NCBI RefSeq assembly: GCF_014764365.1
Contig: NZ_CP061718.1
Coordinates: 1,550,001-1,614,000, forward strand
From: Roseococcus microcysteis
GTDB taxonomy: Bacteria; Pseudomonadota; Alphaproteobacteria; Acetobacterales; Acetobacteraceae
Direction of reading: 5' to 3'
DNA: 64,000 nt
Position 1 is the first letter of the stretch. The number at the start of each line of letters is the position of its first letter. This document shows, one piece after another, positions 1-64,000 of this stretch. Both the position numbers and the translations under genes were made by a program. Under the pieces are notes generated by a model, which saw nothing but the letters and a program-made list of their open reading frames with translations, was not told the origin of the DNA and searched no databases.

Positions 1-2755
1 GCAGCGCGTGCAGGTTTTCGTCGAAGGATGGTCTGCCGCCGGGCAAGACCGCGAGGGGTACGTGCACGGTCACCGGACGCTCCTGTCCGATCCGGAGTAC
101 CCGGCCAGTGCACTGGTCCTCGACCGCCGGGTTCCACCACCGGGCCAGGTGCACGACGTGATTCGCCCGGGTCAGCGTCAGGCCGACCCCGCCCGCACGC
201 GGGGAGAGCAGCATGACGTCGAACCCGCCCGGTGCCTCCTGGAACCTGTCCACACGAGCCTGGCGCGCCGCGCCAGCAACCTTGCCGCTAATCGTCATCG
301 GTGCCGCAGGCAGCCGATATCTGCGCTGAAGCAGCCCCGCAATCCGCGCCATCATCGTGAGGTCGTCCAAGAAAACCAACGCACGCTCATCGCGCTCGGC
401 GATGGCATCTAGGGCTTGAAGCGCCAGGCGAAGGCGGGCAGAGCCGGCGATCAGCTCGGCATCGTCGGGAGCGGCGTCGGCGTCGGGGTGCAAGCTGACA
501 GCACGGAGCCGCTGAAGCGCCTCGAGAACGCGGCCTGCGCCCTGATCACTCCGACCGAGGGCGACCGCCTCCTCGTAAGCCGCGAGTTGCGCCCCCTGCA
601 TTTCGGCCGTCATGACGACGTCGTTGCGGGGCGGCAGATCTGGAAGGCGGTCCTCCTTGAGGCGACGGAGGAGAAGCGGCGGACGGCCGCCAATCGAGCG
701 ATCCAGCGACGCCTTGAGTTCAGCAAGGCGCTCCACTGTCGGAGCTGCCTCATACGTGGCGCTGAACCGCCGCAGGTCCCCGAGATGGCCGGGGGCGACG
801 CCATCCACGATGCACCAGAGATCCGCCAGCCGGTTCTCTACTGGCGTTCCAGTCAGAGCTACCCGGAAGTCGGCATTCATTGCCTTGGCCGCGTCAGTCA
901 GCCGAATCCCTGGGGTCTTCACCTTCTGCGCCTCGTCCAGCAGCATCGCCGCGAAGCGCACTGCGCCGAAGTCGCGGTCATGGTCACGCAGTGTCTCGTA
1001 CGTGGTCAGGACCCAGTCGGCGTCCCGCAGCGCCGCCAGGTCGAGGCCGGGCGCTCCGCCGGATGGCAGACGCAGGCCCGCGAGCCCCTTCCCGTAGGCC
1101 TGCACGAGCCGCCCGAGCCCCGGTGCGACAAGATGGCGGTCGTGCTCCGCGCGCCAGTTCTCCAAGAGCCCCGTCGGTGCGACGATTAGCAGGGGTGCGC
1201 GCGTGACCTGGCCCGCCGTCATTCCTTCGCGCAACCATGCGAGGAACGCCAAGCCCTGAAGCGTCTTGCCAAGCCCCATATCATCCGCCAGCAACACCCC
1301 CGGGCTGCCAACGGCCCAGTTGCGCTGCAGCCAAACGAGCCCCTCTCGCTGGTGCTCCTTCAGCGGCGTCCGGAGCGACGCTGGAGCCGCTGCGCGAGGC
1401 GTCGGCCTCCGCTGCACCAGCGCCTCAATGTCCCTCGCCGTCTCATTCGGCTTGATGAGCAGGACCTCGGTGGGCGAGGGCTCAGCGGTGCCGCTTCCAT
1501 CGCGCGACCTAGGCAACAGCGGCGCGAGGGACGCGACCGTCGCATCGCTCGCTGGAACTTGGACGGGTCCGTCGGGCGTTTCGACCTGCACCGTTGGCCG
1601 CCCTACAGCGATGGCTTCCCTGATGTCGGTCGACAGCCGCTCAGCCTGTTCTGGCGTCAGCGGTATGCGCTGATCACCAACGACGATGCCGCGCTGGCTT
1701 GGGCTCTCTCCCCCGCCTGTGCCATTCGGTGCGCTGCTGCCGAACCAATCGTTCCCCGAGAGTTCGATCCACGGGAGCACACGAGGCTGCCACAGTCCAA
1801 GGCCGACAACCCGGTCGGACCAGGCCGGCGTTTCGACGACCAGAGAGTCAAGCAGGGCAGCGTCGGCCTCGTCGCCGATCGCTGCGCGGATCGCAGCGCG
1901 AGGTTCGCGCAGAAACGAGCGTCGTTCAGCCGGCGGGCCTGCGGCGATGCGGCGCGCTACTTCAAGTGCCTGCCGCAACGGCGGTGATAGGACGACGTAG
2001 ACGCCCCCAGGCAGAGTGTACACGGGCCGTGCGGTCGGCCAGCGAAGGAACTGGTCGTTCCCGAACGCGCGCTGGCGGTCTTCCGGCAGGAGCGGAGCGT
2101 CGCCGGCCCCGGCACGGTGCAGTACCGGGACAATCTGCAGGTCGTCACCGGCGCCGGTCGCGTCTAGCGAGAGAGCGTCCGCCTCGAGGATGGTGACAGT
2201 GCCGAGCAACCCGGTCGCTTCGGCAGAACCGGTCAATGCCGCGGTCGGAAGGGCTTCCCTGAGCGCGGCGAGTGCGCGCAATCGGGGCGCATCGCCCTGG
2301 CCTGCAGCCGCCGCGTAACGGTCGACAGCCTCCGCGACGGCAAAGAGTGTCTCAGGCAGCCTCCGCCAGCCGTCAGCCTCCCGCAGCCAAGCCCCGACGC
2401 GCTCGACGCCGAGGACGTTCTGGCCGCCAGGGCGCGTCCAACGCAAAGAAGCGGTGAAGTCGGACCGCAGCATGATGCCGCTGCCCTCGACTACAGCACG
2501 CAGCGACGTAGCCGGTGGCAAGTCCAGCCGCGCCGCCTCTGCCGCCGTGAGGCGCGCCACCGCAGCGTGCTCCACCAGAAGGTAGTCATCGGCCTCGATC
2601 GCTGCGCCCTCAATGACGAGGCGGCGCGCGATGTCGGCTCCCCGATGGCCCGAGAGGCCCCACGACGCCGGCGGAAGTACGTCTGCGCCCGAAGCGAGGC
2701 GCAGCTCGGTACCTGCTGGCGCAGGCACGGCGGTCATGCGAAGCACGGGCGTCAT
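1..2755 (-). CDS. zorD: ZorD, SNF2-family helicase of type I Zorya (C-terminus beyond window)
   Basis: Reads on the minus strand from an ATG at 2755 that overlaps the zorC stop (ATGA) and stays open to base 1, giving 918 codons with the C-terminus missing. Helicase motifs are in the expected order: Walker A GLGKT at about residues 494-498, the DEAQ box at 607-610, TGTP at 635-638, GGVGLTL near 855, then an RIGQ-type motif VI close to the edge. This is the SNF2/Swi2 layout. In known type I Zorya, ZorD is an ATP-dependent helicase/nuclease that attacks invading DNA after the ZorAB motor senses infection. The roughly 480 residues before the helicase core are unannotated here. Whether a nuclease domain follows cannot be seen. 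Confidence 0.9.
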   Translation of the reverse strand, partial: MTPVLRMTAVPAPAGTELRLASGADVLPPASWGLSGHRGADIARRLVIEGAAIEADDYLLVEHAAVARLTAAEAARLDLPPATSLRAVVEGSGIMLRSDFTASLRWTRPGGQNVLGVERVGAWLREADGWRRLPETLFAVAEAVDRYAAAAGQGDAPRLRALAALREALPTAALTGSAEATGLLGTVTILEADALSLDATGAGDDLQIVPVLHRAGAGDAPLLPEDRQRAFGNDQFLRWPTARPVYTLPGGVYVVLSPPLRQALEVARRIAAGPPAERRSFLREPRAAIRAAIGDEADAALLDSLVVETPAWSDRVVGLGLWQPRVLPWIELSGNDWFGSSAPNGTGGGESPSQRGIVVGDQRIPLTPEQAERLSTDIREAIAVGRPTVQVETPDGPVQVPASDATVASLAPLLPRSRDGSGTAEPSPTEVLLIKPNETARDIEALVQRRPTPRAAAPASLRTPLKEHQREGLVWLQRNWAVGSPGVLLADDMGLGKTLQGLAFLAWLREGMTAGQVTRAPLLIVAPTGLLENWRAEHDRHLVAPGLGRLVQAYGKGLAGLRLPSGGAPGLDLAALRDADWVLTTYETLRDHDRDFGAVRFAAMLLDEAQKVKTPGIRLTDAAKAMNADFRVALTGTPVENRLADLWCIVDGVAPGHLGDLRRFSATYEAAPTVERLAELKASLDRSIGGRPPLLLRRLKEDRLPDLPPRNDVVMTAEMQGAQLAAYEEAVALGRSDQGAGRVLEALQRLRAVSLHPDADAAPDDAELIAGSARLRLALQALDAIAERDERALVFLDDLTMMARIAGLLQRRYRLPAAPMTISGKVAGAARQARVDRFQEAPGGFDVMLLSPRAGGVGLTLTRANHVVHLARWWNPAVEDQCTGRVLRIGQERPVTVHVPLAVLPGGRPSFDENLHAL

Positions 2756-4236
2756 CTCAGCTTGTAGTCTTCTGGCACCAGCCGCAGCTGCGTGTGGCTC
2801 TGGAGGAAAGCGGCAGCACATCCCTGCCAGAGGTAGCCTTTCGGATCCCGGTGCCAGAGCCCTCCGCCGTCAAAGGCGCCCCCCCTGCCCTTGATCGGAT
2901 GATCAGGGAAGTCGAGGCACTTCGCCCGAAGGTCCCGCGCCTCGTAGTGCGTGCGGTAAAGCGCAGGGCAACGTGGGTCGCCGATCTCCCACGCCCGCAC
3001 CGGCCCAACATTGCTCCACTCGCTGAGTACAATGTTCCCGAGCCTGATCAGGAGCACAGCTTGTTCGCCGTACTGGCCCGAGACCTCCATGCGCCCATGG
3101 GCACTCGCTAGGTCCTTCACAGCCTTCGCCCGGGCTGCCATGCCGGGGCCGAGCACGACCCAGACTTCGGCAGGCTGGTGGCCGGGCATCTTGCGGAGGC
3201 AGGCACGCCAGAACGCGCGCCGGTACTGCCACTGTGGGTCGTTGTTGGTTTCGCTAATCAGCGCAAAGAAGGTCTCAAGCGAGGCGGCGGCAAGCCAACT
3301 GCGCATGAGCTGCGCGCAGGCCTCAGGCGCTGCACGCCACCGCTCAGGCCGGAGTCGAGGGTCTCCGACGACTCGGAGGAGGAAGGCCTTTATCTCTTCC
3401 CTCGGCGCGTTCGCCGCCGGCGGGTCGCGCAGCCAGGGGTCGAGGCATGCGGCGATCGTCTCCCCCGCGAGGTCGGCGACTCGCAGTGCCGGCTCGGCGA
3501 TCTCGCGCCCCGATCTGTCGCGACGGACGCGCTCAATCTCGAGGATGACAGCGGCTCTAGCCCAGGCCTCGCGCGCGCCAGTCCCACGAAGCGCGGTTGG
3601 CAGCGCCGCCAGCATCGCCCGAACGGCTGCACGAAAGAAGCGTCCCTCGGCCCGGAGTGGGTCATCCATCCCGGTTTCCGAGAGGACCGCCTCGACAGGA
3701 TCGCTACCGCTTAGAAGAGCAGATCCGACGCGCTCGGGCCCGCGTGCGGCGTCGAACATGGAGTAGCGCCTGTGCGCGCGGTCCCAGGGCTGAAGCCGGG
3801 GGTCTTGCGTACGCGCCAGGAGGTTCGCCGCCGCGCGGCCAGCCTCGGGTAGGCGCGCCCGGTCCGGGCCGAAGTCGCGCAGCCAAGCCTCGACCAGCTC
3901 GCGAAGCCAGCGAGGCCTGGCAGCCGCCCCTGCCAAGAACGCCTCCAGGAGCCCGGGGAACGCGGCGGCCTGCGGATCGCGGTCCCAAAAGACCATCGGG
4001 GCACGGCGGAGTGTCCGCACTGGGATGCTGGCCAGTGCACCGGCCGCACAAGCCTTGCGGAGTTCCTCGCGCAGGATCTCCAGAACCTCACCGGACGGAA
4101 GTGCCGCAGCCTCGTCCTTGCGGAACAGCTCTCCTGCCTGGCGGAGGCACGCCGGTCTCTCTGGCAGAGCGGGCTTTCGCTGGAGGAGATCCTGGAGCGC
4201 AGCAAGCTCACGCAGGGCGGCGGTGGATTCCGTCAT
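2752..4236 (-). CDS. zorC: ZorC, EH-signature protein of type I Zorya
   Basis: 494 residues, translationally coupled to zorB upstream (4233-4236) and zorD downstream by ATGA overlaps. The N-terminal three quarters is helical, Arg/Ala-rich and carries no familiar motif. The C-terminal 100 residues hold a conserved-looking block with SEWSNVGPVRAWE (Glu about 406) followed by DHPIKG (His about 446) and GGLWHRDPKG (His about 462). This fits the Glu/His pair that names the EH-signature domain. In type I Zorya, ZorC is a DNA-binding effector that works with ZorD. The call rests on this block plus its place between ZorB and ZorD. Confidence 0.88.
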   Translation of the reverse strand: MTESTAALRELAALQDLLQRKPALPERPACLRQAGELFRKDEAAALPSGEVLEILREELRKACAAGALASIPVRTLRRAPMVFWDRDPQAAAFPGLLEAFLAGAAARPRWLRELVEAWLRDFGPDRARLPEAGRAAANLLARTQDPRLQPWDRAHRRYSMFDAARGPERVGSALLSGSDPVEAVLSETGMDDPLRAEGRFFRAAVRAMLAALPTALRGTGAREAWARAAVILEIERVRRDRSGREIAEPALRVADLAGETIAACLDPWLRDPPAANAPREEIKAFLLRVVGDPRLRPERWRAAPEACAQLMRSWLAAASLETFFALISETNNDPQWQYRRAFWRACLRKMPGHQPAEVWVVLGPGMAARAKAVKDLASAHGRMEVSGQYGEQAVLLIRLGNIVLSEWSNVGPVRAWEIGDPRCPALYRTHYEARDLRAKCLDFPDHPIKGRGGAFDGGGLWHRDPKGYLWQGCAAAFLQSHTQLRLVPEDYKLR

Positions 4237-5240
4237 CGGGCGCCGCCCTGCTGCAGAGCGGCGATGTCCTCCAGCAGTCGTCGGATCTCGTCCGAGGTGC
4301 GCGCTGAGAGGATGAAGCGAAGATCGATACGACGATTCTGGGCGAGGTGCGCCTCGGAGAGCGTCATCGCTTCGGGAAGCGGTCGCCGCTGGCCGTATCC
4401 GGACACGCCTAGTAGTGGCTGGGCGGACGGGTTCCGAAGTTCGTCGAGAACGCGCTGCTGCTGCCGGATCTGGGCGAAGACGGTCAGCGCCCGAGCGGTA
4501 GAGAGCAGGTCGTTCCTTGCTTGGGAATCAGCCGCCGTCATGTTCGCGAAGGGCTGGCGATCCGTGTGCCCCTCGACGAGCATCGCCTCCAGGATCGGGA
4601 TATCAGCCTGCTCGCAGTTCTGACGCGGCGCGCCATACGAGAAGCATGGCAGCACCTCAGCCAGCACTTCGCCAAGAGCAGTCACAGTGCGTCGCGCCGT
4701 ATCGGTGAGGTCACTGCCACCGGTCGGGAAAGGCACCGCGTCAGACAGCCTCAGGACGCCCGACCTGGGATCCAGGATGAATTGGATCCGCCGCGCCTCC
4801 AGCCCTCGGGCAAGCCGCTGCAGCAGGGCGTTCCGTGCCGCCTCGCGGTCCGCAAGTTCGCGCCGGAGCTTGTCCGCGGCCTCTTGCAACCTCGCACGAA
4901 GCATCTCGTTCTGCGCTCGGAGGCGGGCGGCCTCCTCCTCCTGTGCGCGGGCCCGAGCCGACTGCCGCTCGGCCTCGGCTAGCTGTCGCTCGGCTTCGAT
5001 CCGCGCGGCTTCCGCGATCGCGCGCGCAGCTTCCGCGTTGGCCCTTTCCAATTGAGCGGCCTGCTCCGCGCGCTGCAACTCCGCCCGAAGCCTGTCGAGG
5101 CTTGCGCTATCATCACGAAAGTTCAACGCGAAGACGGTCAGCATGAGAAGGAAGACGAAGAGGACGCCCACCATCAAGTCGCTGACGGAGGCAAAATAGC
5201 CTTCGGATTCGCCCTCCTCGGCCAGTCCGGCTCCACTCAT
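4233..5240 (-). CDS. zorB: ZorB, MotB/OmpA-like stator subunit of type I Zorya
   Basis: 335 residues. A short cytoplasmic N-terminus is followed by one membrane helix (about 20-38) that begins SVSDLMVG. Asp21 lies at its start, where MotB-type subunits place their ion-carrying Asp. Residues about 45-145 form a long Ala/Glu/Arg coiled coil. The C-terminal part (about 150-330) is an OmpA/MotB peptidoglycan-binding domain with VEGHTDRQ near 220 and a later GYGQRRPLP. ZorA5B2 complexes span the inner membrane and anchor in peptidoglycan, sensing envelope disturbance. It overlaps zorA by 4 bases at 5237-5240. The coil between membrane helix and OmpA domain looks long for a ZorB, but I could not compare lengths directly. 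Confidence 0.92.
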   Translation of the reverse strand: MSGAGLAEEGESEGYFASVSDLMVGVLFVFLLMLTVFALNFRDDSASLDRLRAELQRAEQAAQLERANAEAARAIAEAARIEAERQLAEAERQSARARAQEEEAARLRAQNEMLRARLQEAADKLRRELADREAARNALLQRLARGLEARRIQFILDPRSGVLRLSDAVPFPTGGSDLTDTARRTVTALGEVLAEVLPCFSYGAPRQNCEQADIPILEAMLVEGHTDRQPFANMTAADSQARNDLLSTARALTVFAQIRQQQRVLDELRNPSAQPLLGVSGYGQRRPLPEAMTLSEAHLAQNRRIDLRFILSARTSDEIRRLLEDIAALQQGGAR

Positions 5241-7471
5241 CCTTGGCTCGCCCGGCGCTGCGGTCGCGCGCCACCAATTTCCTCGACGGAATTTTCAAGG
5301 CTCTGGGCGACTGCTAGGAGGCCACCGACGCTCTTCTGAAGCCCCTGATCGAGGCCGGAGACGAATTCAGCGATCTGTCGCTGGTAGCCGCCCAGCGCCT
5401 CCTGCAAGGCGCGCAACGTCTTCGCAAGCCCCTCGTCGAGCCCGCCGAAGCGCTCGGACGCCTGGGCGAGACGCGCGGAAAGGTCGCTCGCGCCGCGCTG
5501 GGCTGCTTCGATCGATGCCGCTGCACCGAGCAAGCCGTCCACGGCGCTCCGGAGCGCCTGAGCGGTATCGCGCCAGGGCCCAAGTGCATCCCGGGCCGCT
5601 TCCGCCGCCGTACGGAGGTCCGTCGTCGCCGCCGACATCGGCGCAGTTGCTGCCCGCAGCGCCTTGTCGAGGGCCTCGGCCTGACGCGCCAGCTCCGCCG
5701 AGGCGTTGCCAAGCGCACCGAGCCGTTCCCCGAGACCTTCACTGCCCTGACGCAGCGTGCTCGCGGCCGAAGTCATGCCTGCGCTCGCAGCGCTTGCACC
5801 GTCGCGCAGGGCGGCGCCAGCTGCCTCGGCCGCCTCCCGCAGCCTGGCCGCGCCCGCCGTCACGTCCTTCCCAAGGTCGGCAGCGGCACCGCGTAGGGCG
5901 TCTCCACCCGCTTCCGCGCCGCGAGTCAGGGCTCGGCCGCTGTCGTCGAGCGTGGCGCCAAAGCGGTCCAGGACCGCACGCAAGTCGTCACGCATTGCCT
6001 CTGTGGCGGCAACCAGCCGCCCGCTCGCGTCGGCTGCTCCGCCGCCGAGCGTCTCGGCCACCTTCGTTGCTGTGGCCTCGAGCGCCTCGGCCGTTCGGGT
6101 GATCGTCGCTGCAAGCGCGGTGGTGGACTCGGCGCCAGCACGCCTCTGGCTCTCTGCGAGTTCCCGCAACTGCTGGAGCAAAGCCTCGATGGGGCCTGTC
6201 AGGCGCGAGATCCCGTCAGCAGCGCCGTCCTCGAGCCGCGCCTGGAAGGCGGCAACAGCTGACGTGAGGGCCGCAGCTGTTTCAGCCATGCGACGTGCCA
6301 GATCGTCTCCAGCCGCACGATTGCTCCGCCCGGCCTCTTCGGCCGCGTCGCGAAGACCCCGGACCAAGGCCGCCATCTGCTCGGTGATCCCGCCGAGCGC
6401 GGCTTCCGTGCCGCGACCAAGGCGGGACGCCATATCCTCTGCGGCCCGGCCCATGCGCAGAGCGGCTGCGTCCATCGCTCCCTGCAGGCCGTCCAGGCGA
6501 GTCCCGAGAGCTTCGAGTGTAGCAGCGGTGCTGCGCATGCTCTCGCCGACGGCGCCCTCAAGCTTCTCGAGAAACGCCTTCAGCATAGTCTGCAGAGCGT
6601 CCTCGTTCTGGTTCGCGAGCCCGGACGAGAGCTTCTCGATCGCTTCCGCTAGGGGTTTGATGTGCTGTTGTAGGCCCGCATCAAACTCGCGTTCCAGCGT
6701 GCTGCCGAGATTGACGAAGAACTCGCTGCCGATGCGCTGGACGTCCGCATACTGCTTCGCAAGGATTGCGTTGGCCTCGGCCTGCAGCGCCGCCTGAGTT
6801 TTTAGAGGAAGTCGCTCCTGCAGCGCTGCGAGAAAGCCCGCCATTGCTGCTTCGGTGGCTTGCAACCTTCTCTTTCGGTACAGCGCATACCCGATCGAGA
6901 GACCGAGGCCGGCAAGCGACGTCACGAACTTGACCGATGCGGAGCCCAGCAGGTCACGAAGTGCAGCGTTCCTGCGCGCCTGATCGACGCCCTCTGCGAC
7001 CACCTCGCCTGCCGCCGACAGCGCCGCTGCGAGCCCGAGAAACGTGACGAAGAGTCCGGCGCCGACCAGCAAGCCAGGAAGGGCAGCGTGGTATCGGAGA
7101 TCCGCGCCGGCAGCGCGGACCAGCGTGGCAAGGTCGAACCAGCGGCGAGGCTCGGTCGTTGCCACGACCGGCTGCCCAGGCCCAGATGGAACGATCAGGC
7201 TTTGGCGAAGGCCGCGCCAAGAGCCTCCGAGGAGCCTGTCTTGCGCCAGCACTGACGATGCCGTTTCGTAGGACGCGGCGAAAACGACAGGGTCAGCTTC
7301 GTCGCCCAGAGCTCGACGTCCGCCGGCGAAGGCGGCGGCTACGGCCGAGGTTGCTCGCCTCAGTTGGAACGCGGAGTAGCCGGCCCAGATGACCAGGCTG
7401 GCTAAGATGGAATAAATGACTGGCTCCCAGGCCAGATAGGGCGCAAGCGCCCGCAGTAACTCGGTAAGCAC
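5237..7471 (-). CDS. zorA: ZorA, MotA/ExbB-like motor subunit with long cytoplasmic tail
   Basis: 744 residues. Membrane helices lie near 18-36, 131-152 and 178-198. The last two carry GLFVTFLG (Thr143) and KFVTSLAG (Thr184), the polar positions that line the ion path in MotA/ExbB/ZorA proteins. From about 205 to the end is a very long Ala-rich helical tail with repeated Ala/Glu/Arg/Thr heptads, as in type I ZorA, whose tail passes the signal to ZorC and ZorD. It is first in the operon. The start ATG at 7471 faces a divergent gene across a 69-bp gap, so the Zorya promoter must lie there. Frame and context leave little doubt. Confidence 0.92.
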   Translation of the reverse strand: MLTELLRALAPYLAWEPVIYSILASLVIWAGYSAFQLRRATSAVAAAFAGGRRALGDEADPVVFAASYETASSVLAQDRLLGGSWRGLRQSLIVPSGPGQPVVATTEPRRWFDLATLVRAAGADLRYHAALPGLLVGAGLFVTFLGLAAALSAAGEVVAEGVDQARRNAALRDLLGSASVKFVTSLAGLGLSIGYALYRKRRLQATEAAMAGFLAALQERLPLKTQAALQAEANAILAKQYADVQRIGSEFFVNLGSTLEREFDAGLQQHIKPLAEAIEKLSSGLANQNEDALQTMLKAFLEKLEGAVGESMRSTAATLEALGTRLDGLQGAMDAAALRMGRAAEDMASRLGRGTEAALGGITEQMAALVRGLRDAAEEAGRSNRAAGDDLARRMAETAAALTSAVAAFQARLEDGAADGISRLTGPIEALLQQLRELAESQRRAGAESTTALAATITRTAEALEATATKVAETLGGGAADASGRLVAATEAMRDDLRAVLDRFGATLDDSGRALTRGAEAGGDALRGAAADLGKDVTAGAARLREAAEAAGAALRDGASAASAGMTSAASTLRQGSEGLGERLGALGNASAELARQAEALDKALRAATAPMSAATTDLRTAAEAARDALGPWRDTAQALRSAVDGLLGAAASIEAAQRGASDLSARLAQASERFGGLDEGLAKTLRALQEALGGYQRQIAEFVSGLDQGLQKSVGGLLAVAQSLENSVEEIGGARPQRRASQG

Positions 7472-7540
7472 TCTGGGACGCCCCCTAGGAAATCAAACCC
7501 TGAGTCGAATAGCGCCCCATTATGTAGCAACCTACCGGCT
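7472..7540. promoter_or_regulatory. divergent promoter region between zorA and the unknown gene
   Basis: This 69-bp gap separates zorA (leftward) from the 331-residue gene (rightward). It is visibly more AT-rich than its surroundings (stretches such as gaaatcaaaccctg and attatgtag). It is the only non-coding space available for the Zorya operon promoter, so the two units probably share control. I could not assign a clear -35/-10 pair. Confidence 0.45.
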
Positions 7541-8536
7541 ATGCGAAGCGAGATCGAAGTCGCAATTTTCGATGGCGAAACGCTGGTTCAGCGTTGCCCC
7601 TGTACCCCCCGGGACCTGCCCGATGGCCGTCCCGGCGTCGTTTGGCGCGGTATCGTGTACCCCCTGCTTCCCGGCGACCGTATCGACGTCGGAGCCCCAG
7701 AGGACCAGGCCGGAGCAGAGCAGTCATTCGTGGTCCTCCCTGGCGAGGGATCGACCTGGGTACTGGTTCGGGGGCTGGCCAGCACGCTCAACGAAACGCA
7801 AGCCCGCCTTGAGGCGGCGGGTATCCGCGTCTCACGGACCGGTAGGTGGTTGGGCGATACGGTTAGCGACGTCGCGTTCGACTGGTTCTTGCGCTGTGAG
7901 GGTGTGCTCGGGACAGATCAGGTTGCGGAGGTGCTTGGCGCGAGTCGAGTGGACGGCGCTTCCGCCGAGGCAAGGGTCGCTGTTCTTGAGCAGCACCTTA
8001 TTGAGATGCGGGCAGCACTCGCCAGCCTTGCGGAGCAGCTCAAGGACGCGGTGCGTGTGCCTCCTGCGCGAGCGCAACCTCGTCCTCCCGCCGCACCCGA
8101 GCGCGACTTTGCCCTTGAAGCGGCTCTCGAAAAGATCCGGGAATTAGAGACGCGGCTAGACGCGGTCCCACCGCGGGCAGCGCCGACGCGATCAGCTGCG
8201 ATCCGACTACAGGAGGAACTTACAGCCGCGCTCACAACACTGAGGCCAGATATCATCCTGCTTCGCGACAGCATCCAGGTCGCGGTTGGCGAGTTCGCCT
8301 CGCGCGGAGCCTTCTACAAGATGCTCCAAGAACTGCCCGTTACGGGAGGGCGGCCGGACGGGTGGAAGGCACTCCGCGGGGCAGAGCGGTGGTGGGAACG
8401 GCATGTCTCGACCGGTCAAGACGACAGCGGCCGAGCATACGCTCGCTTCGATCCCGCGGCTCGACAGTGGGAGGTTCTCCTGGGTTGGAAGGGAGAACAG
8501 CCTCGAGATATCGGTTGGCTGAAGCGTAAGGCCTGA
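7541..8536 (+). CDS. unrecognised coiled-coil protein divergent from Zorya
   Basis: 331 residues, family not recognised. Residues 1-105 look beta-rich and globular (LPDGRPGVVWRG, then LLPGDRIDVG). About 105-165 and 175-210 are helical, with heptad-like Leu/Ala spacing (RVAVLEQHLIEMRAAL, then LEAALEKIRELETRLDAV) split by a Pro/Arg linker. The last 120 residues form a second domain containing REDS-free helix LLRDSIQVAVGEF and a Trp-rich end (GWKALRGAERWWERHV, WEVLLGWKGEQ). No signal peptide, membrane helix or nuclease motif is visible. It faces zorA over a likely shared promoter and may be a Zorya regulator or accessory component, which is inference from position only. It could instead be independent cargo. 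Confidence 0.7.
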   Translation: MRSEIEVAIFDGETLVQRCPCTPRDLPDGRPGVVWRGIVYPLLPGDRIDVGAPEDQAGAEQSFVVLPGEGSTWVLVRGLASTLNETQARLEAAGIRVSRTGRWLGDTVSDVAFDWFLRCEGVLGTDQVAEVLGASRVDGASAEARVAVLEQHLIEMRAALASLAEQLKDAVRVPPARAQPRPPAAPERDFALEAALEKIRELETRLDAVPPRAAPTRSAAIRLQEELTAALTTLRPDIILLRDSIQVAVGEFASRGAFYKMLQELPVTGGRPDGWKALRGAERWWERHVSTGQDDSGRAYARFDPAARQWEVLLGWKGEQPRDIGWLKRKA

Positions 8537-8626
8537 ACGGCCGAACCACGGTGCCGAAGCACGGTCCGTCTCATTGCTGCTCCGGCCGCCGACAGGGGCG
8601 CGGGCTTAACATTGATTCTGATCAGC

Positions 8627-9078
8627 TTAGGGTAGCTTACGCTTTATGACCTGGACCGCCAGCGGCGCCGCGGCGACGTCCACCGTCGACGCGCTGACAT
8701 TCCGCGCTGTGACGCGCACGGTGTTGTTCGACCACACATGGCGGTCGAGCACGAAGGCGATGCCGCTGCTGTCGAGGGAGGCGTCCGCGAAGTCGCCCCG
8801 CCGCGCGCCTGGCACCGTGACGTCCACGTTGGCCGTCGCGCCAGGCCCGAGGCTCGGCAGGTCCCAGCTGGTCTCAAGCGCCAGCGTCCGCGTCCCGGCA
8901 GGCAGCGACGGGCAGCCGTAGAGCACCGCGGCGCATCCTCTGGCAGGCCGTAGAGCCGCAGCGCCTCGAGCTCGATCTGCCCGTCGAAGCCGATGATGCC
9001 GATCTGCGCGAAGGCCACGTTCACGCCGAGCCGCACCGTCTGCCCGGTATGAAGACGCTGCCTGGCACGCCTATCCAC
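8627..9078 (-). pseudogene. frameshifted small phage tail protein (copy 2)
   Basis: The N-terminal part reads in one frame (LGVNVAFAQIGIIGFDGQ, then EALRLYGLPEDAP). The C-terminal part continues one base out of register (VLYGCPSLPAGTRTL, then SWDLPSLGPGATANVDVTV and WSNNTVRVTARN), ending at 8627. The switch lies near 8926-8940, at gcgccgcgg on the coding strand, and restoring one base gives a single frame of about 150 codons. The protein is probably a small tail-tip or fibre-associated phage protein. Its C-terminus is clearly similar to that of the fragment just upstream (9098-9382). Confidence 0.6.
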
Positions 9079-9097
9079 CTTTCGCAGGCGAATGAGG

Positions 9098-9382
9098 TTA
9101 TGGCACGCGCCGCTTCACCACCCCCACCGACAGCGTGGCCGCCGTCAGGTCAAACGTCGCCGCGGAGATGTTCCGCGCCATCACCCGCACCGTGTTGTTC
9201 GACCACACCGCGGCATCGAGCTCAATGAACCGCGTCGACGACACCAGCAACGCCTGCGCCAGGTCGCCCGCCCGCGCCCCGTTCACCGTGACGTCGATGA
9301 GCGATGTCGCCCCCGGCGCCAGGCTCGGCAGGTCCCAAGACACCTCGGCTGCGAACTCCCGCCGCCCCGACCCAAAGACCGG
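9098..9382 (-). pseudogene. C-terminal fragment of small phage tail protein (copy 1)
   Basis: The open frame begins directly after the stop of the truncated tail-tip gene (PVFGSGRREFAAE without a credible start). It then runs through SWDLPSLAPGATSLIDVTV and WSNNTVRVMARNISA to a stop at 9098. It matches the C-terminal half of the neighbouring copy at 8627-9078, so the N-terminal half is missing. The simplest reading is a deletion that fused the truncated tail-tip gene to the rear of this gene. A short product starting from an internal GTG at 9343 is possible but unlikely to be functional. Confidence 0.55.
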
Positions 9383-10807
9383 CTAGGGGCTGTCGCCGGC
9401 CGCGCGCTCGTCCACGGCGGGGTTCCAGTTCCAGACAGCGGGGTCCTCCTCGGACAGCGCCAGGTCCACCCCGCCATCCGGCGACAGCCGCCAGCCCGTC
9501 ACCCGCGCCGGGAAGGCCCCGACCCGGTCGAGCGCCACCGTGACCCCATCCCAGGGCCGCAGCCGCAGCGCCGACAGGTTCGCCGGAAACGCCACCTCGC
9601 GCTGGCGCCGGACCCGCTCCAGCTCGGCTTTCATCAGCCGCTGCACGGTGGCGACCGAGGTGGTGAGCGGGAACTCCAGATCGCGGTAGATCGCCTCTCC
9701 GCCATCCTCGACCACGTAGTTGGCGGCGAGCAGCGGCGGGGCGTCGGTGGGCTGCCAGTTTTTCGCGGGGTCGACATAGACGGCGCGCACCCCGTTGGGG
9801 AGATCCCGCCGCGGCCGGCTGCCCTGGATGGTGACGTCGCCGCGCAGGTCGTCCGAGGTGAGTGTGGCCGAAGGCAGCGCGGGTCCGCCCGCATGGATAA
9901 AGAACCGCCCGCCCGAGACGACCATCGCCCCGGCCATGGCGGCGACCAGCTTGCGGGTGATGGCAATCTTGCCCTCGCCGAGCGAGACGCGGCCGTTCAC
10001 GGTGTAGCGGCGCTCATGCAGACCGGCGCGGGTGCCGATCAGCTCGTCGCAGATGTTGGCGGCGGCCATGAGGGCGGGAATGTCGATGTCGTCCCAGGAG
10101 GCTTTCCAGCCAAAGGGCGCGGTGAGGTACCAGGCGAGGCAGAGCGCCGGGTTGTCGGACCAACCCACGGTGCCGGTGCGCGGGTCGAGGATGGTGTCGG
10201 CGCCCTCGACCAGGGCGGCGATGTTGGGCGGGCCGGCGGGAAAGGCCTCGGCGGTGATTTTCAGGCGCAGCGCGACATAGGCGCGACCGCGACCGCGGTG
10301 CTCGGCGATCCATTTGCCGCCGGTCTCGGCGATGAGGTTGGTATCGGCCAGCTGGTCCACTGTGCTCAGGTGCCGGTCGATCCTGACCAGCCTGGCAAAC
10401 TTCGGATCCGTGGCCAGCGTGTCGCCCAGCCAGACATCGCCAATGCCGCGGACGCGGTGCGCGGCGAGCACCACCACCGAATAGAACCAGCCATCGGCCC
10501 GGCCCTCGTCGTCCGGTGCTGAGTGGATGAACACGATGGGTCCGCCGACCTTGCAGCGGCCAAAGACGATTTGGTGCTCGGTGATGGGCTGGCGAAAGGA
10601 CTGGGTGCGGCCAGCGCCGGGGGCGGTGGCATCGTCGCCGGGCCGGGTCGGCGCGGTCGGGCGCTTGGCGGGGAAGACCGAGGCGCCGATGGAAGAGACT
10701 ACGAAGGCCGCGCCGGCGCCGACCAGCGCGCCGAGCAGGCCGCCGCCGATGGCCGCGGAGGCCACGCCGCCGGCGACGACGGCGATGAGGGGGATGGCAG
10801 CGGGCAT
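9383..10807 (-). CDS. truncated phage tail-tip (host specificity) protein, remnant
   Basis: 474 residues. A hydrophobic Gly/Ala N-terminus (about 1-45) is followed by a tail-tip/gpJ-like central region (FGRCKVGGPIVFIH, then WFYSVVVLAAHRVRG, WLGDTLA, TGTVGWSDNPALCLAWYL) and an insertion-strand-rich rear. It stops after NWNPAVDERAAGDSP. Related tip proteins continue past this point with fibronectin-like domains: the tip gene of the intact prophage is 742 residues, with WDPATEEQAVDEG at the matching place. The reading frame is intact, but the gene appears cut short by a deletion at about 9380. It starts immediately after the stop of the DUF6950-like fragment. Confidence 0.65.
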   Translation of the reverse strand: MPAAIPLIAVVAGGVASAAIGGGLLGALVGAGAAFVVSSIGASVFPAKRPTAPTRPGDDATAPGAGRTQSFRQPITEHQIVFGRCKVGGPIVFIHSAPDDEGRADGWFYSVVVLAAHRVRGIGDVWLGDTLATDPKFARLVRIDRHLSTVDQLADTNLIAETGGKWIAEHRGRGRAYVALRLKITAEAFPAGPPNIAALVEGADTILDPRTGTVGWSDNPALCLAWYLTAPFGWKASWDDIDIPALMAAANICDELIGTRAGLHERRYTVNGRVSLGEGKIAITRKLVAAMAGAMVVSGGRFFIHAGGPALPSATLTSDDLRGDVTIQGSRPRRDLPNGVRAVYVDPAKNWQPTDAPPLLAANYVVEDGGEAIYRDLEFPLTTSVATVQRLMKAELERVRRQREVAFPANLSALRLRPWDGVTVALDRVGAFPARVTGWRLSPDGGVDLALSEEDPAVWNWNPAVDERAAGDSP

Positions 10808-11077
10808 TCAGCCAATCCTCCAGGCGGTGGTGCAGGCGGTGATCGGCACGCGCAGCAGGCCCCGCGGCCCGAGGAAGGCGGCCCGCCCTGCATCCACTAC
10901 CACACCGAGCCGATCGGGCTCCGGGGCGAGTACGACATCGCCCATGCGGGCAAAGGCCGGCTGCATGCGGGAAAAGCCCGCGCTGTCGGCGGCGGCAGCG
11001 AGGTCCGGCAGCACGCGGATCTGTGGCCGGGTGCCGGTCACCGCCTCCACTGCCGCGAGGGCCCGCACCGGTGTCAC
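10808..11077 (-). pseudogene. N-terminally truncated DUF6950-like phage protein
   Basis: About 90 residues with the typical rear of the DUF6950 family that precedes tail-tip genes (FARMGDVVLAPEPDRLG, then AAFLGPRGLLRVP, ending CTTAWRIG). The Trp/Cys-containing front half (WGAADCC in the intact prophage homologue at 26812-27222) is missing. Its apparent start (a GTG at 11077) lies where MFS transporter coding begins on the other strand. The gene was therefore cut at this junction and is almost certainly non-functional. Confidence 0.6.
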
Positions 11078-11789
11078 GGAGGTGGCGGCACTGCGCTCGG
11101 CCTTCCTGCTCTACGCCCTTCTCGGGGTCGCCTGCTTCGTGGCGTATCGCGCCCTCCCGCCCTTGCCGGCCACGGACCGGCGCATCCGCCACGCGCCGCT
11201 GGGCCCCTCCCGCGGGATCGTGGTGAAGCTGGCGACGCTGTTCAGCGTAGACAGCTTCGCCGGCGGGCTCGCGGTGCAGGCGCTGCTCGCGCTCTGGCTG
11301 TTCGAACGCTTCGGTCTGTCGCTGGCGCAGGCAGGGTTGTTCTTTTTCTGGTCTGGAGTGCTGTCGGCCTTCTCCTTCCCGGTGGCTGCTTGGCTTGCGG
11401 GGCGGGTCGGGCTGATCAACACCATGGTCTACACGCACATCCCGTCGAGCCTATGCCTGATCGCGGCGGTGCTGGCGCCCTCGGTGGAGTGGGCGCTGGG
11501 CCTCTTGCTGGTGCGGGCGGCGCTGTCGCAGATGGACGTGCCGACACGCGCCTCCTACGTCATGGCCGTCGTCACGCCGGCCGAGCGGACGGCGGCGGCG
11601 AGCTTCACGGCCGTGCCGCGCAGCCTGGCGGCCGCGGCCGGGCCGGCGATCGCCGGCGCCATCATCGCGGCAGGCTATCCGACGGCGCCCTTCATCCTCT
11701 GCGGTGTGCTCAAGATCGCCTACGACCTGACGCTGCTCTGGGCCTTCCGGCACATCAGGCCGCCGGAGAAGCAAGCAGCGCGCACATGA
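11073..11789 (+). pseudogene. C-terminal half of an MFS transporter
   Basis: From about 11073 the plus strand encodes an MFS C-terminal bundle of roughly 238 residues with about six to seven membrane helices (AFLLYALLGVACFVAYRAL, then LLALWLFERFG, GLFFFWSGVLSAFSFPVA) and the conserved loop LSQMDVPTRASYVMAVVTP, to a stop at 11789. Upstream of 11073 the frame reads through the phage remnant and is not transporter-like. The N-terminal 150-200 residues are absent. The gene was interrupted or deleted when the phage/Zorya segment joined here. Its missing half may lie left of the window if the segment is a simple insertion. Confidence 0.8.
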
Positions 11790-11822
11790 CCGGCGTGCTC
11801 TGACCGAGGCAGCATCTGCTCC

Positions 11823-11843
11823 GCCTTTACGCCGCCTTTATGC
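11823..11843 (+). promoter_or_regulatory. candidate KdpE operator (11-bp direct repeat)
   Basis: Two tandem copies of GCCTTTAYGC, with TTTAC at 11826 and TTTAT at 11837, lie 11 bp apart (one helical turn). They sit about 90 bp before the first gene of the kdp unit. The enterobacterial KdpE site is also a TTTAT/TTTAC direct repeat. Function is inferred from sequence resemblance and position. Confidence 0.5.
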
Positions 11844-11932
11844 GTCGGGCCGGCATTCCGAATGGCCCCTTTGCGCCCCTCGGACGGATGGTCACCCTGA
11901 CCCGGGCGCCCTTCGTCCGGGAGGGAGCCACC

Positions 11933-12016
11933 ATGCTTGACATTCTTCTCCTCGCCCTCGGCCTCGGGGGACTCGCGCTGATGGGCCTCTACGCCCGCGC
12001 CTGCGCCCGCGTCTGA
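11933..12016 (+). CDS. 27-residue membrane peptide upstream of kdpF
   Basis: A short gene: ATG at 11933 with gaggga just upstream as ribosome-binding site, and stop at 12014-12016. The peptide is a single hydrophobic helix ([20 protein letters not shown]) ending in a short Arg-containing tail. It lies 7 bp before kdpF and is the first gene of the kdp unit. Small single-pass peptides are usual here in kdp operons, where KdpF stabilises the pump, so this may be a second KdpF-like subunit. The function is unproven. Confidence 0.55.
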
Positions 12017-12023
12017 GGCCGCC

Positions 12024-12110
12024 ATGCTGGACCTTGTCCTGGGCGGCGCCGTCGCGGCGTTCCTGCTCGGCTACCTCGTCTGGGCGCTGCTGCGGCCGGA
12101 GGTTCTGTGA
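12024..12110 (+). CDS. kdpF: KdpF, small subunit of K+-transporting ATPase
   Basis: 28 residues and one membrane helix ([19 protein letters not shown]) ending RPEVL, the typical KdpF form. It stabilises the KdpABC complex in the inner membrane. The stop TGA (12108-12110) overlaps the kdpA ATG at 12110 by one base, so the two are translationally coupled. Confidence 0.85.
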
Positions 12111-13794
12111 TGACCCTCACCGGCTGGGCGCAGATCGCCTTCGTCCTCACCCTCGTGCTCGTCACCGCCGTGCCGCTCGGCCGCTACATCGCGGCCGTGG
12201 CCGGGGGCGGGTGCGGTTCCTGCATCCTCTGGAGGCCGGCTTCTACCGCGCCGCCGGCGTGGACCCGGCGCAGGGCATGGGCTGGCAGCGCTATGTGCTG
12301 GCCATGCTGGCGCTGAACGCGGCGGGATTCCTGCTGCTCTACGCGCTGCTGCGGCTGCAGGGCGTGCTGCCGCTGAACCCGGCGGGGCTGCCGGGCCTCT
12401 CGCCCTGGCTCGCCTTCAACACCGCCATCAGCTTCGTCACCAACACCAACTGGCAGGCCTATAGCGGCGAGACGGCCATGTCGCACCTGTCGCAGATGGC
12501 CGGGCTCGCGGTGCAGAACTTTCTCTCGGCCGCCACGGGCATCGCGCTGGCGCTCGCGCTGACGCGCGCGCTGGCGGCGGGCGGCGTGCAGGCGCTGGGG
12601 AATTTCTGGGCGGACCTGGTGCGGATCACGCTCTACCTCCTGCTGCCGCTCGCTTTGCTGCTGGGGCTGTTGCTGGTGGCGCAGGGCGTGCCGCAGACGC
12701 TCGCGGCCGGCGCCGCGCTGGAAGGCGGCGAGGTGCTGCCGCTTGGCCCCGCCGCCTTCCAGGTGGCCATCAAGCAGCTCGGCACCAATGGCGGCGGCTT
12801 CTTCGGCGTGAACTCGGCGCATCCCTTCGAGAATCCGACGGCCCTCGCCAACCTGGCGCAGCTCTGGGCCATCCTCGCCATCCCCTTCGCGCTGACGCTG
12901 ACCTTCGGGCGGATGGTGGGCGACATGCGCCAGGGCTGGGCCCTGTTCGCGGTGATGATGATCTTCGTCGTCGCCGGCACCGCCATCACCTATGCCGCCG
13001 AGGCCGCGGGCAACCCGCTGCACATCGCCGCCGGCCTGAACCCCGCCGACGGCAACATGGAAGGCAAGGAGGTGCGGCATGGCGTGGCGCTTTCCGCGCT
13101 CTGGGCGGTGGCCACCACCGGCGCCTCCAATGGCAGCGTCAACGCCATGCATGACAGCTTCACGCCGCTGGGCGGGCTGGTGCCGATGTTCCTGATCCAG
13201 CTGGGCGAGGTGCTGCCCGGCGGCGTCGGCTCGGGCCTCTATGGCATGCTGGTCTTCGTGCTGCTGGCGGTCTTCATCGCCGGGCTGATGGTGGGGCGCA
13301 CGCCGGAATATCTCGGCAAGAAGATCCAGGCGCGCGAGGTGAAGCTTGCCATGCTGGCGGTGCTGGTGGTGCCGGTCTGCGTGCTGGGCTTCAGCGCGGT
13401 GGCGGCGGTGCTGCCGGCGGCGCTGGCCAGTGTGCAGGATGCGGGGCCGCACGGGCTGTCCGAGATCCTCTACGCCTATTCCTCGGCCGCGGGGAACAAT
13501 GGCTCGGCCTTCGCGGGGTTCGGGGCGGACACGCCCTGGATGAACACGACGCTGGGCATCGCCATGCTGCTGGGCCGCTACGCCATCATCGTGCCGGTGC
13601 TGGCCATCGCGGGCAGCTTGGCGGCCAAGCCACGCGTCGCCGCATCCACCGGCAGCTTCCCCACGCATGGGCCGCTCTTCGTGGGGCTGCTCTGCGGCGT
13701 GATCCTGATCCTGGGCGGGCTGCAATTCCTGCCCGCGCTCTTCCTCGGCCCCATCGCGGAGCATTTCGCGCTGATGGCCGGCCAGACCTTCTGA
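12110..13794 (+). CDS. kdpA: KdpA, K+-translocating subunit (apparent 1-base frameshift)
   Basis: KdpA is the channel-like, K+-selective subunit of the Kdp P-type ATPase. The N-terminus ([19 protein letters not shown], then PLGRYIAAV) is in the frame of the ATG at 12110. From about 12212 the protein continues one base out of frame ([14 protein letters not shown], then [10 protein letters not shown], the filter-type segment [20 protein letters not shown] and GNNGSAFAG) to the stop at 13794. Adding one G to the run at 12203-12207 gives a single frame of 561 residues, the normal KdpA length. The frameshift is either an assembly error or a real lesion. The rest of the gene shows no decay. Confidence 0.88.
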
Positions 13795-13804
13795 GGCAGC
13801 TGAC

Positions 13805-15822
13805 ATGAACACCATCACGGAAGCGCCGGGCCGGCCGCTGCTCGCCCGCGCGCTGCGGGACGCGGTGCTGAAGCTCAACCCCGCGCACCTCATCCGCAAC
13901 CCCGTCATCTTCGTGACGGAGGTGGTCTCCCTCCTCGTCACGCTGCTGGCGCTGCTGGCGGCCTGGCGGGGCGAACCCTGGGGCTTCCAGGCCGGCATCG
14001 CCGCCTGGCTGTGGCTGACCGTGCTCTTCGCCACCTTCGCGGAGGCGCTGGCCGAGGGCCGCGGCCGGGCCCGCGCGGAGAGCCTGCGCCGCGCCCGCGG
14101 CGAGGCCCGCGCCAAGCTCCTGGCCCGCGCCGCGGATCGCACCCAATGGCAGGACCGCGCCGCCGCCGATCTGCGCGAGGGCGACCTGATCCTCGTCGAG
14201 GCCGGCGACTTGATCCCCGCCGATGGCGAGGCCATCGAGGGCGTCGCCAGCGTGAACGAGGCCGCCGTGACGGGCGAGAGCGCGCCCGTCATCCGCGAAT
14301 CCGGCGGCGACCGCAGCGCCGTGACGGGCGGCACCACCCTGGTCTCGGACTGGCTGGTGGTGCGCGTCACCGCCGCCCCCGGCAACAGCTTCATGGACCG
14401 GATGATCGCGCTGGTGGAGAGCGCCTCCCGCCAGAAGACGCCCAATGAGGTCGCGCTGGACATCCTGCTGGCGGGCATGACCATAGTTTTCCTCATCGCG
14501 GTCGCGACCATCGTGGGGCTGGCCAGCTTCCACGCCACGCCGCCCTCGGTGCCGGTGCTGGCGGCGCTGCTGGTCACGCTGATTCCGACCACCATCGGCG
14601 GGCTGCTGTCCGCCATCGGCATCGCTGGGATGGACCGGCTGGTGCGCTTCAACGTCGTCGCCACCTCCGGCCGCGCGGTGGAGGCGGCGGGCGATGTGGA
14701 CGTGCTGCTGCTGGACAAGACCGGCACCATCACGCTCGGCAACCGCCAGGCCGCGAGCTTCATCCCCGCCCCGGGTGTGACCGAGCGCGAACTGGCCGAG
14801 GCCGCCGTCCTGGCCTCGCTGGCCGACGAAACGCCGGAGGGCCGCTCCATCCTCGTGCTGGCGCGCGAGAAGCACGGCGTGGCGGCGGAGGCGGTGCCCG
14901 AGGGCGCCACCATCATCCCCTTCACCGCGCAGACCCGCGTCTCGGGCCTCGACCTGCCCGGGCGCGGCAGCTTCCGCAAGGCGGCGGCCGACCGCATGGC
15001 CGACGCCACCCCGCCCGCCTTGGCCGACGCCGTCACGCGCATTGCCCGCGCGGGCGCGACGCCGCTGGTGGTGGCGCGCGACGGCCAGGTGCTGGGCGCG
15101 ATCGCGCTGAAGGACGTGATCAAGCCGGGTACCCGCGAACGCTTCGACGCGCTGCGCCGCATGGGCATCCGAACCGTCATGGTCACGGGCGATAACCGCC
15201 TCACCGCCGCCGCCATCGCCGCCGAGGCGGGCGTGGATGATTTCCTCGCGGAGGCCACGCCCGAGGACAAGCTGAACTACATCCGCCGCGCCCAGGCCGA
15301 GGGCCGCCTCGTCGCCATGGCCGGTGACGGCACCAATGACGCGCCGGCGCTCGCGCAGGCGGATGTCGGCCTGGTCATGCAGACCGGCACCCAGGCCGCG
15401 CGCGAGGCCGGCAACATGGTGGACCTGGACAGCGACCCCACCAAGCTCATCGAGGTGGTGGAGATCGGCAAGCAGCTTCTGATCACCCGCGGCGCGCTGA
15501 CCACCTTCTCCATCGCGAATGACGTGGCGAAGTACTTCGCTATCCTGCCCGCCATCTTCGTCGCGCAATATCCGGGGCTGGGGGCGCTGAACGTCATGGA
15601 CCTCACCAGCCCGGAAAGCGCCATCCTCTCCGCCGTCATCTTCAACGCGCTCATCATCGTGGCGCTGGTGCCGCTGGCGCTGCGCGGCGTGGGGCGTGGC
15701 GGCCTGGGCGCGGCGGCGCTGCTGCGGCGGAACCTCGCGGTCTATGGGCTGGGGGGCTGCTGGTGCCCTTCCTCGGCATCAAGGCCATTGACCTGTGTCT
15801 CACCTTCCTGGGGATCGTCTGA
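13805..15822 (+). CDS. kdpB: KdpB, ATPase subunit (apparent 1-base frameshift near the end)
   Basis: KdpB is the catalytic P-type ATPase subunit. It has the phosphorylation motif [10 protein letters not shown] (about residue 305), the TGES loop ([15 protein letters not shown]), MVTGDN, and the hinge [16 protein letters not shown]. In the raw sequence the frame slips at the G6 run 15751-15756 (codons GLGGCWCP). One extra G restores the family C-terminus [16 protein letters not shown] and a stop at 15820-15822, for 672 residues, the usual size. Without correction the frame runs on into kdpC to 15955. kdpC follows 3 bp later. The matching defect in kdpA suggests homopolymer miscalling. Confidence 0.9.
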
Positions 15823-15825
15823 ACC

Positions 15826-16365
15826 ATGTGGACCCTGCTTCGTCCCGCCCTGGTGCTGCTGGGCGGATTCACGCTGCTGCTGGGCCTTCTGGTCCCGCTT
15901 GGCTTCACCGGTGTCGCGCAGGCGCTGTTCCCGCGCGAGGCCAATGGCAGCCTGATCGTGCGGGAGGGGCGCGTGGTCGGCTCCGACCTCGTCGTGCGGC
16001 GCATGGAGGGGCCCGAATGGTTCCAGCCCCGCCCCTCCGGCGATGCGGAAGGCGATGGGCCGAGCAACCTCGGCGCCACCAGCGCCGCCCTGCTGGCGGC
16101 GGTGCGCGCCCGGGTGGATGGCCAGCGCGACGTGCCGGCCGATGCGGCGACGGCCTCGGGCTCCGGCCTCGACCCGCACATCAGCCCGGCCAATGCCGCG
16201 CGCCAGGTGGCCCGCGTGGCTGCGGCGCGCGGCCTGCCGCCCGCCCAGGTGCAGGCGCTGGTGGACCGCCACACGGAACCCCGCCTGCTGGGCTTCCTGG
16301 GTGAGCCGCGGGTGAATGTGCTGCGGCTGAACCTCGCCCTGGGTGCGCCCGTGGCGCCGCGCTAG
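15826..16365 (+). CDS. kdpC: KdpC, stabilising subunit of K+-transporting ATPase
   Basis: 179 residues, intact. One N-terminal membrane helix (about 5-30) precedes a periplasmic domain with the family motifs [23 protein letters not shown] and a C-terminal NVLRLNLAL. KdpC joins KdpA and KdpB and raises ATP affinity. It starts 3 bp after the corrected kdpB stop and ends 9 bp before kdpD, which has a good aaaaggga ribosome-binding site. Confidence 0.95.
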
Positions 16366-16374
16366 AAAAGGGAG

Positions 16375-19032
16375 ATGGCCAATCCCCGCGACCCGGACCG
16401 CCCCGACCCCGACGCGCTGCTGGCCCTGGCGGCGCGGGAGGGGCGCGGGCGGCTCAAGGTCTTCCTCGGCGCGGCGCCCGGCGTGGGCAAGACGCATGAG
16501 ATGCTGACCGAGGCCCGGCGCCGCATGGCCGGCGGCGCGGAGGTGCTGGCCGGCATCATCGAGACGCATGGCCGGGCCGAGACCATCGCCCAGATCGGCG
16601 ACCTGCCCATCCTGCCGCGCGCGCGCCTCGAACATCGCGGCCAGGTGCTGGAGGAATTCGACCTCGACGCCGCCCTCGCGCACCGCCCCGACATCCTGCT
16701 GCTGGACGAACTCGCGCACAGCAACGCCCCCGGCAGCCGCCACCCCAAGCGCTGGCAGGATGTGGAGGAGCTGCGCGACGCCGGCATCGAGGTCTGGACC
16801 ACCATGAACGTCCAGCACCTGGAGAGCCTGTCGGACGCGGTCGCGCGCATCGCGGGCATCCGCGTGGCCGAGACGGTGCCCGATGCCGTGCTGGCCGGCG
16901 CCGACGCGGTGGAACTCATTGACATCCCGCCCGCCGAGCTGCTGGAGCGGATGCGCCAGGGCAAGATCTACCGCCCCGACCAGGCCGCCCGCGCCATGCG
17001 CGGCTTCTTCCGCGAGGGCAACCTGGCGGCGCTGCGCGAGATGGCGCTGCGCCGCACCGCCGAGCGGGTGGATGCCGACGTCACCGGCTACATGCGCGCC
17101 AATGCCATCGCGGGGCCATGGCCGGCGGGGGACCGCGTGCTGGCGCTGGTGGGCGCAGATGCCTCGGCCGAGACGGTGGTGCGCCAGGGCCGCCGCATCG
17201 CGGACGCGCTGCGCGCGCCGCTGGTGGTGCTGCATGTGGAACGCCCGGGGGAGGTGGATTCCAGCGACCCCACGCCCACCCTGCGCCTCGCGGAGGAGCT
17301 GGGCGCCGAGGTGGAGACGGTGGTGGGGGCGGACCTGCCCGCCACCATCCTGGCCCAGGCGCGGGCGCGGAACGCCTCACATATCGTCATCGGGCGGGGG
17401 CGGCCGGGGGTGTGGCGGCGCTGGCTGGGGCGGACGCTGTCCGCGACGCTGGCGCGCCGGGCCACCGACTTCACGCTGCACATCGTGCCCGGCCCGGCCG
17501 GCAAGGCGCGCGCGGCGCCCTCCGCGCCGGCCGCGCTGCCGCCCTGGCTCGGCTGGGGCGCCGTGCCGGCGGCCGTCGCCCTGGTGGTCACGCTGGGCTA
17601 TGGCGCGGAGGGGCTGCTGGCCGAGCGCACGCTGGGCATGGTGTTCCTGGCCGTGGTGGTGGCGCTGGCGGCCCTGCTGGGGCCGTGGCATGCGGCCCTG
17701 GGCGCGGTGCTGGGCTTCCTCAGCTGGAATTTTTTCTTTTTGGAGCCGCGCTACACCTTCGAGCTGCTGGACGGCGCGGACCTGGTCGGCCTTGGCGCCT
17801 TCGCCGCGGTGGCGCTGCTGCTGGCCGGCACCACGGGCAGGCTGGGGCGGTCCGTCCGCACGGCGCGGGCGCGGATGCTGGCGCTGCGGCGCCTGGTGGA
17901 GTTCAGCCGCCGCCTGGGTGGGCCCGGCGGGCTGCCGGAGCTGCTGCCCGCCGTGGCCGAGGAAGCCACGCGCGTGGCCGGCGCGCCCAGCGCGGTGGTG
18001 ATGCCGCTGGAGCCGCTGCTGCCGGGCGCCGCGCCGGAACCGGTGGTGCGGGCCGCCATGCCCGTGACCATGGAGGTGGACGAGACGGCAATGGCGGCCG
18101 CGCGCTGGGCCTTGGCGCAGGGCCGTCCCGCCGGTCGCGACACCGACACCCTGCCCACGGCATCCTGGCAGTTCCGCCCCATGCGGACCGCGCGCGGCGT
18201 GGTGGGGCTGGTGGGCGTGAAGCTCGATGACCGGGCGGAGCCCCTGGCGGGCGAGACGGACAAGGCCCTGACCGCCCTGCTCGACCAAGCGGCGGTGGCC
18301 ATCGAGCGCGCGCAGCTGATGGAGCGCGAGGCCCGCGGCGCCGCCCGCGCCGAGACCGAGCAGCTGCGCACCGCGCTGCTGACCTCGCTCGGTCATGACC
18401 TCCGCACGCCGTTGACCTCCATACGTGGCGCGCTGGGCACGCTACGCGCCACGGGCGAGACGCTGCCGGCGGAAACCCGCGCCGACCTGCTACTGGCCGC
18501 CGAGGAGGAGACGGCGCGGCTGTCGCGCTACCTGTCGAACATCCTGGACATGGTGCGCATCGAGCACGGGCAGCTGGAGCCGCGGCGTGAGCCGGTGAAC
18601 ATCCCGGAGGCGCTGGAGGTGGCGGTGGCGCGCGCCCGCCGCGCGACGGGACGCGAGATCACCGTGACCGTCGGGGAACGCCTGACCGAACCGCGCCTGG
18701 ACCCCGCGCTGCTGGACCAGATCCTGGGCAATGTGTTGGACAACGCCCTCAAATTCTCGGAAGCGCCCCTGCGCGTGACGGCGCGGCGCGAGGGGCATGA
18801 GGTGGCCATCGCGGTGGAGGATGACGGGCCGGGCATTCCGGCCGAGGATCTGCACCGCGTCTTCGACCCCTTCTTCCGCGTGACGCGCGCCGACCGCGTG
18901 GCCGCCGGCACGGGCCTCGGCCTCGCCATCTGCCGGGGGCTGGCGCATGCCATGGGCGGGCGGATCGCGGCGGAGAGCCCCATCCATCACGAGAGCGGCG
19001 GCACGCGCATCACGCTGCGCTTCCCCGCATGA
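16375..19032 (+). CDS. kdpD: KdpD, K+-responsive sensor histidine kinase
   Basis: 885 residues in the standard KdpD layout. The N-terminal KdpD domain has Walker A GAAPGVGKT (32-40) and the DELAHSNAPGSRH region. A universal-stress-like domain (about 250-370) follows, then four membrane helices (about 385-490), a GAF-like section, and the kinase core with H-box LGHDLRTPLTS (phospho-His about 674), the N box NVLDNALKFS, and GTGLGLAICRG. It phosphorylates KdpE when K+ is low. It overlaps kdpE by 4 bases (19029-19032). Confidence 0.96.
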   Translation: MANPRDPDRPDPDALLALAAREGRGRLKVFLGAAPGVGKTHEMLTEARRRMAGGAEVLAGIIETHGRAETIAQIGDLPILPRARLEHRGQVLEEFDLDAALAHRPDILLLDELAHSNAPGSRHPKRWQDVEELRDAGIEVWTTMNVQHLESLSDAVARIAGIRVAETVPDAVLAGADAVELIDIPPAELLERMRQGKIYRPDQAARAMRGFFREGNLAALREMALRRTAERVDADVTGYMRANAIAGPWPAGDRVLALVGADASAETVVRQGRRIADALRAPLVVLHVERPGEVDSSDPTPTLRLAEELGAEVETVVGADLPATILAQARARNASHIVIGRGRPGVWRRWLGRTLSATLARRATDFTLHIVPGPAGKARAAPSAPAALPPWLGWGAVPAAVALVVTLGYGAEGLLAERTLGMVFLAVVVALAALLGPWHAALGAVLGFLSWNFFFLEPRYTFELLDGADLVGLGAFAAVALLLAGTTGRLGRSVRTARARMLALRRLVEFSRRLGGPGGLPELLPAVAEEATRVAGAPSAVVMPLEPLLPGAAPEPVVRAAMPVTMEVDETAMAAARWALAQGRPAGRDTDTLPTASWQFRPMRTARGVVGLVGVKLDDRAEPLAGETDKALTALLDQAAVAIERAQLMEREARGAARAETEQLRTALLTSLGHDLRTPLTSIRGALGTLRATGETLPAETRADLLLAAEEETARLSRYLSNILDMVRIEHGQLEPRREPVNIPEALEVAVARARRATGREITVTVGERLTEPRLDPALLDQILGNVLDNALKFSEAPLRVTARREGHEVAIAVEDDGPGIPAEDLHRVFDPFFRVTRADRVAAGTGLGLAICRGLAHAMGGRIAAESPIHHESGGTRITLRFPA

Positions 19033-19727
19033 CCACGAGGGATGCCGCGCGGATCCTGGTCGTGGATGACGAGCCGCAGATCCATCGCTTTCTAAAGCCG
19101 GCGCTCGAGGCGGCAGGACTCGCGGTGCTGCGCGCGGAAAGCGGCGCCGAGGCGCTGCGCCTGAGCGCGACACAGTCGCCAGATCTCGTGCTGTTGGACC
19201 TGGGCCTGCCCGATATGGATGGGCAGGAGGTGTTGATGCGGTTGCGCGCCTTCAGCCTGGTGCCGGTTATCATCGTCTCCGCACGGGAGCGCGAGATGGA
19301 GAAGGTGCAGGCGCTGGATGCCGGCGCAGATGACTATGTGGAGAAGCCCTTCGCCCTGGCCGAGCTGCTGGCCCGCATCCGGGTCGCACTGCGGCGCATG
19401 GCGCCTGCGGGGGCGAAACCAGCGACAGTGCTGCGCTTCGGGCCGCTTGAGGTGGACCTTGCACGCCGCATCGCACGCCTGGATGGGCAGGAGGCATTGC
19501 GCCTGACGCCTCGCGAGTGGGAGTTGCTGGCGGCGCTGGCACGGGCGGGCGATGGCCGTGTCGTGACACAGCGCCACCTGTTGGCCACCGTCTGGGGCGC
19601 GGCCCATCTGGAGGACACGCAGTATCTGCGCGTCTACATCGCGCAGTTGCGTCAGAAGCTGGGCGAGGCAGCCTCCCTCATCCGCACGGAGCCCGGCGTT
19701 GGGTATCGGTTTGGCGAGGATTCGTGA
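19029..19727 (+). CDS. kdpE: KdpE, OmpR-family response regulator
   Basis: 232 residues. The receiver domain has VVDDEP (Asp13/14), phospho-acceptor Asp57 in VLLDLGLPDMDG, and Lys in DDYVEKPFAL. The C-terminal winged-helix DNA-binding domain contains LTPREWELLAALARAGDGRVV, TVWG and YLRVYIAQLRQKLG, ending VGYRFGE. It activates kdpFABC transcription. The likely target is the direct repeat at 11823-11843. The start overlaps the kdpD stop. Confidence 0.96.
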   Translation: MTTRDAARILVVDDEPQIHRFLKPALEAAGLAVLRAESGAEALRLSATQSPDLVLLDLGLPDMDGQEVLMRLRAFSLVPVIIVSAREREMEKVQALDAGADDYVEKPFALAELLARIRVALRRMAPAGAKPATVLRFGPLEVDLARRIARLDGQEALRLTPREWELLAALARAGDGRVVTQRHLLATVWGAAHLEDTQYLRVYIAQLRQKLGEAASLIRTEPGVGYRFGEDS

Positions 19728-20190
19728 GGTCATTGGGCAACGGCATTTCCTCCGCATCACGGCACTGCCGCTTCGTCCCCGCCCCACCGACAGTGCTGCC
19801 GACACCAGACCGAACATCGCGCCGGAGACGTTCCTCGGCATTCACCTTGACGGCGATGAGCGCCGCGCCCCGGCGGCAGGCTCAACCGACCCTTTGCCCA
19901 CGTCAGCCTCTAATCGCGTCGCCGCGAGCCGTACAACTCGCCAGACGGCCGTGGCGAGCCTGATGGGGCACGACCACCTCCAAAGGCACGAAGCGGAGGA
20001 GTTCGTCCTTCCCGATCTGATCCTGCTGCCGCTGGAGAGGTCGCGAGCAACGCCCGAATGCGCGCACGCGCAGCGCGCCCACATCTACATGCAGCTACGC
20101 CAAGCCAGCGCCGGGATGGGGGTAGGCTTGGGGGTACGCCCCCATCCAATCACCGATAAGCGAGCAATTTCAACGCCATATGGAGGAAAT
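19728..20190. other. 463 bp without a recognisable gene between kdpE and attL
   Basis: Open frames here are short, lack credible starts and show no family resemblance. A hairpin-capable stretch (atggggg near 20115 and cccccat near 20142) lies close to the prophage end but has no T tract. The segment probably holds the kdp terminator region and the sequence flanking the prophage attachment site. Confidence 0.5.
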
Positions 20191-20231
20191 GTGGCGTCCC
20201 GTACGGGATTCGAACCCGTGCTGCCAACGTG
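20191..20231. repeat. attL: 41-bp direct repeat of the tRNA-Glu 3' part
   Basis: Identical to 58306-58346. It corresponds to the 3' part of tRNA-Glu (minus strand), from within the anticodon loop through the CCA end, and the bases outside the repeat differ. It is a tRNA fragment, not a second tRNA gene. Confidence 0.93.
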
Positions 20232-20318
20232 GAGCCAAATACGGCCATCAATTCAATAAGTTAAACTTGGCAATGCAGCACGCTTGCCCAAAGCGATTGG
20301 GGCGCGCAATGCTGACGG

Positions 20319-20594
20319 GTGCCCCCAGCCCCCAAACTCCCCCTCGCGCAAGCCCTGCCCTACGCCCACCGAACCTACTTCAGCCTGGCGTGCCGCGGCT
20401 GCGGCCACCGCGCCGAAATGGGCATCCGCCGGGCCGTCAGGCTTGCCGGCGGGCAGTCCACCGAGGAATGGCTGGGGAGGCTGCGCTGCACCCGCTGTGG
20501 CGGGCGAGGTGCCATCATCACCCTCTGTGCGGACACCAGGGGTGAGGTGCAGAAGGAGCGGGAGGGGCCGCTGCCGGTGACGCTGGAGGAGTAG
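20319..20594 (+). CDS. small zinc-ribbon protein at the prophage left end
   Basis: About 91 residues from a GTG at 20319; a later start is possible. It contains two metal-binding pairs, CRGCGHRAEMG and LRCTRCGGRGAII, about 40 residues apart, which looks like a treble-clef or zinc-ribbon fold. It lies just inside attL, opposite in strand to the lysis genes and converging on them, the usual place for a lysogenic-conversion gene. Product function unknown; a nucleic-acid-binding role is only a guess from the zinc ribbon. Confidence 0.6.
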   Translation: MPPAPKLPLAQALPYAHRTYFSLACRGCGHRAEMGIRRAVRLAGGQSTEEWLGRLRCTRCGGRGAIITLCADTRGEVQKEREGPLPVTLEE

Positions 20595-20597
20595 CGG

Positions 20598-20831
20598 CTA
20601 CCGGCAGATCGCCCGGTTGAAGGCCCGGTCCACGCCCATGGCCTCCACCATCCGCTCAAGCGCCGAGCCGGGATTCTCGGCACGCATCTGCGCGAGCTGT
20701 CGGCTGGCCTCTCGCTGCACCCCGATGGGGAATTCCGTCACCCTGGGGCACGGCCGCTCAGTAATCCCCGCGCTGCATCCGCTCAGCAGCACCATCACGC
20801 TCGGCAGCCCGAGCCGCTTCATTGCCCGCAT
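20598..20831 (-). CDS. Rz1-like outer-membrane spanin lipoprotein
   Basis: 77 residues, starting at an internal ATG (20831) within the Rz-like gene and in another reading frame. A lipoprotein signal with lipobox LLSGC occurs at about residue 19, followed by a short periplasmic part. Such an embedded or overlapping lipoprotein following Rz is the classic Rz/Rz1 spanin arrangement: o-spanin joins i-spanin to fuse inner and outer membranes at lysis. The longer version of the frame (from 20963) would put 44 Arg-rich residues before the signal and is rejected. Confidence 0.65.
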   Translation of the reverse strand: MRAMKRLGLPSVMVLLSGCSAGITERPCPRVTEFPIGVQREASRQLAQMRAENPGSALERMVEAMGVDRAFNRAICR

Positions 20832-20967
20832 GGGTTCGCTCCTGATTCTTGCGCGCGGCCTGTGCCTGCGCCTGCGTGGCCCCGTCTCGCTTGCCCTTGG
20901 CCCAAGCGCCCACCAGGGCGACCAGGAAGGCAGCCAGCGCAGCCAGGGCGGCATAAAGCTCATGCAT
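20758..20967 (-). CDS. Rz-like inner-membrane spanin
   Basis: 69 residues from ATG 20967 (a GTG lies one codon upstream), overlapping the endolysin stop by 8 bases. It has one N-terminal membrane helix (LYAALAALAAFLVALVGAWA), then a charged, Ala/Gln/Arg helical periplasmic part that would form the coiled coil typical of Rz. It ends 74 bases into the Rz1-like frame. Together with the endolysin and holin-like gene upstream it forms the lysis cassette. Confidence 0.65.
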   Translation of the reverse strand: MHELYAALAALAAFLVALVGAWAKGKRDGATQAQAQAARKNQERTHAGNEAARAAERDGAAERMQRGDY

Positions 20968-21606
20968 CACGCCGCCTCATGATGATGAACAGGATGGCCA
21001 GCAGCACGGCGCCCAGCACCAGCGCCACGCCGGTCCACTGCGGCAGTCCGGCCATGGCCTGAACCACCGGCGCGGCGGCAGCGGCAGCGGCGGCGATCGC
21101 GCCGGTCTCGATCGCGGCCTTGCCGGTGCCCGAGGCGGCGGCCTCCTTCACCGAGGTCACCGGGCGGAAGATGTTCGCCATCTCCACGCCCTTATCGATC
21201 ACCGAAGCCGGATACGGATTGCCCCCAAGCTCGTGCCGGATGATCGCCTCCACCATCGGGCGCATCACCGCCCAGTCAGTCACGTCCAGCGGCTCATCCC
21301 GACCGATGCCCAGGGCGCGCGCCACTGCGGTCACATAGGCGCCCGTGTCGTTTTCCACCGGGGGGCATAGCGGTTGATGATGCCGCGCACGGTGTTGAGG
21401 CCGTGCCGCTCCTGGTAGGTCACCAGGTTGCGCGCCAGGGCCCGGATGCCGTGCTCATGCGTCTCGAAGGCCGCGAAGCGCTGCTGCGCCACGGGCAACC
21501 AGTGGTCGCCGCGCCCGATCTGGCCCTGCCAGTTGATGGAGGGGTGATAGTCCAGGTTCCCCGGGTTGCGATTGCGATAGCCGCGGGACTGCGTGGGGTC
21601 GCTCAT
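20960..21606 (-). CDS. phage endolysin (P5 structural/transglycosylase-like), apparent frameshift
   Basis: The N-terminal 82 codons (21606 to about 21361) read GYRNRNPGNLDYHPS, then RFAAFETHEHGIRALARNL and RGIINRYAP, the pattern of P5-type phage muralytic proteins. The family continues VENDTGAYVTAVARALGI one base out of frame, from about 21358 to 20960. Restoring one C in the C6 run (G6 at 21360-21365, plus strand) gives one 215-residue protein. The C-terminus has a membrane helix (WTGVALVLGAVLLAILFII) with an RRR anchor, so the enzyme may be membrane-tethered. As sequenced, only a truncated 91-residue product would form. Confidence 0.75.
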
Positions 21607-21698
21607 GGCGCCCTCCTGTCTTGAGGTTGTGCGGATTGCGGCCTAGCGCCGCGCGAGGGTGTCCCGGCGCGGGAGAGACCGCGCGAGGGAGGGGCGGA

Positions 21699-21941
21699 TC
21701 ACGACTTGAACCAGCTGTAGACCATCGCTCCCAGCGCAAGCGCGCCGGCCAATGATGTCGGGAAGAACCATTTGATGACCGTCAGGCCGCCGGCGCCTTC
21801 GTCCATCTTCTTCTCGATGGCATCCAGCTTTGTGGCCATCACTCGCCGCTCGGCCCGCTCCTCTTGCAGAGTGGTGGTGATGTGCATCAACCGCTCTTCG
21901 AGCCGAGCGATGGCGGCGGCGCTGGGGTCCGAACCGCTCAT
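21699..21941 (-). CDS. XhlA-like small membrane protein, putative holin component
   Basis: 80 residues: a charged coiled coil (IARLEERLMHITTTLQEERA, KLDAIEKKMDEG) followed by one C-terminal membrane helix (PTSLAGALALGAMVYSWF). This is the shape of XhlA-type hemolysin/holin partners. Its place just upstream of the endolysin supports a role in lysis. No second holin is visible nearby. The call is from shape and context rather than a definite family match. Confidence 0.55.
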   Translation of the reverse strand: MSGSDPSAAAIARLEERLMHITTTLQEERAERRVMATKLDAIEKKMDEGAGGLTVIKWFFPTSLAGALALGAMVYSWFKS

Positions 21942-21981
21942 CCTACGCCCTTCCGCGCCACGAGGATCACCCGCATTGCCG

Positions 21982-22725
21982 TCAAAACCCCGTCAGCGGC
22001 ACAGGTTCCTCCTCGAAGAACGCCTGCACCTGCGCGTACATGGCCGCGTCCTCGTCCAGCGAGGTCGCGCGGTTGAACACCTGGAGCCACGCCACATCCC
22101 CCTGCCCGGTATAGGTGTTGAGGCTCGACCCCATGCGCGGGAGGGCGCCCGTCGCCTTGACGGGTGTGCGCGCGTCGGTGCGCGTGTTGGAGGTGCTGGC
22201 AGTCAGGTCGTGGACCGACCACCCGGCCGCGGTGAACTTCGCCACGCAAAACCGCCAGGCGGTCGGCGCGGCCGAAATCGACACCTCCGCCGTCGAGCCA
22301 TTGGTGGGGTTGCCCGCTTCCAGGACCACGCGGCGGGCCAGCAGTCTCGGCCCCCCGCCGGTCGAAATGAAGCCGAACAGGAAGCCGCTGGTCCCGAGCG
22401 TGATGTTGCTCAGGATCGGGAAGCCGGTCGTGTTGCCGACCGGCTCTGCCGCTGGCCGCGCCAGCGCCATGACGGTGAACACGTCCAGCTCCGCCGCCGC
22501 GAGGCTCATGTACGCGGACTGCGAGGTGAACCGCGCCCAGCGATCCGTATAGGTCGGCGTGCCCGTGATGGTGCCGGCGCTGCCGCCTGCCGCGTAGTTG
22601 CGGGTGGTGTCGGGGGCGCCACTGCGCGGCGTGTGCAGCGCCGTCAGGCCCGCGCCCACGCGGGGGCTGATGGCGAGGAAGGGGCTGCTGACCGCGCCCG
22701 AGGTCTGAATGCGTAGGCCCGCCAT
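21982..22725 (-). CDS. tail fibre-associated protein with lectin-like (LamG-type) domain
   Basis: 247 residues. The middle (about 60-240) alternates short beta strands with Gly/Thr turns (DVFTVMALARPAA, then GFLFGFISTGGG, AWRFCVAKFTAAGWSVHDL, GQGDVAWLQVFNRAT), as in concanavalin-like/LamG domains found in phage fibres and adsorption proteins. It follows the sialidase-like fibre gene by 9 bp and precedes the lysis cassette. The probable role is binding of a surface glycan. Family assignment is tentative. Confidence 0.5.
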   Translation of the reverse strand: MAGLRIQTSGAVSSPFLAISPRVGAGLTALHTPRSGAPDTTRNYAAGGSAGTITGTPTYTDRWARFTSQSAYMSLAAAELDVFTVMALARPAAEPVGNTTGFPILSNITLGTSGFLFGFISTGGGPRLLARRVVLEAGNPTNGSTAEVSISAAPTAWRFCVAKFTAAGWSVHDLTASTSNTRTDARTPVKATGALPRMGSSLNTYTGQGDVAWLQVFNRATSLDEDAAMYAQVQAFFEEEPVPLTGF

Positions 22726-22734
22726 TGTCTGCTC

Positions 22735-24579
22735 CTAGGTCGCTACGGTCTGACGGATCACGTCAGACTCAGTGATGGTGCCGGCCGCCTGCGCGCGCTC
22801 GGAATACCGCTGCAAGACGATTTCCTTGGGGTTGCTCGCGGCCAACCGGCCGAAGTCGACCGCGCAGAGCAGCTCATCCCCGATCCACGTCACCACCGGA
22901 TACTGCGGGCGTTTCGTCGGGCCGCCATCGTTGGAGACGGCGCGGCTGTCGAAAGTGAAGCGCGTGTCTTCGGAGAAGGTCTCGGCCTCGTCCTCCGACA
23001 GCCAGCAGGTCATGTTGATCCGCGTCGCGGACACCAGGTTGTAGTTCTGGACCAGGACAATCCGCCCGCTCGGGCTGCGCGCGGCACATGCCCGGCTCTG
23101 CACCTGCCCGCCCTGCGAGAAGAACGACCACGCGCCCCAGGTCGCGCCACCGTCATCGCTGCGGCTGGTGTAGGTGCCGCTGGCGGTGCGGCGCCATTGC
23201 CGCAGCCGGTTGCCGGCCAGCGCCACGACGCTGCTCTCGAAGATGTTGTTCGTCACACCCGCGATCAGGCCGCTTTCGCTGATGACCGTGGACGTGATGC
23301 CGTCCCACCCGCTGAAATCAAGCCGGTTGATCCGCATGTTCACCGACCACTGGTCAATCGGCACATGGACCGCCCGGCCGATCAGGAAGGGCAGCATGGG
23401 GATGCCGTAGCCCAGCCAGTATTGGCGCCCGATCTCGAATGCGCCGGCCTCGGCGCTGGGGTTGTTGATCAGGAAGCCGTAGGCCGAGCGCGCAAACCCG
23501 GACGGGTTGCTGGTGCCATACAGCACCAGCAGCCGCCCGTCCGGGACGGTGTAGAGCTGCGGGTCAATGTTGGCGCGCTCACTGCCCTCCACGAAGGCCG
23601 GCGCAATGTAGAGGCACTCGAACCAGGTCGCTCCGTTGTCGTCGGAGAAGCGGAGGAACGTGAACCCCATATCGCCCTCGCCGCCCTCGCCGGGCCGCGT
23701 GTTCTGCCCGTAGGCCGCGACCCAGATGCGCTTGCCGGTCGGGCCGGGGCCCTCCGTGACGGCGATGCCAGGGGCCAGGTGCGCCTCGCGGACGCCGTAG
23801 GCCTCGGTGTCCGTCGAGAGGCTGCCCGGCGGGTGCGTGGCGCTTGGACGGTTGAGGGCGCCCGCAGCGTTCACCCAGCCCAGGACCGTCGAGGTGACCA
23901 GCCTCGGTGTGGAGAGCACGGGGCTGACCGGATCAGGCGGCAGAAATCCCGGCGGCGCGATCAGTTCATCACGCACGTTCAACCGCGCCATCTGCATGAG
24001 CCCGTCAGGGGCCATTCGCCACAGCACACGGCCGCCGCGCGTCATCACGCTGATGATGTCATCGCCGACATCCAACGAGGTGTCGCCCACCTCCACCACG
24101 TCGAAGTCGCCAAGCTCGGCCACCACCTCGCCCGCATCTACACGCGCGAAGTCCCCCTCCGCCGCGCGAAACCCTGCCGCCGCCTCGGACCAGCCATCGG
24201 TCTTGGTGCGAGTAACCACGCGCCCGCCCGCCGTGACCACGGCAACCAGGTCCGAGGCAGTGTCGCTCAACACGGTATCGCCCGTAATGCGCAGGGCCTT
24301 CGTGGCATCCTGAAGCGCCTCATCAGCCGCGATACGCGCGGCCTCCTCCGCCTCGATGTCATCCTGCAGCGCATCATCGGCCGCGATACGCGCCGCGGAC
24401 TCAGCGGTGATGGCGGCGGCGCGCGTGGATGCCTCAGCCGCAATGGCCGCGGCGCGCGCCTCAGCCTCGGCCACGGTGCCATTGTAGAGCGCCGTGAAGC
24501 CCGCATTGATCTGCGCCTCCAGCCCCGCTTCGGTGGCGATGCCGGATGCGACGGGCAGGTTGAATGTCGGTGCGCTCAT
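22735..24579 (-). CDS. tail fibre with sialidase-like beta-propeller
   Basis: 614 residues. The N-terminal 110 residues form an Ala-rich trimeric-type coil with repeated IAADEALQD units. Residues about 110-210 form a linker with repeated short beta units (DGWSEAAAGFRA, VGDTSLDVGDDII). The C-terminal 400 residues have Asp-box-like turns (FSDDNGATW about 310, RSDDGGATW about 471, SEDEAETF about 525), as in six-bladed sialidase/BNR propellers. It probably binds or cleaves a host surface polysaccharide. Catalytic residues cannot be assigned by eye. Confidence 0.7.
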   Translation of the reverse strand: MSAPTFNLPVASGIATEAGLEAQINAGFTALYNGTVAEAEARAAAIAAEASTRAAAITAESAARIAADDALQDDIEAEEAARIAADEALQDATKALRITGDTVLSDTASDLVAVVTAGGRVVTRTKTDGWSEAAAGFRAAEGDFARVDAGEVVAELGDFDVVEVGDTSLDVGDDIISVMTRGGRVLWRMAPDGLMQMARLNVRDELIAPPGFLPPDPVSPVLSTPRLVTSTVLGWVNAAGALNRPSATHPPGSLSTDTEAYGVREAHLAPGIAVTEGPGPTGKRIWVAAYGQNTRPGEGGEGDMGFTFLRFSDDNGATWFECLYIAPAFVEGSERANIDPQLYTVPDGRLLVLYGTSNPSGFARSAYGFLINNPSAEAGAFEIGRQYWLGYGIPMLPFLIGRAVHVPIDQWSVNMRINRLDFSGWDGITSTVISESGLIAGVTNNIFESSVVALAGNRLRQWRRTASGTYTSRSDDGGATWGAWSFFSQGGQVQSRACAARSPSGRIVLVQNYNLVSATRINMTCWLSEDEAETFSEDTRFTFDSRAVSNDGGPTKRPQYPVVTWIGDELLCAVDFGRLAASNPKEIVLQRYSERAQAAGTITESDVIRQTVAT

Positions 24580-24595
24580 GCGTGTTGCTCCATGA

Positions 24596-26824
24596 TCATT
24601 CCCCGCCTCCGTCAGCCGCCGTCGTGGTGGTCACGCTGTCCGAGTAGTTCGAGAGGGCGTCGAAGGGCCCGACCGTGCGCGCCCAGAAGTAGTACTGCGT
24701 GCTGGGCGCGAGGCCGGTTGCCGTGATGCCCACCACCTGGTTGGCCCCCGCGAAGATCGGCCCCGCGAGCAGCGTGGCGCTGCTGGTCGCGCCCACGGTG
24801 GCGAAGTAGAATCTGATGCCGCGCACCTCCGGCTGGTTGGGCAGACGGAAGCTGACATCGATGCTGTTGCTGGTGGCGCCGCCCACCGTGCCGTCAATGG
24901 GCGCGCTGAGGGACACGCTGGGCGCCCCCGCCACCACGCTGCCCGACACCCAGGCCGAGGCCTGCCCCAGCGCTGCCCAGCGGGCCCGCACTTCATAGGT
25001 CACGCCCGGTTCCGCCGGCACGATGAAGACGCTCGTTGTGGCGGGCGCGCCCTGCCAGTCGTACTCCAGCGAGGGCAGCGCCACCCACCCGCCCGAGCCC
25101 ACGCGCCATTCCGCATCCAGCCACTGCGCGCGCGCATCGGTGGGCGCGTTCACCTGCACGCGGATGGCGGGCAGGATGGTCTCGCCGGTCGCGAAGGTCT
25201 CGCCGGGCACCAGCGTCAGCCCCGTGGGCGCGGCGATGGCCGATGGCGTGGCCACCACGGGCTCGCCCTCATCCACCGCCTGTTCCTCCGTCGCCGGGTC
25301 CCAGGCGAACACCGCCGCGCTGGTCTCCAGCAGCTCGACCGACATGGACGCGGCCACGGCGTCATCCTGCTCCGGGATCAGGCGCGGCGCGGCGGACACC
25401 ACCTCATAGGTCCCGTTCATCGCCGCATAGGGCGCGGGCAGGCTGACCGTGACGTTGACGCCCGCCACCAGGTTCAGGAAGCGCGGTGGCACCACGAATT
25501 CCAGCCGCCGCTGCGCCCTGTTCCGGAACGCCGTGATCTTGGCCAGGCGCTGCGCCTGGGTCGGGCTGGTCACCATTGGCAGCGCCAAGTCCCGCACCAC
25601 CTCCGGCCCGCCATCCGCCGCCTGCGCGCCGGGCACGCGATAGGGCGGCACGGCCGCCATCTGCCAATCTCGCGCGGGCGCCAGATAGGTGGCCGCCACG
25701 GTGGTGGCCAGGTCCCGGCCGGGCTTCCAGCGCTGGAAGCTCAGCCCCTCATCCAGCACCTCATCAATCGTCACCGTGGGCGCGATCCACACGCCCTCGG
25801 TCAGGCCCAGCTTGCCGCCGATCCGCACGAGGCGGGACCCGCCGGCATCCACCAGCGGCGCCACCTGGTCCTCCAACTCGCGGTCGGTCCAGATCAGCAC
25901 GCCATCGGCGCGGTAGCGGCTTTCCGTGCCGCCCAGCTTGGCGACCGTCGCGGCATCGCTCGCCCGCGCCGCGAGGAAGCTGGGCAAGTGGATTTGCGCC
26001 AGCGGGTAGGGCCGCACCGGGTTGGTGCGCAGCGCGTCCAGCAGGCACAGGGCGCGGTTGGGCGTCCATGTCCAGGTGGCCTCATTGTCCGGGTCCTGCG
26101 CGATGTCGGCGGGGTCCCAGACGCGGCAGCCCTGGATCACCACCTCCACCTCGGGCGGGGTGCGGGGCCAGATTTCCGCGCGGCGTTCATTGGGGCCGGC
26201 GTTGAGCTGCGCCCACAGCACCGTCCGGCCCTGCCAGCCATCGGTCGCCGCCAGCTCGGGGAAGGCGGCCAGCAGATCGGCCGGCGGGGAGGTCTGGTTG
26301 CCAAGCCCGATCCAGAAGCGGTTTTCAGCCCCGATCAGGCCCAGGATACCGCTGGAGAAGGGCTCGCTCGTGATCAGCGCGCCGCCGCCCGTGGTGAAGT
26401 CATAGGGGTCGCCGCTCCATCCCACGGCGCGCTTGTCGAGATACAGCTCCTCGAAGGCATTGCTGGGCCGGCTGTTGAGGATGATGCACAGGCACAGCAG
26501 GCGGCCCCGCACCAGCATCGGCGCCGGGCTGCCCGAGACGCGGGCGCGGCCATAGACGTAGCGATAGGGCGGCAGCGATTGCGGTCGCGCGAGGTCCCGG
26601 ATCAGCTCCGGCGCGCGCGGGGCGCCGGGGCGCATGATGGCCGAGAGCGCGAAGCTGGCCAGCGCGCCCACCAGATACACCGCGGCCGAGGCGATGACGG
26701 CCGCCGTGCCGGCCGCGATGCCCGCCGCCTTGAGGCTGACGATGATGCTGGCCGTGATCGGCTCCGCCCCCACCGGGACCGACCACAGCACGCAGACCAG
26801 CAGCGCGAGCATCACCGGCACCAT
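24596..26824 (-). CDS. tail-tip / host-specificity protein (gpJ-like)
   Basis: 742 residues from ATG 26824, 13 bases inside the preceding gene; the longer frame from 27007 only adds an Arg/Gly-rich shadow. The N-terminus is hydrophobic (VMLALLVCVLWSVPV, then long Ala-rich helices to about 75), followed by tip-type motifs (LPPYRYVYGRARVSG, WKPGRDLATTVAATYLAPARDW, RNRAQRRLEFVVP). The last 200 residues contain two fibronectin type III-like repeats (YEVRARWAALGQAS and STQYYFWARTVGP). It forms the baseplate hub that contacts the host. It lies next to the DUF6950-like gene, as in the remnant at 9.4-11.1 kb. Confidence 0.75.
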   Translation of the reverse strand: MVPVMLALLVCVLWSVPVGAEPITASIIVSLKAAGIAAGTAAVIASAAVYLVGALASFALSAIMRPGAPRAPELIRDLARPQSLPPYRYVYGRARVSGSPAPMLVRGRLLCLCIILNSRPSNAFEELYLDKRAVGWSGDPYDFTTGGGALITSEPFSSGILGLIGAENRFWIGLGNQTSPPADLLAAFPELAATDGWQGRTVLWAQLNAGPNERRAEIWPRTPPEVEVVIQGCRVWDPADIAQDPDNEATWTWTPNRALCLLDALRTNPVRPYPLAQIHLPSFLAARASDAATVAKLGGTESRYRADGVLIWTDRELEDQVAPLVDAGGSRLVRIGGKLGLTEGVWIAPTVTIDEVLDEGLSFQRWKPGRDLATTVAATYLAPARDWQMAAVPPYRVPGAQAADGGPEVVRDLALPMVTSPTQAQRLAKITAFRNRAQRRLEFVVPPRFLNLVAGVNVTVSLPAPYAAMNGTYEVVSAAPRLIPEQDDAVAASMSVELLETSAAVFAWDPATEEQAVDEGEPVVATPSAIAAPTGLTLVPGETFATGETILPAIRVQVNAPTDARAQWLDAEWRVGSGGWVALPSLEYDWQGAPATTSVFIVPAEPGVTYEVRARWAALGQASAWVSGSVVAGAPSVSLSAPIDGTVGGATSNSIDVSFRLPNQPEVRGIRFYFATVGATSSATLLAGPIFAGANQVVGITATGLAPSTQYYFWARTVGPFDALSNYSDSVTTTTAADGGGE

Positions 26825-27222
26825 GCGCGATACACCCCCGCCGTCAGCCACACGAAGCCCCGCAAGCCCTTCCCCGCCCAGGACGCGGCGCCCACCTTCA
26901 GCGTCAGGCTGTGCCGCTCCCCGATGCGCGCCAGGCCCAGCGCGCCCACGGGCGCCTCCAGGGGCGTCACGGGCCGCAGCCCCGCCTCCGCCGCCACGGC
27001 CTCGCACATGGCCTCCCAGCCCCCCAGGCGGGCCACCAGCGCCGCCGCGCCTTGGGCGGTGTCATAGGTGCCCCGATGCGCCTCCATCGGGTCCAGCCCG
27101 TGCAGCAGCGCGAAGGCCTCGCAGGCGGAGGTGCAGCAATCCGCCGCGCCCCACTGCCAAGGCCGGTCCATCACCTCGATCACGGCCGAGGCCGCGGCGG
27201 CGGGCGTCACGAAGCAGGCCAT
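26812..27222 (-). CDS. DUF6950-like phage tail-assembly protein
   Basis: 136 residues with WGAADCCTSACEAFALLHG near the front and GLARIGERHSLTL, then GVYRAWC, at the end. These features are typical of a small family encoded just before tail-tip genes, at the place where other tailed phages and gene transfer agents encode an NlpC/P60-like protein. A catalytic Cys is conceivable but unproven. It overlaps its neighbours on both sides (27207-27222 and 26812-26824). Confidence 0.65.
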   Translation of the reverse strand: MACFVTPAAAASAVIEVMDRPWQWGAADCCTSACEAFALLHGLDPMEAHRGTYDTAQGAAALVARLGGWEAMCEAVAAEAGLRPVTPLEAPVGALGLARIGERHSLTLKVGAASWAGKGLRGFVWLTAGVYRAWCR

Positions 27223-27791
27223 CGCAGCGTGCTCACCCTGGCCTCGATGTTGATCAGGTGCCGCCCCGCCGTGTCGCCGGGGAAGCGGAGGCGCTGGTCC
27301 TCATCACTGTGCAGGATGGCCGCCATCTGACGCATGGACGGGCCGGTGCCGAGGTCGAGTTGCAGCCCGTGCTGGATCACGTCGCCCTCACCGCTGATGG
27401 TGAAGCGCAGCGCGTCCATGTAGCCCGAGAACATCTCCACCGGGTCGCCCACCAGGGTGTTGCCGGCGGGCGCCGTAACGGCGCCGAGATAGATGGCGCC
27501 AGGGCGGTTGCGGATCTGCGCGTCGGCCTGGGTCAGCAGCACATCGGCGGGCCCGAAGATGGTCAGGCTCGCGCGCGTCGCCACGCCGCTGATGCCCTCG
27601 CCGGGGATGTCAATGCGCCCCACGCCGCCCACGCCCTGCCAGGTGGCCGAGGCCCAGGTGATGTTGCCGACGCCCGAATGCACCCGCACCGCGCCGCCCG
27701 GCCAGTCCAGATAGACCAGCACCACGGGATACCAGTGGCTCTTGCTGATCTCGGCCAGCAGCGCGGAGCCGATGCCGCGCGTCAGCGCCAC
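27207..27791 (-). CDS. tail-tip assembly protein
   Basis: 194 residues, beta-rich. It opens KSHWYPVVLVYLDWPGGAVRV and continues VGGVGRIDIPGEG, LTIFGPADVLL and FSGYMDALRFTISGEG. Order and style match the hub proteins between tape measure and tip in siphoviruses and gene transfer agents (DUF2163-like position). I do not recognise the exact family. It overlaps both neighbours by 10-16 bases, consistent with one tail operon. Confidence 0.55.
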   Translation of the reverse strand: MALTRGIGSALLAEISKSHWYPVVLVYLDWPGGAVRVHSGVGNITWASATWQGVGGVGRIDIPGEGISGVATRASLTIFGPADVLLTQADAQIRNRPGAIYLGAVTAPAGNTLVGDPVEMFSGYMDALRFTISGEGDVIQHGLQLDLGTGPSMRQMAAILHSDEDQRLRFPGDTAGRHLINIEARVSTLRWPAS

Positions 27792-28552
27792 GGGTCCACC
27801 TCCTCGAAGCCGCCCGTCACTTCGTCGGCGAACACTTCTTGGAATTCCCAGTTATACGAGAAGTCGCGGTAGGGTGGCTGCGGCGCGCGCGGCAGGTTGC
27901 CCACCACTTCGAACACGCCTTCATCCTCGGCCGCCAGGTTGGCGCCCACGATGGTGCCGAGCGTGAAAGCCCGGGTCACGCGCACCACCGCCACGCCGCT
28001 GGCGTTGGACCACGCGTTGCGGGCCACGCGCCGCACCTGCCGCACCACCAGGTCCTGCCGGCCCTCCACGAATTCGCCGACGCGCGCCACCAGGCGGTTG
28101 GGCGGGAGGTTGCTGATCTGGATGGCGGGGAAGCCCGCGCTGTCCGTGACCACCGTGGCGGGCAGCGCCGTGCCCGTGACCCAGGCCAGCGGGTCCGGTC
28201 CGCTGCCGATCTGCCAGGACAGCGGATAGTCGGTCTCGCCCTGCGTCCAGTTGATGACGGTGAGGCGCCGCTGCGCGTCCGGCACATCGGCCTCCAGCAG
28301 CGGGTTCCGGATGCTGGTGAGGCGCACGAGGTTGATGCCCCCGCGCAAATAGTCTTTCAGCACCTCCATGTAGCCGGCGCCGGTGCGCGAGAGGCCCGAC
28401 ACCGTGAGGCTGCACACCCGCCTCTCCCGCTTCGCGGCCGTGACGTAGCGGCGGCCGTTCAAGAGGTTGCGCGACTGCGCGATGGGCTGCACGGGCGCGG
28501 GCCAGTCGAAGGCCTGGATGCCCACGCGGGGGAAGCGGTAGACGAGGGTCAT
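27782..28552 (-). CDS. distal-tail/hub-type protein
   Basis: 256 residues from ATG 28552, which overlaps the stop of the preceding small gene (ATGA). The longer frame from 28750 is rejected because its extra residues are a shadow of the tape measure and small gene. It starts LVYRFPRVGIQAFDWP and continues LNGRRYVTAAKRERRV, YMEVLKDYLRGGINLVRL and FSYNWEFQEVF, ending GGFEEVDPW. The position directly after the tape measure fits a distal tail protein. No certain family match. Confidence 0.6.
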   Translation of the reverse strand: MTLVYRFPRVGIQAFDWPAPVQPIAQSRNLLNGRRYVTAAKRERRVCSLTVSGLSRTGAGYMEVLKDYLRGGINLVRLTSIRNPLLEADVPDAQRRLTVINWTQGETDYPLSWQIGSGPDPLAWVTGTALPATVVTDSAGFPAIQISNLPPNRLVARVGEFVEGRQDLVVRQVRRVARNAWSNASGVAVVRVTRAFTLGTIVGANLAAEDEGVFEVVGNLPRAPQPPYRDFSYNWEFQEVFADEVTGGFEEVDPWR

Positions 28553-28683
28553 GCGACCGTGATCCGGAACAGCCACCGCACCGGCACGCCGCAGCGAAGC
28601 GCCACCCACGCCAGCAGGACGCCAAGGAGGCCCAGGCGCACCCAGGCGCGGGGTGCGATGCGCATGCGCAGAGAGCAGGTCAT
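28549..28683 (-). CDS. 44-residue membrane peptide in the tail operon
   Basis: The ATG at 28683 overlaps the tape-measure stop and its own TGA (28549-28551) overlaps the next ATG, so it is linked to both neighbours by ATGA junctions. The peptide has a basic N-terminus (MRIAPRAWVR), one hydrophobic helix (LGLLGVLLAWVALRCG) and a short tail (VRWLFRITVA). The coupled starts make a real gene likely despite its length. Role unknown. Confidence 0.6.
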   Translation of the reverse strand: MTCSLRMRIAPRAWVRLGLLGVLLAWVALRCGVPVRWLFRITVA

Positions 28684-30269
28684 GCCAGCACCGACCGGCT
28701 TTCGCGGCGGCCCTCGACCAGACCCGCGACGGCACGCCGTGCCGATTCATCCGCGATGCGGCGGAACTTCACCTCATCCACCGTGGCGCCGCGGAAGTCG
28801 TAGTTGTTCACGATGGTCGGCGCGGCGCCCTGGCCGTTCGGGACGATGCCGCCCGACTGGCGCGGGACGAAGATCTCCGGCCCACGCTCACCCACCAGGT
28901 AGGGGCGCCCGGCCTCCACCGGCCCGCCCATGGCGCGCTTGCCGGCCAGCGCCTCACCGCCGCCCCCGAAGATGGCGCCGCCCAGCCAGCCGAACAGGTC
29001 GAAGCCGCCGCCCTTGCCGCCGCCGAAGATGCTCTGGAAGGCGCTGTTGAGGAACAGATCGCCCAGACGCGAGAGGATGTTGGACAGCGTATCCGCGAGG
29101 TTCTTGCCCGCGATGGCGGCCTTCAGGAAGTCACCCGCGGCGGTCGCGGCGAAGCGCGATGTCTGGCGCGAGAGGTCGCTGACCGCCTGACCCGCGCGCT
29201 GCGCCTGCTCCATCTGCTCGCCCAGCGCCTCACTGGCCAGGCGCACGCGCTCCTCGAAGAATTCCTGCGTGATCAGCCCTTCGCGCAGGAAGCTGTCGAG
29301 GTTCTGCATCTCGCGCGCATAGGCATCCAGCACCGGCCCGGCGCGATCCAGGCCGGCATTCTGCAGATTGATCTGCCGATTGTAGGCGTCGTAGGCCTGG
29401 GTGATTCGCTCCACCTCCTGGCGGCGCTGCGCCAGGTCTCGGGCGAGGTCTCGGCCGGTGGTGTCCACCTCCCCGCGCCCGCCACCTGCCGCGCGCGGCG
29501 GGGCGGGCGGGCCGAATTCCTCCACGCCGTAGGAGCCGGCAAGGCGCCGCCGCGACTCTTCCAGTTGGGTGATGTTCCGCTGGTCCACCTCAAGCTGGCG
29601 CACCAAGTTGTTGCGCTCGGCCTGAAGGCGATCTAGCAGCGCACGAGCCGACGACGTACCATCGGTGGGCGATCCGAGGGCGCTATTCACAGCGCTGCGC
29701 GCGATGGCCTCCTCCGTCGCCACAGTCCGCCGTGCCGCCGCTATCTGCGCATCGAGGCCTTGAAGCTGCACGGGCACATCGCCCTGCCTGGCCAGCCGCG
29801 TGGCGAGGTCCGCCTCCACCTGATCCCGCAAGCCCTGCCGAAGCACGTTCTGCGCTTGCGCCGCACGCTCGGCCGAGGTCAGCAGCAGGTCGTTGACTTC
29901 GCGCAGGGTGTTACGCGTCCGGTTGTCCTCATCCCGAAGACTGGCCATCCACTCATCAGCCGCGCGGCGGGCCGTCTCGGCGGCCTCGCCCACGCCCAGC
30001 ACGTCGCGGCCCATGGCCACGATGCGGTTGCCGATATCGGTCAGCACGCTCTGCGCCAGGCCCAGCGCGGACCCGATCCCGAGCCCGGCGCCGAGGCCGC
30101 CCAGCAGCGGGCCCAGCAGTTGCAGCGCACGGGCCGCGGTGCCAGCCTCTTGCGTGACGCGCTGGAGGTTCCGCTCTCCGGCGTCACCGATCTCGCGCAG
30201 CCCGCGCGTGACCTCCTGGGCGCCCTGGAGCGAGAGGCGGATGCCGGCCTGACGAACAGTCGCACTCAT
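28680..30269 (-). CDS. tail tape measure protein
   Basis: 529 residues from ATG 30269 (gagaggggg upstream). A helical N-terminus (QAGIRLSLQGAQEVTRGLRE) is followed by a hydrophobic Gly/Leu segment (LLGPLLGGLGAGLGIGSALG), long coiled coils (ERNNLVRQLEVDQRNITQLEE, ERITQAYDAYNRQI) and a Gly-rich hydrophobic region. The end carries the tape-measure signature GGPVEAGRPYLVGERGPEIF plus APTIVNNYDF. It sets tail length, and about 530 residues would give a fairly short tail. It precedes the tail-tip genes. Confidence 0.85.
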   Translation of the reverse strand: MSATVRQAGIRLSLQGAQEVTRGLREIGDAGERNLQRVTQEAGTAARALQLLGPLLGGLGAGLGIGSALGLAQSVLTDIGNRIVAMGRDVLGVGEAAETARRAADEWMASLRDEDNRTRNTLREVNDLLLTSAERAAQAQNVLRQGLRDQVEADLATRLARQGDVPVQLQGLDAQIAAARRTVATEEAIARSAVNSALGSPTDGTSSARALLDRLQAERNNLVRQLEVDQRNITQLEESRRRLAGSYGVEEFGPPAPPRAAGGGRGEVDTTGRDLARDLAQRRQEVERITQAYDAYNRQINLQNAGLDRAGPVLDAYAREMQNLDSFLREGLITQEFFEERVRLASEALGEQMEQAQRAGQAVSDLSRQTSRFAATAAGDFLKAAIAGKNLADTLSNILSRLGDLFLNSAFQSIFGGGKGGGFDLFGWLGGAIFGGGGEALAGKRAMGGPVEAGRPYLVGERGPEIFVPRQSGGIVPNGQGAAPTIVNNYDFRGATVDEVKFRRIADESARRAVAGLVEGRRESRSVLA

Positions 30270-30368
30270 GCCGCAAGCCCCCTCTCTCGCGCGCATGCGC
30301 GAAAAGCCCCGGAGCTGACGCTCTGAGGCCGTTCTGTTTTCGATGTGCTGTGCGCGCCTAAGCGGCGC

Positions 30369-30992
30369 CTAGTTGAAGCGGGCCCGGACCTGCGGGTGGA
30401 GGCGGGCATATTCCTCCCGCATCCAAAGCAAGGCCTCTCGCAGCCCCGCCGCCTCATATTCGCCCGTCAGAGAGTTGTTGAACGGATAGTTGATCCGCGC
30501 GGAATAGACCCGCTCACCCCGAAGCATATCTCGCACGACAAAGGTCGAGTTCTCAGTCCAGGCGCCCGTCCGGAGGCTGTCGAGCGGCCGGGGGTGGCCA
30601 CCATCCACCCGAACCACCGGCATCGTCAGGATGGAGCTGGCTGTGTTGCGCCCGCCCACCTCGACCAGAAGAACACCTCCCGAGAAGATCACCCTCAACC
30701 GCTCACCCGAGCGCGCAACCTGCGTGGCAAAACAGGTGACCACGGCCCGGGCGCGGTCCAAAGCGCAATCGGCGCGCCACCGCCCCGCCACCTGGCGCGG
30801 AGTGAGCGGCGCCTCACGGGACGCCCGCAACGCATAATCCAGGTTCTGGGTCACGCTAGGCACGGGAGGAGGCTCCGCGGGCCGCATGGCCGGGGGCGCC
30901 ACCTCACGCGCGGCAGGCACGCAGCCGGCCACCAACAGACCGGCGAACGCCAGAAGCACCACCGGCCGCGCAGCAGAGAGACGCCCCATCAT
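30369..30992 (-). CDS. prophage-encoded lipoprotein (moron candidate)
   Basis: 207 residues from ATG 30992; the longer start at 31028 is rejected because it precedes the signal. A lipoprotein signal (PVVLLAFAGLLVAGC) is followed by a Pro-rich spacer (PPAMRPAEPPPVP) and a beta-rich domain (CFATQVARSGERLRVIFSGG, SARINYPFNNSLTGEYEA). It interrupts the usual chaperone-to-tape-measure order and has about 60-100 bp gaps on both sides, unlike the tightly packed tail genes. These features suggest an independently expressed envelope protein, possibly altering phage entry. The function is inferred only. Confidence 0.65.
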   Translation of the reverse strand: MMGRLSAARPVVLLAFAGLLVAGCVPAAREVAPPAMRPAEPPPVPSVTQNLDYALRASREAPLTPRQVAGRWRADCALDRARAVVTCFATQVARSGERLRVIFSGGVLLVEVGGRNTASSILTMPVVRVDGGHPRPLDSLRTGAWTENSTFVVRDMLRGERVYSARINYPFNNSLTGEYEAAGLREALLWMREEYARLHPQVRARFN

Positions 30993-31049
30993 CAACCCCC
31001 ACCGTCCACGGGGCGCTATATGCCACATCCACGGCGCGGCTGCACAACT

Positions 31050-31753
31050 TCAACCAGCCACCTCTTCGCCACCTGACGCCTCTTTCCGCCGCGCCTCACC
31101 AATCCCCTGCCGCACCGCGGCCACCAGCTCCATCGCCATCCAGGCGGGCACCCGCTCGGCCAGCAGCACCGGCAGGGCGGCGGCGGCGTTCAAATCCAGC
31201 CCGCCCATGCCCGCCGTCACGGCCAGGCCGCAGGCCCGCCAGGCTAGTGCGCCCTGGACGCTTTCCGGCGCTTCCCGCTCGTAGGGGCACGCCCCGCCGC
31301 ACTCCTGGCCGAGCGCTTCGCACCCCCGGCAGTATTCGGGCCCGTGGCCGAAGTGCCATGCGGCGCGGGCCCGGAGGCGTTTCCCTCCGCGGCCACCGCC
31401 TCCGGCCCCGCCGCCACCGCCTGGAAGAAGGCGCTGCCCACCTCGTCATGCTTCATCAGCGCCGCGATGGCCTCCGGCGTCACCGGCAGGGCCGCGCCAT
31501 CGCGCGCCTGCACGCCTTCCCATTCCATGATGGCGTAGCGCCCCAGCTCCTCCAGCAGGATCTGGAAGCCCAGGCCCATCGCCAGGGATTTGTCCTGGCG
31601 CACCGCCTCATCCATCTCGCGCAGCCGCTTGCCCGCCGCCATGCGGGCGGCCTCCATCAGCGGCGTGGTGCCGGGCTTGATCAGCACGCGCACGCCGCGC
31701 GGCAGGTCCACCCAGCGCGGCGCGTCCAGCGCCGCAAGGTCCAGCGTGATCAT
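31050..31753 (-). CDS. tail assembly chaperone, -1 frameshift fusion (gpGT-like)
   Basis: Predicted product of a -1 ribosomal frameshift at GGGAAAC (31379-31385). The first 123-125 codons are those of the gpG-like protein. After the slip the frame reads AAWHFGHGPEYCRGC, GQECGGACPYEREAPES and LAWRACGLAVTAGMGG, open to a stop at 31050, giving about 234 residues. This second frame has no start codon near its head and contains family-like Cys pairs, as in the T part of lambda gpGT and its relatives. The fusion acts with gpG to load tail tube subunits onto the tape measure. Confidence 0.7.
31244..31753 (-). CDS. tail assembly chaperone, gpG-like short form
   Basis: 169 residues in the zero frame, ending at 31244. 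The front is globular (LDAPRWVDLPRGVRVLIKPG, AVRQDKSLAMGLGFQILLEE, LPVTPEAIAALMKHDEVG). Past the slip site the zero frame turns into Ala/Arg/Ser-rich sequence, as expected for a non-conserved tail. It overlaps the tail tube gene at 31750-31753 (ATGA). A portion of ribosomes is predicted to shift to the -1 frame to make the longer chaperone. Confidence 0.75.
   Translation of the reverse strand: MITLDLAALDAPRWVDLPRGVRVLIKPGTTPLMEAARMAAGKRLREMDEAVRQDKSLAMGLGFQILLEELGRYAIMEWEGVQARDGAALPVTPEAIAALMKHDEVGSAFFQAVAAGPEAVAAEGNASGPAPHGTSATGPNTAGGAKRSARSAAGRAPTSGKRRKASRAH
31379..31385 (-). promoter_or_regulatory. slippery heptamer GGGAAAC for -1 frameshifting
   Basis: The coding strand reads G GGA AAC in the zero frame, a canonical X XXY YYZ site of the same type as the lambda G/GT site. 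It lies just where zero-frame conservation stops and the -1 frame becomes open. Confidence 0.75.
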
Positions 31754-32715
31754 GCGTAGGCCGTCCCCGCCACGCCGTTCTTCAGCGTGGCCACCACGGC
31801 CGCCGCCAGGCCCTCGCCGCTCGCGCGGAATTCATAGGTCACGTCCACGCCCTGCGGCCCCTCGATGCGCGGGCCGGGGCGGCTGAGGAAGGCGCGCTCC
31901 ATGCGGAACATCAGGCTGCGCGTCTCCGAAACCTCGAAGCCGATGGACAGGTCCACCGGCGTGCCGGCGAGCGAGGCCGGCAGCAGCCCGCCCTCCGCGA
32001 AGCGCAGCGTCACGCTGCCCGTGCCGGTGAACAGCCCTTCCTCCGCCTCCTCGATCTTGCGGTCATTGCGGATGGTCCGCAGCGACTGGATGCCGTTGGA
32101 GAGGTTGAGACTGCTGGACGTGACCTTGCCCAGCGACGTCTCCCCCAGCTTGATCACGCCCGCCGCCCGGTTGAACACAGCGCCATGCGACAGCGCCGGC
32201 GTGCCGGTCCCGGGCGAGGACACATACTCGCCCCCCTGCCCCACCAGCGCGATGTCCGCGCGGGCCGGGCCGGCATTGCTGAATTCCAGCGCGGCCGAGG
32301 CCGCCCGCACCCCCAGGCCCCGCATGTAGCGGTTGCTGCCCAGGCGCGGGCCATAGTCCAGCACCAGCGTGTTGGAGGGCAGCGCCGCCGCGCCCGAGCT
32401 GAACACATGCGTGAACGCGGAGCCGGAGCCCGTGCTGGTGGGCGCCCCCATCAGCAGCCGCAACCAGTGCCCGAACCCGTCCGTGGTGACGGGCACGTTG
32501 ATCGTGTCCTCCAGCGTCACCTCGCCCAGCATGGGGTCGGTCGGGTTGCGGCCCGTGCCGAGGCCCAGCACGGGCACGTCCAGCAGTTCCTGCCGCGGCG
32601 CCAGCGCGCCCGTCATCAGGCCCAGCTGGTGATAGTTGCCGCTGGCGGCCTCCCCGTAGGTCGCTTCCTTCAGCATCCACAGGGACACCGCCGCCCCGAT
32701 CACCCCGACTGCCAT
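31750..32715 (-). CDS. major tail tube protein
   Basis: 321 residues. It opens VIGAAVSLWMLKEATYGEAA and is beta-rich throughout (GEVTLEDTINVPVTTDGFGHWLR, FTHVFSSGAAALPS, GSVTLRFAEGG, LSIGFEVSETRSLMFRMERA). It lies immediately before the tail chaperone gene, the position of the tail tube gene in siphoviruses. It polymerises around the tape measure. The size is normal for a tube protein with an added C-terminal Ig-like part. Confidence 0.75.
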   Translation of the reverse strand: MAVGVIGAAVSLWMLKEATYGEAASGNYHQLGLMTGALAPRQELLDVPVLGLGTGRNPTDPMLGEVTLEDTINVPVTTDGFGHWLRLLMGAPTSTGSGSAFTHVFSSGAAALPSNTLVLDYGPRLGSNRYMRGLGVRAASAALEFSNAGPARADIALVGQGGEYVSSPGTGTPALSHGAVFNRAAGVIKLGETSLGKVTSSSLNLSNGIQSLRTIRNDRKIEEAEEGLFTGTGSVTLRFAEGGLLPASLAGTPVDLSIGFEVSETRSLMFRMERAFLSRPGPRIEGPQGVDVTYEFRASGEGLAAAVVATLKNGVAGTAYA

Positions 32716-32726
32716 GGTTCACCCCT

Positions 32727-33188
32727 TCAGGCGTTCGGCGTCCCGTAGGACGTCCATTGCATCTCAACCGGCAGCAGCGCCGCCGCCACGTCGCCCTCGG
32801 CCTCGGTGGGCTGCACCGCGCCCACGTCCAGCCATTCCACCGCGCCGCCCAGCAGCCTGTCCGCCGCCAGCGCGGCGCTGATCTGCCCCACCAGCGCATC
32901 GAGCCCGGCCGCGCGCGCGTCGGCGTCCTTGGCACGGAAATGCACCTCCACCTCCGCCCGCCAGGTGATGATGTAGCCGAGCGGCGAGAGGATGGTTTCC
33001 TGGTCCTGCAGCTCACCATCGAAGACGCAGACCATGCCCGCCGCGGGCAGGGTCGGCGCGCGCTGTTCGTTCCGCACCACCTTCGGGGCGGGGGCGGGCG
33101 TCTCAGGCTCCGGCGGCGGGTCCGGCTGCACCGCAGCCTCCACCCGCGCCAGCAGGGCCAGCAGGGCGGTTTCGCGCAGGCTGGTCAT
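32727..33188 (-). CDS. tail terminator-like protein
   Basis: 153 residues. Helix LRETALLALLARVEAAV is followed by a Pro-rich loop and a beta/alpha domain (GMVCVFDGELQDQETIL, GYIITWRAEVEVHFRAKD, LDALVGQISAALAADRLLGG). This pattern and its place between the connector genes and the tail tube gene fit a gpU-like terminator that caps the tail. It overlaps the next gene upstream by 4 bases (33185-33188). Family assigned by position and shape. Confidence 0.55.
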   Translation of the reverse strand: MTSLRETALLALLARVEAAVQPDPPPEPETPAPAPKVVRNEQRAPTLPAAGMVCVFDGELQDQETILSPLGYIITWRAEVEVHFRAKDADARAAGLDALVGQISAALAADRLLGGAVEWLDVGAVQPTEAEGDVAAALLPVEMQWTSYGTPNA

Positions 33189-33892
33189 GGCTGGGCCGCG
33201 TAGCTGGTGCGGAGCACCTGCATCATCCGGTCATGCGCCCGCCGCGCCGTGCCCGCGATGTCGAAGGCCTTCCTGAGCTGCACCTGCCTGAGCAGCAGGA
33301 ACATCGGCACGAAGCCCTGTTCCAGCAGCCGCGCGCCATACTGCCCGGCCGACAGGGACCGGCCGCCGATGCTGGTCCGGCGCGCGCCCACCCTGACGCG
33401 GTTTCCCGCAATGGCCTGACGCTGGATCCGGCCCGCCTTGGTGCGGCTGTTCGCCTCGGTCACACGGATGCACCACAGCTTGTTCTGGCTGCCCTTGATG
33501 GGCAGCACGAAGGTCTGCTTCTTGGCCGCGACCATCTGCGCGGGCGTGATGCGCGGCCTGCGGTTGCGGAGCCCGCCGCCTCGGTTCTCCTGCGTCGGCA
33601 CTGCCAGGAACTTGCCGCCCTTGGCGCGGATCGTCGCGCCGCGGTCAAAGCCATCCGCGATGGTGGGCGCCCGGCTGCTGATCAGCGCCGTGGGCCGCAA
33701 GGTGGGCTTGCCGGGGCGCGGAAATACCTGGAGGCGCCACGTCCGCGCCATGCGCTCGGCCGCCATGGGGAAGCCGGCGCGCGCCTGGTCGCGCATCGTG
33801 CCCAGCGTCTCCTCGCCCACCAGCTGCACCGTCGCGCGCGCGGCCTGCTGGCCGGCCTTGATCTCGGCCTCCATCTGCCGCTTGAGGTCCAT
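33185..33892 (-). CDS. DUF6441-like phage head-tail/tail completion protein
   Basis: 235 residues from ATG 33892; the frame opens at 33937, but the first 15 residues duplicate the end region of the upstream gene. It is basic and helical at first (DLKRQMEAEIKAGQQAAR) with conserved-looking ARTWRLQVFPRPG, KGGKFLAVPTQ and PIKGSQNKLWCIRV motifs, seen in a phage family often placed between head-joining and tail genes. Its role is probably in head-tail joining or tail completion. Exact role unknown. Confidence 0.55.
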   Translation of the reverse strand: MDLKRQMEAEIKAGQQAARATVQLVGEETLGTMRDQARAGFPMAAERMARTWRLQVFPRPGKPTLRPTALISSRAPTIADGFDRGATIRAKGGKFLAVPTQENRGGGLRNRRPRITPAQMVAAKKQTFVLPIKGSQNKLWCIRVTEANSRTKAGRIQRQAIAGNRVRVGARRTSIGGRSLSAGQYGARLLEQGFVPMFLLLRQVQLRKAFDIAGTARRAHDRMMQVLRTSYAAQP

Positions 33893-33909
33893 GCCCACGC
33901 GACGGACGT

Positions 33910-34224
33910 TCAGCACAGCGAACACTCCACCACCCACATGGTGCGCGTCTCGTCCCGCTGGGCCTGGCGCACCTCATAGATCTCACCCGCCACGTCGAAG
34001 CGCCCGCCCTCCACCGGCGCCTCGGGCAGCGCCGCCACCGGCAGGCTGATCGTGTAGCTGCCCACCGTGGAGGACAGCTGGAACCCCACCGCCGCCACGT
34101 CCGGCCTGGAGAGAATGACCCGCACCTGGTGCCGCACGTTCCAGGGCGCGACGTAGTATTCGGCGTCGTCGCCCAGATCAGGGTTGGCACACAGCACGGC
34201 CGCGGCGGCGGCGAAGGCGTTCAT
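33910..34224 (-). CDS. small head-tail connector-like protein
   Basis: 104 residues: a helical start (FAAAAAVLCANPDLGDDAE) then a beta-rich body (RHQVRVILSRPDVAAVGFQ, GSYTISLPVAALPEAP, MWVVECSLC). It is located directly after the capsid gene in transcription order, where lambda gpFII-type or other joining proteins are encoded. No specific family recognised. Confidence 0.5.
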   Translation of the reverse strand: MNAFAAAAAVLCANPDLGDDAEYYVAPWNVRHQVRVILSRPDVAAVGFQLSSTVGSYTISLPVAALPEAPVEGGRFDVAGEIYEVRQAQRDETRTMWVVECSLC

Positions 34225-34226
34225 CG

Positions 34227-35183
34227 TCAGGCCTGGAGCGTGGTCAGGCAGGCGTGCTGCCAGTAGCCATAGCCGGCGTTGCAGATCCGCGTGACGCCAT
34301 AGTGGTGCTCGCGGTTGTTGAACTCCAGCTCGCTGCCCTCGGCCACGGCCCGCATCTGCACGCCCTCCTCCTCCTGCCAGATGAAGGGCTTCACCCGGCC
34401 ATCGGTGCGGAAGACGGCCAGCTTGTCCGTCCAGTTCAGGCGCGGATTCACGGCCGGGCGCACCGTGAAGCCGACGCCGGACCGCCCCAGCGGGTTGTCC
34501 TCGCCCAGGCTCAGCGTGGTCGAGGTCAGCGCCGTGATGGCCGGGCCCATGAACAGCGGCGGCACCATGCAGATGAACTCGCTCGCCGTCTCGTTCATCG
34601 GCTCGCCCTGGTCATCCTTGAAGCCCAGGATGGCGGCCACGGCCTGGAGCACCGCGCGCTGGATGGTGGCCGGCGTGGGGGCCGTCGGCGTTCCACCCGT
34701 GTCCTGGTCGCTGATGTCATAGACCAGGTCGTTGGACTGCGTGCCGGACTTGCCCTCGACATGATCCGTGTCGAAGAAGAACTGGCCATCGTAGCAGGGG
34801 GTGGATTCCCCCGCGTTGATCAGGTCGGACAGCAGGCGCGTGGGGTGCAGCGCCGCACGCACCGCCAGCTCATCCACCCGCACCATGATCTGGCCGGTCT
34901 TGTCGCGGCGCATGTCGTCGACAGAGACCTTCAAGGTGCTCTCGAAGACCTTGTTCTTGATCTCCAGGCCGTTCTGGCGGAAGCCCTTGGCCTGCCGCGC
35001 GCCGATCCATTCGCGCATGGCCGGCGTCATGCCCAGCCACTTGTACTCTTCGGTCTCCTGGTTCGAGGGGACCATGAAGCTGGTGCCGCCCACCCAGGCC
35101 GGCAGCTGCGTCTGCTCCAGGGTCGCGTAGAACTGACCGATGATGGCGCGCGAGCCGAGCGCGCCCGTGATGGTGCCGGACAT
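34227..35183 (-). CDS. major capsid protein, Mu gpT-like
   Basis: 318 residues. It resembles the Mu-type major head subunit (gpT): SNQETEEYKWLGMTPAMREWIG, then RQNGLEIKNKVFESTLKVS with VDDMRRDKTGQ, FFFDTDHVEGKSG, and a rear of IWQEEEGVQMRAVAEG and HHYGVTRICNAGYGYWQ. It has the HK97-type fold expected of capsid subunits. It combines with a lambda-type portal, gpW and GpA terminase, so the head module is mosaic. The decoration protein gene lies upstream. Confidence 0.85.
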   Translation of the reverse strand: MSGTITGALGSRAIIGQFYATLEQTQLPAWVGGTSFMVPSNQETEEYKWLGMTPAMREWIGARQAKGFRQNGLEIKNKVFESTLKVSVDDMRRDKTGQIMVRVDELAVRAALHPTRLLSDLINAGESTPCYDGQFFFDTDHVEGKSGTQSNDLVYDISDQDTGGTPTAPTPATIQRAVLQAVAAILGFKDDQGEPMNETASEFICMVPPLFMGPAITALTSTTLSLGEDNPLGRSGVGFTVRPAVNPRLNWTDKLAVFRTDGRVKPFIWQEEEGVQMRAVAEGSELEFNNREHHYGVTRICNAGYGYWQHACLTTLQA

Positions 35184-35254
35184 GCCCGGACCTCCTTGCT
35201 GTGGGGTTGAGGATCAGGCCGGGCCGGAAGGCCCGGGCAGTCATGCGCCCGGCG

Positions 35255-35809
35255 TCAGCCGAACTGCTTGGCCAGGGCGTTCACGCGGGCCGCCAGGCTG
35301 GCGATGGCGTTGCGGACCTCCGCCTGCACATAGCTCGATCCGATGGCCGCGATGGTGTCCCCGGCCGTGCCGCCGGAATTGTCCGTCAGCGGCGCCACCG
35401 TGCCGAGGCCCGCGGCATCCGCGTCGAAGGCCACCAGCGCGGTGTTCGCCGCGATCACGCGCACCACGCGGCCGATGTGGCTGTTGCTGCCGGAAGTGAG
35501 GGTGAAGGTGTCGCCATCGCTCGCATAGACGGGCTTGCCGATGTCGGTCACGGCCACGCTGGTGATGGTCAGCACGATCAGGCCCATGCGGCGCACGCGC
35601 ACCAGCAGGTCCCCATTCGCGGCGGGGGCCACGGGCACGCCGATATGGGCGAAGCCCGCGAACAGGTCACCGGCATTCAGCTGCCGGGCATAGCCTGACG
35701 CAATGCCGACGGCGCTGCCCTCATAGATGACGGCCGAGGCCGCCACGGGAAGGTCGGTGAAGTCCCCCAGCTCGAAGCTGCGGGCGAGGTTGGCGGAAAG
35801 CTGCGCCAT
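35255..35809 (-). CDS. capsid decoration/cement protein (DUF2190-like)
   Basis: 184 residues. A small beta-barrel protein (YEGSAVGIASGYARQLNAGD, LLVRVRRMGLIVLTITSVAV, VYASDGDTFTLTSGSNSHIG, VVRVIAANTALVAFDADA) with a short helical C-terminus (NAIASLAARVNALAKQFG). The barrel and its place between the protease/scaffold and the capsid gene fit head decoration proteins that stabilise the mature capsid. The helical end is an addition, possibly oligomerising. Confidence 0.65.
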   Translation of the reverse strand: MAQLSANLARSFELGDFTDLPVAASAVIYEGSAVGIASGYARQLNAGDLFAGFAHIGVPVAPAANGDLLVRVRRMGLIVLTITSVAVTDIGKPVYASDGDTFTLTSGSNSHIGRVVRVIAANTALVAFDADAAGLGTVAPLTDNSGGTAGDTIAAIGSSYVQAEVRNAIASLAARVNALAKQFG

Positions 35810-35834
35810 GGTGGTTCTCCTGGGTTGGGGTGTT

Positions 35835-36368
35835 TCAGCGCTTGGAGATCAGCCGGATGGCGCCGCGCTGCTCCGCCTTCAGGAAGGCGGTGTAGCGTTC
35901 GATGCTGCCGTATTCGGCGCGCAGCTTGGCGTTGCCATCCCACTCCGCCTTCGCCCGCTCCTCCGGCGGCAGGGTGGAGGCATCGGCCGGCGCGTCGGCG
36001 CCGGCCACGGGGGCGGGCATGCTGGCCTGGAAGCCCGCCAGGCCCTGCCGCTGCGCCATCGCCTGCGCCATCGCCTGCGCGGCCGTCTGCGCCTGGATGA
36101 ACGCCTCGGCCGTCCAGCCCTCATTGATGGCCATCTGCGCCAGGGCACGGGCGTCCGGCGTCGCCGCGGTCATGATGGCGGCACAGCGGGCCCGCTCGGC
36201 CGCCGCCGCATCCGGGGCGGGCGGCGCCGCCGGGGCCGGCGTGGTCGCCTCGGCCTTCACCTCCGGCTGCGCGGGGGTTTCCACCGGCGCGGGCGGGGCG
36301 CCCTCCGTCTTCACCTCCGGCACGGGCGCGCCGGTCTCGGGGTTGGTCTCGCTGTTGCTCAGGGCCAT
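35835..36368 (-). CDS. scaffold protein from an internal start in the protease gene
   Basis: An in-frame ATG at 36368 (Met306 of the protease) follows a perfect AGGAGG with a 5-base spacer. The encoded 177 residues are Pro/Glu/Ala-rich and then helical (APDAAAAERARCAAIMTAA, AFIQAQTAAQAMAQAMA) and resemble scaffolds. This matches the lambda C/Nu3 arrangement, where the scaffold is translated from within the protease gene. Confidence 0.7.
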   Translation of the reverse strand: MALSNSETNPETGAPVPEVKTEGAPPAPVETPAQPEVKAEATTPAPAAPPAPDAAAAERARCAAIMTAATPDARALAQMAINEGWTAEAFIQAQTAAQAMAQAMAQRQGLAGFQASMPAPVAGADAPADASTLPPEERAKAEWDGNAKLRAEYGSIERYTAFLKAEQRGAIRLISKR

Positions 36369-37283
36369 GGGGGCCTCCTGTCGGTTGCGCGGCGGCGCCG
36401 CCTGGTTGCTGCTCATGCGCGACGGCGCGGCCCGGGCCCGCAGCTCCGCCATCACTCCCTCGAAATCGCCCAGGCGATCGGCCATGCCGGCCTGCACCGC
36501 CGCACGGCCCAGGATGATCCCGCCGCCGCGCGTGGCCTCCAGCAGCGCCTCCTCCGACATGCCGCGCATCTGCGCGACGGCGCCGAGGAATTCGGCCGCC
36601 AGGGAATCGGCCATCGCCTGGAAGGAGGCGCGGCCGTCCGGCGTGTTCGGGTTGGGCCGCTTGTTCGGCGTCTGGCTGGAGACGAATTCCACCCGCCGCA
36701 CGCCGCTGCGCGCATCCCGCTCGCTGGTGTCCGTGATGCCGACAATGGCGCCCAGGCTGCCCAGGTTCGCCACCGGCGAAACCCAGACCTCGCCCGCCGC
36801 CGCCGCCAGCCAGTAGCCGGCCGAAAGCGCGCCCCCGCCCACATGGGCGATCATGGGCTTGCGCTGCCGCGCGGCCTGGAGCGCCGCGGCCATCTCCGGA
36901 ATGCCCGTCACCTCGCCGCCTGGGCTGTCCACGTCGAGCAGGATGGCCTGCACGCGCGAATCATCGAGCGCGAGTTGCAGGTCCATGGCCAGGTCCGCGA
37001 CCGCCGTGGCGCCGGACAGCTCGGTCATCAGGCCGGCATGGCGAAAGATCGGCCCCGCCACATGCAGGATGGCCACGCCGTCGCGCAGCTCCGCGCGCCG
37101 CGCGCCGGGCAGCGGGCTGGCGGGCCGGGTGGCCAGCGCCTCGGTCGAAAGCCGGTCCTTCCACTCCGCCAGGTTCGTCAGGTCCAGCGGCTCCCGCGCC
37201 GCGATCTCCACGATGGTCTGGAAGGCGCCCTCGTGAATCAGCCAGGGCACGCCCGCGATGCGGTCCAGGATGCGCGCGCTCAT
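35835..37283 (-). CDS. S49/SppA-like head maturation protease fused to scaffold
   Basis: 482 residues. The peptidase domain (about 60-270) has LLDVDSPGGEVTG (about 117-127), the nucleophile Ser154 in GGGALSAGYW, and a downstream SSQTPNKRPN with Lys208, a plausible catalytic Lys as in S49 enzymes. The C-terminal part (about 300-482) is the scaffold segment also made from the internal start at 36368. It cleaves capsid and scaffold during head maturation. It abuts the portal gene at base 37283. Confidence 0.85.
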   Translation of the reverse strand: MSARILDRIAGVPWLIHEGAFQTIVEIAAREPLDLTNLAEWKDRLSTEALATRPASPLPGARRAELRDGVAILHVAGPIFRHAGLMTELSGATAVADLAMDLQLALDDSRVQAILLDVDSPGGEVTGIPEMAAALQAARQRKPMIAHVGGGALSAGYWLAAAAGEVWVSPVANLGSLGAIVGITDTSERDARSGVRRVEFVSSQTPNKRPNPNTPDGRASFQAMADSLAAEFLGAVAQMRGMSEEALLEATRGGGIILGRAAVQAGMADRLGDFEGVMAELRARAAPSRMSSNQAAPPRNRQEAPMALSNSETNPETGAPVPEVKTEGAPPAPVETPAQPEVKAEATTPAPAAPPAPDAAAAERARCAAIMTAATPDARALAQMAINEGWTAEAFIQAQTAAQAMAQAMAQRQGLAGFQASMPAPVAGADAPADASTLPPEERAKAEWDGNAKLRAEYGSIERYTAFLKAEQRGAIRLISKR

Positions 37284-38863
37284 CAGCCCCCCTGCCGCGG
37301 CGTCGCCGCGTTTTCCAAGTCACCATCCATCGGCATGTCGGGCACGGGCGCATCGTCCAGCGCGTCGCCCTGCGGCAGCCCCAGCTCGCGCAGCAGCGCG
37401 GCCTCCGCCGCCGCCTCGGCCACCACCGCCTCCCAGTTCTCGCCGGTCAGCTCCGCCGTCTCCCGCGTGCGGGAGGACAGGCCCAGGCGGATGCGGCGCT
37501 CGGCCGCGCGGACCTCGATCTCGGGGTTGATCTGGCCGAAGCTGTCGCCCGTCCAGCGCGCGCCCAGCCAGGCCATCCGCAGCCGCGAATCCTCCAGGAA
37601 GCCGGGCAGGACCAGCGTGCCGCGCAGCACCGCATTCCGGACCACCAGCTCATAGGCGGGCTGGCACATGTTTCGCGCCAACCAGACCCGCCGCACCTTG
37701 AAGAAGCCGGCGGCCTGCAACAGCGCCGCGCGGGCCGCGCTGTAGCTGGCCGTGAAGTGCTTCACCAGCAGCTCGAAGGGCAGTTCCAGCGCCACGCCCA
37801 CCTGGCGCAGCACGGCCAGCACGAAGGGGTCGAAGCCCTGGCTCGGCCGGTCGGGCGCGAAGCTCTTCAGCGTCTCGCCCGGCATGAAGCCTTCCAGCAC
37901 CATGCCGGACTCGAAGTTGATGTCGGCCCGGCGCAGCCCGCCGCCACCCGCAGCCGCGCCCGCCTTCAGCGGGCTGTCGCCCTGCGGCGATTCGCCCAGG
38001 ATGGCGATGCAGGCATTCAGCACGGCCGCCGTCAGTTCCGCCTGGGAATAGCGGTCCAGATCCTTCAGCGTGGCCACCACCGGCGCCAGGTAGGGCACGC
38101 CGCGCGACTGGCCGATGCGCTCCCCATGCATCAGGTGCAGCACGCGCGGGCTGCCATCCGGCGCGCGCAGCGGCAGGCGCCGCCAGTTGCGGGCCCCCGT
38201 GCCCGTGCGCGGCAGTTCCGCCACATGGCAGGCCACGGGCACGCCGGCCTCGGTGTATTCGAGGCCGTCCGCCAGCGTCTCCGTGCTGGCCTTCCGGCCG
38301 GGGTTGGAGACGCGGTCGGCTTCGATCAGTTGCAGCGCGAAGTCGAAATCCGCGCCGGCCGGCCGCGCCACCGCCGCCACGAAGCAATCCCCGCTGCCCA
38401 GCACCGAGCGGAAGGCCAGCTCCTGCATTTCCTCGAAGCAGAGGCGCTGCGCGTGGTCCGCGTTCTCCCGGCGGCAGAAGAGCTGCCACTCGGCCTCCAG
38501 CGCGTGCTCGTACTCCTCCGCCGCCGCGGCGTTGATGCCGATGCCCGCCAGGATGTGCCGGTTCACCTGGGCCGAAAGCCGCAGCCCCGTGCCCACCACA
38601 TTCGTGACCACCGTCTTGACCGCACCGCTGGCCAGCGGCGCGTTCATCATCATCTCGCGTGACCGCGCGCGCATCTCCGGCAGGCCGGGCAGCGCGTCCT
38701 CATCGGCCGTGCGCGGGCGGGCCACGAAGTTGCGCAGCGCCGCCAGCTCCCGCTTGGCCGCCTGGTAGCCCGAGGGCCCGGCGCCCGATGCCACCGCCAT
38801 GCCCGATTCGCGCTGCACCGGCGCCAGACCGGTGCGGCGGGCTTCCGCCGCGCGGCGCTTCAT
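37283..38863 (-). CDS. portal protein, lambda gpB-like
   Basis: 526 residues with the lambda-type portal pattern: RARSREMMMNAPLASGAVKT, GTGLRLSAQVNRHIL, EEMQELAFRSVLGSGDCFV, GERIGQSRGVPYLAPVVATL, KHFTASYSAARAALLQA and VRRVWLARNMCQPAYE. It forms the dodecameric DNA gate in the capsid. It overlaps the gpW-like gene by 4 bases (38860-38863) and runs into the protease gene at base 37283. Confidence 0.9.
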   Translation of the reverse strand: MKRRAAEARRTGLAPVQRESGMAVASGAGPSGYQAAKRELAALRNFVARPRTADEDALPGLPEMRARSREMMMNAPLASGAVKTVVTNVVGTGLRLSAQVNRHILAGIGINAAAAEEYEHALEAEWQLFCRRENADHAQRLCFEEMQELAFRSVLGSGDCFVAAVARPAGADFDFALQLIEADRVSNPGRKASTETLADGLEYTEAGVPVACHVAELPRTGTGARNWRRLPLRAPDGSPRVLHLMHGERIGQSRGVPYLAPVVATLKDLDRYSQAELTAAVLNACIAILGESPQGDSPLKAGAAAGGGGLRRADINFESGMVLEGFMPGETLKSFAPDRPSQGFDPFVLAVLRQVGVALELPFELLVKHFTASYSAARAALLQAAGFFKVRRVWLARNMCQPAYELVVRNAVLRGTLVLPGFLEDSRLRMAWLGARWTGDSFGQINPEIEVRAAERRIRLGLSSRTRETAELTGENWEAVVAEAAAEAALLRELGLPQGDALDDAPVPDMPMDGDLENAATPRQGG

Positions 38864-39069
38864 CGGCCCGCGCCCAGGCTGATGCTGATGCCGCCGCGCC
38901 GCGCCTCGCGCGCCGCCAAGCCTTCCAGCCGCTCCACCCGCGCGTACAGCGCGCGCAGATCCGCATAGGTCACATTGCGCCCTTCGAAGGCCACCGACTG
39001 CGCGCCGCCCTCGATCGCGGCGATGGCCGCGCGCACGCGCTCAAGCTCCGCCGCATAGCTGTGGGACAC
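38860..39069 (-). CDS. gpW-like head-tail joining protein
   Basis: 69 residues, from a GTG at 39069 preceded by AGGAGG with a 5-base spacer. It is a small all-helical protein (SYAAELERVRAAIAAIEGG) followed by VTYADLRALYARVERLEGLAA and a basic end. The length and the place between terminase and portal are those of lambda gpW, which stops DNA leakage and prepares the head for the tail. A longer open frame to 39807 is a shadow of the terminase gene. Confidence 0.8.
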   Translation of the reverse strand: MSHSYAAELERVRAAIAAIEGGAQSVAFEGRNVTYADLRALYARVERLEGLAAREARRGGISISLGAGR

Positions 39070-39083
39070 CGCAACCTCCTGAT

Positions 39084-41063
39084 TCAACCGACGCGCCGGC
39101 CCATGCCGGACACGCCCCTGCCCACGCCCGCCTGCACGGCGCGCTGGGCCATCGCCGCGGGCAGCTGCGGGGGCGTGGCCTCGCGGCCCAGCCCCGGCGC
39201 CCACAGCGCCCCCATGTCGCCCTGGTCGGGCTCGCCCTCGCCCAGCACCCGCGCGGCCAGCCGCGCCCAGTCCTCCGGCGTCAGCCGCTCGCTTGCCTGG
39301 CGGGCCAGGGCGCGCGTGTAGACGGCCAGGTCCCACGCCTCGTTGCGCGGGTTGACCTTCACCCAGAAGCGTTCGCCCGTGCGGGGGTTCTCGCGGCACT
39401 GCTCCGCCAGCAGCTGCTCCAGCCAGTCCCGATCCGCCATCTCGTTGAAGCGCAGCGCGCCAGGCGGCCAGCCTTCCGGGCCGGGCCCCTGCTCCGTCAG
39501 GCGCAGCGCCGTGGCCAGCTCGCTCTTCATGTCCCAGGTGCCCACCGGCCACAGCCGCACCTGGCCGATCTTCTGGCCGTTCCAGTCCACGTCGCGCGTG
39601 GAGGGCGTGCCGATGGCGGGCAGCCGCCACTTCGGCCGCCCGTCCAGCGCCCGCACCTCCGGCTCCACATCCGCCGCGTGGCGGCGGGCATAGGCATAGA
39701 CGTGCGTGGACAGGTAGCCCGAATCCACGCCCCACACGGCGGGCTTCCGTGGCTTGCCCCAGCCATCCAGCCAATGCCGTCGCAGCAGCTGGTCGTGCAG
39801 CTTCCACACCTCGGGGCGCGTCGGGTCCCCTTCCAGCACGCCCTTGTCAATCAGCCACTGGCCGAAGTCGCGGTCGAACCCCCAGACCGCCCATTCCAGG
39901 CGATCCGATTGCACGTCCGTCGCGCCCATCAGGAACAGCACGGGCGGCGGCACGCGGCCTGGCGGCCAGCGGTCGCGCCGCGTCAGCAGCACTTCCGCCT
40001 TCGGCAGGTCCTGCGTTTCGTCCCAGGCCTCGCCCAGCCATTGCTGCACGAAGGCCTTGGCCTTGGTCGGGTCGCCCTCGGCCTTCTCGTACTCCTTCGC
40101 CACATCCGACCATGGGGTGAAGGGGCTGTAGAGGGTATTGATGCGGTAGCTGGCATGGCGGCTGCGCAGCGCCGGACGCGCGTGCACCCAGACGCCCCTG
40201 GCCAGCATCCTGCCCTTCGCCCGCTCCTCGATCAGTGATCCGCACTTCTCGCACGCATAGGCCGCCGTGTCGGGCTGACCCGGCGTCCAGTGCAGGTTGG
40301 CGATTCTCAATTCCTGCGGGTGGTCACAATGCGGACAAGGCACCATGAAGATGCCGCCCGAGCCTGTCTCGAACAGCTTGGTGATGCGGCACTTGCCCTT
40401 CACCGCTGGGGTGGAGATGTCCACCACCTTCTCGCCGCGCTTGCGCCACTGGATCGTCCGCGCCAGCGCCTGGTCCACCGGGTCGCCTCGGCCGCCCACA
40501 TCGGCCTCGTATTCCGAGATCTCTTCGTTCACGAGAACGCGGGCGGTGCGCGACTGGAGGTCGCGCGAGGACGAGGCCGTCACCAGCTCCACCTGCGCGC
40601 CCTTGGCGCCAATCTTCACCGCGTTGGTCGAGGCCTGGGCGCTGCGCTCCGTCACATCCGCCACGGCGCGCTGCAGTTTCGGCGTAGCCTGGATCATCTT
40701 GTCCAGCTTGTCGCGGTTGTACATCCGCAGGCTGTTTAGGCTGGGCAGCAGCACCAATGCCTGTGCGGGCGTCTCGCACAGGATCTGCCCCAACAGGTTC
40801 AGACCCACCTGCGTCTTCCCCAGCTGCGCGGACCCCAGCAGCGACACGCGCCGCGTCGGGTTGTGCAGCGAGCACGCCTCCATGATCTCGACCAGGTAGG
40901 GCGCGCGCTCGTTGCGCCAGCGGCCCTGGCTCGCACCCTCCGCCACGATGCGCTCGGCCTGGGCCCACTCCGCAACGCTCCGGCGGGGGTCGGGGCGCAT
41001 GGCCTCCGCAAAGAGGCCGCGCAGATAGTCAGCGCCGTCGTCAGGCGGCGGCATCACCTCCAT
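39084..41063 (-). CDS. terminase large subunit, GpA-like
   Basis: 659 residues. The N-terminal ATPase has Walker A GSAQLGKT (77-84) and an acidic RVLVNEEISEYEAD region at the Walker B place. A Cys4 zinc motif (CPHCDHP and CEKCG, about 243-283) occurs as in phage lambda gpA relatives. A nuclease-like C-terminal domain follows (MGATDVQSDRLEWAVWGFD, AVWGVDSGY). It cuts concatemers and pumps DNA into the prohead, with probable cos-type packaging. It overlaps terS by 23 bases. Confidence 0.92.
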   Translation of the reverse strand: MEVMPPPDDGADYLRGLFAEAMRPDPRRSVAEWAQAERIVAEGASQGRWRNERAPYLVEIMEACSLHNPTRRVSLLGSAQLGKTQVGLNLLGQILCETPAQALVLLPSLNSLRMYNRDKLDKMIQATPKLQRAVADVTERSAQASTNAVKIGAKGAQVELVTASSSRDLQSRTARVLVNEEISEYEADVGGRGDPVDQALARTIQWRKRGEKVVDISTPAVKGKCRITKLFETGSGGIFMVPCPHCDHPQELRIANLHWTPGQPDTAAYACEKCGSLIEERAKGRMLARGVWVHARPALRSRHASYRINTLYSPFTPWSDVAKEYEKAEGDPTKAKAFVQQWLGEAWDETQDLPKAEVLLTRRDRWPPGRVPPPVLFLMGATDVQSDRLEWAVWGFDRDFGQWLIDKGVLEGDPTRPEVWKLHDQLLRRHWLDGWGKPRKPAVWGVDSGYLSTHVYAYARRHAADVEPEVRALDGRPKWRLPAIGTPSTRDVDWNGQKIGQVRLWPVGTWDMKSELATALRLTEQGPGPEGWPPGALRFNEMADRDWLEQLLAEQCRENPRTGERFWVKVNPRNEAWDLAVYTRALARQASERLTPEDWARLAARVLGEGEPDQGDMGALWAPGLGREATPPQLPAAMAQRAVQAGVGRGVSGMGRRVG

Positions 41064-41574
41064 GGTTGCTCTCCGAAGCGCCGGCCTCCAGGCGGGCGCA
41101 GAACGCCTCCAGCGCGGCGGCCAGGGCGGTTTCGCAATCCGCCACCTCGACGGGGTCCGTGATCACGTCGCGCGGCACAGCGGTCAGATCATCGCGCAGC
41201 TGGCGGAGCAGCGGCGCCCACACCTGCTGGATCTGCGACCGCTCGATCAGCTCCCCCTTGCGGGCGCGCAGTTCGATTTCCGCCCGCTCGGCATCGGCCG
41301 CCATCTTGCGGGTGCGCTGGGCGTTGAAGGTCGCATCCTCACTGGCCGGCAGCAGGCCCTGCCCAGCCCCACCAGGCTTCGCACGGGCCGGGTCTGCCGA
41401 CGCCGCCCGATCCGCGTCCGCCAAGTGCGGGATGATCTTGCGATCCGCCGTCATGGACGCAGGCCGGATCACGCCCTGCGCCACCAGCTTGGACACATAG
41501 GGCCGAGATTTGCCGATCATGTCGGCGTAGGCCTGGAAGGTAACCCCGTCACCTTCACCCGTTACGCCCGTCAT
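41041..41574 (-). CDS. terminase small subunit, Nu1-like
   Basis: 177 residues. An N-terminal winged-helix unit (FQAYADMIGKSRPYVSKLVAQG) binds the packaging site. A long charged coiled coil (AQRTRKMAADAERAEIELRA) links to a C-terminal helical part for terL binding. It is the first gene of the late operon on the minus strand, with 350 bp of mainly non-coding DNA upstream that should hold the late promoter and the cos site. Confidence 0.8.
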   Translation of the reverse strand: MTGVTGEGDGVTFQAYADMIGKSRPYVSKLVAQGVIRPASMTADRKIIPHLADADRAASADPARAKPGGAGQGLLPASEDATFNAQRTRKMAADAERAEIELRARKGELIERSQIQQVWAPLLRQLRDDLTAVPRDVITDPVEVADCETALAAALEAFCARLEAGASESNHGGDAAA

Positions 41575-41931
41575 GACCGTAACCTCATTTCATGACCACC
41601 CGACTAGCGCGGTCCCGGGCTTTCGCCGCCCTCATACGCCCCAGCGCCGGAGGGACCCGCGCGCATGGCTCGGCCCTTTGTCCAGCGCCGGGCGCATGTC
41701 AACCGAAACCGGCACGGAAAGCGCGAAAATTGGTGCCCGCTCCCATACATCGCCCCGCTTCGATGCGCTCTGGCGCCGAAGGCGTTGACGGCGAACGCCG
41801 CTGGACAGGGAGATACGCCAGGCGGGCACGGCTGGCGGGTGAAAGCGGCGCCAGAAACGCGAAACGCCCGAGGCCTTCCGGCTTCGGGCGCAACTATCGC
41901 TGCCCCATCTAGTCAAGATGCTGATCGGAGG
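41575..41931. other. 357-bp non-coding gap before terS; probable late promoter/cos region
   Basis: No credible gene on either strand. It separates the replication/regulation block (ending at 41932) from the late genes starting with terS at 41574. The right half holds a strong hairpin (41866-41889). The left half, including the AT-richer gaaaattggtg tract near 41720-41735, is the likely place for the late promoter and the Nu1 binding and cos sequences. I cannot point to the exact sites. Confidence 0.5.
41866..41889 (-). terminator. hairpin terminator after the replication block
   Basis: Arms gcccgaggcc and ggcttcgggc pair over 10 bp (one G-T) around a ttcc loop. On the minus strand the stem is followed by gtttcgcgtttc, a broken T tract. 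The place, 40-70 bases past the last gene of the leftward block, suits a terminator. Only moderate support without a clean U run. Confidence 0.5.
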
Positions 41932-42567
41932 TCAAGCCCCAATCCACGGTTCGGCCCGCGCCTCGGGCAGCAGGGGGTGCCAGCGCGTCAGCCGCCCATC
42001 ACCGGCCAGGGCGAAGGCCAGGGCGCGCACCGCGCTCCACCACACCCGGTATTCCTCGCGCGCCGCATCGATCTCGGCCCAGGAGGGCGACCACGAGATG
42101 GGGCAGAACCCGTAGTCCCGCCCCTTGTCCAGCCACGTCACCTTCACCGTCCCATTCGCCTCGTGGATGTAGGGCCGCGCCTGCGGCACCTCGCCCACCA
42201 TGGCGTCCGGCACCTCGCCGCGGGAGGCGCAGCGGATGACCAGGTGCGCCACCGGCAACCCCGCCACCTTCCCGCCCAGCTCCATCACGGCCCGATGCAC
42301 CAGCTCGGCATCGGGGTGGAGGTCGCCGCGATCATGGCCCAGGCGGTCCACCCGCACCCCCAGCTCCGCGATGCGGGCCACGGCCGCGCAGCCGCAGGAG
42401 CTGCTTCCGTGGACCTCCACGCCATCGGCCGCCGCCTCCAGCCCGTGCAGGCCGACGCCGCGCCCGATCACCACATCGGCCCGCTGGTCGCGGTAGGTCC
42501 AGACCAGCAGCCGGTCCATGGGGATGGGCTGGCGGAGGGGGCGGACCATGCGCCGCACCCCGGCCAT
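41932..42567 (-). CDS. unrecognised phage protein after the replication genes
   Basis: 211 residues from ATG 42567, overlapping the previous stop (TGATG). The middle resembles an enzyme-like alpha/beta domain (DRLLVWTYRDQRADVVIG, VEVHGSSSCGCAAVARIAEL, RVDRLGHDRGDLHPDAEL, GLPVAHLVIRCASRGEVPD) and the rear is Trp-rich (WSPSWAEIDAAREEYRVWW). The Ser/Cys-rich turn and HDRGDLHPD look conserved. No family recognised and no function assigned. It is the last gene of the leftward early/middle operon. Confidence 0.6.
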   Translation of the reverse strand: MAGVRRMVRPLRQPIPMDRLLVWTYRDQRADVVIGRGVGLHGLEAAADGVEVHGSSSCGCAAVARIAELGVRVDRLGHDRGDLHPDAELVHRAVMELGGKVAGLPVAHLVIRCASRGEVPDAMVGEVPQARPYIHEANGTVKVTWLDKGRDYGFCPISWSPSWAEIDAAREEYRVWWSAVRALAFALAGDGRLTRWHPLLPEARAEPWIGA

Positions 42568-43412
42568 CACGCGGCCACCGCCTGCCGCGCCCGCCACTCC
42601 GCCAGGGTGGGGAAGCGGCCGGCGTCATGCCCGTTCTCCAGCCAGCGATCGAGGGCGCGCAGGTAGGCCTGGCCCTCCGGCGTGTCGCTGGTCGAAGCCG
42701 CGGGCGAGGGCCGGGGCTCGGCCAGGGCCTCCTCCACCGCCTTGGTGAAGTAGGCGAAGCTGGTGATGGTGGCCTGGCTGCGGCCTCGCACCCGGGTCAC
42801 CACCTCCCGCAGCAGGTCCGGCGTGGCGCCCCGCGCCAGCCACATGCGGATCAGCGAGCCGTTGTAGCCGCCCCGCGCCGGGTCCATGCCCGCGATGGAG
42901 GCCAGCTCCTCCGTCAGGGCGTAAACCTCGCGCGCGTCTGATTGAGAAGATACTTCCTTGATTGAATCAGACGCGTGCGAGCTTTCCGGCTTTGGTTTCG
43001 TGGGTTTCCCCTCGACGGGCAGCAGGAGGTTGCCCTGGCGCCGCCGCATGGCCTCCTCCGGCGTCTCGCCCTTGCGCGGTCGCCCGCCTTTCCGGCCGTT
43101 TTCCGCCGCGCGGGAGGTGCGGGCCAGCAGCCCTTCCAGGGCGGGGCAGGAGAGCGCGCCCGCCGCGTCCCGCACCAGCAACCCGGTTTCCAGCAGGTTT
43201 CCGAGATAGGTTTCCACCTCGGAAACCGCGACGGAAACCAGAAGCGAAAGCCGGGGCGCATCCGAGAAGGGAATGACCCCGCCCGCCTCCGGCGCGGCCA
43301 TGCGCTTCACGAGCTGAAGCATGAGCCACTTCGCACCGGCCGGCGCGACCATGAACAGGGGCAGCCCCATCAGCAGGGCTTCGAGGCGGGCGCAGAGGCA
43401 GCGGCTGGACAT
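42567..43412 (-). CDS. replication-associated DNA-binding protein
   Basis: 281 residues from ATG 43412; the open frame from 43472 overlaps dnaB. The N-terminal part reads as a winged-helix domain (RLSLLVSVAVSEVETYLGNLL, TGLLVRDAAGALSCPALEGLL), a basic linker (ENGRKGGRPRKGETPEEAMRR) follows, and a C-terminal helical part (LIRMWLARGATPDLLREVV, ITSFAYFTKAVEEALAEP) resembles loader/initiator-associated domains. It lies directly after dnaB, so a role in origin binding or helicase loading is likely but inferred. Confidence 0.55.
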   Translation of the reverse strand: MSSRCLCARLEALLMGLPLFMVAPAGAKWLMLQLVKRMAAPEAGGVIPFSDAPRLSLLVSVAVSEVETYLGNLLETGLLVRDAAGALSCPALEGLLARTSRAAENGRKGGRPRKGETPEEAMRRRQGNLLLPVEGKPTKPKPESSHASDSIKEVSSQSDAREVYALTEELASIAGMDPARGGYNGSLIRMWLARGATPDLLREVVTRVRGRSQATITSFAYFTKAVEEALAEPRPSPAASTSDTPEGQAYLRALDRWLENGHDAGRFPTLAEWRARQAVAA

Positions 43413-43461
43413 GGTTCGTTTCCGGTTTTCTAGGTTTCTGGGGCGGGGATCGGGGCCGGGC

Positions 43462-44952
43462 TCAATCCCCATCCGGCGGCGGCCGGCCGTCGTCGTCGAA
43501 CCAGGCGCTCACGTCATGGAAGCGCAGGCGCACCGGCCCCACGGGGCCCTGCCGCTGCTTCGCGATGTCGAGTTCCGCGCGCCCCTCGGTCACGCGCAGG
43601 CGCTCCTGCCACTGGTGCACGCGCTCCAGGAAATCCTCTTCCTTCTCGCGCGGCTTGCGGGCGGGCTTGGCGCGCTTCAGGTAGTAGTGCTCGCGGTAGA
43701 GCAGCCCCACGATGTCGGCGTGCTGTTCGATCTCGCCGGAATCGCGCAGGTCGGACAGGCGGGGCCGCTGGTCCTCCCGGTTCTCCACGGCGCGGGAGAG
43801 CTGCGCCAGCGCCAGCACGGGCAGCGCCAAATCCACCGCCATGGCCTTCAGCTCCCGCGTGACGAGGCCGATTTCCTGCACGCGGTTGCCGTCGCGCACG
43901 CGCTCGGCGGGGCGCAGCAGGCCCAGATAGTCCACCACCACCAGATCGAGCCCGCCGCGGCGCTGCAGGCCGCGCGCATGGCCGCGCACCATGGCCGTGG
44001 TGGGGGCGCCGTGGTGCAGCCAGGTCAGCGGCAGGGCCGCCATGCGCCGCGCCTCCTCCCCCACCAGGCGCAGATCGGGCGAGTCCGTGGTCAGCGGCCG
44101 GGGCTCGCCGAGGCTGTCCAGGCCGAGGCCGCGCAGCACGGCGTTCAACGGGTAGCCGAGGCGCCCCGCCATCATCCGCGCCACGATGCTTTCGGCCACC
44201 ATTTCGATGGTCACGAACAGCACGCGCGCGCCGGCCTCCGCCGCGCCCATGGCGATGCGCGCGCCCAGCGCCGTCTTGCCCATGGAGGCGCGGGCGCCGA
44301 CCACCACCAGCTGCCCGCCGCGCAGCCCGCCCGTCATGCGGTCCAGCCCCGCGAGGCCGGTGGAGACGCCCGCCAGCCCACCCCCGCGCGCGATGGCGGC
44401 GGCCATGCTGTTCGCCGCCTGCCCGGCGACGGTGGCCATGTCCTGGACCGCACCCGGCGCGCCGTCCTGGGCCAGGGCGGCGAAGGAGGCATCGGCCCGG
44501 TCGCGGATTTCGGCGGCGGCCAGCTCGGGCTCCGCCGTGCCATAGGCCAGCTCCATGGCGTCCTGGGCGCGCTCGATGATCTGGCGGCGCAGCCAGCAAT
44601 CATGGATCAGCCGGCCGTATTCCCCGGCGTTGATGATGCCCACCATGGCGGAGAGCAGCTGCGCCAGGTAGGCCGGGCCGCCCGCGTCATCCAGCGCGCC
44701 CGAATGCTCGAAGACATTCCGCAGGGTCACCGCATCGGCCAGCTGCCCGGCCTCGATACGGGCGCGCATGGCGGCGTAGATGCGGGCGTGGACGGGGTCC
44801 GCGAAGTGGTCCGCGCGCAGGAAATCCGCCACGCGATCATACGCCTTGTTGTTCGCCAGGATGGCGCCCAGGCAGGCCTGCTCCGCCTCCAGGTTGGCGG
44901 GCGGCAGGCGCACGGCCTCGGGGTGGCGCAGCAGGGAGTGGGCGCCGTCCAT
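43462..44952 (-). CDS. dnaB: phage replicative DNA helicase, DnaB-like
   Basis: 496 residues from ATG 44952, which overlaps the stop of the GapR-like gene. The N-terminal DnaB helical domain is ANLEAEQACLGAILANNKAY. The RecA-like core has Walker A GARASMGKT (219-227), the DnaB segment RVLFVTIEMVAESIVARM, Walker B LVVVDYLGLLR and LALAQLSRAVENREDQRP. It unwinds DNA at the phage fork. It is intact and normal in length. Confidence 0.93.
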   Translation of the reverse strand: MDGAHSLLRHPEAVRLPPANLEAEQACLGAILANNKAYDRVADFLRADHFADPVHARIYAAMRARIEAGQLADAVTLRNVFEHSGALDDAGGPAYLAQLLSAMVGIINAGEYGRLIHDCWLRRQIIERAQDAMELAYGTAEPELAAAEIRDRADASFAALAQDGAPGAVQDMATVAGQAANSMAAAIARGGGLAGVSTGLAGLDRMTGGLRGGQLVVVGARASMGKTALGARIAMGAAEAGARVLFVTIEMVAESIVARMMAGRLGYPLNAVLRGLGLDSLGEPRPLTTDSPDLRLVGEEARRMAALPLTWLHHGAPTTAMVRGHARGLQRRGGLDLVVVDYLGLLRPAERVRDGNRVQEIGLVTRELKAMAVDLALPVLALAQLSRAVENREDQRPRLSDLRDSGEIEQHADIVGLLYREHYYLKRAKPARKPREKEEDFLERVHQWQERLRVTEGRAELDIAKQRQGPVGPVRLRFHDVSAWFDDDGRPPPDGD

Positions 44953-45440
44953 CACATGCCCAGCGCGCGCTTGTAGAGTTCGAGGAGGGTTTCCTCCTCC
45001 TCCAGCTCCGCCGGCTCGCGCTTGCGCTCACGGATCAGGCGGCGCAGCACCTTGGGCTCGAAGCCCGCCGACTTCGCCTCGGAGTAGATGTCCTTGATGT
45101 CGGCGGCGAGGGCCTTGCGCTCCTCCTCCAACCGCTCGACGCGCTCCACGATGGAGCGCAGGCGTTCGGCCGAGATGGGCGCGGCCTCGGCCTCGCGTTG
45201 CTGCTGTTCGGGGGCCACGCCGGTGAACTCCTCCAGGTCGGATTGGGGCTGGCCTGTCGCGGCCTCGCGCGCGGCGGCGCCGTGGATCTTCTGGACGGCG
45301 TCGCGGACCTCTTCCGCAAGGCTGCCCGTGCCGATGATCCGGAACGACGCCGAGATGGGCGTGATTCGCTCCGCCTCGCGGAGCGCGGCCCTGTCCGCGC
45401 GGGCACGCTGGTCAGGGCTGACCCTGGCACGGGCGCGCAT
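44952..45440 (-). CDS. GapR/DUF2312-like DNA-binding protein with N-terminal extension
   Basis: 162 residues from ATG 45440. The last 70 residues match the GapR family: SAERLRSIVERVERLEEER, then ADIKDIYSEAKSAGFEPKVL and RRLIRERKREPAE. The first 85 residues are an added charged helical part (RARADRAALREAERITP). GapR binds overtwisted AT-rich DNA ahead of forks in alphaproteobacteria. A phage copy beside dnaB and a GcrA-like gene suggests control of fork movement or host cell cycle. Confidence 0.85.
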   Translation of the reverse strand: MRARARVSPDQRARADRAALREAERITPISASFRIIGTGSLAEEVRDAVQKIHGAAAREAATGQPQSDLEEFTGVAPEQQQREAEAAPISAERLRSIVERVERLEEERKALAADIKDIYSEAKSAGFEPKVLRRLIRERKREPAELEEEETLLELYKRALGM

Positions 45441-45718
45441 CACGCCCGCCCCTCCGGCGCGTGGAGGGCGGCGCTGGCCTGGCGCAGCCCCAGCCCCACC
45501 ATGGTCTGCACATGGGCCAGCTGCTCCGCGACGGTGCCGCCCAGCTGGCCATGGACCTTGGCGAAGCCGATCATCTCACCCAGCACATGGGCGGTGGCGG
45601 CGACGGTGGCGGCGGTGCCGTGGCGCGTCAGCAGGGGCGCCAGCGCGGCCAGGACGGACTGGCGCGCACGCTCCACATCGGCCGCGTGCTGCGCGTTGGT
45701 GGCGGTGGGGCAGGTCAT
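45440..45718 (-). CDS. small helical phage protein
   Basis: 92 residues from ATG 45718, with its stop overlapping the GapR-like start. It is largely helical (AADVERARQSVLAALAPLL, GTAATVAATAHVLGEMIGF, QLAHVQTMVGLGLRQASAAL). No motif recognised. The overlapping starts support translation as part of the replication operon. The frame upstream of 45718 is a shadow. Confidence 0.55.
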   Translation of the reverse strand: MTCPTATNAQHAADVERARQSVLAALAPLLTRHGTAATVAATAHVLGEMIGFAKVHGQLGGTVAEQLAHVQTMVGLGLRQASAALHAPEGRA

Positions 45719-45813
45719 CGGCGCATCTCCTCCGCCGCCGCGCGGCCATGGGCGATGATGAGGGCCACGAAGGCGGCACCCGTGACGGCGAGGAGGAGGC
45801 CGAGCGCGATCAT
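45715..45813 (-). CDS. 32-residue membrane peptide
   Basis: From ATG 45813, chained to the GcrA-like gene and the next gene by 4-base overlaps. One hydrophobic helix (ALGLLLAVTGAAFVALIIAHG) followed by a short charged tail (RAAAEEMRR). Function unknown. Confidence 0.5.
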   Translation of the reverse strand: MIALGLLLAVTGAAFVALIIAHGRAAAEEMRR

Positions 45814-46442
45814 CGGCCCGCCGCCCGCGCGAAGGCCGAGGCCACGGACCATTGCAGCCGCTTGTCCTCCAGCCGCTGCTGACTGGGCGCCACATGCGTC
45901 AGCGCGTGGCAGGCCGGGCAATAGGCGCTGTTCGGCACGCCATCGCGCCCGGTGCGGCGGGGCTGGTCGCAGAAGCGGCGCAGGGCCGGGCGGCGTTCCT
46001 CACCCCAGAGCGGATAGCGGCAGCCCTCGCCGGCGCGCATCGGCGCCACGCGCGGCATGGCGGAGGCGCGGACCTTGGCGGCCAGCTCCTGCACGGTGCG
46101 GGCGATGGCGGGTGTGGCGGCCATGGAACGCGCCGCGCCCAGGCCGGCCGCCAGCGCGGCCGCATGGGCCACCACCTGTTCCGACTTGCCCACCGACTGC
46201 GCCTTGGGCAGCACCACGCGCGGCGCCGCGGCACGCGCAGCGGCCTCGGCCACCGCTGCCGCGCCCCGCTTCTGCCCGCCGCGCGGGACGGGCATCCCCT
46301 GGTCCGTCAGACGCAGCCGGTGCGCCTTGCCCGTGACCTGGCCCTTCGTGAGCCCCATGCGGCGGGCGATCTCGGTGGTGCTGTAGCCGTCGCTCAACAG
46401 CTCGCGCAGCTTGGCCACCATCTCCGGCGTCCAGTCCGTCAT
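45810..46442 (-). CDS. GcrA-like cell-cycle regulator encoded by the prophage
   Basis: 210 residues from ATG 46442. The N-terminal GcrA helix-turn-helix reads DWTPEMVAKLRELLSDGYST, then EIARRMGLTKGQVTGKAHRL. The C-terminal sigma70-binding part keeps GEGCRYPLWGEERRPALRRF, then CDQP and YCPACHAL. The 100-residue middle (Ala-rich) is longer than in typical GcrA. GcrA works with sigma70 at methylated GANTC promoters. A prophage copy could redirect host cell-cycle transcription or drive phage genes. Confidence 0.85.
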   Translation of the reverse strand: MTDWTPEMVAKLRELLSDGYSTTEIARRMGLTKGQVTGKAHRLRLTDQGMPVPRGGQKRGAAAVAEAAARAAAPRVVLPKAQSVGKSEQVVAHAAALAAGLGAARSMAATPAIARTVQELAAKVRASAMPRVAPMRAGEGCRYPLWGEERRPALRRFCDQPRRTGRDGVPNSAYCPACHALTHVAPSQQRLEDKRLQWSVASAFARAAGR

Positions 46443-46558
46443 CGCCACCACCTCCGCCGCCAGCCGCGGCTGGCGCGCTCGCGGCAGCGTTCGCCGAGCC
46501 AGTGGAACCCGTCACCGAGCGCCACGAAGACCCCTCCCAACCACTTCCAGGCTTTCAC
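46439..46558 (-). CDS. possible 39-residue peptide coupled to the GcrA-like gene
   Basis: GTG at 46558, stop overlapping the GcrA-like ATG (ATGA at 46439-46442). Trp/Arg-rich (AWKWLGGVFVALGDGFHWLG, then RASRGWRRRWWR). It overlaps the upstream gene by 47 bases and has no clear ribosome-binding site, so it is weakly supported. Confidence 0.3.
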   Translation of the reverse strand: MKAWKWLGGVFVALGDGFHWLGERCRERASRGWRRRWWR

Positions 46559-46826
46559 TCGTCGCAAAGTGGACCTCCAGCGCCGCCAGTTCGGCGCGCA
46601 GTTGGGCGGCGCGGGCGCGCCGCAGAGTGGAAAGGGCGGCATGGATGCGCTCCTCCGGGACCGAGGCGCCTTTCGCCTCGCCATAGGCGATGCCGCGGGC
46701 GGTGCGCTCCGCGATGCCGAGGGCATCGGCGGCCAGGCCGTAGCCCGCCTTCCGGCCGAAGACGCGCACGGCGAAGGCCACCACGTCCTCAACCTCAGGT
46801 GCGGAATAGAATTTCCATGCGCTCAT
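46512..46826 (-). CDS. small HTH-like phage protein
   Basis: 104 residues. It opens KFYSAPEVEDVVAFAVRVFG, has a helix-turn-helix-like middle (AADALGIAERTARGIAYGEA), then a helical end (ALSTLRRARAAQLRAELAAL). The start overlaps the previous stop (ATGA). It may be a DNA-binding regulator of the leftward operon. No family recognised. Confidence 0.55.
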   Translation of the reverse strand: MSAWKFYSAPEVEDVVAFAVRVFGRKAGYGLAADALGIAERTARGIAYGEAKGASVPEERIHAALSTLRRARAAQLRAELAALEVHFATSESLEVVGRGLRGAR

Positions 46827-47023
46827 GGGCGCGAACCTCCATCCTGGGACCCATGCAGCGGATCACCAGAGGGGCTGACGAAAGGCGGCCGGATGGCGCG
46901 GGGGGCGGGAACCCTCCGCGCCATCTTCTTCACGACCTGGTCCATGGCATGCGCCACCAGGGCCCGCATGGTGCGCGCGCAGTGGCGCGGCACGCGGCGG
47001 CGGGTGGCGCGGCGGCGGGGCAT
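46823..47023 (-). CDS. small Arg-rich phage protein
   Basis: 66 residues from ATG 47023, directly after the previous stop and overlapping the next start by 4 bases. Very basic N-terminus (PRRRATRRRVPRHCARTM), with no recognised domain. The overlap pattern is the main support. Confidence 0.45.
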   Translation of the reverse strand: MPRRRATRRRVPRHCARTMRALVAHAMDQVVKKMARRVPAPRAIRPPFVSPSGDPLHGSQDGGSRP

Positions 47024-47365
47024 TCAGTCTTCACCCTTCGCGCGCGGCAGGGCCGCGATGCGCTCCGCTTCGGCGCGGGCGAGGATGTCGGCATTCTCCA
47101 ACTCGACAGCCCAGGCCTGATTTCGCGCCTCCTGGGCATCACCGGCTTCACCGGCCAGCAGGCCGCCCAGCACGGCGGCGGCGCCGGCCGGAAGCACGGC
47201 CGTGAACACGCTGGCGCCATCCTTCGTGATGTGCAGCAGGCGAGAACCGCACGGGTGGCACCCCACATGGATTTTATGGACGGCCCCCTCATGCCGCAGC
47301 ACGATCTCGGGCGCTGCGTGCCAATCCTGCGGCGGAGGGAACATGTTGGAGCTGTCGGGCATCAT
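47024..47365 (-). CDS. small phage protein, first gene of the leftward block
   Basis: 113 residues from ATG 47365 (gggaaagcg upstream). It has a His/Cys-containing middle (LRHEGAVHKIHVGCHPCG), a hydrophobic stretch (GASVFTAVLPAGAAAVLGG) and a charged helical end. The CxxC could bind metal. Only 24 bp separate it from the divergent WYL-like gene, so their promoters would overlap. Function unknown. Confidence 0.5.
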   Translation of the reverse strand: MMPDSSNMFPPPQDWHAAPEIVLRHEGAVHKIHVGCHPCGSRLLHITKDGASVFTAVLPAGAAAVLGGLLAGEAGDAQEARNQAWAVELENADILARAEAERIAALPRAKGED

Positions 47366-47389
47366 CGCTTTCCCGGATCAGTGGTGGAC

Positions 47390-48217
47390 ATGGAACCGCT
47401 GACGCTTCTGGCGCTGCTCGGCCTGGGCGGTGGCGCGCTGCTGATCCTGATGCGCCGCACGCGCGATGCGCCGCCGCGCACGACACGACGCCCCGCCGCC
47501 GCCCCACCGGCCAACCGCGCACCGGCCCCAGCCGCAACGCCGCCAACCCCGCCGGCCGCGCCGGCCGCGCCCCTCACCGGCCCGGGCACAGGCCCCAAGT
47601 TCGGGCTGCACTACCGCGACGCGAATGGCGAGGAGACCAACCGCCTCTTCACGCTGCATGAGGTGCAGGCCCGCATGGTGGACGGCGCGCCCTGGCCCTA
47701 CGCCATTCGCGGCTGGTGCCATCTGCGAAAGGAGGAACGGACCTTCGCCGTGTCGCGCATCATCAGCCTGTTCGAGGTCTCGACGGGCGACCAGTTGACG
47801 GAACCGGCGGCCATTCGCGGCCTGCTTCGCCTCCTCTCCGGCCCCGGCCACGCCACCGCCCAGGACCGCCGCTTCGAGGGCGCGCGCGCGCTGGACCGCG
47901 CCGATGAGAACGCCATTGACCTCGCGGAGGATGAGCAACCGCGCGTTCGCCTGCGCTGGCGCACGGCCGGCGGCAAGGGCCAGGAACGGACCACCCACGC
48001 CCTGGTCCTGGCCTACATGCACATGGACCGCGGCGCGGCCGGGATTCTGGCCCGGCCCCTTCGCGGGAACGGCGAAGAAACTTGGTACTTCCTGGACCCG
48101 CAAGGCACGGGCGTGCGCCACCTGCTCGGCATCGAGACCGATAGCGGCGAGGCCCTGGAAGGCAAGGCGCTGGCCGAGTGGGTCGAGGCCCTGCATGTCC
48201 GCACCGGGGAACCGTGA
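47390..48217 (+). CDS. membrane-anchored WYL-like domain protein
   Basis: 275 residues from ATG 47390. The N-terminal helix LTLLALLGLGGGALLILM is followed by RRT, which suggests an inner-membrane anchor, then a long Ala/Pro/Arg linker (about 22-65). The next section carries the WYL-type signature IRGWCHLRKEERTFAVSRI. The rear has ALVLAYMHMDRGAAGILARP and ETWYFLDPQGTG. WYL domains usually sense ligands such as nucleic acids in cytoplasmic regulators, so a membrane-tethered form is unusual. No HTH is visible. It lies convergent to the Cro-like gene. Confidence 0.65.
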   Translation: MEPLTLLALLGLGGGALLILMRRTRDAPPRTTRRPAAAPPANRAPAPAATPPTPPAAPAAPLTGPGTGPKFGLHYRDANGEETNRLFTLHEVQARMVDGAPWPYAIRGWCHLRKEERTFAVSRIISLFEVSTGDQLTEPAAIRGLLRLLSGPGHATAQDRRFEGARALDRADENAIDLAEDEQPRVRLRWRTAGGKGQERTTHALVLAYMHMDRGAAGILARPLRGNGEETWYFLDPQGTGVRHLLGIETDSGEALEGKALAEWVEALHVRTGEP

Positions 48218-48222
48218 TGCCA

Positions 48223-48450
48223 TCACGCGGCCTCCGGCGCCGATGCGGGGGGCTCCGCGGGCGTCTCCAACACCCGCGCCACCACCGCCTGCACCTGCTC
48301 CCACTTGCCCAGCCGGGGCTTGACACCCTCATGCTTCCATCGGTGCCAGGTGGCGCGATCGAGCCCCGCCTCCCGACACACGGAAGAGACGGAAACACCT
48401 CGCTCAACAAGGCGTCGCTCGATTTCGGCGATGGCGGCAACGTGGTCCAT
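48223..48450 (-). CDS. Cro-like HTH regulator
   Basis: 75 residues. A compact helix-turn-helix (AEIERRLVERGVSVSSVCRE, then AGLDRATWHRWKHEG) and a basic third helix (LGKWEQVQAVVARVLE). It is divergent from the CI-like gene over an 83-bp intergenic region with repeated operator-like sites, the arrangement of a Cro/CI switch. It probably represses the CI promoter or its own. Confidence 0.7.
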   Translation of the reverse strand: MDHVAAIAEIERRLVERGVSVSSVCREAGLDRATWHRWKHEGVKPRLGKWEQVQAVVARVLETPAEPPASAPEAA

Positions 48451-48453
48451 ACC

Positions 48454-48512
48454 CTAAGCATATGCATAGCATAGCACTAAGCGCAAGCGCTTACCGCTCA
48501 CTAAGCATATGC
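48454..48512. promoter_or_regulatory. operator region of the lysogeny switch
   Basis: Two identical CTAAGCATATGC sites (48454-48465 and 48501-48512), each with the palindrome GCATATGC, flank an AAGCGC-aa-GCGCTT inverted repeat (48479-48492). They lie between the Cro-like and CI-like genes. Further copies occur at 49295-49335, beyond the CI gene. These are the likely CI/Cro binding sites. Confidence 0.75.
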
Positions 48513-48533
48513 CATGCGGGCAGCCTGCGGCGC

Positions 48534-49253
48534 ATGTCCACCACCCGCACCCCCACCCCCGCGCTGACCATGCTGGGGCAGGACGCCGCCCGAGAATGGG
48601 TGCTGCGCCTCGCCCACGACAAGCAGCAGGAGCTATCCAACCTCGCCCGGCGCGCCGGCATCGCCACCAGCACCCTCACGCGGGCGATGAACCCCGCACA
48701 AAATGGTAAGTTGACTCAGGCCACGCTGGAGAAGTTGTCTCGCGCCTACGGGGTGGAGATACCCAAGCATGTGCTCGATAGCGTCGAACCGGGCCGCCGC
48801 CGCTACTCGGCCGCACCCATGATCACCGGCCTTGGCCAGTTGCCGCCCGCGCCATCCGGCCCGAATGACGTGCCGATCTGGGGCGCGGTGCAGACGCACC
48901 GGCCGGGCTTTTTCCACGTCAACCATGCGGCGCTGGACCACGCGAAGCGCCCGCCAGGCGGGGCCGCCATCGCCCGCCTCGCCTGCATCCGTATGCCCGA
49001 TGAAAGCATGGAGCCCTGGCGCATGGCGGGCGAGGCCATCTACCTCGACCCAAACCGGCCGATTGCCCTGATGAATCACGCGCTGGTTGAATGCATCGAT
49101 CCGGCGCGCCCCAATGACCCCTCCCTCGCCTTCATCGCGCAGCGGCGGCGTGAAGGCTGGTATCTGCACGGCCCACGTGCCTTCCTGGACCTGGGTGCCC
49201 TTCAGATCATGGACCGGTATCGCATCCTGGAATGGGCGGAGCTGCTGGGATAG
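48534..49253 (+). CDS. CI-like phage repressor (HTH plus S24 peptidase-like domain)
   Basis: 239 residues from ATG 48534; the frame open from 48462 starts inside the operator. N-terminal HTH: QELSNLARRAGIATSTLTRA, then LTQATLEKLSRAYGVEIP. C-terminal S24/LexA-like domain: CIRMPDESMEPWRMAGEAIY, with the nucleophile-position Ser158 in DESMEP. The usual catalytic Lys and an Ala-Gly cleavage site are not clear (FIAQRRREGWYLHG at the matching strand), so induction by RecA cleavage is uncertain. It is flanked by operator-like repeats on both sides. Confidence 0.85.
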   Translation: MSTTRTPTPALTMLGQDAAREWVLRLAHDKQQELSNLARRAGIATSTLTRAMNPAQNGKLTQATLEKLSRAYGVEIPKHVLDSVEPGRRRYSAAPMITGLGQLPPAPSGPNDVPIWGAVQTHRPGFFHVNHAALDHAKRPPGGAAIARLACIRMPDESMEPWRMAGEAIYLDPNRPIALMNHALVECIDPARPNDPSLAFIAQRRREGWYLHGPRAFLDLGALQIMDRYRILEWAELLG

Positions 49254-49294
49254 GCGCACCGCCAAAGCGCCTACCGCAACTTCGTCTCGCACAC

Positions 49295-49335
49295 TTACGC
49301 ATATGCCTTGACTAAGCATATGCACTAAGCACATG
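49295..49335 (+). promoter_or_regulatory. operator cluster before the rightward early operon
   Basis: Three sites: TTACGCATATGC (49295-49306, one-base-off core), CTAAGCATATGC (49312-49323, exact) and CTAAGCACATG (49325-49335, partial). They sit 25-65 bases before the first early gene. The shared motif with 48454-48512 suggests one repressor controls both promoters. Confidence 0.7.
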
Positions 49336-49361
49336 ATGCCTTCGCAACCTGGAGGCACATG

Positions 49362-49757
49362 ATGCACCCCAACACCCCCGGCATCGCCGCCCTGCTGCGC
49401 CTGAGCAGCGACGGCGATGCCCCCGCCAAGCCCCAGCCCGAGGCCGCCGCCGCGACCCTGCGTGAGCGCTACGCGGCGCTGATGCAGCGCCACGACCTCG
49501 CGCCCGGAGACCTGGTGGCGATGAAGCCCGGCTGGGAATGCCGGACGGAACCCAGCGCCGGCCTGCCCATGCTGCTGGTGGAGCTGGACCCCAACGCCGG
49601 GACGGACGCCAGCCGGGCCTTCGAGGCGACCGAGATGGCGCACCGCTGCGATGCCCTGTGCATCACGCTGGGGCGGGATGGCGACGCCGTCCTGCGCCGC
49701 TTCGACAGCCGCACCCTCATGCCCTGGACCGCGCCGGAGGCCCGCACCGATGGCTGA
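49362..49757 (+). CDS. first gene of the rightward early operon, unknown
   Basis: 131 residues from the second of two adjacent ATGs (49359 and 49362). GGAGG at 49351-49355 gives a 6-base spacing for the latter. The protein reads TLRERYAALMQRHDLAPGDL, then VAMKPGWECRTEPSAGLPML and RCDALCITLGRDGDAVLRRF. No family recognised. As the first gene under the operator cluster it is probably expressed very early after induction or infection. Confidence 0.6.
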   Translation: MHPNTPGIAALLRLSSDGDAPAKPQPEAAAATLRERYAALMQRHDLAPGDLVAMKPGWECRTEPSAGLPMLLVELDPNAGTDASRAFEATEMAHRCDALCITLGRDGDAVLRRFDSRTLMPWTAPEARTDG

Positions 49758-49905
49758 CGCGCTGCCCGGCGCGCCCACCGCGGCCAACGACGCGCCCAAC
49801 ACCCCCGAGACCGCGCGCGAGGCCTGGACGCGCCACGGCCTCTCCCTGCTCAACGCCGCCCTCGCCGCCAGCGCGGCCGGGCAGCAGAAGGCCCCCACGC
49901 CATGA
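49750..49905 (+). CDS. 51-residue phage protein
   Basis: From ATG 49750, overlapping its neighbours on both sides (8 bases, then 4). Ala/Pro-rich start (PGAPTAANDAPNTPETA), then a short helix (AWTRHGLSLLNAALAASAAG). No function assigned. Confidence 0.45.
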   Translation: MADALPGAPTAANDAPNTPETAREAWTRHGLSLLNAALAASAAGQQKAPTP

Positions 49906-50147
49906 CCGACACCCCCGCGCCCGAGGCCGCGCCGGTCCCCACCGCGCCCGGCTGGCTCATCCCGCCCGCGCAGGTCTATGGGCCGATTGCCCGCGCCGTG
50001 ACGCGCGACAAGCGCATCGTCGAATTCACGCAGGTGGAGGCCGGCGGCCTCATCATCACCATCGAGGGCCACCGCAACGCGCTGGAGCTGGACCCGTTCC
50101 AGGCCGCCGCGCTCCGCGCCGCCCTGGCCGCGCAGGTGCCGGCATGA
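49902..50147 (+). CDS. 81-residue phage protein
   Basis: Starts at ATG 49902 within the previous stop (ATGA). A Pro-rich front, then an alpha/beta body (GWLIPPAQVYGPIARAVTRD, then VEAGGLIITIEGHRNALELD). No motif recognised. It overlaps the next start by 4 bases. Confidence 0.5.
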   Translation: MTDTPAPEAAPVPTAPGWLIPPAQVYGPIARAVTRDKRIVEFTQVEAGGLIITIEGHRNALELDPFQAAALRAALAAQVPA

Positions 50148-50482
50148 ACGCGCAGCAGACCGTGGATGCCCTGGCGGTGGCCGCGAACGCCGCCGCACTG
50201 TGGTTCCGGGACCGCCAGCCCTACCGGCGGAAGCGCGCCGCGCAGTGGGATGCGCGCGCCCTGGCCTACCAGCAGGCCATCGGCCTGTTCCGGGCCTGCT
50301 ACAGCCAGGCGGCGGCCCAGGATGCCGCGATGGAGGCACGCACGCAGCACGCGCAGCACCGGGCGGAGGCCTGGCGCGCGCTGGCCCGTGGCGATGCCGA
50401 CACCGCCGCCCACCATCGGCGCCAGTCGCTGCTGTGGTGGGGCAAGGTGCCGAAGCTGCGGTGCGGGAGGGCGGTGCCATGA
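50144..50482 (+). CDS. 112-residue helical phage protein
   Basis: ATG 50144 overlaps the previous stop. Helical, with Arg/Trp/Gln-rich segments (QTVDALAVAANAAALWFRDR, QAIGLFRACYSQAAAQDAAM, TQHAQHRAEAWRALARGD). No recognised motif. Linked to the next gene by a 4-base overlap. Confidence 0.5.
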   Translation: MNAQQTVDALAVAANAAALWFRDRQPYRRKRAAQWDARALAYQQAIGLFRACYSQAAAQDAAMEARTQHAQHRAEAWRALARGDADTAAHHRRQSLLWWGKVPKLRCGRAVP

Positions 50483-50976
50483 ACGCGCCCGCCAGCTTCC
50501 ATGACCTGGTGCGCGCGGCGCTGCGCCAGCCGGGCCTGACCAGCGATGCCTGCCTGCTGCTGGCGGATGCGCTGGACGAAATCCAGCACCCGCACGACGC
50601 CTCGCCCGAGGGCGCGAACGCGCGCGAGGAGGCCCGCGAGGTGGCCGAGGCCCTGCGCGCCCTCGCCCCCCTCTACAGCGCCACGCCCCTGCCCGAGGCC
50701 CCGGCGCGCAGCGTGGAGGACACGCTCGGCACGCCGCCGGCCTCGCATCTGTGGGTGCACCTGACGCCGCCCGATGACGGCCGCGCCTACCCCAGCGCGG
50801 CGCAGGTGCAGGAGTTGCTGGAGGCGCTGCGCCTGCCGCGTGGCCAGCTCCAATCCCTGCGCGAGGCCGCGGCGCTTCGGCGCTCAATCGCCGGTGTCGC
50901 GACTTTCGGCCGCACGGACGCCTACGCCGACCTGCTGTCCATCGTCCTCGCCCTCGCGGAGGAGCTGCCCCCATGA
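50479..50976 (+). CDS. 165-residue phage protein
   Basis: ATG 50479. Predominantly helical (FHDLVRAALRQPGLTSDACL, REEAREVAEALRALAPLYS, AQVQELLEALRLPRGQLQSL). The middle has SHLWVHLTPPDDGRAYPS. No family recognised; early-operon context only. Confidence 0.5.
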   Translation: MNAPASFHDLVRAALRQPGLTSDACLLLADALDEIQHPHDASPEGANAREEAREVAEALRALAPLYSATPLPEAPARSVEDTLGTPPASHLWVHLTPPDDGRAYPSAAQVQELLEALRLPRGQLQSLREAAALRRSIAGVATFGRTDAYADLLSIVLALAEELPP

Positions 50977-51071
50977 CCCTGCGCGACATCCTGGGCGGCA
51001 CGGCCTTCGCCGCCGCCATCTACGGCTGGCTCTGGCTCATGGCCATGGCCGAGGCGGTGTTGCTGCCATGA
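50973..51071 (+). CDS. 32-residue membrane peptide in the early operon
   Basis: ATG 50973 and stop 51069-51071, overlapping both neighbours by 4 bases. Hydrophobic helix ILGGTAFAAAIYGWLWLMAM. Tight overlaps support expression. A role at the membrane, for example in exclusion, is possible but unproven. Confidence 0.5.
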   Translation: MTLRDILGGTAFAAAIYGWLWLMAMAEAVLLP

Positions 51072-52603
51072 CCCCCCGCCTCCTCACCCTCCCCGCCGAA
51101 TCCTTCGACGGCTACGCGGCCTGCCTGAAGGACGTGCTGGACCTGCTGGACCGCGTGGCGCCTCAACCCGCCATCGCCCACGCCCCCGCCCTGCGCGTGG
51201 TGCTGGAGGAGCGCGCGGCGATGATGCCCGGCCTGCTGAAACTGCGGCGGCCCCTGCCCACGCCGGCCGTGGTGCGCGGCGCCCTGACGCCCGAGGCCGA
51301 GGCCGAGCTGCGCGCGTGGCAGGCTTCCAATCCCGCCCCGGCACTCCTCTCCCCGCAACAGGCCGAATGGCCCTGGACGCCGGAGCGCGACGCCGCCCTG
51401 CTGGAGTGGGGCGCCACCACGCAGGATGACGTGCTGTTGCTGGAGGTGGTGAACGCCCTCCCCGGCCCGCGCCTGGACAGCCGCGCCGCCATCCGCACCC
51501 GCCTCGATTGGCTGCGCTACCAGGCCGACGACGCCGCCCAGCGCGCCGAGGAAACCCAGGACGGCCTCGCGGATGCGGTGGCCGAGGCCACGCCCGCGGC
51601 GCCGGCCAACCGCCGCGAGATCGAGCCCGACCCGAACGCCCGCACCTATGGCTCCGTCTGGACCGAGGAACGCAAGACCTTCGCGCGCGAGCATGGGCCG
51701 CGCATGACCACCCGGGCCCTGTGGGAGGCCCTGAATCGTCTGCCCGGCCCGCGCATCGCCACAGCGGACAGCATGCGCAAGCGGCTGCGTGTGCTGGGCG
51801 TCACAACCCTCATGCCCGGCCCGGCCATCACCCCCGACATGTCGGAGGCCGAACGTACGGCGGCGCGGGCCGAACAGATGCGCCTGTTGGCCGTCGCCTC
51901 CGGCGCGGCTGACTGGACGCCGGAACGCTTGGCGCTGCTGCGCGCGGAGTATGCGACGGCGCCGACGCTGGAGGACTTGCGCGGGCGCATCAACGCCATG
52001 CCCGGCAACCCGATCGCGAGCGTGGACAGCATGTCCTACAAGGCCCGCGTCCTGGGCTTGGTGCGGCCCCGCATCGCGCCGCGCTTCGCGGGCCATCGCG
52101 CGGCAATGCTGCGGCCGGAGGCCACGCCCATCGCCATCGCCACCGCAACCGCCCAGGCGCCCGAGCAGGTGGCCGAGGACCTGGCCCAAGCTGAGTACGG
52201 CACCGCCGCCGCGCTGGAACCCAAGCCCGACCATTTTGCGGACGCGCGCAAGATGGTCGAACCCGGCAAGGAAGCGCCGCCCGAAGCGCCAACCATCAAG
52301 CCGGACGTGAAGGTTGCCACCCCAGCAACCATTCAGCCGCCCTCAAAGGTTGCGCCCCCGGCGCCGCGCAGCCTCAAGGCCACCACGCCCTGGATCGCCG
52401 CCGCCGTCGCCCCCGTGGCCGCGACGCTCAGCCCCTGGGCCAGCACCAACCCCTACCGCCTGACGGAGGAGGCCGAGGCCGAGGCCCTGGCCATGCTCCG
52501 CGCCGGCCAGGGCGCCAAGGCCATGCACGAGGAGTTCGGTGGCCGCCTGGATTGGTGGCAGCGGTGGTGCGGCGAGAAGCGCCAGGAAGGGAGGGCGGCG
52601 TGA
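51068..52603 (+). CDS. large protein with three Myb-like repeats
   Basis: 511 residues from ATG 51068. Three repeats start with WTPER or WTEER and run about 48-50 residues: near 98-148 (WTPERDAALLEWGATTQDDV, ending RTRLDWLRY), 198-245 (WTEERKTFAREHGPRMTTRA, ending RKRLRVLGV) and 280-327 (WTPERLALLRAEYATAPTLE, ending SYKARVLGL). Each resembles the Trp-initiated three-helix DNA-binding unit of Myb/SANT or GcrA-type proteins. A Pro/Lys linker follows (PPEAPTIKPDVKVATPATIQ), then a final helical part. It probably binds phage or host DNA as an early regulator. This arrangement is not one I recognise. Confidence 0.6.
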   Translation: MTPRLLTLPAESFDGYAACLKDVLDLLDRVAPQPAIAHAPALRVVLEERAAMMPGLLKLRRPLPTPAVVRGALTPEAEAELRAWQASNPAPALLSPQQAEWPWTPERDAALLEWGATTQDDVLLLEVVNALPGPRLDSRAAIRTRLDWLRYQADDAAQRAEETQDGLADAVAEATPAAPANRREIEPDPNARTYGSVWTEERKTFAREHGPRMTTRALWEALNRLPGPRIATADSMRKRLRVLGVTTLMPGPAITPDMSEAERTAARAEQMRLLAVASGAADWTPERLALLRAEYATAPTLEDLRGRINAMPGNPIASVDSMSYKARVLGLVRPRIAPRFAGHRAAMLRPEATPIAIATATAQAPEQVAEDLAQAEYGTAAALEPKPDHFADARKMVEPGKEAPPEAPTIKPDVKVATPATIQPPSKVAPPAPRSLKATTPWIAAAVAPVAATLSPWASTNPYRLTEEAEAEALAMLRAGQGAKAMHEEFGGRLDWWQRWCGEKRQEGRAA

Positions 52604-52833
52604 TGGCGATCGACATTCCCCGCGTCCAGGGCGCCATCCGGAACGCCTACGGCACCGACCTCTACCGCACGCCGGGCAAGGCGCCGGTCATGAACCACGA
52701 GGCCCTGGTCAAGCTGCGCGCGCTGCACGACCAAGGCCATGTCGTTCTGGACGAGAGCGAGGCGCCCATCATGCTCATTGGCGGGAAGGCGGCCATCGGC
52801 CATGCCTTCGTCAGCGTGCCGGAGGGGGTCTGA
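52603..52833 (+). CDS. 76-residue phage protein
   Basis: ATG 52603 overlaps the previous stop by one base. An alpha/beta sequence (IPRVQGAIRNAYGTDLYRTP, ALVKLRALHDQGHVVLDESE, IMLIGGKAAIGHAFVSVPEG). No family recognised. Confidence 0.5.
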   Translation: MAIDIPRVQGAIRNAYGTDLYRTPGKAPVMNHEALVKLRALHDQGHVVLDESEAPIMLIGGKAAIGHAFVSVPEGV

Positions 52834-53042
52834 TGCCCGCCACCTGCGAAACCTGCCGCTGGTGGAGCAAGCCGCCCAACGGCCTCCCGCGCGGATCGGA
52901 CGGCTTCTGCCATCGCTTCCCGCCACAGATGGTCATGGCGCTGGCCATGGACCGGATCGAGCCTCGCGCGGAATGGCCGCGCGTCTCCGCCCTCCAATGG
53001 TGCGGCGAGCACTCCGCGAAGGACGACGCCCATGCCCGATGA
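52833..53042 (+). CDS. 69-residue Cys-rich phage protein
   Basis: ATG 52833 overlaps the previous stop by one base. It has CETCRWW near the start, FCHRFPP in the middle and LQWCGEHS near the end, giving the CxxC..C-H..C-xxH pattern of a small zinc-binding protein seen in many phages. It overlaps the TraR-like gene by 11 bases. Function unknown. Confidence 0.55.
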   Translation: MPATCETCRWWSKPPNGLPRGSDGFCHRFPPQMVMALAMDRIEPRAEWPRVSALQWCGEHSAKDDAHAR

Positions 53043-53235
53043 AGCCGACCTCGCCGCCGACCGTGAATCCGTGTGGCTCGCCCGCACCATCGAGGCCCAC
53101 CGCCCGCGCCCTCAGCCCGGCCGCCTGCTCTGCGAGGACTGCGAGGAACCCATCCCCGAGCTGCGCCGCCAGGCCCTGCCCTCGGCCACGCGCTGCATCC
53201 GCTGCCAATCCGCCCTGGAGAACCGCAATGCCTGA
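53032..53235 (+). CDS. TraR/DksA-type zinc-finger protein
   Basis: 67 residues with the C4 finger of the TraR/DksA family: CEDCEEPIPELRRQALPSA, then TRCIRCQSALE. Phage TraR-like proteins bind the RNA polymerase secondary channel and mimic DksA-ppGpp effects, which could help shift transcription to the phage. It lacks the longer coiled coil of full DksA, as is usual for TraR. It overlaps dnaN by 8 bases. Confidence 0.8.
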   Translation: MPDEADLAADRESVWLARTIEAHRPRPQPGRLLCEDCEEPIPELRRQALPSATRCIRCQSALENRNA

Positions 53236-54370
53236 CACCCCCTTCGCCATCCAGGCCGGCGCGCTGCGCCAGGCGCTGGCCTTCACCCCGCGCATCATCT
53301 CCCGGCGCAACACCATCCCCATCCTCTCCCACGTCCTGCTGCGGGCCGAGGCGGGCGGGCTGACCATGCGCGCGACGGACATGGAGGTGCACTTCACCAC
53401 CACCGCCGAAGGCAGCGGCGACCTGCCGGCCGTCACCGTGGCCCCCGGCCCGCTGCTGACCATGCTGGCCATCCTGCCGCCGGAGGAGACGGTGGAACTC
53501 TCCATCGCCCAGGCCGGCCAGCTGGAGCTTTCGGCCGGCGCCACCCGCGCCAAGCTCTTCACCATGCCGCCGGAGGACATGCCGACCGGCGGCGAGTGGA
53601 CGCCCACCGCATCCTGGACCATCCAGGCCGGCGCGCTGCGCACCTTGCTGCGCCGCCCCTTCCACGCCATCAGCACGGAGGAGACGCGGTACTACCTCCG
53701 CGGCATCTACCTCCACCCCGCCGAGGCCGAGGGCCAGCGCCAGCTCCGCGCCGCCGCGACAGATGGGCACCGGATGATGGTGGCGCACACGGACATGCCC
53801 GAGGGGCTGGAGGGCACCATGCCCGCCCAGATCATCCCGCGCGCCACCCTGGCCCATCTGCTGACGCTGCTGCCCCGCCTGCCGGACAACCACCCGCTGA
53901 CGGTGCGGCAGAGCGACACCACCATCGAGATCACCCCCGGCCGGGCCTGGACGCTGCGCAGCAAGGTGATCGACGGGACCTTCCCGGACTACGGGCGGGT
54001 GATTCCCACGGGCGATGGCACGCCGGTGGAGGTGAAGGATGCCGCCGCCCTCTCCCGCGCCATCACCCTGGCCACGGCGCTGAGCCTGGAGCGCAGCCGG
54101 CCCATCGCCTTCTCCAACGGGGATGGGAACAGCGTGCGCCTGACCGGCCGCAGCGCCGAGGAGGGCGAGGTCTCGACCACCGTCCCGGCCGAGACGGCGG
54201 CCTGGGCCAGCAACCGGCCGCACCACACCTTCGGCGTGCAGGCCCGCTACATGCAGGATCTGTGCGCGACCTTCCGCACGGGCTTCCGGATGCGCGTGCA
54301 GGACGGCAGCAGCCCCATCCGCGTGGAGGGCGCGGAGGGCCTGGCCGTCCTGATGCCGATGCGGGTTTAG
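53228..54370 (+). CDS. dnaN: phage-encoded DNA polymerase III beta clamp (DnaN-like)
   Basis: 380 residues from ATG 53228. Sliding-clamp repeats are clear: GALRQALAFTPRIISRRNTI with ILSHVLLRAEAGGLTMRATD (domain 1), GALRTLLRRPFHAISTEETR with YYLRGIYLH and AATDGHRM (domain 2), and YMQDLCATFRTGFRMRVQDG with a clamp-type end LAVLMPMRV (domain 3). It would load on phage DNA and recruit a polymerase. No phage polymerase is visible in the window, so it probably works with the host's Pol III. Confidence 0.9.
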   Translation: MPDTPFAIQAGALRQALAFTPRIISRRNTIPILSHVLLRAEAGGLTMRATDMEVHFTTTAEGSGDLPAVTVAPGPLLTMLAILPPEETVELSIAQAGQLELSAGATRAKLFTMPPEDMPTGGEWTPTASWTIQAGALRTLLRRPFHAISTEETRYYLRGIYLHPAEAEGQRQLRAAATDGHRMMVAHTDMPEGLEGTMPAQIIPRATLAHLLTLLPRLPDNHPLTVRQSDTTIEITPGRAWTLRSKVIDGTFPDYGRVIPTGDGTPVEVKDAAALSRAITLATALSLERSRPIAFSNGDGNSVRLTGRSAEEGEVSTTVPAETAAWASNRPHHTFGVQARYMQDLCATFRTGFRMRVQDGSSPIRVEGAEGLAVLMPMRV

Positions 54371-54380
54371 GGGGGTGGGG

Positions 54381-54476
54381 ATGGCCAGCACCCCGCTACC
54401 GCGCCGCCAAGCCGCGCCCGGGGCCGTGTGCTGCGTTAGGTGCCAGCAGGCACGGGAGAGCCGTCATGGGCGGTGA
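54381..54476 (+). CDS. possible 31-residue Cys-containing peptide
   Basis: ATG 54381 with a Gly-rich gggg leader. The short product has CCVRCQQARE (one CxxC-like pair). It overlaps the next start by 11 bases. Marginal: the frame is short and no homologue is known to me. Confidence 0.25.
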   Translation: MASTPLPRRQAAPGAVCCVRCQQARESRHGR

Positions 54477-54618
54477 TCCAAAGCCCACCCCGATCCGCGG
54501 CCACGCGAATGGGGCCGTGGTGGTTCACATCCTACCCACCGCCACACCCCAGCACCTGCGCGACATGGCGGCGACGCTGCGGCGCGAGGCGGATGAGATG
54601 GAGGCGCGGAATGGATAG
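54466..54618 (+). CDS. 50-residue phage protein
   Basis: ATG 54466 with gggaga 6-7 bases upstream. The protein (PTPIRGHANGAVVVHILPTA, then LRDMAATLRREADEMEARNG) has a short strand-rich part and a helical end. It overlaps the next gene by 8 bases. Function unknown. Confidence 0.45.
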   Translation: MGGDPKPTPIRGHANGAVVVHILPTATPQHLRDMAATLRREADEMEARNG

Positions 54619-54754
54619 CTTTGGCCTTTTTCTGTGCGCGTTTCTGCTGTGGGCGTGGCTGTGGCCTCACACGTTCGGTCGGTGGCTCGGCCATATCGTG
54701 CGCGGGACCCGGAGCGCTATCAACGACAAGGATTTGCCCGATGCCGACCCATGA
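54611..54754 (+). CDS. 47-residue membrane peptide
   Basis: ATG 54611. One hydrophobic Trp/Phe/Leu helix (FGLFLCAFLLWAWLWPHTF) followed by a basic segment (RWLGHIVRGTRSA). It overlaps the next gene by 14 bases. Probably an inner-membrane peptide. Function unknown. Confidence 0.45.
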   Translation: MDSFGLFLCAFLLWAWLWPHTFGRWLGHIVRGTRSAINDKDLPDADP

Positions 54755-54947
54755 TTCGATGCCGCCTGACGACGAGGCGCGCGCTGTGGTCTGGATTGAA
54801 ATGCCGAAGGGCAGCATCCGCCGCGCAATCCACGAGGCGGCGCAGAGCTACCGGAGATGGGAAGCCGCAAAAGCCGCCGTCCGCGTTCGGCCCTGTGAAC
54901 CGTTCCTTCCGCCCGCCCAGCAGGACACGCGCGAAGGGGGTGGGTGA
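54741..54947 (+). CDS. 68-residue phage protein
   Basis: ATG 54741. Helical basic middle (WIEMPKGSIRRAIHEAAQSY, then RRWEAAKAAVRVRPCEP). One-base overlap with the next ATG at 54947. No domain recognised. Confidence 0.45.
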   Translation: MPTHDSMPPDDEARAVVWIEMPKGSIRRAIHEAAQSYRRWEAAKAAVRVRPCEPFLPPAQQDTREGGG

Positions 54948-55213
54948 TGGCACACCGCTATGTGGACCGGCTTGGCCGCGTGATCACGGACCCCGAGACG
55001 ATTGAGGCGCGCCGACTGATGAGCCTGCTGACGCGCCTGGAGAACAAGGCCGTCAAGCGCGGCGATTTCGTCACCGTGAAGGAACTGGCGGCATCAGCGA
55101 AGCTGGAGCCCGCCCGCGTGGTCGAGATCATCCGCAGCTTCGACATGTGGCTCTGGGGCCTCACCGAGAAGGGAGAGATGGCGGACTGGCTCGTGTGGAC
55201 GGACGGTGAGTGA
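54947..55213 (+). CDS. winged-helix-like phage protein
   Basis: 88 residues from ATG 54947. It opens RYVDRLGRVITDPETIEARR and then reads as a small winged helix (NKAVKRGDFVTVKELAASAK, LEPARVVEIIRSFDMWLWGL), ending MADWLVWTDGE. Likely DNA-binding or adaptor. Family not certain. Confidence 0.5.
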   Translation: MAHRYVDRLGRVITDPETIEARRLMSLLTRLENKAVKRGDFVTVKELAASAKLEPARVVEIIRSFDMWLWGLTEKGEMADWLVWTDGE

Positions 55214-55236
55214 TGCCTGACGCGCCGCCGCAAAGC

Positions 55237-55512
55237 CTAGGCCAGCCGCCGCTCCTCCACTTGGCACGCCTCGCACCGCCAGAACTGCATGATTTTCCGC
55301 ATGTCCGGCTGGGGGAACGTGCGCCGCATACGCAGGGCCCGCGCGCCGCATGCCTTGCACACATCGGGCGGCCACCGGTCAGGCGGGCCCAACCGCTCAC
55401 GAAGGTCTGCCAGCTCTCGCTCCAGCGCATCGATGCGGTCAGGGGCTGCCTTGAGCTTCTTCCACTCGTCCCACCTGTCCAGCAGCCCCAGGAGGTCGGT
55501 CAAACCAACCAT
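55237..55512 (-). CDS. antisense zinc-ribbon protein inside the early operon
   Basis: 91 residues on the minus strand from ATG 55512. Coiled coil (DEWKKLKAAPDRIDALEREL, ADLRERLG), then a zinc ribbon with CKACGARAL and a second pair FWRCEACQVEE. It is the only leftward gene in the rightward early operon, and its start overlaps the ASCH-like gene's start by 2 bases. It would need its own promoter. Function unknown. Confidence 0.6.
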   Translation of the reverse strand: MVGLTDLLGLLDRWDEWKKLKAAPDRIDALERELADLRERLGPPDRWPPDVCKACGARALRMRRTFPQPDMRKIMQFWRCEACQVEERRLA

Positions 55513-56080
55513 GCGTGATCTCCCCATCATCTTCAGCGCACCCATGGTGCGCGCCCTTCTGGCCGGCCGGAAGACGCAGACGCGGCGGCTGGCTTACCGG
55601 GACACGACGACGAACCGGGCCGGCGAGACCTATGGCCTCAACGCGACCTCATGGAAGCGCGTGCAGCCCGGCGACCGGCTGTGGGTTCGCGAGAACTATG
55701 CGCGCGTGGGCGACAACCCCGACGACATCCACGCCTGCCCCGACCTGCGCGTGCACGCCTACTACGCGGCAGACAGCGTCGTACCGGCCGAACTTCGCTG
55801 GCGCCCCTCCATCCACATGCCCCGCTGGGCCTCGCGCCTGACGCTGACGGTCACCGCGGTGCGGGTGGAGCGGTTGCAGGCGATCAGCGAGGCGGATGCC
55901 AAGGCCGAGGGCTATGACTGGCGAGGCGCCGATCCTTATGTGCCTTGCGGGCAAAACGCGGTCCTTTGGTTCTCTGGCCTCTGGAACACCCTCCACAAGC
56001 CGCCCCACGCCTGGGCCGACAACCCGGAGGTGGTGGCCATCACCTTCACCGTGGCGCAGCGGAACATCGACCATGGCTGA
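55511..56080 (+). CDS. ASCH-like domain protein
   Basis: 189 residues from ATG 55511. It opens with the phage ASCH-like pattern PIIFSAPMVRALLAGRKTQT and RRLAYRDTT. It then has QPGDRLWVRENYARVGD, SIHMPRWASRLTLTVTAVRV and ERLQAISEADAKAEGYD, ending WADNPEVVAITFTVA. ASCH folds bind RNA or modified bases. Phage copies are common and of unknown role. Moderately confident family call. Confidence 0.7.
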   Translation: MRDLPIIFSAPMVRALLAGRKTQTRRLAYRDTTTNRAGETYGLNATSWKRVQPGDRLWVRENYARVGDNPDDIHACPDLRVHAYYAADSVVPAELRWRPSIHMPRWASRLTLTVTAVRVERLQAISEADAKAEGYDWRGADPYVPCGQNAVLWFSGLWNTLHKPPHAWADNPEVVAITFTVAQRNIDHG

Positions 56081-56561
56081 GGTCGAGCCGATGGGGCCGC
56101 CGTCCCCGCAGGAAACGCTGGTCGAGAGGCTCCGATCCCTAACCCGCGACTTCGACCCTCCGGGGGCCTATTGGGTGTGGGATGTGGCCAACCGCTTCGT
56201 GTGCGAGAACTACTGCCCCGATCACATTGGGGCGGCCGTCGCGTCGGCCGGGGTGTCGGGGCTTTGGTGCGATGATCCGACCTTAGAGCCACCACACGAG
56301 GATGGGGGCTACAAGGCGGCATGCGTTGATTGCTCGATAGCGTGCGCGACCTGCGGCAAGACTCTGGCCTACACCCTGTCCGACTTTGGCGCGCTGGAAG
56401 AGCTCAATCACTTCATGGAAGCCGAGGGGCCGCTAAGCCCCGAGCAGGCCTACGAACTGCTCGCCGCCGTTGAGGCGGTTGAGGACCTGACGGCGCATGA
56501 AGCGACGCGGCTGCTGGAACTCGCCAACGCGCCGCTGCGATGTGAGGCCCCCGATGCCTGA
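56073..56561 (+). CDS. 162-residue Cys-rich phage protein
   Basis: ATG 56073. Two Cys clusters (NRFVCENYCPDHIG and AACVDCSIACATCGKTLAY) suggest metal binding. A helical rear follows (EELNHFMEAEGPLSPEQAYE, LLAAVEAVEDLTAHEATRLL). It overlaps neighbours by 8 bases on both sides. No family recognised. Confidence 0.55.
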   Translation: MAEVEPMGPPSPQETLVERLRSLTRDFDPPGAYWVWDVANRFVCENYCPDHIGAAVASAGVSGLWCDDPTLEPPHEDGGYKAACVDCSIACATCGKTLAYTLSDFGALEELNHFMEAEGPLSPEQAYELLAAVEAVEDLTAHEATRLLELANAPLRCEAPDA

Positions 56562-56790
56562 CGCCGACCCATCCCAGGCCCGCCGCGCAAAGCGCATGGC
56601 CCGGATCGACGCCATGCCGGCCGATATCCGCGCCTGCGTGCACGAGTATGGCCTCACCGTCGTGCAGGCGATGATGGAGGGCGGCGTGAAGAAGGCCAAG
56701 CACATGCACCACATCGTCCGGGTGGTGCGCGAGGGTTCCTACCAGGGGCCGCGCGACGGGAAGCCCGCGTGGGTCGCACCCAATGCCTGA
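56554..56790 (+). CDS. 78-residue HTH-like phage protein
   Basis: ATG 56554. Helical with HTH-like spacing (ARIDAMPADIRACVHEYGLT, then VVQAMMEGGVKKAKHMHHIV), rich in Met, His and Lys. Likely nucleic-acid binding by composition. It precedes the excisionase-like gene with an 8-base overlap. Confidence 0.5.
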   Translation: MPDADPSQARRAKRMARIDAMPADIRACVHEYGLTVVQAMMEGGVKKAKHMHHIVRVVREGSYQGPRDGKPAWVAPNA

Positions 56791-57163
56791 CGGTCACCAC
56801 CCGCCCGCCTGGCCGCTCCTGCTGGACGAGGCCGGCGCCGCGCGCTTCCTCTCCATGTCGCAGCGGGACTTTCGCGCAGCCCTCGCCGCGGGCCTTGTGC
56901 CCGCCGGCCGCCGCCCCAGCGACATGGCCGCCGCCGGCCTGCTGGACCCCGCCCACGCCGCCCGCCTGGCCACCCTGGGCCCCCTCTGGCACCGCGGCGA
57001 GATCGAGGCCCACGCCGCCCGCCTGTGGGGGCTGGAGGGCCAGGGCAGCGTGGGGCAGGCTACCGCCCGCATCACCGCCCTGGACGCCCTGCATGCCTTC
57101 CAGCCGCCCCGCACCCGCCCCGCCCGAGCTGCGACACCTCAAGCGCGTCCGACGCGGGGATAG
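56783..57163 (+). CDS. AlpA/excisionase-like HTH protein
   Basis: 126 residues from ATG 56783. Winged-helix segment LLLDEAGAARFLSMSQRDFR with ALAAGLVPAGRRP, then the recognition-type LWHRGEIEAHAARLWG. Such short AlpA/Xis-type proteins bend att DNA and set the direction of integrase. Its 3' end overlaps the integrase by 71 bases (57093-57163), which couples their expression. Probable recombination directionality factor. Confidence 0.6.
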   Translation: MPDGHHPPAWPLLLDEAGAARFLSMSQRDFRAALAAGLVPAGRRPSDMAAAGLLDPAHAARLATLGPLWHRGEIEAHAARLWGLEGQGSVGQATARITALDALHAFQPPRTRPARAATPQARPTRG

Positions 57164-58304
57164 GGTCTGGCTCTACTACCGGCGCGGGCGCCAGCAATGG
57201 GCCCTGCCGGGCCCCGAGGGCAGCGCCGCCTTCCTGCTGGCCTATGAGCGGGTGCACGCCGCCTACGGCACGCTACAGGCCGCCGCGCCTCGCCAGCAGC
57301 CGGGCACGGTGGACGCGGCAATCACGCTCTACCTCGCCAGCGCGGACTTCCTGCAGCTCGCCCCCAAGACGCAGGCGGACTATCGCCGCGTGCTGGACGG
57401 CTTCCGGGGGGCCTTCGGCGCCCTGCCGCTGATGGCGCTGGACGCCGGGTGGTGGGAGGCCCTGCGCGCAAAGCACGTGGCGGCGCCCGACGCCTGGAAC
57501 CGGCTGCGCGCCCGCATGAAGGACGTGGTCGCGCTCTACCGCCGCATGAACCCGCACCTGGTCACCGCGAATCCACTGGCCGAGGTGAAGCGCCTCAAGA
57601 CGGGCCGCAGCGACCAGAACCGCGCCTGGCCATTGGACGTGCTGGCGAAGGTGATGGCGGCCGCCACGCCCGAATTCCGGGCGCTGCTGACCGGCTACCT
57701 GCTGACCGCGCAGAGAGGGGGAGATGTGACCGGGTGGCGCCGCAGCGCCTACCGCGAGGCCGAGCGCCAACTGCACCTGGTGCAGGGCAAGACGGATGTG
57801 GAGCGCGTGCTGCACGTGCCCGAGGCGCTGGCCGAGGCCTTCCGCCTGACGGAGGGGCGCGCCGATGGCCGGCTGTTCGCGACACCGCGCGGCCGGCCCT
57901 GGACCGTCCTGAACGCGCAGGAGACGCTACGGCGGCTGCTCGAACAGCTGGGCCTGCCCCGCTACACGCTGCACGGGCTACGGGCCACGGGCCCCACCGC
58001 GGCGAAACTGCGCGGCCTGGACAATCGCATGCTGCGCGAGCTGACGGGCCACACCAGCGACAGCAACCTGGAGATCTATCTGCGCGGCGCGGGCGGCTAC
58101 ACCTCCGCGCGGGCGGTGCAGGAGACGCTGGAGGAGGTCTTCGGCGCGACAATCGAGGCCGCAGAGGCCGCCGGCAACACCCGCCGCTATGCCGGCGTGA
58201 CGGGCCGCGCGGCGGCGAAAAAGGTCCGGTCTGAGGTGGAAACTGCCCTGGCAACTGGCAACTCAGACCATGGGCGAGACAGGCGCAAAGTGGCGAAAGT
58301 CTAA
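57093..58304 (+). CDS. int: tyrosine-type phage integrase
   Basis: 403 residues from ATG 57093; an upstream extension to 56769 is a shadow of the excisionase gene. An N-terminal arm domain (RRGDRVWLYYRRGRQQWALP) and core-binding domain (about 70-165) precede the catalytic domain with R208 (TAQRGGDV), K233 (QGKTD), H294-R297 (HGLR), H320 (TGHTS) and Tyr329 (EIYLRGA). All six expected active-site positions are present. It ends one base before attR at tRNA-Glu. It inserts and, with the Xis-like protein, excises the prophage. Confidence 0.93.
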   Translation: MPSSRPAPAPPELRHLKRVRRGDRVWLYYRRGRQQWALPGPEGSAAFLLAYERVHAAYGTLQAAAPRQQPGTVDAAITLYLASADFLQLAPKTQADYRRVLDGFRGAFGALPLMALDAGWWEALRAKHVAAPDAWNRLRARMKDVVALYRRMNPHLVTANPLAEVKRLKTGRSDQNRAWPLDVLAKVMAAATPEFRALLTGYLLTAQRGGDVTGWRRSAYREAERQLHLVQGKTDVERVLHVPEALAEAFRLTEGRADGRLFATPRGRPWTVLNAQETLRRLLEQLGLPRYTLHGLRATGPTAAKLRGLDNRMLRELTGHTSDSNLEIYLRGAGGYTSARAVQETLEEVFGATIEAAEAAGNTRRYAGVTGRAAAKKVRSEVETALATGNSDHGRDRRKVAKV

Positions 58305-58305
58305 G

Positions 58306-58346
58306 GTGGCGTCCCGTACGGGATTCGAACCCGTGCTGCCAACGTG
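58306..58346. repeat. attR: 41-bp direct repeat within tRNA-Glu
   Basis: Identical to 20191-20231. It lies in the 3' part of the intact tRNA-Glu gene, so the gene is kept whole after integration. Confidence 0.93.
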
Positions 58347-58382
58347 AAAGGCTGGTGTCCTAGGCCTCTAGACGAACGGGAC
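58307..58382 (-). tRNA. tRNA-Glu (TTC), CCA encoded
   Basis: The minus-strand cloverleaf is complete: acceptor GTCCCGT with ACGGGAC, anticodon stem CCAGC/GTTGG around loop CTTTCAC (anticodon TTC), T arm ACGGG-TTCGAAT-CCCGT, discriminator G and CCA. It is the prophage attachment gene. Confidence 0.95.
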
Positions 58383-58505
58383 AAGCGCTGGGCCGTCGCA
58401 TAGAGGCCCCCCCGCCATAGGTCAAGCCGGGGTGGCCCTCGGTTGTGGAATACAGTGGCCGGTGCCAGCATCCGCCCCGCCAAGGCAGGGAGATTTTGGG
58501 CAAGG

Positions 58506-59900
58506 ATGCAACCGTCCCGGGACGGCGCGCTGCGGCGCGCGGAGGAATGCTTCGACAGCGGCGCCTATCTGGAGGCGCTGCGGCGGCTGGTCGCCGTGCC
58601 CACCGAGAGCCAAATGGCCGGCAGCCAGCCCGCCCTGATCCGATATTGCGAGGAGACCATCCCCGCGCTGATGGAAGGCATGGGCTTCGAGGGCCGGGTC
58701 ATTCCCAACCCGAACCCGAGCTTCGGCCCGGTCTATGTCGGCACCCGCATCGAGGACCCTGCCCTGCCAACCATCCTGGTCTATGGCCATGGCGACGTGG
58801 TGCGCGGCCTGGCCGGCAAGTGGACGGACGGGCTCGACCCCTTCGCCGTCACCGTCAAGGGCGACAAGTGGTATGGCCGCGGCACGGTGGACAACAAGGG
58901 CCAGCACCTCATCGCCATCGAGGCGCTGCGCGCGGTGATCGCGGAACGCGGGCGGCTCGGCTTCAACGCCAAGGTGCTGGTCGAGACGGGCGAGGAACAG
59001 GGTTCGCCCGGGCTGCGCGACATGATCGTGCGGGAGCGCGACGCGCTGGCGGCCGACGTGTTCATCGGGCTGGACGGCCCGCGGCAGACCACCTTCATGC
59101 CCGAGCTGAAGCTCGGCGCGCGCGGGGGCATCGCCTTCGATCTGGTGGTGCATCTGCGGAACGAGGCGCATCACTCCGGCCATTGGGGCGGCGTGCTGCG
59201 CGACCCGGGCTTCGTGCTGGCGCATGCGCTGGCCAGCATCGTGGACCAGGACGGCAAGATCCTGGTGGAAGGCTGGACGCCGAAATCCGTCCCGCCCGGC
59301 GTGCGCCAGGCCATCGCGGGCCTGGTCTTCGAGGACATCCCGGGCCTGCCCGAAGCCGACCCCAAATGGGGCGAACCCGGGCTGACGAAAGCTGAAAAAA
59401 TCTTCGGCTGGACCAGCGTCATCGTGCTGGCGCAGATCACGGGCCACCCGGACGCGCCCACCAACGCCGTGCAGGGCGAGGCCCGCGCCCGGCTGCAAAT
59501 CCGCCACACCGCCGATGTGCCGGCCAAGGATTTCCTGCCGGCGCTCCGCGCGCACCTGGACGCGCGCGGCTTCGAGGGCGTGCAGATCATCCCCGTGGCC
59601 GAGCGCGACGTCTTCGGCGCCGCCCGCACCGACCCCTACAACCCCTGGGTCGGCGTGGTGACGGAAAGCATGACGCTGACCGCCGGCCGCGCGCCCAACA
59701 TCGTGCCCAACTCCTCGGGCTCCAACCCGTCGGACATGTTCATCGAGGAGTTGGGCCTACCCGTGCTCTGGATTCCGAACTCCTATGCCGGCTGCAACCA
59801 GCACGGGCCGGACGAGCACGCGCTCGCGCCGCTGCTGCGCGAAGGGCTGCGGCTGATGGCGGGCATCTGGTGGGATATCGGCGAAGGAAAGCGCGGCTGA
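58506..59900 (+). CDS. M20-family metallopeptidase
   Basis: 464 residues from ATG 58506; a TTG at 58443 would extend into the tRNA flank. M20 motifs: metal-binding GHGDVVRG, WYGRGTVDNKGQ, VETGEEQGSPG and a C-terminal GCNQHGPDEHAL. The middle holds the dimerisation domain (RLQIRHTADVPAKDFLPAL). It likely hydrolyses dipeptides or acyl-amino acids in the cytoplasm. Its stop overlaps the MetE-like ATG by one base, and a peptide ABC transporter follows. Confidence 0.88.
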   Translation: MQPSRDGALRRAEECFDSGAYLEALRRLVAVPTESQMAGSQPALIRYCEETIPALMEGMGFEGRVIPNPNPSFGPVYVGTRIEDPALPTILVYGHGDVVRGLAGKWTDGLDPFAVTVKGDKWYGRGTVDNKGQHLIAIEALRAVIAERGRLGFNAKVLVETGEEQGSPGLRDMIVRERDALAADVFIGLDGPRQTTFMPELKLGARGGIAFDLVVHLRNEAHHSGHWGGVLRDPGFVLAHALASIVDQDGKILVEGWTPKSVPPGVRQAIAGLVFEDIPGLPEADPKWGEPGLTKAEKIFGWTSVIVLAQITGHPDAPTNAVQGEARARLQIRHTADVPAKDFLPALRAHLDARGFEGVQIIPVAERDVFGAARTDPYNPWVGVVTESMTLTAGRAPNIVPNSSGSNPSDMFIEELGLPVLWIPNSYAGCNQHGPDEHALAPLLREGLRLMAGIWWDIGEGKRG

Positions 59901-60937
59901 TGCAAAAGACACTTCCCCTCCTGCCCACCACGGTCGTGGGCAGCTACCCCCAGCCGGCCTGGCTCGTGGACCAGGCGAAGCTGCGCGGGCGCCTGGTGCC
60001 GCGCGTGCGCACGCCCGAGCTCTGGCGCGTGGAAGAGGCCTATCTGGAGCAGGCCCAGGACGACGCCACCCTGATCGCGATCCGCGACCAGGAGCGCGCG
60101 GGCATCGACATCATCACCGATGGCGAAATCCGGCGCGAAAGCTACAGCAACCACTTCTCCTCCACGCTGGAGGGCATTGACCATGGCAGCCCTGGCGAGG
60201 TCATCGGCCGCACCGGCAAGCCCACCATCGTGCCGCGCGTGACGGGCCGCATCGCGCGCACCCGCGCCGTCGAGGTGCGGGACGTGGAATTCGCCCGCGC
60301 CAACACCGATCGCGCCATCAAGATCACCCTGCCCGGCCCCTTCACCATGACGGCGCAGGCGAAGAACGAGTTCTACGCCGACGAGGCGGAGCTCGCGATG
60401 GATTTCGCCGTGGCGCTGAATGCGGAAATCCGCGAATTGAAGGCGGCCGGCGCCGACGTCATCCAGCTCGACGAGCCCTGGATGCAGGCCTTCCCCGAAC
60501 GTGCGCGCCGCTTCGCCATCCCCGCCATCAACCGCGCGCTGGAAGGCATCGAGGGCACCACGGTGGTCCATATGTGCTTCGGCTATGCGGCGATGGTGAG
60601 CGAGAAGCCCTCGGGCTATTCCTTCCTGCCGGAACTGTCGGGCACCACCGCCGCGCAGATCTCCATCGAGGCGGCTCAGCCCAAGCTCGACCTCGGCATC
60701 CTGCGGGAGCTGGAAGGCAAGGCGGTGATGCTGGGCGTGATCGACCTCGGCACGCGGGAGGTGGAGACGCCCGAGATCGTGGCCGCGCGCATCCGCGCGG
60801 GGCTGGAGGTGCTGCCGCCCGAACGCCTCATCCCCGCGCCCGATTGCGGCATGAAATATTTGCCGCGCGATGTCGCCTTCGCCAAGCTCCGCGCGCTGTC
60901 CGAAGGTGCCTCGATCGTGCGCGCGGAACTCGGCTGA
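59900..60937 (+). CDS. MetE-like cobalamin-independent methyltransferase (C-terminal-domain type)
   Basis: 345 residues. The MetE C-terminal fold includes VVGSYPQPAWLVD, ITDGEIRRESYSNHF, LPGPFTMTAQA, IQLDEPWMQAF, zinc ligands in VVHMCFGY (His and Cys) and PDCGMKYLP (Cys), with a Glu between. Short MetE-like proteins lacking the N-terminal half use varied methyl donors, so the substrate is unsettled. It is coupled to the M20 gene by a one-base overlap. Confidence 0.85.
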   Translation: MQKTLPLLPTTVVGSYPQPAWLVDQAKLRGRLVPRVRTPELWRVEEAYLEQAQDDATLIAIRDQERAGIDIITDGEIRRESYSNHFSSTLEGIDHGSPGEVIGRTGKPTIVPRVTGRIARTRAVEVRDVEFARANTDRAIKITLPGPFTMTAQAKNEFYADEAELAMDFAVALNAEIRELKAAGADVIQLDEPWMQAFPERARRFAIPAINRALEGIEGTTVVHMCFGYAAMVSEKPSGYSFLPELSGTTAAQISIEAAQPKLDLGILRELEGKAVMLGVIDLGTREVETPEIVAARIRAGLEVLPPERLIPAPDCGMKYLPRDVAFAKLRALSEGASIVRAELG

Positions 60938-61014
60938 ATACGGCGCGCGCCCGCCTTCGCGGTTGACCCTGCGGGCAAGGCCCTTATCGTCAAGAACAAC
61001 AAGGAGGCACAAGC

Positions 61015-62535
61015 ATGAGAAGGTATCTTCTGGGGGCCGTGGCCATGGCCGCCGCGGTGACGTTCGGCGCACCCGCCGTGCTGGCGCAGCCGGCGCAGAA
61101 CACCATCCGCTGGTTCTCCGACACCGAGCCCGCGAACGTCTCGCCCTATTTCAACTCGACGCGCGAGGGCGTGATCTTCGGCTTCCATGTCTGGGACGCG
61201 CCGCTCTACCGCAACCTCCGCACCGGCGAGTATGAGAACCACCTCGCGGAATCCGTGCGCATCGTGGACGACACCACGATCGAGCTGCGCATCCGCCAGG
61301 GCATCGTCGCGCACAATGGCGACACGGTGGATGCGCGCGACGTGGTGGCCACCGTCGAATTCGCCCTCGACCCGGCGAACCAGGTGACCAATGGCGGCCG
61401 CGCGCGCTGGCTCGCGGGCGCGGAGCTGGTGGACAACCACACCGTCCGCCTGCGCACCCCCGCACCCTTCGGCCCCTGGCAGGAATACCTCACCACGCTG
61501 CTGATCATCCCGCGCGCCTCGCTCGCCACCGGGCGCGAGGGCATGGGCCGCAACCCGATCGGCACCGGCCCCTATCGCGTGACGGAGCTCAGCGCCGGCC
61601 AGCGCATCGTCTTCGAGCGCTTCGACCGCTATTTCGGCGGCGCCAAGGGCCAGCCCGAGGTGGAGCGCCTGGTCTTCCGCCGCGTGCCCGAGGCCAATAC
61701 CCGCGTGGCCGAGCTGCTGACCGGCGGCGTGGACTGGGTGTGGCGCGTGACACCCGACCAGGCGCGCAACCTGCAGCGCCGCCGCGGCGTGACCGTGGCC
61801 TCCGGTGGCACGGTGCGCTTCCACTATCTGCAGATGGACGCCGCCGGCCGCACCGGCGAGCAGGACAACCCGATGCGCGACATCCGGGTGCGCCAGGCCA
61901 TCAACCACGCGATTGATCGCACGGGCATCGTGCGGAACCTGGTGGGCGAAGGCTCCGACCCGCTGCACACCCCCTGCCACCCGGACCAGTTCGGCTGCGT
62001 GCAGGACGGCATCACGCGCTACGACTACAACCCCGAGCGCGCACGCCAGCTTCTGGCCGAGGCGGGCTTCGCCAACGGCTTCACCGTGAACATCATGGGC
62101 TATCGCGAACGCCCCTGGGCCGAGGCCATCATCGGCAATCTGCGCGCCGTGGGCATCACCGCGAACCTGCAATGGCAGCAATACGACGCCTACCAGCGCG
62201 CGACGCGCGAGGGGCAGGTGCGGCTGGCCTACGGCTCCTGGGGCTCGACCTCGCTGTTCGACGTGGCCAACTCCACCTCCTACTTCTTCCGCGGCTCCAC
62301 CGACGACATGACGCGGGACCCGGAGGTGATGGCGCTGCTGGAGCGTGGCGACAACAACACCGATCCCGCCGCCCGGCGCGAGGCCTACACGGCCGCCATG
62401 CGCCGCATCACCGAGCAGGCCTATTGGGCGCCGCTGTGGACCTTCCCGCTGACCTACGCCTTCAACTCGCAGCTGGAGTTCGCGCCGACGGCCGATGAGG
62501 TGCCGCGCTTCTACTCGGCCCGCTGGCGGCGCTGA
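61015..62535 (+). CDS. peptide ABC transporter substrate-binding protein (Dpp/Opp family)
   Basis: 506 residues. The signal peptide is YLLGAVAMAAAVTFGAPAVL, ending near AQ. The SBP_bac_5 pattern follows: TIRWFSDTEPANVSPYF, NHLAESVRIVDDTTIELRIR, GTGPYRVTELSAGQRIVFER, RQAINHAIDRTGIVRNLVGE and YNPERARQLLAEAGFANGF. Aggagg lies 8 bases before the ATG. It captures peptides (possibly other oligomers) in the periplasm for the permeases that follow. Confidence 0.93.
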   Translation: MRRYLLGAVAMAAAVTFGAPAVLAQPAQNTIRWFSDTEPANVSPYFNSTREGVIFGFHVWDAPLYRNLRTGEYENHLAESVRIVDDTTIELRIRQGIVAHNGDTVDARDVVATVEFALDPANQVTNGGRARWLAGAELVDNHTVRLRTPAPFGPWQEYLTTLLIIPRASLATGREGMGRNPIGTGPYRVTELSAGQRIVFERFDRYFGGAKGQPEVERLVFRRVPEANTRVAELLTGGVDWVWRVTPDQARNLQRRRGVTVASGGTVRFHYLQMDAAGRTGEQDNPMRDIRVRQAINHAIDRTGIVRNLVGEGSDPLHTPCHPDQFGCVQDGITRYDYNPERARQLLAEAGFANGFTVNIMGYRERPWAEAIIGNLRAVGITANLQWQQYDAYQRATREGQVRLAYGSWGSTSLFDVANSTSYFFRGSTDDMTRDPEVMALLERGDNNTDPAARREAYTAAMRRITEQAYWAPLWTFPLTYAFNSQLEFAPTADEVPRFYSARWRR

Positions 62536-62538
62536 TCG

Positions 62539-63456
62539 GTGCTGCGTTTCACCCTACGCCGGCTGCTGCTGGCGCTGGTGGTCGGCGTCGCCGTCTCCGC
62601 CATCGCCTTCATGCTGCTGCGCATCTCCGGCGACCTGGCCATCTCCCTCGCCGGAGAGGATGCAAGCCCCGCGGATGTCGAACGCATCCGCGAGCAATAC
62701 GGCCTGAACCGCCCGATCATCGTCCAATACGCGGAATGGCTGTGGCGGGCGGTGCGGGGTGATCTCGGGCGTTCGCTCTTCTATCCGGAGAGCGTCGCCA
62801 ACCTCATCATGTCGCGCCTGCCGGTGACGCTGACGCTGGCGGGCGCGGGCCTCGTCATCGCGCTGCTGATCTCGCTGCCGCTCGGCATCATCGCCGCGCT
62901 CAAGCGCAACACCTGGGTGGACCGCGGCGCGCTGGGCATCGCGGTCATCGGCCAGGCCATGCCGAATTTCTGGTTCGGCCTGCTGATGATCTTCTTCTTC
63001 GGCCTCACCCTCGGCTGGCTGCCCATCTCGGGCTCCGACAGCTGGCTGCACTTCGTCCTGCCGGCCATCACGCTGGGCTGGTTCTCCGCCCCGGTGCTGA
63101 TGCGCCTCACGCGCGGCGGCATGGTGGAGGTGATGACCTCCGACTACATCCGCACCGCCCGCGCCAAGGGGTTGCCGGCCCGCGTCGTGGTGCTGAAGCA
63201 CGCGCTGCGCAACGCCATCATCCCCGTGGTGGCGCTGTGCTCCGTGCAGTTCGGCAACATGCTCTCGGGCTCGGTCATCATCGAGACGGTCTTCGCGCTG
63301 CAGGGCATCGGCTATCTCGCCTGGGAGGCGATCTCCCGCCGAGACTTCCCGGTGGTCCAGGGCATCCTGCTGCTGGTGGCGCTGTTCTACGTGGCGCTTA
63401 CCCTGCTGGCCGACATCCTGAACGCCTGGCTCGATCCGCGCATCCGCAGGGGCTGA
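62539..63456 (+). CDS. ABC transporter permease (DppB-like)
   Basis: 305 residues, six membrane helices, from a GTG at 62539. DppB motifs are seen (SIAFMLLRISGDLA-type N-terminus, then DVERIREQYGLNRPIIVQYA) with the EAA loop in RAKGLPARVVVLKHALRNAI and the family end TLLADILNAWLDPRIR. It forms half of the peptide channel. The gene follows the binding protein by 3 bp and precedes the DppC-like gene by 1 bp. Confidence 0.92.
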   Translation: MLRFTLRRLLLALVVGVAVSAIAFMLLRISGDLAISLAGEDASPADVERIREQYGLNRPIIVQYAEWLWRAVRGDLGRSLFYPESVANLIMSRLPVTLTLAGAGLVIALLISLPLGIIAALKRNTWVDRGALGIAVIGQAMPNFWFGLLMIFFFGLTLGWLPISGSDSWLHFVLPAITLGWFSAPVLMRLTRGGMVEVMTSDYIRTARAKGLPARVVVLKHALRNAIIPVVALCSVQFGNMLSGSVIIETVFALQGIGYLAWEAISRRDFPVVQGILLLVALFYVALTLLADILNAWLDPRIRRG

Positions 63457-63457
63457 C

Positions 63458-64000
63458 ATGAGCGACATCACCGCACCCGCCGGCCCCAAGCTTCGCAAGA
63501 AACGCGGCCGCATCCTCGGCAATTCCGGTCTGATCCTGGCCGCGACGGTCCTCGCCCTCATCACCTTGATGGCGATCTTCGCGCCCTTCATCGCGCCGCA
63601 TGACCCCTATGCGCAGACGCTGGACGACCGGCTGATCCCGCCCGCCTTCATCGACGCCGAGATGGCCGACCCGCGCTACCTGCTGGGCACGGACAATCTC
63701 GGGCGCGACTACCTCTCGCGCCTGATCTATGGCGCGCGCATCTCGCTGCTCATCGGCCTGCTGACCATGCTGGTCTCGGGCGTCATCGGCACGGTGCTGG
63801 GGGTCGCGGCCGGGTATTTCGGCGGGCGGGTGGACACGGTGGTGTCCTTCCTCATCACCACGCGCCTTTCCTTGCCGGTGGTGATGGTGGCGCTGGCCGT
63901 CGTGGCCGTGGCGGGTGGGTCGCTGCAGGTGGTGGTGCTGGTGCTGGGCCTGCTGCTGTGGGACCGCTTCGCCGTGGTGATGCGAAGTGCGACCATGCAG
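63458..64000 (+). CDS. ABC transporter permease (DppC-like), truncated by the window end
   Basis: The first 181 residues are visible. It has a short cytoplasmic N-terminus (PAGPKLRKKRGRI), a first membrane helix (LILAATVLALITLMAIFAPF), FIAPHDPYAQTLDD and the DppC signature LLGTDNLGRDYLSRLIYGAR. Two further membrane helices follow. It is the partner of the DppB-like permease; ATPase genes should follow beyond the window. Confidence 0.92.
   Translation, partial: MSDITAPAGPKLRKKRGRILGNSGLILAATVLALITLMAIFAPFIAPHDPYAQTLDDRLIPPAFIDAEMADPRYLLGTDNLGRDYLSRLIYGARISLLIGLLTMLVSGVIGTVLGVAAGYFGGRVDTVVSFLITTRLSLPVVMVALAVVAVAGGSLQVVVLVLGLLLWDRFAVVMRSATMQ

Follow-up and report, generated by a model that had tools for sequence, protein, structure and literature searches.

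A fifth gene divergent from a Zorya operon

The window, by which we mean the whole 64,000-nucleotide stretch of Roseococcus microcysteis DNA analyzed here, carries a Zorya operon at its left end and, divergent from it, an open reading frame (ORF) whose 331-amino-acid product we refer to by the working name X (Table 1). The frame opens with ATG, and its length and its distance from zorA are exactly those that the initial annotation had given. After X, the gene order is divergent zorA, then zorB, zorC, and zorD; the window covers only part of zorD, whose full length in the genome is 971 amino acids. Among the window proteins, PADLOC models recognized ZorA1 (2.4e-59), ZorB1 (2.2e-69), and ZorC1 (2.1e-66). 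The zorC product also matched Pfam PF15611 (EH_Signature; 1.9e-37, above the cut-off), and ZorD matched SNF2-rel_dom (1.3e-43) and Helicase_C (1.4e-12).

Table 1. Features of the Zorya locus and its right flank, in window coordinates
Feature	Position	Strand	Description and basis
zorD	2..2821	-	truncated by window start; SNF2-type helicase without C-terminal Mrr nuclease domain
zorC	2752..4236	-	EH_Signature
zorB	4233..5240	-	MotB/OmpA-like
zorA	5237..7471	-	744 aa, GTG start; MotA/ExbB/TolQ-like motor protein, long tail
Intergenic region between divergent X and zorA starts	7472..7540	.	69 bp; presumed divergent promoters
Gene X, proposed fifth component of Zorya I variant	7541..8536	+	331 aa
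X residues 1-58	7541..7714	+	small all-beta part, W35-R36-G37 motif; AF2 model, conservation
X residues ~59-136	7715..7948	+	alpha/beta part; AF2 model; probable source of weak ACT-like matches
X residues ~137-236	7949..8248	+	long helices, coiled-coil-like linker, least conserved part; AF2 model, dN/dS, conservation
X residues ~237-331	8249..8533	+	domain with predicted RelE/HigB fold; AF2, Foldseek; 18/31 invariant residues
Two short ORFs	8627..9343	-	similar to each other by eye
Phage-tail_3 gene	9383..10807	-	Pfam match 1.8e-11; adjoins Zorya island
ORF with MFS_1 match	10527..11789	+	residues 245-416, 1.4e-13

X is a real coding gene under purifying selection. Its frame is open in 17 aligned homologues, and dN/dS against the nearest relative (73% identical) is 0.109 over the 331 codons, a rough value given that dS exceeds 1; by part, it is 0.09 for the N-terminal region, 0.17 for the helical region, and 0.084, the lowest, for the C-terminal region. 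No membrane-spanning-like stretch was seen in X. As the initial annotation had it, X resembles no known Zorya component: PADLOC (PADLOC-DB 2.0.0) returned no family at E up to 1, which extends to ZorE, ZorF, and ZorG, the accessory proteins of types II and III, and neither Pfam nor NCBIfam gave a match near cut-off for X itself. Comparison with ZorA-D profiles by hhalign (probabilities 0.06-1.5%) led us to reject X as a duplicate of another Zorya protein.

The suggestion that X and zorA share a promoter found no backing in the 69-bp gap, where there is one sigma-70-like match oriented to zorA and none oriented to X. GC3 is 0.67 in X, 0.74-0.76 in zorA-C, and 0.92-0.94 in two nearby genes that we named kdp-like by eye. 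Given the low GC3 that X and zorA-C share, Zorya and X look like a single unit, apparently acquired together. On the right flank, the Phage-tail_3 gene and the two short ORFs resemble a prophage or phage-tail remnant, and the ORF with the MFS_1 match has the appearance of a truncated transporter gene.

Linkage of X to Zorya across genomes

The initial annotation proposed a strong tie between X and Zorya, under which homologues should lie next to zorA and not mostly elsewhere. This is what we found: wherever a long X homologue turned up, in 20 loci altogether, its divergent neighbor is zorA. The 20 loci comprise those of the family sample and of a species-genome scan, one Azospirillum plasmid, and a frame-split copy in genome G747; two of them are from different strains of Azospirillum oryzae, and one (L053) matches residues 26-324 only, its beginning apparently lying in another frame. 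The G747 copy (L078) has X, zorA, and zorC each frame-split and represents either a decaying copy or sequencing errors. In 16 of the 17 loci measured, 50-90 bp separate the conserved protein starts of X and zorA; the remaining locus has 150 bp between them.

Within the family sample, X matched 11 of 397 genomes (E up to 1e-3), nine of them over a long stretch (our own included) and two just in short fragments; in one of the nine, a short fragment accompanies the long match. The window zorC matched 13 of the 397, ten of them strongly. Long X and strong zorC occur together in eight genomes, X alone in one, and zorC alone in two (Fisher's exact p = 2.8e-14, uncorrected for kinship). The X-only genome (G132) has a 3.4-kb contig that ends in zorA. 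The contigs of the zorC-only genomes (G170 and G327) begin inside zorA, and we do not count these two as true absences of X, since about the first two-thirds of zorA is missing from the assemblies as well. As for the weak zorC matches, the one in G399 (2.6e-9) is a genuine, more distant Zorya I without X, and those in G012 and G245 (E 4e-4 to 5e-4) contain internal stops.

The same picture emerges on a broader scale. An X profile run against 84,980 species genomes found 15 loci, all in Alphaproteobacteria going by their titles, of which six repeat loci of the family sample; X loci span several alphaproteobacterial families. X was found in one of 72,556 plasmids, itself the Azospirillum Zorya locus, and searches with either half of X alone returned only that same record. 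None of 50,697 phage records has an X relative, nor did three viral-contig scans find one, and a phage-borne or plasmid-borne family is thus rejected. X-like sequence without a neighboring Zorya consists of short or weak fragments only. One (L010) has 57 residues and is apparently decayed, in a genome (G379) in which the window zorC search found no match; another (L012) has 41 residues near a contig end in a genome (G098) that also has full Zorya and X; a third (L011, in G419) has 76 residues at E 3.4e-4. Four weak hits in the class sample are confined to the helical region.

We also compared the flanks of 15 X-positive loci, taking every ORF with 80 or more codons. X, zorA, zorB, zorC, and zorD are the sole families present in all 15. 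Judged by position and sequence, the remaining frequent ORF families are shadow frames of X or zorA-D, and true flanking genes recur in at most three of the 15 loci, by eye.

X marks a single clade of Zorya I

X is confined to some Zorya I, not all. In the class sample, the zorC family PF15611 occurs in 13 of 372 genomes, and a long X match in four of 385, all four being among the 13. In the phylum sample, PF15611 occurs in 37 of 383 genomes; two of these (G000 and G678) had already been included, 12 with weak or partial matches were left out, and X was present in one of the 23 regions fetched.

A maximum-likelihood tree of 49 ZorD rows places all 17 X-positive rows in one clade (support 100/100), with the program warning of long branches and uneven composition in several rows. 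The three other X loci are without a row, L013 because it was not included and L030 and L053 because their contigs have no ZorD. G170 and G327, in which X is untestable, fall inside the X clade. All 30 rows labeled X-negative fall outside it, the label being provisional in four (L124, L126, L127, and L138), whose contigs end in or just beyond zorA, so that the upstream side is missing. In L038, L081, and L083, too, the contig holds little beyond the upstream side of zorA, yet the genomes concerned belong to samples that were searched for X: G399 to the family sample, and G688 and G490, going by the order of their handles, to the class sample. L086 and L128 gave no ZorD match and are excluded from the tree and from the tail counts below. 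Since X falls in a single clade, it was probably gained once, and no loss is seen within the clade, which so far is known only in Alphaproteobacteria.

That X is a passenger, a chance neighbor of Zorya, might be argued from this same tree: the X-positive loci form one clade, several are closely related, and their linkage may have a single origin. However, adjacency held in 20 of 20 loci over several alphaproteobacterial families, no other true flanking gene is seen by eye in more than three of 15 loci, the association within the family sample is strong even if its p value ignores kinship, and X is under purifying selection. On the adjacency, the single clade, and the flank comparison we rule out a passenger gene, which we regard as highly improbable. 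Altogether, X is almost certainly a component of this Zorya variant.

ZorD of the X clade lacks the Mrr nuclease domain

According to PMC12904381, membrane perturbation activates ZorAB, which recruits ZorC and ZorD, and injected DNA is degraded; PMC11890865 reports an Mrr-like nuclease domain of ZorD as earlier work. The window ZorD has 31 amino acids after its helicase, and no Mrr_cat was found. Such short tails are general among X-positive ZorDs, with 31-37 amino acids beyond the helicase in all 15 that have intact ends (the contig-cut L049 and the garbled end of L078 being excluded). In contrast, 24 of the 30 X-negative-labeled ZorDs have tails of 145-247 amino acids, and Mrr_cat was above the Pfam cut-off in 22 of these 24 (22 of 30 overall).

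It would be tempting to conclude that loss of Mrr is always accompanied by X. This is not the case: the remaining six X-negative-labeled ZorDs (L038, L118, L119, L120, L122, and L131, with L122 possibly having a broken end) are also short-tailed, at 17-68 amino acids, and have neither X nor Mrr. Thus, Mrr loss does not require X. Both deep branches of the tree include ZorDs with Mrr tails, which makes loss in the X clade the simpler reading. As X arises once in the tree, the combination of X present and Mrr absent counts as one evolutionary event.

The operon had been described as type I Zorya, and in much it is: all four genes are present in order, the ZorA1, ZorB1, and ZorC1 models match, and ZorD has the SNF2-type helicase. 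Two features are nonstandard: a fifth gene is constantly present, divergent from zorA, and ZorD has no C-terminal nuclease domain. For the latter reason we call it a variant instead of plain type I. The X locus is a distinct alphaproteobacterial Zorya I variant.

Predicted structure and conservation of X

An AF2 model of full X, built on 17 sequences, has a mean pLDDT of 78 and a pTM of 0.41, and the relative placement of its domains is therefore unreliable. Long helices are predicted at residues 142-172, 186-207, and 219-234; to call this part a coiled coil seems reasonable on a crude check of periodicity. The initial annotation had described two unfamiliar domains around a coiled coil, and the helices (about 142-234) fit the latter, but the C-terminal domain is predicted to take a familiar shape, the RelE/HigB fold. 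Foldseek with full X returned ACT-like domains (TM by target 0.53-0.59, E 0.02-0.05), with HigB2 also among the best matches; the ACT-like matches probably stem from the alpha/beta part. The ACT fold frequently has a role in small-molecule sensing.

Modeled alone, the C-terminal domain reaches a pLDDT of 89.7 and a pTM of 0.83. A leading helix is followed by the order strand-helix-helix-strand-strand-strand-helix, and the same topology is given for RelE in PMC11980606. The first 17 Foldseek matches in the PDB are all HigB2, HigB, or RelE entries (best E 3.5e-3, hence none at E < 0.001; probabilities up to 1.00; TM by target 0.35-0.65), several of which superpose poorly, with an rmsd of about 10-11. 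Further down the list, RelE 4fxe chains have a TM by target of 0.70-0.74 (0.73-0.74 for 4fxe_E and 4fxe_F), and further RelE and YoeB chains follow amid unrelated weak matches. A viral fold library gave no informative match. We describe the domain as predicted to fold like RelE/HigB, without implying membership of that superfamily.

Sequence comparison detected no link to these toxins. PDB sequence profiles and Pfam, the latter searched with 17 members, showed none to RelE families; hhalign against one shallow Gp49 alignment found no relation; and a simple alignment with Escherichia coli RelE scored no better than shuffled sequence (z 0.56). Several weak matches were considered and set aside as uninformative about the identity of X: TIGR04211 SH3_and_anchor (four of 10 members, best 0.0068), PDB sequence-profile matches (best 0.018, mostly coiled coils), and two phage protein families with unknown function. 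One of the latter, phrog_20432 (92 positions), matches nine of 17 C-terminal domains, the window's own not among them (best 7.4e-5). The matched part is roughly residues 25-85 of the domain as delimited at window 8180-8533 and in relatives, and the family may represent small phage proteins of similar fold; the other, phrog_2652, matches four of 17 (best 0.053). In a tblastn search of phages with the C-terminal domain, the best matches were five Gordonia phage records at E 6.

Conservation is concentrated in the same domain. Among the 31 residues that are invariant in the 17-row alignment, the 18 within the 95-residue C-terminal domain are S244, R255, L265, W284, E286, H288, S290, G292, D294, G297, R298, Y300, W310, L313, K317, Q320, D323, and L327. 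In the model, E286 and H288 lie on the second strand, R298 lies on the third, and K317 follows the fourth. RelE's catalytic residues, which we take to be among K52/K54, R61, and K80/R81, are not retained as such in X; reading by strand order and not by superposition, E286/H288, R298, and K317 would stand opposite these three groups, respectively.

X as a possible effector in place of the ZorD nuclease

Zorya senses phage at the envelope via an ion-driven motor, and how ZorAB recruits effectors is still being worked out. Our best explanation of the X locus, plausible but still tentative, is that X is both a fifth component and a RelE-fold effector that replaces the missing ZorD nuclease. The ZorAB motor, with ZorC and ZorD, would still sense and engage incoming phage, and catalysis would now fall to X instead of the Mrr domain that ZorD lacks. 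X would use its N-terminal domains and helical linker to bind the activated assembly of ZorA tail, ZorC, and ZorD; docking would release the RelE-fold domain, which would then cut RNA (probably mRNA, possibly ribosome-bound) or another nucleic acid near the entry site. Near X, we found no constant antitoxin, ASCH, or nuclease gene among flanking ORFs of at least 80 amino acids, a size below which an antitoxin could escape. With no such gene as a constant neighbor, the brake on X would presumably come from its N-terminal half or from Zorya proteins. RNA would be the favored target because of the RelE-type fold, with DNA cutting or pure binding also possible.

The predicted RelE-type fold, the invariant ionizable residues, and the Mrr-less ZorD of the same clade together point more to an effector than to other roles. 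Three observations count against this: no link to RNases was detected by sequence, six Mrr-less ZorDs occur without X, and the divergent layout resembles that of a regulator. The initial annotation had held an accessory sensor, inhibitor, or regulator to be plausible; the tie to Zorya is strong (20 of 20 loci), but such a role is not specifically supported, and the evidence leans to an effector.

The layout is indeed the main argument that X is a local regulator of zorABCD, acting via the intergenic region or a Zorya protein and using its RelE-type fold for binding. X is always divergent from zorA, with 50-90 bp between starts in all but one of 17 loci, as is typical of regulator-target pairs, and it evolves faster than zorA-D (73% versus 84-90% identity to the nearest relative). 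RelE acts in transcription control together with its antitoxin, according to PMC11980606. There are also weak matches to ParD (0.0019) and HTH_32 (0.0024). However, these came from one homologue each of 10 and are not common to the family: HTH_32 reappears in one of 17 C-terminal domains, at 0.064, and neither is among the matches of the window X itself. In addition, the intergenic sequences are dissimilar by eye except among near relatives, and the invariant ionizable cluster exceeds what a binding scaffold needs. We consider a regulator unlikely.

A further possibility is that X serves as a safety lock or as a licensing factor, whose helices clamp the ZorA tail or the nuclease-less ZorD and keep the system off, or which brings in a second infection signal, with the RelE-type domain inactive. 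This would suit a component expressed from its own promoter and the weak ACT-like matches of the X model, and ParE-type members of the fold are without RNase residues and inhibit gyrase (PMC11980606). Yet a lock does not explain why the RelE-type domain is the most conserved part of X, and under it no domain of the variant would be an evident candidate for cutting. We hold this reading to be rather improbable.

The effector reading can be carried further, to a Zorya whose effector was swapped from DNA to RNA cutting, the envelope-sensing motor activating an autoinhibited X RNase that halts translation near the injection site. In this specific form we find it doubtful. If true, such an RNA-cutting X would define a Zorya subtype of five proteins in which a sensor built on a membrane motor is coupled to an effector of the toxin type.

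Comparison with known systems

Different effectors or partners on a ZorAB core are already known from Zorya II (ZorE) and Zorya III (ZorF, ZorG), a modularity described in PMC11890865 and PMC8565338. The X locus is similar in principle, but X matches no PADLOC model and is added to zorC and zorD, replacing neither. With the RelE/HigB toxins (RelE/ParE superfamily, BECR fold), the C-terminal domain of X shares its predicted topology and its best fold matches. It differs in having no detected sequence similarity, in catalytic residues that are not identical, and in being fused to N-terminal domains and helices. Unlike a type II toxin-antitoxin module, X has no adjacent antitoxin constant across loci, as judged from ORFs of at least 80 amino acids.

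A close published parallel is PtuZ of ptuXYZ, a two-domain protein in which a helical linker lies between an N-terminal domain and a C-terminal domain of RelE-type fold (PMC11980606). The ptuXYZ genes form a candidate defense operon, and the partner PtuX is without the C-terminal HNH domain of its relatives (PMC11980606), much as ZorD is without its nuclease here. There are differences: the N-terminal domain of PtuZ is PIN-like, whereas that of X is predicted to be all-beta plus alpha/beta, perhaps ACT-like, and where X has Zorya proteins as partners, PtuZ has a PtuA-like ATPase and a DUF262 protein.

Searching the Zorya and RelE/anti-phage literature by titles and abstract openings, we found no X-like gene; subscription papers and the main Zorya I structure paper lie outside this coverage, and an earlier mention is possible. 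The X clade amounts to a natural domain-swap experiment, in which ZorABCD is kept, the ZorD nuclease domain is absent, and a fixed extra protein with a predicted RelE-type domain is present, and it bears on what the motor requires of its effector. The variant would add a further combination to the modular view of Zorya types I-III, and defense-finding software would gain a five-gene Zorya model.

Other genes and ZorD tails at Zorya loci

Just left of the window start, in the same genome (contig stretch L175), an ASCH-domain gene (17049-17603, + strand; Pfam 6.2e-05, above cut-off) is convergent with zorD. Two X-negative loci with a short-tailed ZorD have a homologue of it upstream of zorA, L120 at a distance of about 3.1 kb and L131 at about 36 bp; none was found in any other fetched locus, whether X-positive or not. 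L175 also has a small low-GC3 ORF (16500-16838, + strand; 112 amino acids) in which a PD-...-ExK-like motif can be made out by eye. This ORF matches nothing in Pfam, is without homologues in the other loci, and is possibly a nuclease fragment. Finally, the ZorDs of L132 and L082 have a C-terminal extension of 243-247 amino acids with no Pfam match (searched as the tail alone for L132 and as the whole ZorD for L082), perhaps another effector swap.
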